Shown here piece after piece: positions 1 to 30,325 of a stretch of 30,325 nt of DNA. The stretch comes from an uncultured Collinsella sp. Lineage in GTDB: Bacteria; Actinomycetota; Coriobacteriia; Coriobacteriales; Coriobacteriaceae. The notes under the pieces were generated by a model. That model saw nothing but the letters and a program-made list of their open reading frames with translations, searched no databases and was not told the origin of the DNA. Where the stretch lies: assembly GCA_937969105.1 (NCBI GenBank), contig CALBUZ010000035.1, forward strand, positions 1-30,325. The letters are read 5' to 3'. Numbering within the stretch: position 1 is the first letter of the stretch; the number at the start of each line of letters is the position of its first letter. A program made the position numbers and the translations under genes.

Positions 1-187
1 TACTCGGCAGCAGCAGTAGGTCCACACGGTGGAATACGGCACGCGGTCACGGTTGGTGTATTCCAGCATATTTATAAACTCTGTGGTTTGTCTACCTAGA
101 GTATTCAACATTGGATTGTACAATAATCCAACATCTCAATTCAATACATCAGCAACAATTTAATCTACTAATTTAATACTTAAAAAA
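1..187. other. Leader region upstream of the susC-like gene
   Basis: No gene can be called with confidence here. The first 66 or so bases are clearly more GC-rich than the AT-rich 100 bases just before the receptor gene. On the minus strand a frame opens with ATG at 69 and runs off the left edge (23 codons, beginning MLEYTNRDRVPYSTVW). It could be the start of a divergent gene, but it is too short to identify. The AT-rich stretch from about 67 to 187 is typical of a Bacteroidales promoter and leader. I found no clear pair of Bacteroides -33/-7 boxes and no Shine-Dalgarno sequence, and the latter is often missing in this phylum. Confidence 0.3.
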
Positions 188-3100
188 ATGAGGAAACATT
201 TATTATTTTCCGTAATGCTTAGTCTGTGTGCTATGGGTGGCATGATGGTGTATCCCACACCTGCTATAGCTACCGTGGCACAATCTCCGGCTATCAAGGT
301 TCGCGGTCAAGTTATCGATGAACAAGGTGAGCCCTTGACAGGAGCTACTGTCAGAATTAAAGGAGGACAAGGTGGAACCATTACCGATGTGGACGGAAAC
401 TTCCAACTGGAGGTTGCCGGAAACGCTATCCTTTCGATAAGCTATGTAGGCTACAAGGAACGCGAAGTAGCCGTTCGTAACCGCGCTATCATTGAAGCCA
501 TCCAATTGCAACCCGACAACCAGATGCTGGAACAAGTTGTTGTCATAGGTTATGGCACACAAAAGAAATCCGATTTGACCGGTTCTGTAGCTGTAGTAGA
601 CACGGAAGCCTTGAAACAGACATCCCATTCCAATATCTCCACCATGCTCGAAGGTAAAGTATCAGGCGTACAAGTCACTTCCGACGGGCAGCCCGGTGCC
701 GACCCTACCGTCCGTATCCGTGGCGTCGGATCTTTTGGTGACACTTCTCCTCTTTATGTTATCGATGGTGTCCCCATGGGTACTTCCATCCGCGATTTCT
801 CTTCAAACGATATTGAAACCATCCAAATTCTGAAGGATGCATCGGCTGCTGCCATTTACGGTTCGCGTGCAGCCAACGGTGTGGTCATCATCACTACCAA
901 ACGCGGTCAGAAAGACCAACCGCTGAAAGTAGACTACAATGGGTACGTAGGTATGGACTACATTCCCAGTAGTGTCTATGACGTAATGGATGCCGACCAA
1001 TACAGCCAGTACATCGGTCAGGCATGCGCCAACTCCAACACTCCGCTGCCCGGCGGTTACAAGCTGGACAGTACCACCGGAAAATATCATTTCCAGGATA
1101 ACACCAATACCAACTGGTTTAAAGAAGTGTTCAAAACAGGTATCCGTCAAAATCACAATGTGAACCTCTCCGGTGGCGGTGCCCACAATACTTATAACGT
1201 TTCATTAGATTACTACAACCAGAAAGGTACACTGGAAGGCGCCGGTCCCAACTACGAACGTTACACGGCGCGTGTCAACAACACGATGGACACCAAATTC
1301 ATCAAGTTCCATACCAGCCTGGTTTACTCTCACTCCGATCAAGACAACATGGGTTTGTCAAACGCTTCCGAATACGTTCAAGGTCTGTATGGAGACGTAA
1401 CCAACATACTGCGTGGTACTTTGCTGATGCAACCCACCATCAAAGCCTACGACAACTCTACTTGGGTACTTGACAATCTGGTAGGGATCGCCAATAACTT
1501 CAACTATGACTCTTATGGTTATGGTGTTTACTACGACACCGTACATGGTGACATTTCAGCTTCCAACCCCTTGCTGGTCAATAACCTGTTAAAGCGCAAT
1601 ACCCGTGTAGACCGCTTTGTAGGAACAGCCTCTGCCGATGTGGATCTCCTGAAAATGATCGGTATTGACAGCAAAAACCACAAGCTCAACTATAAAGTCA
1701 ATCTCTCTTACAGCAAAACCCATTGCAAGGACTTCACCTGGATTCCTGCATGGGTACAGAGCAACCGTGTCTATCTGGCCAAAAGCAACGAACGTCTCAC
1801 CAAAGCTACCCGCTCTTATGCCGATGCTTTGATTGAAAACGTGCTGACTTATGATGCCACCGTCGGCAAACACCATTTTAACCTGGTAGCCGGCCAGACT
1901 TACGAAGAAGAAAACACCGACTTGCTGACAGGCTGGGGCGTCAACTTCACCGAGCCTTACTTCCTGCAACTCCAGAATGCCGCCAACACTTACGCTGAAA
2001 GCTTCGAATACAAACACACCCTCCTATCCTACATCGGGCGTATCAACTACAACTACGACGAGCGTTATCTGTTCTCGGCAACCGTGCGCCGCGACGGCAG
2101 TTCCCGCTTGTCCCAAAATATCCGTTGGGGCACCTTCCCTTCTGTTTCTGTGGGATGGCGTTTCGACAAGGAGTCTTTCTTCCCCTTCAACAGAAACATT
2201 GTCAACATGTTCAAGGTACGTGCCAGCTATGGCGAGCTCGGTAACGAAAACATTGGTGAATACATGTATCAGGCTGTAATGGCACGTAATAACATGACTT
2301 ATAGCTTTGGCAACACGCCCATCACCGGTTCTGCCATTTCCACTTTCGTAGACAACAACCTTTCTTGGGAAAAGAAGAAAAGCTACAACGTGGGTATCGA
2401 CCTCGCCTTGTTCAACAACCGTCTGGAATTCACTGCCGAATGGTACAAGAACACCAGTGAAGACCTGCTTTATGCTGTTCCCGTTCCCGAACAAGCCGGT
2501 GTATCCAATACCACCGTAACAATGAACGCCGCTTCGATGAACAATTCAGGTTTCGAATTTGCAGCTACTTACCGCAACCGAGACCACGACTTCAAGTATG
2601 AAGTGTCGGCTAACTTAAGTACTGTCCGTAACCGCGTAACCTCATTGGGCTTCGGTACCGATTCATACATCTCCGGCGCCTACATCACCAACGTAGGTGA
2701 AGAGATCGGCAAATTCTACGGATGGGTTTATGATGGCATCGCCCGCACACAAGCTGACTTGGACAACCATGCCACACAAGAAGGCGCCCAAATTGGTGAC
2801 TGCCTCTATAAGGACGTAAGCGGTCCCGACGGAAAGCCTGACGGAAAGGTAGATGCCAATGACCAGGTAGTATTGGGCAGCGGTATGCCTAAGATCAATT
2901 TCGGTTTGAACGCCCGCTTCGAATACAAACGTTTCGACCTGAGCATCGCTACGTTCGGTGCACTCAACTATCATGTTAGCGACGACATCCACAACTCTCT
3001 GAACTCTTGCTATGGCTGGGGCAACAAAGACGTAGCCATGCTCGACGCCAATCGCTTCAGCGAAGACGGCAGCACCTATCTTTCCAGCGTACCACGTACC

Positions 3101-3397
3101 TATGTCACCAACAGTGCCAGCCTGGCCTGGAACGATCTCTTCAGCGACCGCAAAATTCAGAACGCAGCTTATTGGAAAATTGCCAATATAGAACTGGGCT
3201 ACAACTTCCCCAACGAATGGTTTGGCAAATACGTATCGGATGTACGTTTCTACGTGTCGGCACAGAACCTGCACACCTTTACCGGCTACAAAGGTTACAA
3301 TGTGGACTATGCAGGAGGTACCTTCACACCGGGATATAACTTCTGTTCTTATCCTACCGCACGTACCTTCATGTGTGGCGTTCATTTCACTTTCTAA
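188..3397 (+). CDS. SusC/RagA-type TonB-dependent outer-membrane receptor
   Basis: This 1069-residue protein has the SusC layout. A signal peptide of about 28 residues ends near PTPAIA. A carboxypeptidase-regulatory-like beta domain follows at roughly 37-105 (VRGQVIDEQGEPLTGATV, then DVDGNFQL and SYVGYKE). Next come a TonB-box and plug start (VVVIGYGTQKKSDLTGSV) with the plug motif AAAIYGSRAANGVVIITTK near 220-240. The rest is a long aromatic-rich beta-barrel ending in the terminal phenylalanine usual for outer-membrane barrels (GVHFTF). SusC proteins import glycans or peptides across the outer membrane using TonB energy, with a SusD lipoprotein lid, and the next gene is susD-like. Length is normal for the family. 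The substrate cannot be read from sequence. Codon use and GC match the first 3.6 kb and differ from everything to the right. Confidence 0.96.
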   Translation: MRKHLLFSVMLSLCAMGGMMVYPTPAIATVAQSPAIKVRGQVIDEQGEPLTGATVRIKGGQGGTITDVDGNFQLEVAGNAILSISYVGYKEREVAVRNRAIIEAIQLQPDNQMLEQVVVIGYGTQKKSDLTGSVAVVDTEALKQTSHSNISTMLEGKVSGVQVTSDGQPGADPTVRIRGVGSFGDTSPLYVIDGVPMGTSIRDFSSNDIETIQILKDASAAAIYGSRAANGVVIITTKRGQKDQPLKVDYNGYVGMDYIPSSVYDVMDADQYSQYIGQACANSNTPLPGGYKLDSTTGKYHFQDNTNTNWFKEVFKTGIRQNHNVNLSGGGAHNTYNVSLDYYNQKGTLEGAGPNYERYTARVNNTMDTKFIKFHTSLVYSHSDQDNMGLSNASEYVQGLYGDVTNILRGTLLMQPTIKAYDNSTWVLDNLVGIANNFNYDSYGYGVYYDTVHGDISASNPLLVNNLLKRNTRVDRFVGTASADVDLLKMIGIDSKNHKLNYKVNLSYSKTHCKDFTWIPAWVQSNRVYLAKSNERLTKATRSYADALIENVLTYDATVGKHHFNLVAGQTYEEENTDLLTGWGVNFTEPYFLQLQNAANTYAESFEYKHTLLSYIGRINYNYDERYLFSATVRRDGSSRLSQNIRWGTFPSVSVGWRFDKESFFPFNRNIVNMFKVRASYGELGNENIGEYMYQAVMARNNMTYSFGNTPITGSAISTFVDNNLSWEKKKSYNVGIDLALFNNRLEFTAEWYKNTSEDLLYAVPVPEQAGVSNTTVTMNAASMNNSGFEFAATYRNRDHDFKYEVSANLSTVRNRVTSLGFGTDSYISGAYITNVGEEIGKFYGWVYDGIARTQADLDNHATQEGAQIGDCLYKDVSGPDGKPDGKVDANDQVVLGSGMPKINFGLNARFEYKRFDLSIATFGALNYHVSDDIHNSLNSCYGWGNKDVAMLDANRFSEDGSTYLSSVPRTYVTNSASLAWNDLFSDRKIQNAAYWKIANIELGYNFPNEWFGKYVSDVRFYVSAQNLHTFTGYKGYNVDYAGGTFTPGYNFCSYPTARTFMCGVHFTF

Positions 3398-3416
3398 TCA
3401 CTAAAAACATAACAAT

Positions 3417-3641
3417 ATGAAACTCAATAAATATGCATTGGTTCTCTTTTTGGGATTAGGCACATTGGCTTCTTGCAATGATAATTTGGAGCTGTTGAAT
3501 CCCAACCAGCAAACCTCAAACACATTCGGTTTCAATGCCGATGATTTGGAAGAGAGCGTTATTGCCGCCTATAACCATATCCGTATGGAAGGTTCTTACG
3601 CCCGTGTAGGCTACACCATTGATGTGTGTCGTGGCGATGAA
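3417..3641 (+). pseudogene. SusD-like lipoprotein, 5' fragment cut at the join
   Basis: ATG at 3417 lies 19 bases after the receptor stop, the usual susC-susD arrangement. The fragment starts with a lipoprotein signal peptide ending in a lipobox (LGTLASC, Cys20). It continues with sequence typical of the SusD N-terminus (LELLNPNQQTSNTFGFNADD, then AAYNHIRMEGSYARVGYTI). After about codon 75 (Glu, 3639-3641) the frame enters GC-rich DNA antisense to an unrelated gene and loses all SusD character. SusD proteins are usually 450 to 600 residues, so most of the gene is missing. I read this as an intact Bacteroidales gene truncated by a contig join, not as natural gene decay. The open frame that continues to 4484 is accidental. 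Confidence 0.88.
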
Positions 3642-3648
3642 CCAAAAC
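3636..3648. other. Junction between Bacteroidales and Coriobacteriia-like DNA
   Basis: Left of about 3641 the DNA encodes a SusC/SusD pair with moderate GC. Right of it the DNA is GC-rich and encodes actinobacterial-type genes for the remaining 26.7 kb. The switch falls inside the susD reading frame and directly at the end of a terminator-like hairpin and T-run belonging to the gene on the right. There is no integrase, insertion sequence or target duplication. A chimeric assembly join is the simplest reading. Confidence 0.85.
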
Positions 3649-3682
3649 GCAAAACGGGGCCCGCGCGCAGCGCAGACCCCGT
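3642..3682 (-). terminator. Probable terminator of SIS gene A
   Basis: Read leftward after the SIS-A stop (3705), a GC-rich hairpin closes with CCCCGT (3677-3682) against ACGGGG (3654-3659), around a GCGC-rich interior. It is followed by the T-rich run TTTTGCGTTTTGG (3642-3654). Position and orientation suit the end of the SIS-A transcript. Confidence 0.5.
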
Positions 3683-3704
3683 CAAAAAAGATAATTCCCG
3701 GTAC

Positions 3705-4673
3705 CTAGTACTGCTCGATGCCCATGTAGCGACGAACCTCGGGGCTGTGGTCGAAGACCTTGCCGCGGGCGGCGCGCAGCTCGCAGCTCATGTTGTAGAA
3801 GAAGATCGGCTCCAGGAACGAACGCACGCTGGCAGGCACCTCGCCCACGCCGTACTCAAGCGCGTCGAGCACCATGACTGTATCGGTGTGCGTGTTGAGG
3901 AACGCAAGAGCGCGCTCCTCCATGGGGCGGCACTCGCCCGCGCCAAGCTGCACAAAGTAGAACACGCCGGGCTCGGTGGCCTCGAAGGGACCGTGGAAAT
4001 ACTCGCCGGAGTGGATGTAGCAGCAGTGCTGCCACTGCATCTCCATGAGCGAACAGATGGCCATGGCGTAGGTCTGGCTAAAGTTGGGGCCGGAGCCCAG
4101 GATATAGAAGAACTTGTGCTGCTGGCAGAGCTCGGCAAAGCGGGCGCCCAGCTCGGCGTTGACCTTCTCGCGGGCGGCGGGCAGCAGCGCATCCATCTGC
4201 TTGAGGCCCTCGTACATGTCGGCGAGCGCCTCGTAGCCTTCCTGCTGGTCGAGCAGTTCGGCGGCGATCAGAGCGCCGATGCCCTGCGGCACCTCGGCCT
4301 GCGGCACGCCCTCGCCCCAGGGGTAGACCCAGGTAGTCCACTTGCCGTTGTCGATCTTGGAGCCCTCGCAGTCGGTGAGGGCGACGACCTCGGCGCCGGC
4401 AGCCAACGCCATCTCGCAGCCGTCGACGACCTCCTGCGTGTTGCCGCTGTGGCTGCAGGCAATAACGAGCGACTTTGGCCCTAGGCTCTTGGGGACCATC
4501 AGGCAAAACTCGCGTGCCGTGTAGACCGTCGAGGTAAACGTGGTGGCCTCGCGCTTGAGCAGCTCGTTGGCCGGCATCAGGTCGATCATCGAACCGCCGC
4601 AAGCGATCCAAAAGACATTCTCGATCTTGCCCTTGCGCTCGATGATTTCCTGAACCAGATCATGTGCGTTCAT
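3705..4673 (-). CDS. SIS-domain sugar-phosphate deglycase, FrlB-like (SIS-A)
   Basis: The 322-residue product has two SIS folds. The first contains the phosphosugar-binding segment SHSGNTQEV (74-82). The second contains HSGEYFHGPFE (221-231), the FrlB/GfrF-type active-site motif with its Glu and His, and the protein ends DHSPEVRRYM, which resembles the FrlB C-terminus. Such enzymes split 6-phosphorylated Amadori products such as fructoselysine-6-phosphate into glucose-6-phosphate and the free amine in the cytoplasm. The ATG at 4673 follows AAGGAGGA by 8 bases. It lies 144 bases after gntR-A on the same strand, so gntR-A is the likely regulator. No PTS gene adjoins it; its substrate may enter through the PTS at 12-14.7 kb or one outside the window. 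Exact substrate is unknown, and a different sugar-amine phosphate is possible. Confidence 0.85.
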   Translation of the reverse strand: MNAHDLVQEIIERKGKIENVFWIACGGSMIDLMPANELLKREATTFTSTVYTAREFCLMVPKSLGPKSLVIACSHSGNTQEVVDGCEMALAAGAEVVALTDCEGSKIDNGKWTTWVYPWGEGVPQAEVPQGIGALIAAELLDQQEGYEALADMYEGLKQMDALLPAAREKVNAELGARFAELCQQHKFFYILGSGPNFSQTYAMAICSLMEMQWQHCCYIHSGEYFHGPFEATEPGVFYFVQLGAGECRPMEERALAFLNTHTDTVMVLDALEYGVGEVPASVRSFLEPIFFYNMSCELRAARGKVFDHSPEVRRYMGIEQY

Positions 4674-4730
4674 CCTGATGTTCCTCCTTGTGCGGCGGTT
4701 TTGAGCGACGGCAGCTCGTACCTGCTGTCG

Positions 4731-4808
4731 TTCTATGTTGTCCTATTTATAACACGTGCAACAACGCCCGTGAAGTCATCTCGGCAAATTTGTTCTATGT
4801 TGTTCTAT
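4731..4808 (-). promoter_or_regulatory. SIS-A promoter with paired direct-repeat operators
   Basis: Two 16-base copies of TTCTATGTTGTYCTAT (plus strand) lie at 4731-4746 and 4793-4808 and differ at one base. Each holds two near-identical half units 10 bases apart, about one helical turn. Between them, on the minus strand, is a possible promoter: TATAAA at 4746-4751, with a weak -35 (TTCACG) at 4769-4774 and 17-base spacing. The arrangement suggests regulator sites flanking the promoter, probably for GntR-A. Regulator binding is inferred. Confidence 0.5.
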
Positions 4809-4817
4809 CTATGGACG

Positions 4818-5573
4818 TTAGATGTCGAAGACGTAGCGCGAGCCCACGATCTTTTGGCGGCCGAGCAGCAAGGGCCGCTCGTCCTCATCGGTAAAGTAAG
4901 CCTCCATATAGAACAGCGGCTCGCCGACCGGCACCTCCAGCAGCGGGGCCGCTTGAACATCGGCAAGCGCAATCTCCACGGTGCAGGGGTCGGACTTGAG
5001 CGGCGCGCGACCCGAATGCTCGGCAACGAGCGCAAAGATCGAGTTATCGGTGAGGTCCTCGTCGGCCAGCGTCTGCAGGTAGGGATGGTCGGCGAGCACA
5101 AAGGCGTTGTTCTCAAGCATGACGGGGATGCCGTCGGCCGTGCGCACGCGCTCGACCACGATAAGCTCGCAGCCGGGCTCCACGCCAAAGAACGCCGCAT
5201 CCTCGTGCGTCGCCGCGACCACCGTGCGCGACACCAGACGCGCACCCGGCACCATGTCGTTGGCAGCACAACCCTCAGTAAAGCTCTGGACGTCACCCCT
5301 CTGGCGAATCTTGCGCTTGAGCTTGGGAGCGCACACAAAGGTACCCCTCCCCTGCTGGCGGTTGAGATACCCCGCACGCGACAGCTCCTCGATGGCGCGG
5401 CGCACGGTGACGCGACCCACGCCGTAGGACTTCGCGAGCTCCATCTCGGCAGGGATGCGCGAGCCGGCCACGTACACGCCGCGCGCAATCTCGCCCTTTA
5501 GGTCGTCCATAACCTGCTGGTACAGCGGCACGGCGGACACGTCAGCGCGGCCGGTTTTATCGTCGAATGCCAT
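4818..5573 (-). CDS. GntR/HutC-family transcriptional regulator (GntR-A)
   Basis: This 251-residue protein has an N-terminal GntR winged helix at roughly 16-82 (PLYQQVMDDLKGEIARGVY, then RIPAEMELAKSYGVGRVTVRRAIEELSRAG and the wing QQGRGTFV) and a C-terminal UTRA ligand-binding domain at about 105-245. HutC-type regulators bind small effectors, often phosphorylated sugars or amino-acid derivatives, through UTRA. The start codon lies only two bases after the recQ stop, with GGAG inside the recQ end, so it is probably translationally coupled to recQ. SIS-A follows downstream, making it the likely target. Expected length for the family. Confidence 0.93.
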   Translation of the reverse strand: MAFDDKTGRADVSAVPLYQQVMDDLKGEIARGVYVAGSRIPAEMELAKSYGVGRVTVRRAIEELSRAGYLNRQQGRGTFVCAPKLKRKIRQRGDVQSFTEGCAANDMVPGARLVSRTVVAATHEDAAFFGVEPGCELIVVERVRTADGIPVMLENNAFVLADHPYLQTLADEDLTDNSIFALVAEHSGRAPLKSDPCTVEIALADVQAAPLLEVPVGEPLFYMEAYFTDEDERPLLLGRQKIVGSRYVFDI

Positions 5574-5575
5574 CG

Positions 5576-7552
5576 TTACGCTCCATCCCGCGCATGCTCG
5601 GACTCAAACTCTTCAATCGCCGCCATAAACTGCTCGCCAAAGGCGTCGGCCTTTTTCTCGCCAATGCCGTTGACCTGGATCAGCTCGTCGCGTGTCTGCG
5701 GGCGCAGGCGGCACAGGCCGCGCAGGGCCTTGTCGGAAAAGACCATGTACGGCGCCATCTCCAGCTCCGTCGAGATCTCCTTGCGGAGGGCACGCAGGCG
5801 CTCGAACAGCTCGGCGTCGTCGCCCACGCGCGGGCGCTGATCCAGCTCGGCCTCCTCGCGCAGCAGATCCACCGCACGGCGGGCGCGGGCCGAGGCCTTG
5901 CGCTTGGACGCGCGACGCTTAACGGTAAAGGCAAACGCCTCATCCTCGACCTCGGTGGCACGCGGGCCCAGCCCCACGACCGGGTACTGCCCCTGCGAGG
6001 TGGCCAAATAACCGCGGCCGCACAGTTGGCCGATGATGTCCTTGATGCGCCCGACCGATTCGCTCGACAGCTCACCGTAGCCGCGGTCCTCGTCCAGATG
6101 CATCTGGCGAATGCGCTCGGTATTACCGCCGTGAAGCACATCGGCGATCAGCGACTTGCCAAAGCGCATGGGACGCGTGGCCACATAGCGCACAGCGGCG
6201 CGGGCCATATCGGTGACATCCTCGACCTCGAACTGCGTGAGACAGTTGCTGCAGTTGCCGCAGCCCTCGGCGTCGTCTGCCGTGCCGCCCGCGGCGGCTG
6301 CCGCATGCTCGGCCGCGGCCTCGTCGCCAAAGTAGCGCAGCATGTATTCGCGCAGGCAGCCGGTGGTATTGCAGTAGCCCTCCATCTGGCTGAGCAGACG
6401 ATAACGGTTCTGGAGCGCCCACGCGCGCTGCTCGTCATCGAGCGCCTCGTCGGCAGCATCGCCGCGATCGATCAGAAAGCGGCGCATGCGAAAATCGTTA
6501 CCGTTCCACAGCAAGTGGCAGCTGGCCGGGTCGCCATCGCGGCCAGCGCGGCCCGCCTCTTGGTAGTATGCCTCGATGCTCTCGGGCACGTTGTTGTGAA
6601 TCACGTAGCGCACGTTGGGCTTGTCGATGCCCATGCCAAAGGCGTTGGTAGCAACCATCACCTGGATGTCGTCGTCGATAAAGGCACGCTGACTCTGGCG
6701 GCGGGCGTCGTTGCCCATGCCGGCATGGTAGCGGCCCACGCGAATGCCGCTGGGGCCCAGTGCCTCGGCAAGCTCGCCTGCCAGCGCATCGACCGTCTTG
6801 CGGGTCGAGCAATACACGATGCCGCTCTCGCTCGAATGCGCGATCACGTAGTCGCGCACCCAGGCGGTCTTGGCCTTGTCGCCCATCTCCTCGCAACCAA
6901 AGTAGAGGTTCTTGCGATCGAAGCCCGTCACCACGGTCGCCGGGTTTTGCAGGCCGAGCATTTGCTGGATATCGGCGCGTACACGCTCGGTCGCCGTGGC
7001 GGTAAAGGCCGCCACGATGGGGCGCCGCGGCAGGGAATCGATGAACTCGCGAATCTGCAGGTAGGCGGGACGGAAATCCTGACCCCATTGGCTTACGCAG
7101 TGGGCCTCGTCAATGGCCACGAGCGGAACGCCAATGCCGCCTTCGGCCGCAGCTTCCTGCGCAAAGGCTAAAAAGCGCGACTCGAGCAGACGCTCGGGTG
7201 CCACGTACATAAGCTGATAGCGGCCCTCGCGCGCCCGCTTGAGCACGGTGTTTTGCTGGGCCGGGGTAAGGCTGGAGTTGAGATAACTGGGGCGCGCACC
7301 CGCCGCGAGCAGCGCGCGGGTCTGGTCCTCCATAAGCGACAGCAACGGGCTCACCACAAAGGTGATGCCGGGCAGCATAAGCGCAGGCACCTGGTAACAA
7401 ATGGACTTGCCGGCGCCTGTGGGCATAACGCCGAGCGCATCGCGACCGGCAAGAATCGCATCCACCATGCGATCCTGTCCCGGGCGAAACGAGGTGTAGC
7501 CAAAATAGGCGCCGAGCGTGTCGAGCGCCATCTGCTGCATGCTATCGGTCAT
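5576..7552 (-). CDS. recQ: ATP-dependent DNA helicase RecQ
   Basis: The 658-residue product is a full RecQ with the usual three parts. The helicase core has RecQ motif 0 (FGYTSFRPGQ), Walker A (PTGAGKS, Lys49) and the DEAH box followed by the RecQ aromatic loop (DEAHCVSQWGQDFRP, from about 148). The helicase C lobe has YYQEAGRAGRDG. The zinc/RQC region has cysteines in YCNTTGCLREY and GCGNCSNC, and the HRDC domain at the C-terminus includes a helix-hairpin near LIQVNGIGEKKADAFGEQF. RecQ unwinds DNA 3' to 5' in recombination and fork repair. The zinc region carries an alanine-rich insert (AAAEHAAAAAGG) between cysteine pairs. The start ATG follows AGGAAA closely. It reads into gntR-A with a two-base gap. 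Confidence 0.97.
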   Translation of the reverse strand: MTDSMQQMALDTLGAYFGYTSFRPGQDRMVDAILAGRDALGVMPTGAGKSICYQVPALMLPGITFVVSPLLSLMEDQTRALLAAGARPSYLNSSLTPAQQNTVLKRAREGRYQLMYVAPERLLESRFLAFAQEAAAEGGIGVPLVAIDEAHCVSQWGQDFRPAYLQIREFIDSLPRRPIVAAFTATATERVRADIQQMLGLQNPATVVTGFDRKNLYFGCEEMGDKAKTAWVRDYVIAHSSESGIVYCSTRKTVDALAGELAEALGPSGIRVGRYHAGMGNDARRQSQRAFIDDDIQVMVATNAFGMGIDKPNVRYVIHNNVPESIEAYYQEAGRAGRDGDPASCHLLWNGNDFRMRRFLIDRGDAADEALDDEQRAWALQNRYRLLSQMEGYCNTTGCLREYMLRYFGDEAAAEHAAAAAGGTADDAEGCGNCSNCLTQFEVEDVTDMARAAVRYVATRPMRFGKSLIADVLHGGNTERIRQMHLDEDRGYGELSSESVGRIKDIIGQLCGRGYLATSQGQYPVVGLGPRATEVEDEAFAFTVKRRASKRKASARARRAVDLLREEAELDQRPRVGDDAELFERLRALRKEISTELEMAPYMVFSDKALRGLCRLRPQTRDELIQVNGIGEKKADAFGEQFMAAIEEFESEHARDGA

Positions 7553-7640
7553 GGTTTCCTAACGTCAGAATCATCTGCCGCCGATTATACGCCGCCACGC
7601 GGACCGGCGTCGCCCGGCTGTCAGCCACGCTCACTCTGCG

Positions 7641-7673
7641 ACTAGTCATTCAAGAACGTCCCCAATGACTAAT
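7641..7673. repeat. REP-like palindromic repeat, single copy
   Basis: AGTCATT (7644-7650) and AATGACT (7664-7670) form a hairpin around the 13-base loop CAAGAACGTCCCC. The same unit with the same loop length occurs as a cluster at 16043-16125, in both orientations. It lies in the space upstream of recQ and codes for nothing evident. Confidence 0.75.
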
Positions 7674-7719
7674 CTCTTGACAAGCGCGAAGACGTCGCTG
7701 GTTGAGCATAAGTCAGCGA

Positions 7720-7858
7720 AAACGCCCCTAAGCGAGCAAGGTGACGTGAAAGAGGAGGGAAGCGTACTTTGGTACGCGACCGACGATTGAACGTCAGATT
7801 GCCGCTTAGGGGCGTTTGCAGCGTCGAGGCGTTACGCGGTTTGGCAAAACCGCGTAAC
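7720..7858. repeat. Nested inverted-repeat element downstream of gntR-B
   Basis: Perfect 15-base arms (7720-7734 and 7803-7817; core ACGCCCCTAAGCG) enclose an inner pair TGACGT/ACGTCA and a central hairpin GCGTAC-TTTG-GTACGC. Right next to it, a 12-base perfect stem (7831-7842 with 7847-7858, four-base loop) abuts the gntR-B stop codon. The second hairpin could end gntR-B transcription, although no T-run follows it. The first element resembles a small structured repeat or MITE-like unit. With the REP-like copy at 7641, these account for most of the 306-base gap between recQ and gntR-B. Confidence 0.65.
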
Positions 7859-8578
7859 CTACATAACCATAACGTAGCGCGATCCCACGTAGTACTGCTT
7901 ACCCATCAGGACCGGCTCGCCATTGGGGCCGATAAAGCCGGCACGCAGGTTGAGCAGTGGATCGTGCGGAGCGATGCCCAGCTCGGCCGCCTGCTCGGTA
8001 TTGGCACGAACGGCCTCGACCGTGCGGTAGCCAACCGAGACAATCGGCGTTCCGCCAACACGCTCGACCTCGGAAAAAATCGACTTGTCCTCAAGATCGG
8101 CCGTCAACAGCTCACGGTAGGCGTCAAACGGCACAAAGATGTTCTCCTCAAAAATGGGCTCGCCGTCGGCCGTACGCACGCGCTTGATGTGCAGCAGCAG
8201 CGCATCCTTCTGCAGGCCAAAGAACTCCATCTCGTTTTGACGTGCCGGCACAATCTGGCGATCGACCACATGCGCGCCCGCCTTCATGTCATTATCGGCA
8301 CACAGCGCGGTAAACGTCTGCAGCGTCGAAGCGTGGAACTGGCGGTTGATGTGCGGCGTGGAGACAAAGGTGCCACGGCCCTGCTGCTTAACCAGGTAGC
8401 CATCGGAGCACAGCTCCTCGACGGCGCGGCGCACCGTAATGCGGCTCACGTCGTACTGCTCGGCTAGCTCAAGCTCGGACGGAATACGCTCCTTGGGTGC
8501 ATAAACACCTTTCTCGATCGCATCCTTGATTTCGTCATAAATCTGCTGGTAAAGCGGTGCATTTTTGGGCGCAGGCAT
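7859..8578 (-). CDS. GntR/HutC-family transcriptional regulator (GntR-B)
   Basis: The 239-residue product has a GntR winged helix at about 6-75 (PLYQQIYDEIKDAIEKGVYAP, IPSELELAEQYDVSRITVRR, QQGRGTFV) and a UTRA domain from about 95 to 235. It is a clear paralogue of GntR-A. No SIS gene is directly attached. However, its upstream region (8618-8631) carries a 14-base motif also found upstream of the EamA gene, and a 10-base core found upstream of the PTS operon. I therefore infer that it controls itself, the PTS-SIS-B operon and the EamA transporter. The effector is unknown; by analogy with FrlR-type regulators it may be a phosphorylated Amadori compound. Confidence 0.93.
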   Translation of the reverse strand: MPAPKNAPLYQQIYDEIKDAIEKGVYAPKERIPSELELAEQYDVSRITVRRAVEELCSDGYLVKQQGRGTFVSTPHINRQFHASTLQTFTALCADNDMKAGAHVVDRQIVPARQNEMEFFGLQKDALLLHIKRVRTADGEPIFEENIFVPFDAYRELLTADLEDKSIFSEVERVGGTPIVSVGYRTVEAVRANTEQAAELGIAPHDPLLNLRAGFIGPNGEPVLMGKQYYVGSRYVMVM

Positions 8579-8617
8579 ATCTAATCACTCTTATTGGAAT
8601 ATCGAAATAACTAATAC

Positions 8618-8631
8618 GTATATAACGTCTA
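8618..8631 (-). promoter_or_regulatory. Candidate GntR-B operator (self-regulation)
   Basis: The 14 bases GTATATAACGTCTA lie about 40 bases before the gntR-B start. The same sequence with one change (A for T at position 11) is upstream of the EamA gene, and its core TATAACGTCT is upstream of the PTS operon. Two ACGT words 5 bases apart (8616-8628) also recur at the PTS promoter. Confidence 0.55.
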
Positions 8632-8670
8632 GTTTCATGTTACCTCATATTGATAAAACGATACACCCTC

Positions 8671-8703
8671 CCTACCAAAAAGCGACAGCTTCATTTTGGT
8701 AGG
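8671..8703. other. Hairpin in the region upstream of gntR-B
   Basis: CCTACCAAAA (8671-8680) pairs perfectly with TTTTGGTAGG (8694-8703) across 13 bases. It lies between gntR-B and the end of the YitT gene. In plus orientation it is followed by TTTTATC, but no rightward gene precedes it. Its role is unknown. Confidence 0.4.
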
Positions 8704-8721
8704 TTTTATCTGGGTAAACGA

Positions 8722-8757
8722 GAGCCTCCCGAAAGCAGCGAGGCTTTCGGGAGGCTC
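8722..8757 (-). terminator. Probable terminator of the YitT-family gene
   Basis: A 15-base perfect stem (8722-8736 with 8743-8757; GAGCCTCCCGAAAGC) with a six-base loop lies about 40 bases past the stop of the leftward YitT gene. The T-run on the minus side is weak (TCGTTT), so termination is likely but not certain. Confidence 0.5.
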
Positions 8758-8797
8758 AAGCGGACAGGATTGCGCCAGGCCGGCAAATGCCAAAACC

Positions 8798-9805
8798 CTA
8801 CTTGCCGTCGTCCTGCTGCAGGCTATCCTGCTCGCTGAGGCGCGCCTGCCTGCTGGCCATGCGCGCGGGCTTGTCGGGATCGGGAACGGCCGTGGGCATG
8901 GGCTCGTCGACATGACCGCCCCACCAGCCGCCCACAAAGTTGAGCGTGTGGAACACATTGATCACAGCGCCGGGATCAATGTCGCACACCAGCTTGATAA
9001 TGTCCTGACTCTCGTAGGTCGAGACAACGGCGTGCAGTAAGTACATCTTCTCGCGGCTGTATCCGCCAATGACCTCGGCGCAGCTAATGCCATGCTGAAA
9101 ATGGTCAACATAGGCGGTCATGACCTCGTCCGCCTTGTGCGTCGTGATCTGCAGCGTCACGCGGTCGTAGCGACGATAGAAGCTGTCGATGGTCTTGGTC
9201 GAAATAAACTGGAACACGATGGAGTACGCCGCCTTGTCCCAGCCAAACATAAAGCCAAAGATCGCCAGGATAAAGCAGTTGAAACCAAAGATGACGCCCC
9301 AGATGGTCTTGCCCGTGTGGTTGGAAACCCACAGCGCGATAAAGTCGGTGCCGCCGGTGGATGCGCCGGATTTAAGCGCGATGGCAGCGCCCAGACCCGA
9401 GACCACGCCGCCAAAAATGATGAGCATGATCTTGTCGCCCAAAAACGGAGCGAAGTGAAAGACGTTGAGAAACAGCGATGAGAGCACGACCTGCATCATC
9501 GAGAAGATGACGAAGCGCTTGCTAATGCCGCTCCAACATAGGAGCGCCACGGGGATGTTGAGCGCGAGCATACCGAGCGAGATGTCGATGTGAACGCCGC
9601 CGAGCGAGGTAACGCGATCGAGCAGGACCGCAACGCCGGTGAGGCCGCTCGGAAGCAGGTCGGCGGGCTGGATGAACGCCTGGATCAGAAATGTCTGGAG
9701 AATGGCGGAAATTGTGACCGCCACGGCGGTAATAGCGCGGCGAACGATGGTGAGACGGCCGAGCACGAGCACTCGGTCCGTGAGCTGATCGATGGCATTC
9801 GCCAC
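8798..9805 (-). CDS. YitT-family membrane protein with DUF2179 domain
   Basis: This 335-residue protein has about five or six N-terminal membrane helices (from roughly 18 to 200, with segments such as SGLTGVAVLLDRV and GGVVSGLGAAIALKSGASTGG). A cytoplasmic DUF2179-type domain follows (VTLQITTHKADEVMTAYVD to ESQDIIKLVCDIDPGAVINV). This is the standard YitT/DUF161 arrangement. The family's function is poorly known; some members are described as membrane transport or export proteins. I chose GTG at 9805 because GGGAG lies six bases upstream. The charged tail of about 40 residues is likely disordered. It is transcribed leftward between the HAD gene and gntR-B and probably from its own promoter. 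Confidence 0.88.
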   Translation of the reverse strand: MANAIDQLTDRVLVLGRLTIVRRAITAVAVTISAILQTFLIQAFIQPADLLPSGLTGVAVLLDRVTSLGGVHIDISLGMLALNIPVALLCWSGISKRFVIFSMMQVVLSSLFLNVFHFAPFLGDKIMLIIFGGVVSGLGAAIALKSGASTGGTDFIALWVSNHTGKTIWGVIFGFNCFILAIFGFMFGWDKAAYSIVFQFISTKTIDSFYRRYDRVTLQITTHKADEVMTAYVDHFQHGISCAEVIGGYSREKMYLLHAVVSTYESQDIIKLVCDIDPGAVINVFHTLNFVGGWWGGHVDEPMPTAVPDPDKPARMASRQARLSEQDSLQQDDGK

Positions 9806-9850
9806 GTAGGCTCCCTTCGAAGGCAGATGTGGTTGTGGGGCATGCCCGCG

Positions 9851-9859
9851 ATTGTAGCA
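9851..9859 (-). promoter_or_regulatory. Extended -10 promoter element for the YitT gene
   Basis: On the minus strand the sequence reads TGCTACAAT, an extended -10 (TGn plus TACAAT) about 46 bases before the GTG start at 9805. I see no good -35 at 17 bases, which extended -10 promoters can tolerate. Confidence 0.4.
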
Positions 9860-9944
9860 TGGAGCGTGCGGGGGCGCTTCAATTCACCCTCTTTCGACAA
9901 CCAAAGCGGGACCAGCAACCCCCACGACCAAAGGCCCAAATTAC

Positions 9945-10063
9945 AAGTGAGTAGACTTTACGCGACCTGCAGAACACACCCAAAACCGCCACCCCTGTGA
10001 CCTGCGGTTTTACTAGAGCAGATGCACTTTGTGCTCGGCCTGCGCCAAAAAGTCTACTCACTT
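9945..10063. repeat. 119-base element bounded by 15-base inverted repeats
   Basis: AAGTGAGTAGACTTT at 9945-9959 is matched exactly in reverse complement at 10049-10063. Inside is a second stem, AAAACCGC (9982-9989) with GCGGTTTT (10004-10011), and a small GCAC/GTGC hairpin. There is no open frame and no flanking target duplication that I can see. It fills much of the 355-base gap between the YitT and HAD genes. It could be a MITE-like repeat or a structured RNA; the rest of the gap shows nothing else. Confidence 0.6.
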
Positions 10064-10160
10064 AGCCCGAATCGAAGCCAAACGGATCAAAATCGAAACC
10101 AAATTGAGCCAGTCCACCACAAAAAACGTTTGAACCCGTGCTTCTCGCGGCGGATTGACA

Positions 10161-10790
10161 CTACAAAGCGGCCAAAATGTCGGTCAGATTATCAATAACG
10201 GCATCGGCTCGCGATTGATCGAGGTTGACGCCCTCGTGCGGACGCAGCGCCAGGACGCGGGCGCCGGAGCGTTTGCCGGCCTCGATGCCTAAAGGCGAAT
10301 CCTCGATAACCAGGCACTCGGCAGGCTCCACCCCCAGCGTCTCCATGGCACGCAGGTAGATCTCGGGGTCTGGCTTAAACGCACTGCACTCGTGGCCGCT
10401 GATGGTGTAGTCCAGCACGTCGGCGATGCCGGCAATCTCCACCAGCTCGTCGATCAGTTCGCGATAGGACGAGCTCGCGATGGCACACTTCACGCCACGC
10501 TCGTGCAGCTCGCGCATCACCGGCTCCGTCTGCTCGTTGAGCAGCTCGGCATACGGAACGGGGTGGTCCGGGCTGTAGACCTGCTTATACTCCACGCGCA
10601 GGCGCTCGCGCAGCTCAACATCGTCGGGCACCAGCGCCTTCCAAATGGCCGGCTCGTTAGACCCCGAAAGATCGGGGATCTCGTCAAAGTGAAAGCCCTT
10701 CTCCTCCATAAACGCCACGCGACGACGGTTGTAGAACCACTCGGTATCGACCAGCACGCCGTCCATATCGAACAGCACTGCCTTGATCAT
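10161..10790 (-). CDS. HAD-superfamily hydrolase, beta-phosphoglucomutase-like
   Basis: The 209-residue product carries the HAD motifs in order: the nucleophile loop FDMDGVLVDTE (Asp8 and Asp10), motif II serine in CAIASSSYREL, the motif III lysine in FKPDPEIYLRAM, and acidic motif IV in VIEDSPLGIEAGKRSG. A helical cap lies between motifs I and II. It is probably a sugar-phosphate phosphatase or phosphomutase acting in the cytoplasm. I chose ATG at 10790 because GAGAGGAG sits six bases upstream of it; the ATG at 10796 would abut that site. It follows the SIS-B gene by 86 bases with a terminator between, so it is probably a separate unit or reached by read-through. The Amadori link is only by proximity. 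Confidence 0.9.
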   Translation of the reverse strand: MIKAVLFDMDGVLVDTEWFYNRRRVAFMEEKGFHFDEIPDLSGSNEPAIWKALVPDDVELRERLRVEYKQVYSPDHPVPYAELLNEQTEPVMRELHERGVKCAIASSSYRELIDELVEIAGIADVLDYTISGHECSAFKPDPEIYLRAMETLGVEPAECLVIEDSPLGIEAGKRSGARVLALRPHEGVNLDQSRADAVIDNLTDILAAL

Positions 10791-10810
10791 ACGCATCTCC
10801 TCTCAAGAAC

Positions 10811-10842
10811 AAAAAAGGGGACGGGGCGCAAACCCCATCCCC
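10811..10842 (-). terminator. Terminator after the PTS-SIS-B operon
   Basis: On the minus strand GGGGATGGGG (10833-10842) pairs with CCCCGTCCCC (10817-10826) over a six-base loop, with one T/G wobble, followed by six T residues (10811-10816). It lies 35 bases past the SIS-B stop. Confidence 0.82.
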
Positions 10843-10876
10843 TCTCAATCAACCCGTAAGGTCTACTTACTTGTGA

Positions 10877-11860
10877 TTAGTAGGAAAGCTTCCACATGTA
10901 GCGACGCATGGTCAGCGGGTGCTGACGGGCCTCGGCGATCTGGTTGCCGTACTCACGCATAACGGCGAGGTGCAGCAGCGGGTTGAAGTAGGTGATGACG
11001 CTCGCGGGCACGGCGTCAGCCAGGCCGTAGTCCTTGGAGTCGATCAGAGCGACCTTGGCGCCCATGCGCTCAAGGAAGGTGAGGGCGCGGGCGTCCATCG
11101 GACGGGTGGCGCCATCGGACATGAAGAAGACGTAGGGCTTACCCTCGGTGGAAACCTCAAACGGGCCGTGGAAGTACTCGCCGGTGTTGTAGGCGGCGGC
11201 GTCGATCCACTGCATCTCGGTGAACAGGAAGGCGGCGTGAGAATAAGCCATCTTCTCGGAGGCACCGGAAGCCATGAAGTAAATCATCTTGTCGTCCTTG
11301 AAGTCCTCGGCGAACTTCTTGGCGAGCTTCTTGCAGTGCTGAGCGGCGTTCTCGCAGAGATCGAAGATGTTGGTGAGGCCGGTGATCATGTCCTCGTAGT
11401 GGTCATAGCCCTCGGTCTGCTGAAGGATCTCGAGAGCAAGAGCGATAGCATAGCCGGGCTTCTCGCACTTGGCAGCGTAGTTGGCGTGGAAGCCGTGAAC
11501 GATGACGTGGTCGGCGTCGACGGTCAGAGCGGAGCCAGCCTTGTTGGTGAGGGAGACGACCGGGCAGTTGTGCTTCTTGGCGGTCTTGTTGGCCTCGACG
11601 GTCTCGGGCGTGGAGCCACCGAGGGAGCAGGTGATCACGAAGGTGTGCTCGTTGACCCAGGAGGGCGTGTCGTAGTTGAACTCGTTAGCGGTGAAGATCT
11701 GAACGTTCAGCTTGTCCGTGTTGTTGGCCAGGAAGTACTTGGCGGGGTAAAGGTCGGACATGGAAGCGCCGCAGCCGACGAAGGCGACGCTGTGGATCTC
11801 GTGGTTGGACAGGACGTCAGCGACGATCTGCTTAGGGAGGTTAAGGTCGATCTCGTACAT
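10877..11860 (-). CDS. SIS-domain sugar-phosphate deglycase, FrlB/GfrF-like (SIS-B)
   Basis: This 327-residue two-SIS protein is the last gene of the mannose-class PTS operon. SIS motifs include VGCGASMSDLYPAKYF, TCSLGGSTPETVEANK and, in the second half, YNTGEYFHGPFE with the Glu and His expected of FrlB-type deglycases. The C-terminus HPLTMRRYMWKLSY matches the pattern of the other two paralogues. Linkage to a PTS supports action on the phosphorylated product delivered by that PTS, as in the Salmonella gfr system, where deglycases process fructoselysine- and glucoselysine-6-phosphate. I chose ATG at 11860 because AAGGA is nine bases upstream; the ATG at 11867-11869 sits against that site. 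The specific amine is not readable. Codon use is strongly optimised (AAG, CTG, GAG), suggesting high expression. Confidence 0.88.
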   Translation of the reverse strand: MYEIDLNLPKQIVADVLSNHEIHSVAFVGCGASMSDLYPAKYFLANNTDKLNVQIFTANEFNYDTPSWVNEHTFVITCSLGGSTPETVEANKTAKKHNCPVVSLTNKAGSALTVDADHVIVHGFHANYAAKCEKPGYAIALALEILQQTEGYDHYEDMITGLTNIFDLCENAAQHCKKLAKKFAEDFKDDKMIYFMASGASEKMAYSHAAFLFTEMQWIDAAAYNTGEYFHGPFEVSTEGKPYVFFMSDGATRPMDARALTFLERMGAKVALIDSKDYGLADAVPASVITYFNPLLHLAVMREYGNQIAEARQHPLTMRRYMWKLSY

Positions 11861-11953
11861 CTGACACATTCCTTTCGATTATTGCGGCGCCACATTGCCG
11901 GGCGCTCGCAGGGTTACCGTGGTTTGGACCGAGTCGCCGGCCCGTTGAGGATA

Positions 11954-12023
11954 TGACAAAGGGACTGCCCTTTGTCACGTATAGGGATGGAAGCCTGCCT
12001 GGGGTATGGGATGCCAGGCAGGC
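11954..12023 (-). other. Two hairpins between EIID and SIS-B
   Basis: Two perfect 10-base stems lie in the 197-base gap inside the PTS operon: TGACAAAGGG (11954-11963) with 11968-11977, and GCCTGCCTGG (11993-12002) with 12014-12023. Neither is followed by a T-run in the direction of transcription. They could be a processing or stabilising element that sets SIS-B level against the PTS, or a weak attenuator. Confidence 0.5.
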
Positions 12024-12057
12024 CCCCGGGGGAAAGCGGTTAGGCGCTTGGTCGCGA

Positions 12058-12891
12058 CTAGGCCAGGATGCCGGCCGCGGAGAGGGCGATGCCGCCCACG
12101 ATGGCGATCACGAGAAGCCAACCGGTGTTGACGTTCTTCTTGATGAGCCAGTACATAAGGCCGGTGAGGCCAAGGGAAATCATCTGGGGCATCATGCCGT
12201 CCAGGATGTCCTGGATAACGACGGTGCCCTCAGCGAACTGCAGCGGGGTGGTGGCGCCGATCAGCGTAGCGATCATGCCGCCCACGGACATAAGGCCCAC
12301 GATGCCGCAGACATACATGAGCTTCTCCATGAGGTCGCCGCCCTGAAGCTTGCTCAGGTACTCGTGGCCGCCCTGATAGCCCATCTTGGCTGCGAACCAG
12401 GTGATCAGCACAGAGGGGACGATGGAGATGAGCATGGCCAGGATCGGGCCCATGATGGAGCCCTGCTGAGCCAGCTGAACGCCCAGGCCAAAGGCGATAA
12501 CGCGGATGGTGCCCTGGAAGAAGGAGTCACCGATGCCGGAAAGCGGACCCATGAGGGAGGTCTTGACCGCGTTGATCGAATCGGGATCGAAGTTCTCGGG
12601 ATCCTTGGCGTACTCCTCCTCCATGGAGGCAGTGAGACCCAGGATGAAAGCGCTCGTCTGCGGGGTGCAGTTGTAGAACGCCATGTGACGGTGGTAAGCC
12701 TCTTTCTTAGCAGCGAGCTGCTTGGGATCGGACTCATCCGGATAGAGGCGATCGAGCGTGGGAACCATGCCGTAGAGGAAGCCCATGTTCATCTGACGCT
12801 CGTAGTTCCAAGAGGCCTGGATGGCCCAGGAGCGCCAGAAGAACTGGCTGACCTTCTTGTTCAGGGACACGTCCTTGGTTGCGGTTGCCAT
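12058..12891 (-). CDS. PTS mannose-class EIID component
   Basis: The 277-residue product matches EIID of the mannose/fructose/sorbose PTS family. It has the N-terminal FFWRSWAIQASWNYERQMNMGFLY signature, the region GPLSGIGDSFFQGTIRV, several hydrophobic segments from about 130 on, and a C-terminal membrane anchor (WLLVIAIVGGIALSAAGIL). EIID and EIIC together form the sugar channel in the inner membrane. ATG at 12891 has AAGGAGG upstream overlapping the EIIC stop; the frame extends further upstream but without a ribosome site. The gap to eiiC is 13 bases, so the two are tightly coupled. Substrate is likely a glycated amine given the downstream SIS gene, but mannose-class PTS have many substrates. 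Confidence 0.95.
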   Translation of the reverse strand: MATATKDVSLNKKVSQFFWRSWAIQASWNYERQMNMGFLYGMVPTLDRLYPDESDPKQLAAKKEAYHRHMAFYNCTPQTSAFILGLTASMEEEYAKDPENFDPDSINAVKTSLMGPLSGIGDSFFQGTIRVIAFGLGVQLAQQGSIMGPILAMLISIVPSVLITWFAAKMGYQGGHEYLSKLQGGDLMEKLMYVCGIVGLMSVGGMIATLIGATTPLQFAEGTVVIQDILDGMMPQMISLGLTGLMYWLIKKNVNTGWLLVIAIVGGIALSAAGILA

Positions 12892-12904
12892 AGTGTGTTC
12901 CTCC

Positions 12905-13699
12905 TTAGTCTTCGTCGTCTTCGAGCGGATCGTAGTCGGAATCGACACCGGCGGCTGCATGGGAACCGTTGAACTTGAAGCCCATGAAGACGACAGCCAG
13001 GCACACACCGATCAGAGCGACCGCGATGACGGACAGGTTGAGGTAAGCGGCGAGCAGGAAACCGATGAACAGGAACGGAGTCATACCCTTCTTGATCATC
13101 ATGGTGAGCAGCAGGGCCAAGCCGTAGGCGGTCATGATCTTGGTCGAAACGTTCAGACCAGTGGACAGCCACTCGGGAACCATGTTGACGATGGCCTGAA
13201 CCAGGTCGGTGCCAACAAAGACGGCGAGGAAGATCGGCAGGAAGTACATGACGGCGTACAGACCGGAGCCGGCGCAGATGTGCATACGGTAGGCGGTCTT
13301 GAACTTTCCGTTATCGATCGCGCTATCGGCCACATGGGTGAGGGCGGCGATGATGGAACGGAACACGATGCCGAGGAGCTGACCCAGGACGGCGACCGGG
13401 ATGGCGATCGTCATGGCGGTCTCGGCGGAAGCATCGGTCAGGCACGCAAAGGCAGCGGCCACGATGCCACCCAGGACCATATCGGGCGGAACGGCGGCGC
13501 CGACCTGCACCAGGCCCATGGACACGAGCTCGACGGCGGCACCGACGGCAAGGCCGGTGGGCACATCGCCCAGCAGCAGACCGACGAGCGTAGCGCCAAC
13601 GAGGGGCTGCTCGAAGTTAAGACGACCGAGCAGGCGGGAGTCCCACATGCAGAACACGCCGACGAGGCCGACGAGCACCGCACTGATGAACGTATTCAT
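12905..13699 (-). CDS. PTS mannose-class EIIC component
   Basis: The 264-residue integral membrane protein starts MNTFISAVLVGLVGVFCMWD and has about seven hydrophobic segments. The family signature around FEQPLVGATLVGLLLGDVPT and GAAVELVSMGLVQVGAAVPPD (about 30-75) is clear. It ends in an acidic tail (DSDYDPLEDDED). EIIC forms the substrate pathway with EIID and receives phosphate transfer to the sugar from EIIB. AAAGGAG lies eight bases before the ATG. It is 36 bases after the EIIAB gene and 13 before EIID, on one leftward operon. EIIC determines substrate choice, but I cannot infer it from motifs alone. Confidence 0.95.
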   Translation of the reverse strand: MNTFISAVLVGLVGVFCMWDSRLLGRLNFEQPLVGATLVGLLLGDVPTGLAVGAAVELVSMGLVQVGAAVPPDMVLGGIVAAAFACLTDASAETAMTIAIPVAVLGQLLGIVFRSIIAALTHVADSAIDNGKFKTAYRMHICAGSGLYAVMYFLPIFLAVFVGTDLVQAIVNMVPEWLSTGLNVSTKIMTAYGLALLLTMMIKKGMTPFLFIGFLLAAYLNLSVIAVALIGVCLAVVFMGFKFNGSHAAAGVDSDYDPLEDDED

Positions 13700-13735
13700 A
13701 CCCTTCTCCTTTCAGTCAGGCAAAAGCCTGGTTGA

Positions 13736-14659
13736 TTACAGCTTGGCGTCGATGTCGACGCTCTGATACGTAGGGGTCTGCTGGACGTAGAGCTTGATGC
13801 CCATGTCGAGCAGCTGGTTGACGTCGGCCTTCTGGGTGGCGTCGAGGAAGACGGAGCTGTCCTTGCCGCCAATCTGATCGGCACCGTCGTGGTTGGCAGT
13901 GGCACCCAGGTTGATGGCGTCGAGCTTGTAGCCCTGGCAGAACTGCAGCATCTCGGCAGTGTTGCCAAAGACGAACATGACGCGCTCGCCGAGGGTGTTG
14001 AGCTTGTCCATCTTGGCGAGGGCACGCTCGACGGTGAAGACGTTCAGGCGCACGCCCTGGGGCTTGGCCAGCTTAAGAGCGCCCTTCTTGATGTCATCGT
14101 TAGCGGCAGCGTTGTCGACGACGATGATGCGCTCGGCCTGAACCTTGGTGGTCCAGGTAAAGACGACTTGGCCGTGCAGCAGACGGTAGTCAAGACGTGC
14201 GAGGACGATCTTGGCGGGACCGGAGCTGTGACGGGACGCCTTGGCCTTCTTGGCGGGAGCCGCGGCGGCCTCGACCGGTGCGTTGGGGTTTGTCAGACCG
14301 GTGCGGGCCTCGTTGATGAGGGCCGCGAGCTCGGCACCCTTGACGGGGACGGGGCTCATAGCGAGCGTGAGCGCCAGCGGGATGTTGAAACCGCTGACAA
14401 CCGTGAACTTCGTGCCGTTCTTGGAAAGCTCGACCATGTTGTTGTTGACCGAGCTGCCGAGCATATCGGTCAGCACATAGACGGTGTCGTCCGCGTTGAA
14501 CGTGGCGATCATGGCGTCCACCTTATTGGTGATGGGCTCCTTGTCGTCACGAGCAAGCGACACGACGTGGACGTTCGACACGTCGCCGAGAACCATCTCG
14601 AGCGTGTCTTTGGCGCCTGCGGCCAGGCCGCCATGAGATGCGAGAATGATCTGATTCAT
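13736..14659 (-). CDS. PTS mannose-class EIIAB fusion protein
   Basis: The 307-residue product joins two soluble PTS domains. EIIA (about 1-125) begins MNQIILASHGGLAAG, with the phosphorylated histidine at residue 9. An Ala/Pro/Lys linker spans about 126-149. EIIB (about 150-307) begins IVLARLDYRLLHGQVVFTW, with its active histidine at 162. The usual EIIB text is RIDDRLLHGQV, so Tyr here replaces an Asp. Phosphate passes from HPr to His9, then His162, then the incoming sugar. It is the first gene of the operon EIIAB-EIIC-EIID-SIS-B. The ATG follows AAGGAGGAGG. A -10 box and two inverted repeats lie just upstream, pointing to local control, probably by GntR-B. Confidence 0.96.
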   Translation of the reverse strand: MNQIILASHGGLAAGAKDTLEMVLGDVSNVHVVSLARDDKEPITNKVDAMIATFNADDTVYVLTDMLGSSVNNNMVELSKNGTKFTVVSGFNIPLALTLAMSPVPVKGAELAALINEARTGLTNPNAPVEAAAAPAKKAKASRHSSGPAKIVLARLDYRLLHGQVVFTWTTKVQAERIIVVDNAAANDDIKKGALKLAKPQGVRLNVFTVERALAKMDKLNTLGERVMFVFGNTAEMLQFCQGYKLDAINLGATANHDGADQIGGKDSSVFLDATQKADVNQLLDMGIKLYVQQTPTYQSVDIDAKL

Positions 14660-14675
14660 CTTGCCTCCTCCTTTT

Positions 14676-14705
14676 CGTTATGGTCATTATAACGTCTTAT
14701 ACGTT
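14676..14705 (-). promoter_or_regulatory. PTS operon promoter with overlapping inverted repeats
   Basis: On the minus strand TATAAT (14686-14691) is a perfect -10 box about 27 bases before the EIIAB start. It is covered by CGTTAT-N7-ATAACG (14676-14694) and adjoins AACGT-N5-ACGTT (14691-14705). The core TATAACGTCT (14688-14697) is identical to 8621-8630 upstream of gntR-B. A repressor bound here would block the promoter. No good -35 is visible, which suits a regulated promoter. Confidence 0.6.
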
Positions 14706-14783
14706 GCTTATATTGCTAATTAGTATAAAGACCGTTCGCGGGTGAAAATCGACCGTTGACGGGTTTAACGTAATCGAAACGTT

Positions 14784-14818
14784 GGGGCCGGGTAGGCCGG
14801 CGCCGGCTGGATAACCCC
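14784..14818 (-). terminator. Possible weak terminator after the EamA gene
   Basis: GGGG (14784-14787) and CCCC (14815-14818) bracket a perfect 12-base palindrome GCCGGCGCCGGC (14796-14807). The structure is strong in GC but no clear T-run follows leftward, so termination is uncertain. Confidence 0.3.
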
Positions 14819-14842
14819 AGGTCAGACCCTGCGCGCAATCCT

Positions 14843-15925
14843 CTATCGCACGAAGTACCAGGGGCTTTCCTGCACGGTGGGTTCCAACGCGATGCCGGTG
14901 CGTTCCTTAAACAAATCCATGTCCTGAGATTTTTCGGTCCACCACGCGTTGGGCTTAAAGGTCATGCTCTCAATGACATGACCGACAAACATACTGTTGC
15001 GCAGCTTGGAGAAGTCGGTGTTCATGATCAGGATGGACGCGAGCACCAGCACGATGCCCAGGACCTTGATCGCGCCGGCGGGCTCGGCATAGACACCAAT
15101 GCCCACCAGTACGGTGACGACCGTCTCGAAAGACATTACGACGGGAACTTTCGATGTCTCGAGCCCCATGGACAGGCCCTGCATATATAAGATGTAGGCC
15201 ACGGCTGTGGGGATGAGTCCAAAGCCAAGGAACAGCAGCAGCAGCTGTGGCGACATTGCCGCGGCGACATCCGGCCACGGAGCCGCGATAGCCGCCATAA
15301 CCGCACCGCCAAAAACAAAGCCCCAAAACGTGACAGCCAGCGGGTGGACCGTCTTGGTTGCTATCCGGCTAAACACCGCGAGCGACGCACCACAAAGGCC
15401 TGCAATCACGCCCGATGTGACGCCCCAAACCGAAAAATGGAAACCGGAAAGGTCGCCATTGGTCACTGCAAGCACGCAGCCAACGATGTTAAAGACAATG
15501 GCAACGAGCTTGTTGGGGGTCACGTCCTCGCGATAAAGCACGCGACCGAGCATGACGCCAAACACCGGCGAGGTGTAGAGCAGCACCGAGGCCGTGGACA
15601 TGCCCACCTCGCCCATGCACTCGTAATAGCAAGTGTTGGCGGCGGCCAAACCGACGATACCGACAAGCGCACAGGGAACAAGCTCTTTAGGGCTTGCCCT
15701 GAACAGGGCAAGCGGACCCTGAGCCACGGTAGACCCCTCACCCGGACGGCAGCCCATAAACATCAGGACCGGCGCCAAGATAAGCGCTCCGACCAACAAG
15801 CGAAAGGCAGCCATGCTCTGGGACGAAACGCCCATGGCCGAGATACCGTTTACAAAGATTCCGATGCTGCCCCACATAAGCGCGGCGATTAGCACCAGCA
15901 CATAGCCCAGATTGCTTTTCTTCAA
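14843..15925 (-). CDS. EamA/DMT-family transporter
   Basis: This 360-residue protein has ten predicted membrane helices in two EamA repeats (about 6-155 and 170-310), with typical signatures such as GYVLVLIAALMWGSIGIFVNG near the N-terminus and FLGFGLIPTAVAYILYMQGL in the second repeat. DMT transporters usually export or import small metabolites such as amino acids. A soluble tail of about 50 residues after the last helix (ending VQESPWYFVR) is longer than usual. The start is TTG at 15925, with GGAGG about five bases upstream. Its promoter shares the 14-base motif seen before gntR-B, so it may move a product of the same pathway, such as a released amino acid. That role is inferred from the shared motif and position only. 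Confidence 0.9.
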   Translation of the reverse strand: MKKSNLGYVLVLIAALMWGSIGIFVNGISAMGVSSQSMAAFRLLVGALILAPVLMFMGCRPGEGSTVAQGPLALFRASPKELVPCALVGIVGLAAANTCYYECMGEVGMSTASVLLYTSPVFGVMLGRVLYREDVTPNKLVAIVFNIVGCVLAVTNGDLSGFHFSVWGVTSGVIAGLCGASLAVFSRIATKTVHPLAVTFWGFVFGGAVMAAIAAPWPDVAAAMSPQLLLLFLGFGLIPTAVAYILYMQGLSMGLETSKVPVVMSFETVVTVLVGIGVYAEPAGAIKVLGIVLVLASILIMNTDFSKLRNSMFVGHVIESMTFKPNAWWTEKSQDMDLFKERTGIALEPTVQESPWYFVR

Positions 15926-15965
15926 CGCAGCCTCCTCGGTATTATTTCCAATATGTTTCGTACTA

Positions 15966-15993
15966 CGTTATAGTCGTTATATACATTTTTCAA
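15966..15993 (-). promoter_or_regulatory. EamA promoter with GntR-B-type operator
   Basis: On the minus strand TTGAAA (15988-15993) and TATAAC (15967-15972) form a possible promoter with a short 15-base spacer. The candidate operator GTATATAACGACTA (15971-15984) fills the spacer and overlaps the -10. On the plus strand CGTTATA is directly repeated at 15966-15972 and 15975-15981. Confidence 0.5.
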
Positions 15994-16042
15994 GACACAA
16001 ATCGCCGAACGGAAAAATCTGCTCGCCCACATACTTATTGGG

Positions 16043-16125
16043 TACTCATTGGGGACGTACTTAAATGAGTAGTCGTTGGGGACGTTCCTGAATGACTAGT
16101 CATTTAAGAACGTCCCCAACGACTA
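16043..16125. repeat. Cluster of REP-like palindromes
   Basis: Three copies of a unit related to GTCRTTGGGGACGTWC are packed together. The first is a hairpin (ACTCATT 16044-16050, AATGAGT 16064-16070, 13-base loop). The second and third are inverted and head to head, forming a 56-base near-perfect palindrome (arms 16070-16097 and 16098-16125, 26 of 28 matching, no loop). Fragments of the same unit (GTCCCCAACT, AACGTCCCCAA) continue to about 16166. A related single copy is at 7641. Most of the 358-base EamA to SIS-C gap is taken up by this cluster and the next repeat. Confidence 0.8.
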
Positions 16126-16181
16126 GGACTGTCCCCAACTGCCGGCAGAAAAGGAACGTCCCCAAGCGCTGCCATGAATTC

Positions 16182-16248
16182 AGTTGCGGTGAAATAGTTC
16201 CTGAATAGAGGCTTCAGACCCCCAAACAGGAACTATTCCACCGCAACT
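16182..16248. repeat. 22-base inverted repeat downstream of SIS-C
   Basis: Arms at 16182-16203 and 16227-16248 (core GTTGCGGTG and AATAGTTCCTG) match at 21 of 22 positions across a 23-base loop. It lies 35 bases past the SIS-C stop. No T-run follows, so it is more likely a REP-like or mRNA-end structure than a classic terminator. Confidence 0.65.
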
Positions 16249-16283
16249 TATGAGGACATCGAGCTGTTAGGCCGCTCTATCCC

Positions 16284-17276
16284 CTAGTAGTCCAGCTTCC
16301 ACATGTAGCGGCGCGTCATGTAGTCCTTGTGGGTGACGGCAGAGAGCGCGCGCATGTACACGTTGTTGAGGATCGGGGCAAAGATCAGGTGGTTGAAGTA
16401 CTCGCTCACGCTGTCCTTGATGTCGTTGAGGCCGAGCTCCTTGGCGTCGAGCTGATAGACGCGCTCGCCACCGTACTGGTTGACGAAGCGGATGCCGCGC
16501 TCGTCGTTGCAGCGGCTGCGGCCGACGCTGATGAGCTGGAACAGCGAGGTGCGCTTGTCCAGGATCTCGAAGGGGCCGTGGAAGAAGTCGCAGGTGTTGA
16601 TGGTGCAGGAGTCGATCTGCAGCATCTCCTGCACGTTGCAGATGCTAAAGACGTAGGCGGCACCAAAGAGCGGACCCTGAGCCATGACGTTGATGCAGGG
16701 CTTGTCGGCGTTCTGCTCGGCCCACTTGGCAGCGAGCGGACGGGTGTACTCGACGGCCTTGCGATAGATGGGGTCGACCAAGTCAAACGCGGCCATAGCG
16801 GTCTCGTACTCGGCATAGCCCTCGGTCTGCTGCGTGAGCTCCATGGCGATCATGGTCACGACGGCGGAGTTGGTGCGGCCCATGCAGGACTCGTCGACGG
16901 CCAAGCTGTCGTACTGGATCTTGTAGTCGCAGACCTCGGTGAGGCCGGACTCGTCAACATAGATGGCGATGGTGCTGGCGCCGTGGTCCTTGGCGACCTG
17001 GGCGGCAACGATGGTCTCCTTGGTGCCGCGCATGGACACGACGACGGCCAGGGTGTTCTCGTTGACGTAGGCCGGGGTGGCGTGCACGAACTCGTTGCTG
17101 GTGTAGCTGGAGCTCACGACCTGCGTGGCCTCGTGCTCCATAAAGTACTGGGCAGGATAGTTGCCGCCGTTGGATCCGCCAGCGCCAATCCACACGACGC
17201 GCTTGATGCCGCCCTTGTCTGCCTTGTCAGCCAAAACCTGGGAGACGACATCCTTAACCTGTTCCTGAGTAGTCAT
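16284..17276 (-). CDS. SIS-domain FrlB-like protein with altered active-site motif (SIS-C)
   Basis: This 330-residue protein aligns with SIS-A and SIS-B along its length: IGAGGSNGGNYPAQYF, VVSMRGTKETIVAAQ and the C-terminus YMTRRYMWKLDY. In the second SIS domain the motif reads NTCDFFHGPFE instead of GEYFHGPFE, so the glutamate of the paralogues is replaced by aspartate and the glycine before it by cysteine. The first domain has SMRGTKET where the others have SHSGNTQE or SLGGSTPE. It probably still binds a phosphosugar, but substrate or chemistry may differ. ATG at 17276 has AAAGG about ten bases upstream. It is divergent from gntR-C across 205 bases, a classic regulator-target pair. No PTS gene adjoins it. 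Confidence 0.83.
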   Translation of the reverse strand: MTTQEQVKDVVSQVLADKADKGGIKRVVWIGAGGSNGGNYPAQYFMEHEATQVVSSSYTSNEFVHATPAYVNENTLAVVVSMRGTKETIVAAQVAKDHGASTIAIYVDESGLTEVCDYKIQYDSLAVDESCMGRTNSAVVTMIAMELTQQTEGYAEYETAMAAFDLVDPIYRKAVEYTRPLAAKWAEQNADKPCINVMAQGPLFGAAYVFSICNVQEMLQIDSCTINTCDFFHGPFEILDKRTSLFQLISVGRSRCNDERGIRFVNQYGGERVYQLDAKELGLNDIKDSVSEYFNHLIFAPILNNVYMRALSAVTHKDYMTRRYMWKLDY

Positions 17277-17313
17277 CGTGCATCAGCCTTTCTTCTCGTT
17301 TGATGCTCTCGAT

Positions 17314-17465
17314 GGCATACAAGTTACATACATGTTTTGGTTATGTCGACTAGTTGTATGCTATATTTATCTTAGAAATTTTGCTGGTAAGGTTTTCGGT
17401 AGCTTGATACCAGCGGTTTTATTGTTGTGTTGAATACATGCTTGCTTAGATAGGCATACAAGTTA
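17314..17465. promoter_or_regulatory. Divergent SIS-C/gntR-C control region with three operator copies
   Basis: The 13-base word GGCATACAAGTTA occurs exactly at 17314-17326 and 17453-17465. A reversed relative, AGTTGTATGCT (17352-17362), lies between. The outer copies sit near the SIS-C and gntR-C starts, 38 and 17 bases away respectively. This layout fits one regulator, probably GntR-C, controlling both genes and itself. The AT-rich middle must hold both promoters; I could not place their boxes reliably. Confidence 0.6.
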
Positions 17466-17481
17466 GATATAGGCTGATCGC

Positions 17482-18204
17482 ATGAACGCTTCATCTAAAA
17501 AGAAACTGAGTCAATACGAGCGCTTGGCGGGTACGCTTCGCGACCGCATCGCCGCCGGCGTCTACGCGCGCGAAGACAAGCTGCCGTCCGAGATGGAACT
17601 CATGGACGAATCGGGGCTGTCGCGCAGCACAGTGCGCCACGCCCTTAAGGTGCTCGTTGATGAGGGTCTGGTGCGCACCGAGCGTGGGCGTGGCGCCTTT
17701 GTGGCCGACACGCCGGCGCTCCATGAGAACAACCTGGTGTTTTCGAGCTACACGGCACAGGTCGAAGGCCAGGGCATGAAGCCCACCACGCGCACCGTGG
17801 ACTCGGGCTTTGCCAAGGCGGCCGGCAGCATAGCTAAGTTCTTTGACGCCGCCGTGGGCAGCAAGCTCGTCAAACTTGTCCGCCTGCGCTACCTGGACGA
17901 CGCGCCGCTGTGCCTGGAGACCACCTACCTGCCGCCAAGCTTCGAGACGCTCATCGATCGCGATATTAACGGTTCGCTCTACGCCACGCTGCGACAGGAG
18001 TTCCATCGCGCGCCGGCACAGGGGCATAAGACCTTTGAGGTGTGCTACGCCTCGCAAAACGAGGCGTTTTTGCTCAACGTTGAGCGCGGGCAGGCGCTGA
18101 TCCTGATCACCGACTACGTCTACGACACCGACGGCCGCCCGCTCCATGTCTCCAAGCGCATCCAACGCACCGACCGCGCCAAATACACCGAACCCATCGG
18201 CTAA
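17482..18204 (+). CDS. GntR/HutC-family transcriptional regulator (GntR-C)
   Basis: The 240-residue product has a winged helix at about 8-75 (LSQYERLAGTLRDRIAAGVYA, LPSEMELMDESGLSRSTVRH, ERGRGAFV) and a UTRA domain to the end (ETTYLPPSFETLIDRDI, then VYDTDGRPLHVSKRI). It is more diverged from GntR-A and GntR-B than those are from each other. It is divergent from SIS-C, and repeated 13-base words lie in the shared intergenic region, so SIS-C and its own gene are likely targets. The upstream region lacks a strong ribosome site but has no better start nearby. It ends 22 bases from the convergent GNAT gene. Confidence 0.92.
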   Translation: MNASSKKKLSQYERLAGTLRDRIAAGVYAREDKLPSEMELMDESGLSRSTVRHALKVLVDEGLVRTERGRGAFVADTPALHENNLVFSSYTAQVEGQGMKPTTRTVDSGFAKAAGSIAKFFDAAVGSKLVKLVRLRYLDDAPLCLETTYLPPSFETLIDRDINGSLYATLRQEFHRAPAQGHKTFEVCYASQNEAFLLNVERGQALILITDYVYDTDGRPLHVSKRIQRTDRAKYTEPIG

Positions 18205-18225
18205 CCTGCCAAAATAAACCTGTCC

Positions 18226-18816
18226 CTACATCGTAGGTTTGGGGAGATCGGGGAACCAGGTTGGTTTGGGTTGGTTGGGTGTGCGCTCGGCTAGGACCAG
18301 CTCCATCCAGCACATGTCGTACCAGCGGCCGAACTTTTGGGCGCAGCGGTCGAAGGCGCCCACCAGGCGATATCCCATATGGGCATGGAAATCCTGGCTG
18401 TTGTGCGTCAGGTACTCGTCGTCCTTATCGTGCGGCACGGCGATGAGGGCGCACATGTTGGTGATGCCCATCGCGACCAGGCATTGCTTGAGCGCGTCGT
18501 GCAGCTTGCGACCCAGCCCGCCATGGCGCACATCGCGCGCCAGGTAAATCGACGTCTCGACCGACCAATCGTATGCCTCGCGGCTGTTGAGCGGACTCAC
18601 ATAGGCATAGCCTACCGGACGCCCGTCCAACTCCATCACCAGATACGGATAGCGCTTGAGCGTACGCTCGATGCGCCCGGCGAACTCCTCAACGCTCGGC
18701 ACCTCGTATTCGCAGGTAATCGCCGTCTGGCGCACATACGGCTCATAGATGGCAAGCAACGCCGGCGCATCATCGGGCGTCGCCAGGCGAATCGTCGGCT
18801 CGGACATCTCGGTCAT
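18226..18816 (-). CDS. GNAT-family N-acetyltransferase (phosphinothricin acetyltransferase-like)
   Basis: The 196-residue product has the GNAT fold of the Pat/YncA type: IRLATPDDAPALLAIYEPYVRQTAITCEYEVP at the N-terminus, VGYAYVSPLNSREAYDWSVETSIYLARDVRHGGLGRKLHDAL around the acetyl-CoA loop (RHGGLGRKL), and FHAMGY-like FHAHMGYRLVGAFDRCAQKFGRWYDMCWMEL near the end. Such enzymes acetylate amino groups of small amino-acid-like compounds; the substrate here is unknown. ATG at 18816 is chosen because GGGAGAAGGG lies just upstream; a second ATG nine bases on is possible. It follows the threonine-aldolase-type gene and is separated from it by a terminator. Confidence 0.9.
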   Translation of the reverse strand: MTEMSEPTIRLATPDDAPALLAIYEPYVRQTAITCEYEVPSVEEFAGRIERTLKRYPYLVMELDGRPVGYAYVSPLNSREAYDWSVETSIYLARDVRHGGLGRKLHDALKQCLVAMGITNMCALIAVPHDKDDEYLTHNSQDFHAHMGYRLVGAFDRCAQKFGRWYDMCWMELVLAERTPNQPKPTWFPDLPKPTM

Positions 18817-18829
18817 ACAACCCTTCTCC

Positions 18830-18875
18830 CTCAAAAACAAAGGCCGCCTTGCGCCAAACCCAGCGCAAGGCGGCC
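18830..18875 (-). terminator. Terminator of the threonine-aldolase-type gene
   Basis: A perfect 13-base GC-rich stem (18863-18875 with 18842-18854; GGCCGCCTTGCGC) over an eight-base loop is followed leftward by TTTGTTTTTGAG. It lies just past the stop at 18893. Confidence 0.78.
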
Positions 18876-18892
18876 CCCGTCATTACATCAGG

Positions 18893-19918
18893 CTACAGGA
18901 CAGCCGCCAACGCGTCGATATCCTCCTGCGTCGTGGCCCAGCTGGTGCAAAAGCGCACCACCGTGTGGGTATCGTCGTACTTTTCCCAGTACTCAATCGC
19001 CGCGTGCTCGCGAATGCGGGCCATGTCCTCGTTGGGCAGAATCACGAACTGCTGGTTGGTCGGCGTCTCCAAGAAGAACTGGTAGCCGCGCTCGTGCAGC
19101 ACGCGACGCAGCGCCTGCGCGGTTTCGATCGCCTGGCGACCAATCTCAAAATACAGGCCATCGGTAAAAAGAGCCTCGAATTGCACGCCCGTCAGGCGGC
19201 CCTTGGCAAGCAGTGCGCCATGCTGCTTAATACGCGGAATGGGATGCGCCGGGGTGTGCATGCCGCTAAACACCACGGCCTCGCCGCAGAGCGCGCCGCA
19301 CTTGGTGCCGCCGATGTAGAACACGTCGCACAGCTGCGCCAGCTCGGGCAGGGTAATGTCGCACTCATCGGCCGCCAGCGCATAGGCCAGGCGGGCACCG
19401 TCCACAAACAGCGGAATCTCGCGCTTCTGGCACACCGCGTGAATCGCCGCGAGCTCGGCCTTGGAGTACAGCGTGCCGTACTCGGTCGATAGGCTCGCGT
19501 ACACGGCACCCGGGAACACCGTGTGCTCGTAGCTCTCGTTTTCGTAGAACACCTGGATATAGCTCTCGAGGTCCTCGGCGTGCATCTTGCCCTCGTAGCC
19601 GGGGATGGTAAGCACCTTGTGGCCGCCAAACTCGATGGCGCCCGCCTCGTGGCAGGCGACGTGGCCAGTCTCAGCAGCAACGACGCCCTCGTACGGTGCG
19701 AGCAGCATGTCGATCACCGTCGCGTTGGCCTGCGTGCCGCCCACCAGAAAAAACACGTCGGCATCGGGGGCCTGACAGGCCTCGCGGATAAGCTGCTTGG
19801 CACGCTCGGTATGCGCATCGGTACCGTAGCCGGGCTGCGGCTCCATATTGGTGTCGACGAGTGCCTGCAGCACTGCCGGATGTGCGCCGTGAGAATAATC
19901 GTTGTTAAACGCGAGCAT
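18893..19918 (-). CDS. Threonine-aldolase-family PLP-dependent enzyme
   Basis: The 341-residue product has the fold-type I PLP layout of low-specificity threonine aldolases. It starts FNNDYSHGAHPAVLQAL, has the glycine loop VGGTQANATVIDMLL (about 59-73), the stacking histidine region TGHVACHEAGAIE (about 84-96), the PLP aspartate segment FVDGARLAYA (about 171-180) and the Schiff-base lysine in YIGGTKCGAL (Lys206). These enzymes cleave L-threonine or related beta-hydroxy amino acids to glycine and an aldehyde. Some relatives act as beta-eliminating lyases, so the substrate is not fixed. AGAGGA lies six bases before the ATG. It precedes the GNAT gene on the same strand. Confidence 0.92.
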   Translation of the reverse strand: MLAFNNDYSHGAHPAVLQALVDTNMEPQPGYGTDAHTERAKQLIREACQAPDADVFFLVGGTQANATVIDMLLAPYEGVVAAETGHVACHEAGAIEFGGHKVLTIPGYEGKMHAEDLESYIQVFYENESYEHTVFPGAVYASLSTEYGTLYSKAELAAIHAVCQKREIPLFVDGARLAYALAADECDITLPELAQLCDVFYIGGTKCGALCGEAVVFSGMHTPAHPIPRIKQHGALLAKGRLTGVQFEALFTDGLYFEIGRQAIETAQALRRVLHERGYQFFLETPTNQQFVILPNEDMARIREHAAIEYWEKYDDTHTVVRFCTSWATTQEDIDALAAVL

Positions 19919-19963
19919 GGCAATCCTCTCTTACCGGGTATCGGCCAGATGACTCAAACGGAG

Positions 19964-20827
19964 CTATTGTACGCCGTTGGGATAGGCAATGCGCGCGGCA
20001 AGGCACTCAAGTGCCAGTACCAGAGCAAAACCGCAGCTCACGTCACTCAAAAAGTGCGCGCCGATCACGATGCGCCCAAAGGCGACGAGCGCCGCGACCA
20101 CAGCTGCCGCCCAAAAGATCACGCGGCGACGCGAAGGTTTTTCCTTAAAAGCTGCCGCGGGAAGCCCGGCGAGCATAAGGCCGATCGCCGCATGCGCCGT
20201 GTGCCCGCTCGCAAACGACTTGAACCCGTCCTTGATCACGCCGGCGGCGATATAGGTCCACTTGTCGGGATTGCCGATCACCCACCACGGCTGAAAATTG
20301 AGCCCCGGCGTGACCTCGATCACGCGCATGCGCGGGCGCGACCATAACGGCTTAACAATGACGTTGAGGATGATGGCCTGAGCGACCCACACGGCCAGCA
20401 CCATCAACGCCCAGCGCGTAAGCTCGTCGGGCTCGGTCGTGCGCGTGAGGCGGTAGGCGATGAAGTTGGCTGCGATGACCAACGCAAACGTCAGAACCAG
20501 CTGAAACGCAATAAGCTTGCCGCCGACGCGCAGCGATCCGATAATCTCGTAGCCGACCAGACCCACGTTGATCAAAACGCCCAGCGCAGCGAGCCACTTG
20601 CTCGCCTTGGAATCGGGGCGTGCCGAGCGCACGAGCATAACGCCCGCGATGCTCGCCGTCAGCTCGAACGGCAGCTCACCGGCCGCCTCGACAAAGCGAC
20701 CGTACATGCTGCCGATGTTGAACAGCGCACTCGAGATCTGATAATCAAAGAAGCTGCCCACGCCCAGACAAAGGCACAGGACAACCGCGATAATGGCGAC
20801 ATCTTTCTTATGGATGTATCCGAACAT
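19964..20827 (-). CDS. PAP2-type membrane phosphatase
   Basis: The 287-residue protein has about six membrane helices and the three PAP2 motifs: KPLWSRPR near 160, FASGHTAH near 200 and GRIVIGAHFLSDV near 250. The arginine, histidine and aspartate expected in the acid-phosphatase site are present. Family members remove phosphate from lipids such as phosphatidic acid or undecaprenyl pyrophosphate at the membrane. ATG at 20827 follows GAAAGGAAA. It lies 82 bases after mfd on the same strand. A GCGGGGC/GCCCCGC hairpin lies in that gap without a T-run, so co-transcription with mfd is possible. Confidence 0.9.
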   Translation of the reverse strand: MFGYIHKKDVAIIAVVLCLCLGVGSFFDYQISSALFNIGSMYGRFVEAAGELPFELTASIAGVMLVRSARPDSKASKWLAALGVLINVGLVGYEIIGSLRVGGKLIAFQLVLTFALVIAANFIAYRLTRTTEPDELTRWALMVLAVWVAQAIILNVIVKPLWSRPRMRVIEVTPGLNFQPWWVIGNPDKWTYIAAGVIKDGFKSFASGHTAHAAIGLMLAGLPAAAFKEKPSRRRVIFWAAAVVAALVAFGRIVIGAHFLSDVSCGFALVLALECLAARIAYPNGVQ

Positions 20828-20909
20828 GCTTTCCTTTCGATGGGACTGGAATCAACCTGCGAGGTAGCGGGGCAAAGAACAACTGGTAGCCCCGCCACGC
20901 CCCTACTTG

Positions 20910-23900
20910 TTAGTCGTCGTCGCTGGCACCCAGCTGCTGCAGCAGCATGAGCGCGGCCGCCACGGGGCCGGTGCCGTCGTTGGCGTCGAGGCCGCGGCCC
21001 AGGCCGCTGCCCGCGCCGGCGCCCGCCTTGTAGGGCACCGATAGCTTGCGGCTCTTGGGGAAGTTCACCGCACCGTAGCGAGTCTTAAGCTCAAAGGCCA
21101 CCTTCTTGGGCACTTCGACGCCCAAAAACGTGATGCGTCCGCCGCTGAGCGTGACGCTCTCGAGCCCCAGGCGCTCGCCGCGAATACGAATGCGCGCGCG
21201 GTTGAACAGGTTGAGTCCCGCCAACGGCAGCTCGCCATGCGCGGCCTCGGTCTCCTCCTGCACCTCGTCGATGCTCTCCAGGTCCTCGGCCGCCGCGAGC
21301 TTGCGGTACACGAGCACGCGCTGGTCCACCGCCGGCATGTACTCCTCGGACAAGAAGTAGTCGGCCGGCAGGTTGATGCCCACGCTCGCCGCCTCCACGC
21401 CGGCATCGTCGTCGCCGCGTGCCTCGGCCACGGCCTGTCCCAGCATCTGCGTAAACAGGTCAAAGCCCACGCTCGACAGGTTACCGTGCTGCTCGGCGCC
21501 CATGAGCGAACCGGCACCGCGGATCTCCAGGTCGCGCATGGCGATGCGCATGCCGCTGCCCAGGTCCTGGAACTCGGAAAGCGCGGTCAGACGTGCCGTT
21601 GCCTCCTCGGTAAGCGGCAGCTCGCCGGGGAACATAAAGTACGCGTATGCCTGCGTGGCCGAGCGGCCCACGCGGCCCTTAAGCTGATAAAGCTGTGCCA
21701 GACCCAGACGCTGCGAGTCCTCGATGATGAGCGTGTTGGCCGTTGCGTTGTCGATGCCGCTCTCCACAATGGTCGTGGCGATAAGCACGTCAATCTTCTT
21801 GGTCGCGAACTCGATCATCACGTCCTCGACCTCGCGCGGGCTCATCTTGCCGTGTGCCACGCCCACGCGCGCCTCGGGCGCAGCCTCGTGCACGCGCGCC
21901 ACGGCATCGTCGATGGTCTTGACGCGGTTGGACACGTAATACACCTGACCGCCGCGGCCCACCTCCAGGCGAATCGCCGCACTTACCACGTCGGGGTCGT
22001 ACTCCCCCACGTGCACGATCACGGGACGACGCCCGGTCGGCGGTGTGGTGATCAGGCTCATGTCGCGCACGCCGCTCGTGGCCATCTGCATGGTTCGCGG
22101 AATAGGCGTTGCCGAGAGCGTGAGCACGTCGATTTGCTCGCGCAGGTTTTTGAGCTGCTCCTTGTGCTGCACGCCAAAGCGCTGCTCTTCGTCGATGATC
22201 ACCAGGCCCAGGTTCTTGGGGTTCACATCGGCCGAAAGCAGACGGTGCGTGCCAATGAGCACATCAATCGTGCCCTCGGCAAACGCCTTGAGCGCGCGCT
22301 TTTGCTGTGCCGGCGTGCGGAAGCGGCTGAGTACCTCGACCTCAAGGCCAAACGGGGCAAAGCGTTCAAAGAATGTCTCGTAGTGCTGCTGGGCCAGAAT
22401 GGTCGTGGGGCAGAGCACCATGACCTGGCGGCCGGAGTCCACGCACTTAAAGGCCGCGCGCAGGGCGACCTCGGTCTTGCCAAAGCCCACGTCGCCGCAC
22501 AGCAGGCGGTCCATGGGCTTGGGCGCCTCCATGTCGGCCTTGATGTCGGCGATAGCCTCCAGCTGGTCACGCGTCTCGTCGTAGGGGAAACTCTCCTCCA
22601 TCTCGATCTGCTCGGGCGTATCGGGCGGACAGGCGATACCGGTAATCGACGAGCGGCGCGTATACAGGTCGACCAGGTCAAACGCCAGCTTTTTGGCATT
22701 CTTGCGCGCCTTGTTGGTAGCCCGCGTCCAGTCGGCGGTGTTGAGCCTGGTCAAGCGCGGTTTATCGCCGTCGGGACCAACATAGCGCGTAATGCGGTCA
22801 ACCTGCTCCAGCGGCACGTAGAGCTTGTCGCCATCGGCGTATTCCAGCAAAAAGTAGTCGCGTTCCTTGCCGCCCACTTCCTGGCGCGCGATCTCGCTAA
22901 AGAGCGCGATACCGTGGGTAGCATGCACCACGTAGTCGCCCGGCTTAAACGGGAAGGTGATCTGTGTAATGTCAACCTTGCGGCGGCTGCGCGCGCGGTT
23001 GGCATCCATGCGAGCGTTGAGGTCGGCGATCGAGAACACGGCAAAATTGGCGTCGGGCACCACCACGCCCTGCGGCAGGGCAGCGTCCACAAAGGTCACG
23101 CGCCCGCGCGAGATGGTGGGCACGGCGGCGCCGGCGGCAGCCTGCGCGGCGCCCGCCTCGAGCGAGCGGGCGTTGAGCGCATCGGCCTTACGCTCGCGAA
23201 TGGAAGCATGGGCCTCCTGGCGTGCGGCACGGTCGGCGGAATCCGCCGCTGCCACGCGCACGCGCTCGCCAATGACGCCGGCGTTTTCGGGCGCGGCAGT
23301 CAGCGATTCCTCAAAGGTAATGCCCTCGTCGCCAAAGGTGAGCTCCATCGACTCGCGCGCACCGCGGTCGGGGATGGCAAACACGCAGGCATAGCGCTTG
23401 CCCACGACCTCCTGGATGCGCGTCATAAAACGGTTGTCCGAGCCTGCAATGGCAGGCTGCTCAATCTTGAGCTCGGCCGTCACCGCACCGCCGGCACGGA
23501 TGAGGCTCACATAGTTCAGGCGTTGCTGGGAACCAAAGTCGAGTTGCTGGGCACGCACGTACAGGCCGTCCAGACGGTCGACTCCCGCCTCGCCGGCACG
23601 TGCCTCGATATCCTCGTAGGCGCGCAGGCAATCGTCGAACAGCGAGCGCGGCTCGGACAGTACCACGAGCGCCTTGCCGCTCACATGCGACAGCGGGCTC
23701 ACGGTCTGGCCGTACATCACCGGCAAAAAGCGGTCGAGCTCAGGCGTGACGATGCGCGCATCCACCATCTCGAGCAGCGCCGCCAACTTGCTGTCGTCCT
23801 GGCTGGCGCGGTAGAGCGCCACATGCATGTTGTGGACGGCCTCGTCGGTAAGCGCCAGCTCGCGACAGGGGAAGATCTCGATGCTGTCCTCGTTGCCGAT

Positions 23901-24542
23901 GGTTTGGCCCGTTGAACTCACCATGCGGCGTATGCGGTCGATCTCGTCGCCAAAGAACTCGATGCGTACGGGCGCCTTTTCCTGCGCGGGATACACCTCG
24001 ACGGTGTCGCCGTGCACACGGAACAGGCCGGGCGCGTCGGCGGCGCCGGCATTGGTGTAGCCCATGCCCACCAGACGCTGCGGCACCTCGTCAAAGGGAA
24101 TCTCCTCGCCCACCGCAAAGGTCGTGGACTCCCAGTAGTGGCTCTCGACCGGCGGCACACAGCGCAGCAGCGCGCGAGCCGAGGCGACCATGATGCAGTT
24201 GTCGCCGCGCACGATGCGTCCCAGGGCCTCGCAGCGCTGGGCCACCACGGCGTCGTCGGGCGCCTGCTCGCGCCACGGATAGTCCTTGCGCTCGGGAAAA
24301 CGACACACGTGCGCCAGGCCCACATAGGCGGCCAGACTGCGTGCGGCGCGATCGGCCGCATCCTCGCCACTCACGATGTAGACCGTGGGGCGCGGACGAC
24401 GCGCAAACTGGGCGGCGGCCATAAGCGTTCGGCCCGACTGAGACACGGCCAGCGTCACGTCCTCGCCAGCATCGAGCCCGGCCTCGACGGTCTGTAGCGC
24501 TTCGGCAGTGTAAAGCTGCGCGGCTATACGGTGAATGAGCAT
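20910..24542 (-). CDS. mfd: Transcription-repair coupling factor Mfd
   Basis: The 1210-residue product has the complete Mfd architecture. A UvrB-like N-terminal region (about 20-400) is followed by the CarD-type RNA-polymerase interaction domain at about 527-590 (FKPGDYVVHATHGIALFSEI and LYVPLEQVDRITRYVG). The RecG-like translocase has Walker A GDVGFGKTEVA near 680 and the DEEQ box (IIDEEQRFG) near 780, with the TRG-type segment including IRGAGSLMGAEQHGN. The C-terminal TRCF domain closes it. Mfd removes stalled RNA polymerase from DNA lesions and recruits UvrA. ATG at 24542 is preferred because GGAGGAA lies seven bases upstream; an in-frame ATG 27 bases earlier lacks such a site. The length is slightly above the roughly 1150 usual for the family, partly from an Ala-rich stretch near 460-480. 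Confidence 0.97.
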   Translation of the reverse strand: MLIHRIAAQLYTAEALQTVEAGLDAGEDVTLAVSQSGRTLMAAAQFARRPRPTVYIVSGEDAADRAARSLAAYVGLAHVCRFPERKDYPWREQAPDDAVVAQRCEALGRIVRGDNCIMVASARALLRCVPPVESHYWESTTFAVGEEIPFDEVPQRLVGMGYTNAGAADAPGLFRVHGDTVEVYPAQEKAPVRIEFFGDEIDRIRRMVSSTGQTIGNEDSIEIFPCRELALTDEAVHNMHVALYRASQDDSKLAALLEMVDARIVTPELDRFLPVMYGQTVSPLSHVSGKALVVLSEPRSLFDDCLRAYEDIEARAGEAGVDRLDGLYVRAQQLDFGSQQRLNYVSLIRAGGAVTAELKIEQPAIAGSDNRFMTRIQEVVGKRYACVFAIPDRGARESMELTFGDEGITFEESLTAAPENAGVIGERVRVAAADSADRAARQEAHASIRERKADALNARSLEAGAAQAAAGAAVPTISRGRVTFVDAALPQGVVVPDANFAVFSIADLNARMDANRARSRRKVDITQITFPFKPGDYVVHATHGIALFSEIARQEVGGKERDYFLLEYADGDKLYVPLEQVDRITRYVGPDGDKPRLTRLNTADWTRATNKARKNAKKLAFDLVDLYTRRSSITGIACPPDTPEQIEMEESFPYDETRDQLEAIADIKADMEAPKPMDRLLCGDVGFGKTEVALRAAFKCVDSGRQVMVLCPTTILAQQHYETFFERFAPFGLEVEVLSRFRTPAQQKRALKAFAEGTIDVLIGTHRLLSADVNPKNLGLVIIDEEQRFGVQHKEQLKNLREQIDVLTLSATPIPRTMQMATSGVRDMSLITTPPTGRRPVIVHVGEYDPDVVSAAIRLEVGRGGQVYYVSNRVKTIDDAVARVHEAAPEARVGVAHGKMSPREVEDVMIEFATKKIDVLIATTIVESGIDNATANTLIIEDSQRLGLAQLYQLKGRVGRSATQAYAYFMFPGELPLTEEATARLTALSEFQDLGSGMRIAMRDLEIRGAGSLMGAEQHGNLSSVGFDLFTQMLGQAVAEARGDDDAGVEAASVGINLPADYFLSEEYMPAVDQRVLVYRKLAAAEDLESIDEVQEETEAAHGELPLAGLNLFNRARIRIRGERLGLESVTLSGGRITFLGVEVPKKVAFELKTRYGAVNFPKSRKLSVPYKAGAGAGSGLGRGLDANDGTGPVAAALMLLQQLGASDDD

Positions 24543-24567
24543 GCTGTTCCTCCGGCATCGCAACGCC

Positions 24568-24619
24568 AAAAGCCCGCCGGGGCAAGCTCGGCGGGTCGTA
24601 CGTCAAAGATCATTGACGT
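24568..24619 (-). terminator. Terminator-like hairpins in the mfd leader
   Basis: Reading leftward toward mfd, AACGTCAA/TTGACGT (24600-24606 with 24613-24619) forms one hairpin. Next, CCCGCCG and CGGCGGG (24589-24595 with 24573-24579) form a second, followed by CTTTT (24568-24572). It ends only 26 bases before the mfd start. It could be an attenuator of mfd, or the end of a short upstream transcript. The rest of the 321-base gap to the FHA gene shows no gene. Confidence 0.5.
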
Positions 24620-24804
24620 TTATGGTACCGCACGGCCCCGTGACCAAAAGCCAAAGCGACATCATGCCAAATGTTGCCCACAACGGTCTTGCTAACGCGT
24701 TTTCCCAGCTTATTAATCCGCTCTCCGCTTTTTGATTTGCTGTCTTCCGGCAGCGATTTACACCGTCCGCGCCCCCTGGCGAGCATTTCGAGCTGCAAAG
24801 CGCC

Positions 24805-24810
24805 TATAAT
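24805..24810 (+). promoter_or_regulatory. -10 box for the first FHA gene
   Basis: A perfect TATAAT lies 53 bases before the ATG at 24864. No recognisable -35 is at 16-18 bases, so activation may need another factor. Confidence 0.45.
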
Positions 24811-24863
24811 TGACCATGCTTACGTATTCAATGTCACTTTTGAGGAGGGGGGGGGTAAAACAA

Positions 24864-25820
24864 ATGGCCGACACTCCATCTTGTGCACTGTACGCCGGGC
24901 TTAAGTCACTCGGTCGCATCAACAACGGTAACGCCGCGCAAATTCTCATAGCCGGCAACGCCCGTTACGGTGGACGCCTCATCTCCGAACGCTTGACGGT
25001 CCCGTCGTTTATCTCACGCGAAATCGTTCACGCCAAACCCGGTGACCTTCCCGAGCCGCTGTTTGCGCCCTTTGAACAAAGTGCGCGCCAGATACTCAAC
25101 CTCATCATGCAAAACCGAGGCTCCGACCCCCAATCGCTGAGCAAGGTCGCTAAACGCTATATGGAGTCGTGCGTCCCAGACATGCAGGATGCCCTTATCA
25201 ATTGCGGCGTCGACGGCATGCTCTTTAGAAACGGCGTCGAGCGCATCGAGACCGCTGACGATAGCGACATCAAAGATCGCCTCTACATCCATCTGGTCTT
25301 TTTTATCGTTACCGGCTGCCTTGGCGACCCCGCCCGCGCCATCGAATACACCGAGTCCTTTGTGTCCGACCAGATGCTCTCGACGCTTGGTACGGTCGAG
25401 ACGACCGTCACCTCATTCTTCTCGACAACCGCGCGCCCCACGGGAGACGTTCGCCTGGGACTGCTGCGCGTCGTGGGCAACTCGGCACGACCGCCGCTGC
25501 GTCCCCTTACCACGGACCCGATGGGCAGCATTATCGGGTCACTGACTGGCGACGGGAACGCCATCACCGACGTCGATTCCGATGTCTCGCGCCAGCACCT
25601 GCGCATCTGGTTCCAAGACGGACGCTGGCTTGCGCAGGGCCTCGACTCCACCAACGGATCGTTTTTGATCTCGGGCGTCGACCGCTGCCGACAGGCTATC
25701 GAACCGCCCAGACGCGAGCGCTCCGTCAACTTTGCCAACACCCCCGTCGAGATTCACAACGGAGACACGCTTTGCTTGGGCGCCACGACGCGTTTTTTGG
25801 TCATTCGCATCACAGACTAG
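24864..25820 (+). CDS. FHA-domain protein, first copy (FHA-1)
   Basis: The 318-residue protein has an FHA domain at about 215-318. The phosphothreonine-binding residues are present: Ser and His in DVSRQHLRI and Asn-Gly in DSTNGSFL. The first 200 residues are mostly helical and match no family I know. They include INNGNAAQILIAG, FISREIVHAKPG, TGCLGDPARA and LGTVETTV, all with counterparts in FHA-2. No signal peptide or membrane helix is seen, so it is cytoplasmic. ATG at 24864 follows GAGGAGGGGGGG; an upstream ATG at 24810 lacks a site. A strong terminator follows, so it is its own transcript. It probably reads phosphorylation by the kinase encoded next; that is inferred from linkage and from what FHA domains bind. 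Confidence 0.88.
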   Translation: MADTPSCALYAGLKSLGRINNGNAAQILIAGNARYGGRLISERLTVPSFISREIVHAKPGDLPEPLFAPFEQSARQILNLIMQNRGSDPQSLSKVAKRYMESCVPDMQDALINCGVDGMLFRNGVERIETADDSDIKDRLYIHLVFFIVTGCLGDPARAIEYTESFVSDQMLSTLGTVETTVTSFFSTTARPTGDVRLGLLRVVGNSARPPLRPLTTDPMGSIIGSLTGDGNAITDVDSDVSRQHLRIWFQDGRWLAQGLDSTNGSFLISGVDRCRQAIEPPRRERSVNFANTPVEIHNGDTLCLGATTRFLVIRITD

Positions 25821-25844
25821 TCTGCCCACACATCTTCGACGCAC

Positions 25845-25890
25845 AAGGTGCCGTTATTTGCATTAACCTCTGCAAATAACGGCACCTTTT
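25845..25890 (+). terminator. Terminator between FHA-1 and the kinase gene
   Basis: A perfect 18-base stem (25845-25862 with 25871-25888) over an eight-base loop is followed by TTTT. The stem end AAGGTGCCG and the loop TTAACCTC are distinctive. It lies 24 bases after the FHA-1 stop. Confidence 0.88.
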
Positions 25891-25963
25891 CAATTAAGAC
25901 AACGGTTGCGCTACCTTTTGACTAACATTATTGCTATGCATTTTTTCTCGAAAGGATCGCCCC

Positions 25964-27973
25964 GTGACGTACGACACGAACATGGATATCATTGCGTTGT
26001 CCCCCTTTGAACCAAACCCCATGTTTGCGACCACCGAAGACTCCGATACCATTCGCCGCTTTACCACCCTGTTGGATTGCGGGGCAGTCGGCGGCGGCTC
26101 CCACCATCTTCGCAAGGTCGCCAACACCGAGGGCGAGACCTTTGCGCTCAAGACGTTGTGGCCCCTCAGCGGCTGCGATGAAAACGGCTCCGCTGTCAGC
26201 CCCTCGGGCATCAAGACGCTCACCGAGGAGTATCGCAATCTTGCAGTCGTCTCACTGTTGGGCGGCTTTCCCAAAACCTATGGCTACGGTTATGCCGGCA
26301 ACACACCGGTCATCCTTATGGAATGGATTGAAGGCCTGCCCCTTCGCGATGCCGCGGCAGAGCTAACCGACCCCGCCGAGGGCGGCCGCATTCCCGCAAA
26401 CACCGTCGCCGCAATCGGAAAACGCCTGGGAGAGATCCTCCTGAGTACCCAAAAGCTCGATGCACCTTTTGTGCACCGTGATATCTCCTTGCGCAACATC
26501 ATTATTCGAACGACGCGCCGGCCCCTTGCCCAGCAGATTACACACTGCAGTTTTGACCTTTGCCTGGTCGATCTGGGCAGCTCGAGCATCAAGCGCTCAG
26601 ATCCCTCGTTTACCATGTCCACCGGCATCTGGCGCAACGGCACCCCCGAGTTCGCCCCGCCTGAGATGCTCTCCAACGACATCCCTGAGCTGGCGCCGCT
26701 GCGCACGTCGCCCAGTATCGATACATACGAGCTCTGCAGCGTGCTCTACACGCTCTATGCCGGTCACACGCCATATCGCCTAAACGAGCATATGGACCAG
26801 TCGCCCTACCTGTACAAGATCGAGCACGAGCCCGAGCTGCTCGAGGCGCGCCTACCCGGTGACCAAAAGCTTGTCGATGTCATCATGAGTGGCATCCATA
26901 ACGAGCAGTCCCAGCGCGCGCCGCTGTCTACGATTGTCGGCAAGCTCGATGCCTGGATTAAAGACATCGATTTTGAGCCGCGCACGCCGCTGCCCGCACC
27001 TGTCGACGTTAGCCTGCAACCAAAGGCTTCCGGTTCCGACAAGGCTCAGACGCGCCACCCGGTCATCTCGCGTCGCACTGCGCTCGCGCTCGGCGGCGTC
27101 TGCGTTGCCGGCATCGCAGCTTCCGCCATTGCCACGGGGTGCTGGGGGCTTATCGACTTGGCGCACGGCATCAAGCCGTCACTCGACGATTACACCTGGG
27201 AAGAACTCGCCCTGATCTCCCGTAAAATCCAAGAGACATCTTCCAACAAAAAGGCGCTCGCGATTGCCGAAACCTACCACCTGGTAAACAGCAAGCAGTC
27301 GCTCGAAAACGAGAACACCAAAACCGTCAGGCTTTCCGATGGGACCAAGGCACAAGTCCAGATCGTGGGCTTTAAGGCAGACACGTTCACCGATGACGGC
27401 CTCCCCGCTGGCATCACCTTTATGTTCCGTACCCCCATCGCCATGCGCGCCGTAAATGACAGCGCTGCGACGGGTGGCTGGGAGCAATCGTCGCTTCGCG
27501 AATGGTTGGCAGACGAGGGCATGGCTACGCTGCCCGACGATCTCCGTAATCAGATCCGCTCGGTGCGAAAGCTCACCAACAACACCGGCGGCACCAAAGA
27601 CGCCTCCAGCATCACCGCCACCGATGACAAGCTGTGGCTGCCGTCCATGAGCGAGCTGTGCGGCTATCAGGCGCCTGAAACGTTCGCAGACGGCTACGGA
27701 TACCTTTCTGACCTCTACAGCGGAGAAGGCGAACAGTACCAGCTCTATCGCGAGCAGAGCGTAAGCAGTCTGACCACCAACGACGCCATGATCCGCACCG
27801 TCGCCGGCAAAAAGATCTGCTACTGGGAGCGCACCCCCAGCGCCGACTGCAGCGAGGGCGCCAACTCGACGTACTTTAACCGCGTTGGAAAAGACGGCGA
27901 CGTGTTTAGCTGGGCAACGCCTGGAAACGATCCGGACCAAATGACCTATGTCCTGCCCGGCTTTTGCATCTAA
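25964..27973 (+). CDS. Membrane-anchored Ser/Thr protein kinase with DUF6273-like C-terminal domain
   Basis: The 669-residue protein begins with a kinase domain (about 35-340). It has a glycine-rich loop GAVGGGSHH (40-48), the ATP lysine in FALKTL (Lys63), catalytic loop HRDISLRN (Asp173, Asn178), a metal-binding DLG in place of DFG (Asp203) and an APE-like FAPPEM. All catalytic residues are present. One hydrophobic helix at about 370-402 (TALALGGVCVAGIAASAIA) follows a basic segment, so the C-terminal 265 residues are probably outside the membrane. They end in a DUF6273-like domain (WEQSSLREWL, LWLPSMSELCG, CYWERTPS). I chose GTG at 25964 because AAAGGA lies seven bases upstream; a TTG 33 bases earlier and an ATG at 25982 are less likely. 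The second FHA gene follows after 35 bases. The outer domain may sense a signal; this is inference. Confidence 0.88.
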   Translation: MTYDTNMDIIALSPFEPNPMFATTEDSDTIRRFTTLLDCGAVGGGSHHLRKVANTEGETFALKTLWPLSGCDENGSAVSPSGIKTLTEEYRNLAVVSLLGGFPKTYGYGYAGNTPVILMEWIEGLPLRDAAAELTDPAEGGRIPANTVAAIGKRLGEILLSTQKLDAPFVHRDISLRNIIIRTTRRPLAQQITHCSFDLCLVDLGSSSIKRSDPSFTMSTGIWRNGTPEFAPPEMLSNDIPELAPLRTSPSIDTYELCSVLYTLYAGHTPYRLNEHMDQSPYLYKIEHEPELLEARLPGDQKLVDVIMSGIHNEQSQRAPLSTIVGKLDAWIKDIDFEPRTPLPAPVDVSLQPKASGSDKAQTRHPVISRRTALALGGVCVAGIAASAIATGCWGLIDLAHGIKPSLDDYTWEELALISRKIQETSSNKKALAIAETYHLVNSKQSLENENTKTVRLSDGTKAQVQIVGFKADTFTDDGLPAGITFMFRTPIAMRAVNDSAATGGWEQSSLREWLADEGMATLPDDLRNQIRSVRKLTNNTGGTKDASSITATDDKLWLPSMSELCGYQAPETFADGYGYLSDLYSGEGEQYQLYREQSVSSLTTNDAMIRTVAGKKICYWERTPSADCSEGANSTYFNRVGKDGDVFSWATPGNDPDQMTYVLPGFCI

Positions 27974-28008
27974 CACCTTCCCCGGATACCAGAAAGGAGC
28001 CTCGCATC

Positions 28009-28998
28009 ATGCGTGCGGAAACACCTTCCGAGGTGCTCTTTGATTTCCTTAAGTGCGACCTGCAGATCAACAATCGAGAAGCGGCGCGCATCCTGATTTC
28101 GGACAAGCCGATGGGCTCCAAACCGGCCCCACGATTTCGCATTGCAGAAAAGACGTTTCTATCGCGACGCGTGGTGCACGTCGTTCCGGGCACCGACAAG
28201 ATCGACCCCGAGATGTTTGCCGATTTTTCGCAGAGCGTCCAGAGCTTGGCTGCCGCTGTAAAAATCGGCAGTGGCAGCAGTCCAACGGCCGCCAACGCTC
28301 GCCAGCAAGCCATTACGGCGCATGCCCTCGAGCGCATGGTAACGTCGCTCGAACACTGGGGGCTCGATGGTTCCATCCTGCGCAATATCTTTGACCGCAT
28401 CGCCGTCATGCCTGGCCTCAAGCAAAGCGACCGGCGCCTTTTGGAGCTCCTTGCGCTAACGGTCTGCGGATGCCTGGCCGATCCCAATGCCGCCGCCTCC
28501 GAGGTCAAAGACTTTGCTATAACGCAACTGTCCCAGACCTTTGGCACGCTCGAGACCGCCGAGGTCGTCCAGGCGCGAGGCACTAACCGCAAGGTCAACG
28601 AGCCTCCTGCAAAACTGGGGCTGCTCAGGCTTGCGAAAGACGGCTCGGCCTTGCCGCCTATCTATCCTTTGAGCCTCGATCCCGAGGGTACGGTACTTGG
28701 CTCTTTTGCACACGACCAAAACGCCATCACCAACGTAGGACCCGATGTATCCCGTCGGCACCTGCGTGTAGCGTTTTCCAACGACACATGGCTCGCAAGC
28801 GGCCTGCACTCCACCAACGGAACGGTGCTGGTGACACGCAGTGGCGCGACCACCGTTATCGAAAAGCCACGCTCGCTGCGCACCGCTGGCGATGAGGATA
28901 AGCAGATTCCCATCCACGACGGCGACTTGCTCAAGCTGGGTTCCTCGACCCAGTATTTGGTGCTGAAGATCTCCTCAAACGTACGAGCGCTGGCCTAG
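28009..28998 (+). CDS. FHA-domain protein, second copy (FHA-2)
   Basis: The 329-residue product is a full-length paralogue of FHA-1. The FHA domain at about 220-325 has DVSRRHLRV and HSTNGTVLV with the conserved Ser, His, Asn and Gly. The N-terminal region shares INNREAARILIS, FLSRRVVHVVPG, CGCLADP and FGTLETAE with FHA-1 at equivalent places. It is soluble, with no signal peptide. AGAAAGGAG lies nine bases before the ATG, and the gene is 35 bases after the kinase stop without a terminator, so the two are co-transcribed. It may bind phosphothreonine on the kinase or on a shared target. Two copies around one kinase suggest distinct outputs. Function of the N-terminal region is unknown. Confidence 0.88.
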   Translation: MRAETPSEVLFDFLKCDLQINNREAARILISDKPMGSKPAPRFRIAEKTFLSRRVVHVVPGTDKIDPEMFADFSQSVQSLAAAVKIGSGSSPTAANARQQAITAHALERMVTSLEHWGLDGSILRNIFDRIAVMPGLKQSDRRLLELLALTVCGCLADPNAAASEVKDFAITQLSQTFGTLETAEVVQARGTNRKVNEPPAKLGLLRLAKDGSALPPIYPLSLDPEGTVLGSFAHDQNAITNVGPDVSRRHLRVAFSNDTWLASGLHSTNGTVLVTRSGATTVIEKPRSLRTAGDEDKQIPIHDGDLLKLGSSTQYLVLKISSNVRALA

Positions 28999-29027
28999 GG
29001 CCGAGCTCACACAATAAGAATCAACGC

Positions 29028-29070
29028 AAAGGGGCGCCGCTGCACACATCGCAGCGGCGCCCCTTTATAT
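29028..29070 (+). terminator. Terminator after the kinase-FHA-2 operon
   Basis: A perfect 16-base stem (29028-29043 with 29051-29066; core GGGGCGCCGCTGC) and a seven-base loop, followed by a short T/A run, lies 29 bases after the FHA-2 stop. Confidence 0.82.
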
Positions 29071-29114
29071 CGCGTGGACATCTAAAAACGGATGCAGAAG
29101 CCGAAAAATTCAAC

Positions 29115-29164
29115 AAGATAACTAAAACATAAAAGCCGCGTGGGGGTCGGGTCCACACGCGGCT
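29115..29164 (-). terminator. Terminator of the surface-protein gene
   Basis: On the minus strand AGCCGCGTG (29156-29164) pairs with CACGCGGCT (29134-29142), followed by TTTTATGTTTTAG. It lies 45 bases beyond the stop at 29210 and faces the terminator of the rightward FHA-2 operon. Confidence 0.78.
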
Positions 29165-29209
29165 ATCAGGTTTGGGCTAATAAAGCCCGGAGGTAAACAC
29201 TAGTAGAGT

Positions 29210-30325
29210 TTAGTGCTCGCGACGCTTGGTCATGTACATGCCCACAGCGACAGCCACGGCGCCGGTAAGGGCGGCAGCAGAGGTCACAACGAAGGTCGGA
29301 TCGCCGGTAGAAGCAAGGGCGGCGTCGTCCTTCTTCTCGGCCTTAGCCTCGTCCTTCTTACCAGCAGCAATCTGCTTCTTGCCCTCATCCTTCTTCAACG
29401 TCTCGGACTTGGGGGTCTTAGCGGTAAAGAAAGCGTAGACAGTGGTGTCCTCAGTGATAGGAGTAGAGAAGTCAAACTTCTTGAAGGACTCCTTGGAAGA
29501 AGACCAGCCGACAAAGTTGAAGCCGTCGACGGAAGGATCGCTGGGCTGAGCAACAGTCTTACCGTCCTCGACCTCAACCGTAGTGGTGGAACCATCAACA
29601 TAGAAATTGACCTTGTGGGTCTGGACAGCAGGCGTCTCGTTCTTGGTCCACTGGGCGTAGAACGTCACGTGGTCGCCGCCGCCCTGGACGGGCTTGGTGA
29701 AGTCGACCGGCTCGGTGCCCTCGGAGTCGTAGGTCCAGCCGGCGAAGGTGTAGCCCTCGCGGGTCGGGGCCAGGGGCTGGCGGGCGACGCCGTCGGAATC
29801 AGTAACGCCCTGGAGCGTCACATTACCGTCGAAGAATACACCGCCGTTGGCGAAGTAGAGGACATCCTTGACGTTCTTGTTCTCGTCAACGTCAGCTCCC
29901 TTGTCCTCGGTCCACTGGGCGAACAGGGTAGCATGGTCGCCGCCGCCGACCAGCGGCTTGCTGAAGTCGACGGGATCGGTACCCTCGGAGTCATAGGTCC
30001 AGCCGGCGAAGGTGTAGCCATCGCGGGTCGGGGCCAGGGGCTGGCGGGCGACGCCGTCGCCGTCGGTCACGCCCTGGAGCGTCTCGTTGCCGTCGAAGAA
30101 CGTGCCGCCGTTGGCGACGTAGAGGACGTCGATGGAGTTGTCCTCGACGACCATGTTCCACTGGGCGAACAGGGTGGCGTGGTCGCCGCCGCCGACCAGC
30201 GGCTTGCTGAAGTCGACCGGGTCGTTACCGTCGCGGTCGTAGGTCCAGCCGGCGAAGGTGTAGCCCTCGCGGGTCGGGGCCAGGGGCTGGCGGGCGACGC
30301 CGTCGCCGTCGGTCACGCCCTGGAG
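29210..30325 (-). CDS. Sortase-anchored surface protein with InlB-type repeats, 5' end missing
   Basis: The frame is open from the right edge to the stop at 29210, giving 371 residues of the C-terminal part; the start lies beyond the window. It contains four repeats of the Listeria-Bacteroides (InlB B-repeat) type. Three are close copies with REGYTFAGWTYDSEGT, VDFSKPLVGGGDH and LFAQW; the last is more diverged (VDGFNFVGWSSSKESF). A Lys/Glu-rich spacer follows (about 295-330), then LASTGDP, a hydrophobic helix (AALTGAVAVAVGMYM) and the basic tail TKRREH. This is a cell-wall sorting signal of the LAxTG type used by class E sortases in high-GC Gram-positives. The protein is probably displayed on the cell surface; ligand or adhesion role is unknown. 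Confidence 0.9.
   Translation of the reverse strand, partial: LQGVTDGDGVARQPLAPTREGYTFAGWTYDRDGNDPVDFSKPLVGGGDHATLFAQWNMVVEDNSIDVLYVANGGTFFDGNETLQGVTDGDGVARQPLAPTRDGYTFAGWTYDSEGTDPVDFSKPLVGGGDHATLFAQWTEDKGADVDENKNVKDVLYFANGGVFFDGNVTLQGVTDSDGVARQPLAPTREGYTFAGWTYDSEGTEPVDFTKPVQGGGDHVTFYAQWTKNETPAVQTHKVNFYVDGSTTTVEVEDGKTVAQPSDPSVDGFNFVGWSSSKESFKKFDFSTPITEDTTVYAFFTAKTPKSETLKKDEGKKQIAAGKKDEAKAEKKDDAALASTGDPTFVVTSAAALTGAVAVAVGMYMTKRREH
29640..30325 (-). repeat. Tandem coding repeats in the surface-protein gene
   Basis: Units of 82 and 88 codons (about 246 and 264 bases) repeat with near-identical DNA over long stretches. For example, GGCGTAGCC-like leader differences are few and the segments encoding VARQPLAPTR(E/D)GYTF recur at about 29755, 30030 and 30265. 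The window ends inside a further copy. Such identity favours unit gain and loss, and can break assemblies. Confidence 0.8.

Follow-up and report, generated by a model that had tools for sequence, protein, structure and literature searches.

The window, by which we mean the whole stretch of DNA that was analysed (30,325 nucleotides), carries a kinase gene between two genes for FHA proteins, here called FHA1 and FHA2. This arrangement had been described in an earlier note on the same DNA, and it was recovered here as three open frames whose Pfam domains were confirmed. The start codons of all three genes were picked at ribosome-binding-site-like spots. The features of the locus are as follows:

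24864-25820, + strand: FHA1 gene, 318 aa (open frame; Pfam FHA, E 5.6e-7)
FHA1 protein layout (structure model): aa 1-174 form the helical N-terminal domain, about 175-195 a disordered linker and 196-318 the FHA domain
25536-25541, + strand: Gly225-Ser226 of FHA1, the canonical FHA Gly-Arg position, with Ser in place of Arg (alignment)
25845-25888, + strand: hairpin 3' of FHA1, likely terminator, 18 bp perfect stem, z -9.2
25964-27973, + strand: receptor kinase gene, 669 aa, GTG start (open frame; Pfam Pkinase and DUF6273)
26300-26923, + strand: protein kinase domain match, aa 113-320 (Pfam, motifs)
27068-27076, + strand: Ser369-Arg370-Arg371, Tat-like twin-arginine motif directly N-terminal of the membrane helix
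27077-27136, + strand: single predicted membrane helix, Gly/Ala rich, aa about 372-391 (hydropathy alone)
27446-27862, + strand: DUF6273 domain, aa 495-633 (Pfam), presumably extracellular
28009-28998, + strand: FHA2 gene, 329 aa, layout as FHA1 (open frame; Pfam FHA, E 2.6e-5)
28699-28704, + strand: Gly231-Ser232 of FHA2, the Gly-Arg arginine replaced by Ser (alignment)
29028-29066, + strand: hairpin 3' of FHA2, likely terminator, 16 bp perfect stem, z -9.7

Only 35 bp separate the kinase gene from FHA2. The two FHA proteins are 36% identical across 321 aligned columns (E 9e-61), so the whole-length paralogy claimed for them earlier holds. The same FHA - kinase - FHA order was found at 93-96% identity in one other assembly, Collinsella sp. 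WCA1-178-WT-3 (locus L042 of genome G001; L021 and L042 appear to be one record). Because the order recurs in a second assembly, the block is no assembly accident; it is a real arrangement in Collinsella-like DNA.

The earlier note had given FHA1 a promoter and a terminator of its own. The hairpin at 25845-25888 agrees with the terminator, but the promoter found no such backing: a single promoter-like site was detected in 24500-29250, against 1.5 in shuffles, and it lies inside the start of the kinase gene. The 5' neighbour of FHA1 is a divergent gene with Mfd domains. Behind the second hairpin lies a convergent gene (29210-30325, - strand), cut by the window end, which encodes four Listeria-Bacteroides repeats. 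Its product looks like a surface protein, since it ends in a hydrophobic, anchor-like stretch followed by a basic tail. The earlier statement that no secretion or cell-wall gene is adjacent is thus not wholly accurate as regards the cell wall.

At the other end of the window, positions 1 to about 3500 hold a SusC/TonB-dependent-receptor-like gene (Plug and CarbopepD_reg_2, 188-3397). The GC content is 47-49% at this end versus 56-65% in the window from 4500 on, and the gene had no match among 21 relatives at 1e-10. Since this would be an outer-membrane gene in Collinsella-like DNA, the contig probably has a chimeric end here, or the DNA is foreign.

Pairing and co-divergence of the kinase and the FHA protein

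Next, we surveyed the neighbourhood of kinase and FHA genes in 58 related genomes. Relatives of FHA2 were found in 32 of the 58 and relatives of the kinase in 37, of which 31 were recognized through the kinase domain and 6 through DUF6273 alone. All 31 kinase-domain genomes also carry the FHA family. Among these relatives, 45 of 47 kinase-domain matches lay at most 3 kb from an FHA match, and 45 of 55 FHA matches lay equally close to a kinase. The ten FHA matches with no kinase within 3 kb comprised seven partial matches, two on contigs shorter than 9 kb and one of full length (G007:C28). FHA genes standing apart from the kinase in most relatives, which the earlier note had named as evidence against its proposal, were therefore not seen.

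Thirty further loci, mostly from a class-wide search, gave a similar count. An FHA-family frame was present in 29, and in 23 of these a kinase frame was found, each with its nearest FHA gene less than 1 kb away; the remaining 6 of 29 had no kinase frame. Among the 22 later-set loci from other genera (L083-L104), the pair occurred in 19, and in L096 a second FHA gene lies 6 kb off. Beyond these loci, the FHA family was detected in 46 of 197 class genomes (with at most 11 candidates scored per genome) and in 12 of 396 phylum genomes (at most 5 per genome), all 12 belonging to the taxonomic order of G001. Two FHA genes by one kinase, however, were found in G001 alone, that is, in 1 of 58 relatives and in 1 of 43 genus genomes (E 1e-30). 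The triple is thereby out as a conserved unit; the results support the kinase with one FHA protein as the conserved, dedicated unit.

The pair occurs in two layouts. In layout A, the FHA gene usually lies 5' of the kinase, which has one membrane helix and a C-terminal part made of DUF6273 (the window, L099, L103, L106) or WG repeats (L047, L049, L052, L101, L105). Layout B runs from a one-helix protein of about 300-365 aa to a kinase whose C-terminal part has about four membrane helices, usually followed by the FHA gene. The one-helix protein, perhaps a separate outer sensor, had no Pfam match in the three that were scanned. Both layouts can be found in one genome, as in G001 (L042 and L043). 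FHA and kinase genes are on opposite strands in three loci (L049, L054, L090), and hence the pair is not always one operon. Any further gene family accompanied the pair in at most 5 of 21 sources, and no common target was seen among the neighbouring genes.

Pairwise distances of FHA proteins and kinases were correlated at r 0.954 and 0.952 (19 pairs, 0/2000 permutations). For this comparison the window rows were left out as near-copies of L042, one of the two L042 FHA rows was dropped in turn, and the near-identical pairs L044, L059 and L060 were included. The correlation was also present within layout A (single-span; r 0.87-0.89, 9 pairs, 0/2000; in an 8-pair set r 0.85, 2/2000) and within layout B (four-span; r 0.96, 8 pairs, 0/2000). 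Genome relatedness contributes to these correlations, but the A and B paralogues of one genome track their own partners, which argues against relatedness as the sole cause. With the proximity counts of 45/47 and 45/55 and an r of 0.95, the dedicated kinase-FHA set suggested earlier is supported in the form of a pair. The early gene maps were built from greedy longest frames, by which genes such as those in L048, L049, L055, L057 and L058 were miscalled; the co-divergence pairs and the later-set pairing counts were homology-based instead.

The tree places FHA1 with eight other rows in a group (support 96/97) to which FHA2 does not belong; FHA2 lies in the other half on a branch of length 1.67. 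A recent tandem doubling was rejected because the two are not sisters, with a long-branch error possible. FHA1 and FHA2 thus look like two separate partners, not one recently doubled reader, which suggests that FHA2, as a second partner, was either acquired or split off early on.

Several side observations were made at these loci. The layout B one-helix proteins of L043, L045, L050, L054 and L057 are related, and several overlap the longest frame of the kinase by 4 bases. Proteins with zinc-ribbon-like cysteine pairs stand beside some pairs (L051:951-2861, L051:7641-8276, L047:10722-11771, L052:10228-10815); Pfam gave a zinc ribbon for L051:951-2861, and the others were assigned by eye and similarity. 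Broken copies also occur, with an in-frame stop in the FHA matches G022:C23, G023:C74 and G035:C24 or with a gene split in two frames (the L059 and L093 kinases and the L108 FHA gene), through either decay or sequencing error. Relatives are common in sequence collections, where clusters reach 432 FHA2-like and 6476 kinase-like member sequences. No description of the kinase-FHA pair was found in the open-licence papers searched.

Kinase motifs, membrane helix and loss of the FHA arginine

The window kinase matched Pkinase at 33.2 bits against a Pfam cut-off of 31.7. Its catalytic motif HRDISLRN is at aa 171-178, and the lysine, the alpha-C glutamate, and the D-L-G and P-P-E motifs are all present. 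Among the relatives, L029 has YRD. By Pfam and motifs, the protein is predicted to be a Hanks-type (eukaryotic-like) Ser/Thr kinase, and it looks active. Across the family the kinases have swapped C-terminal parts, namely DUF6273, WG repeats or four membrane helices. For phage proteins, PMC10743442 reports models in which DUF6273 has a C-type-lectin-like fold, and this fits a ligand-binding outer domain. In five family kinases no membrane helix follows the kinase domain: L040, which is cut by the contig end, L094, L095, L097 and L098.

The single helix of layout A kinases is preceded by a recurrent motif. From 36 distinct kinases, we hand-picked the 14 in which a single membrane helix is followed by 250 aa or more; L103, one of these, has a second hydrophobic stretch. 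Ser/Thr-Arg-Arg directly precedes the helix in 13 of these 14 and Arg-Arg in all 14, the exception being L052 with H-R-R-R-K-F. The Tat consensus is given as SRRxFLK in PMC7317946. Phe stands at the consensus place in 8 of the 14; the window kinase reads S-R-R-T-A-L, with Ala at this place. As a background, the non-kinase proteins of the same loci had Ser/Thr-Arg-Arg before 5 of 398 internal hydrophobic stretches and before 5 of 75 stretches near the N-terminus, at least one of the latter being a split kinase's own helix. None of the four-helix kinases among the 36 had the motif before the first helix. This agrees with the sequence signature of a Tat-dependent membrane protein, in which an S/T-R-R-x-F-L-K-like motif stands N-terminal of a helix of moderate hydrophobicity. 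TatC was detected in 55 of the 58 relatives and so has no discriminating power. The positive-inside rule also predicts two arginines on the inner side, and the motif is for this reason a hint and no proof; as a sequence-based prediction, we take it as a strong hint that the single-span kinase helix is Tat-dependent.

We then asked what the FHA proteins retain of the phosphate pocket. FHA1 and FHA2 both have the FHA fold, as indicated by Pfam FHA matches over the cut-off and an FHA beta sandwich. FHA domains are the textbook phosphothreonine readers of bacteria, and the arginine of the Gly-Arg motif is known from Rad53 and related FHA domains as the main phosphate contact. In an alignment of 85 rows (83 listed proteins and the two window FHA proteins), this arginine was present in none; the position is Ala in 58, Ser in 23, Thr in 3 and Asp in 1. 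The Gly of Gly-Arg and the Ser and His of S-x-x-H are each conserved in 85/85, and the Asn of N-G in 73/85, with FHA1 and FHA2 both retaining the Ser, His and Asn. Among genome rows, arginine was found in 0 of 32 readable rows of the first set (33 rows) and in 1 of 29 readable rows of the later set (31 rows), the three sets overlapping in part. As a control, a motif pattern picked up 15 sequences that the earlier family list did not contain; 9 came from family-match loci and were counted as family, leaving six non-family FHA domains from L043, L050 and L056, and all six keep the arginine. The one later-set exception, L102:5901-6860, is a divergent member with the FHA arginine (IGR) and no kinase frame within 11 kb, possibly an ancestral phosphate-reading form.

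The description of the two proteins as phosphothreonine readers, put forward in the earlier note, is at odds with these counts. An FHA gene beside a kinase gene is normally read as a writer and a reader: the kinase would phosphorylate its own or other threonines and the FHA domains would read them, another residue replacing the arginine. We consider this canonical reading possible but improbable. The arginine is absent in 85 of 85 members yet kept by the non-family domains from the same loci, and the residue after the conserved Ser, which is variable (Gly 37, Ala 35, Arg 7 of 85), offers no constant substitute. On the other hand, a phosphopeptide pocket given up altogether would hardly be expected to retain its Ser, its His and, in most members, its Asn, and this counts against phosphate-independent docking, the explanation that we prefer.

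The N-terminal half of the FHA proteins is a helical domain, predicted with confidence in the FHA1 structure model (pLDDT 89.8). As had been stated earlier, it could not be assigned: HMM and structure searches gave no described family or PDB fold among the matches listed. Basic residues are conserved in at least 96% of the 85 rows at positions 14, 43, 47, 52, 56, 127 and 139, FHA1 itself having Pro at position 47. This conservation is what an EmbR-like transcription factor might show, in which the helical domain would bind DNA under kinase control, as PknH controls EmbR in mycobacteria. EmbR (2ff4, 2fez) was among the matches of the full FHA model, and a weak MerR helix-turn-helix match was obtained in 6 of 85 members (best E 0.013, its location within the protein not given). 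For the N-terminal model no winged-helix match was listed. We judge the EmbR-like explanation unlikely.

The remaining candidates fared worse. A part in a type VII secretion apparatus like T7SSd could be imagined, as T7SS variants often include a kinase, a phosphatase and FHA proteins, and T7SSd is reported from Olsenella (PMC11217815). It was rejected, as very improbable, on the distribution of WXG100, which exceeded the cut-off in 5 of 58 relatives (G002, G022, G023, G028, G056; 18 of 58 at E 0.001), gave no match in G001, the nearest genome, and overlapped with the FHA family in 3 of 32 genomes. Moreover, no FtsK-type ATPase was seen among the window frames scanned, and the T7SSd FHA domains are reported with a phosphothreonine motif (PMC11217815), which this family lacks. 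An anti-phage defence kinase system, for which PADLOC offered kinase matches to the PD-T4-6 (E 3e-11) and mad6 (E 1e-9) models, is hardly credible and was likewise rejected: all 12 matches are confined to the kinase domain (within aa 27-362), and FHA1 and FHA2 match none of 5027 models at 0.01. A T6SS TagH was dismissed because FHA1 scored 12.6 bits against a cut-off of 120.25 (NCBIfam TIGR03354) and FHA2 had no match. In GarA and OdhI a phosphothreonine tail acts intramolecularly; here the invariant Thr4-Pro5 sits at the start of model helix 5-17, so a helix cap is the simpler explanation, and such a tail was rejected.

A proposed receptor kinase with its own FHA partner, and known systems

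We propose that the locus encodes a Ser/Thr kinase of the receptor type together with a cytoplasmic FHA protein that is dedicated to it and docks without phosphate, a proposal to which we give about an even chance. The outer DUF6273 domain would sense a ligand, and the signal would pass through the one membrane helix to the kinase domain. The FHA protein would dock on the kinase with which it is paired, using an FHA surface for which phosphothreonine is dispensable, in the manner of EssC/YukB on EssB/YukC. Its conserved, basic helical N-terminal domain may serve as the output or as the kinase substrate. The second FHA partner of this lineage, which lies 3' of the kinase and evolves faster, would leave one receptor with two alternative partners. 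More tentatively, Coriobacteriales receptor kinases may combine a folded sensor, carried by Tat via an internal twin-arginine helix, with a private phosphate-independent FHA partner, with two partners competing in the window. A mostly kinase-paired FHA family that lacks the phosphate-anchoring arginine makes the idea of FHA domains as fixed kinase partners directly testable. The Tat-like motif, if it works, would mean an unusual receptor-kinase assembly, and the kinases would form a novel class of internal Tat substrates.

In several known systems a kinase is likewise paired with an FHA protein. PpkA and Fha1/TagH, the posttranslational switch of T6SS, are alike in this pairing, but FHA1 scores far short of the cut-off of the TagH model and FHA2 has no match to it. 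In the PknH-EmbR system, the gene of a receptor Ser/Thr kinase also adjoins that of an FHA protein which has a further, non-FHA region at its N-terminus. In EmbR this region comprises a winged-helix DNA-binding domain and a BTAD domain, and no such match was listed for the window family.

The likeness to actinobacterial Rieske proteins concerns the helix. There, a twin-arginine motif is reported before an internal, weakly hydrophobic, Tat-dependent helix (PMC5449189). Rieske proteins, however, possess earlier helices that are inserted by Sec, as well as a cofactor domain, while in the window kinase a soluble kinase domain precedes the helix and the outer domain is not known to bind a cofactor; the word "kinase" occurs 0 times in that text.

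Among the components described for the T7SSd of Olsenella and Bifidobacterium are the membrane kinase TsdD and an ATPase that carries FHA (PMC11217815). TsdD and TseD of T7SSd/e resemble the window kinase in being membrane kinases with an outer C-terminal region, as described in Olsenella, and TseJ of T7SSe is reported with a DUF6382-FHA layout (PMC11217815). In TsdD/TseD, however, the outer region is reported as helical and the genes belong to a T7SS gene cluster; the window family has DUF6273 or WG repeats instead, and no T7SS genes were found among those scanned. TsdC, unlike this family, is reported with a phosphothreonine motif (PMC11217815).

The closest precedent is EssC/YukB of T7SSb, where the contact of the FHA domains with a pseudokinase is reported to be independent of phosphorylation. 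It differs from the window family in that EssB is a pseudokinase, while the motifs of the window kinase are intact; in the FHA domain, which here belongs to a small soluble protein whose N-terminal domain is helical; and in WXG100, which was not found in G001. In one group's earlier study, as far as PMC4925161 reports, the EssC FHA domains had no partner by pull-down or two-hybrid. EssC is reported to require its FHA2 for EssB recruitment (PMC9436818). When tested in E. coli, the pseudokinase domain of YukC and the FHA region of YukB copurified, and the phosphate-binding residues are not conserved (PMC9600267). EssC/YukB FHA domains are likewise described as lacking the phosphothreonine residues (PMC11217815). 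In both systems, FHA domains without phosphothreonine-binding residues face a membrane-anchored protein of the kinase fold.
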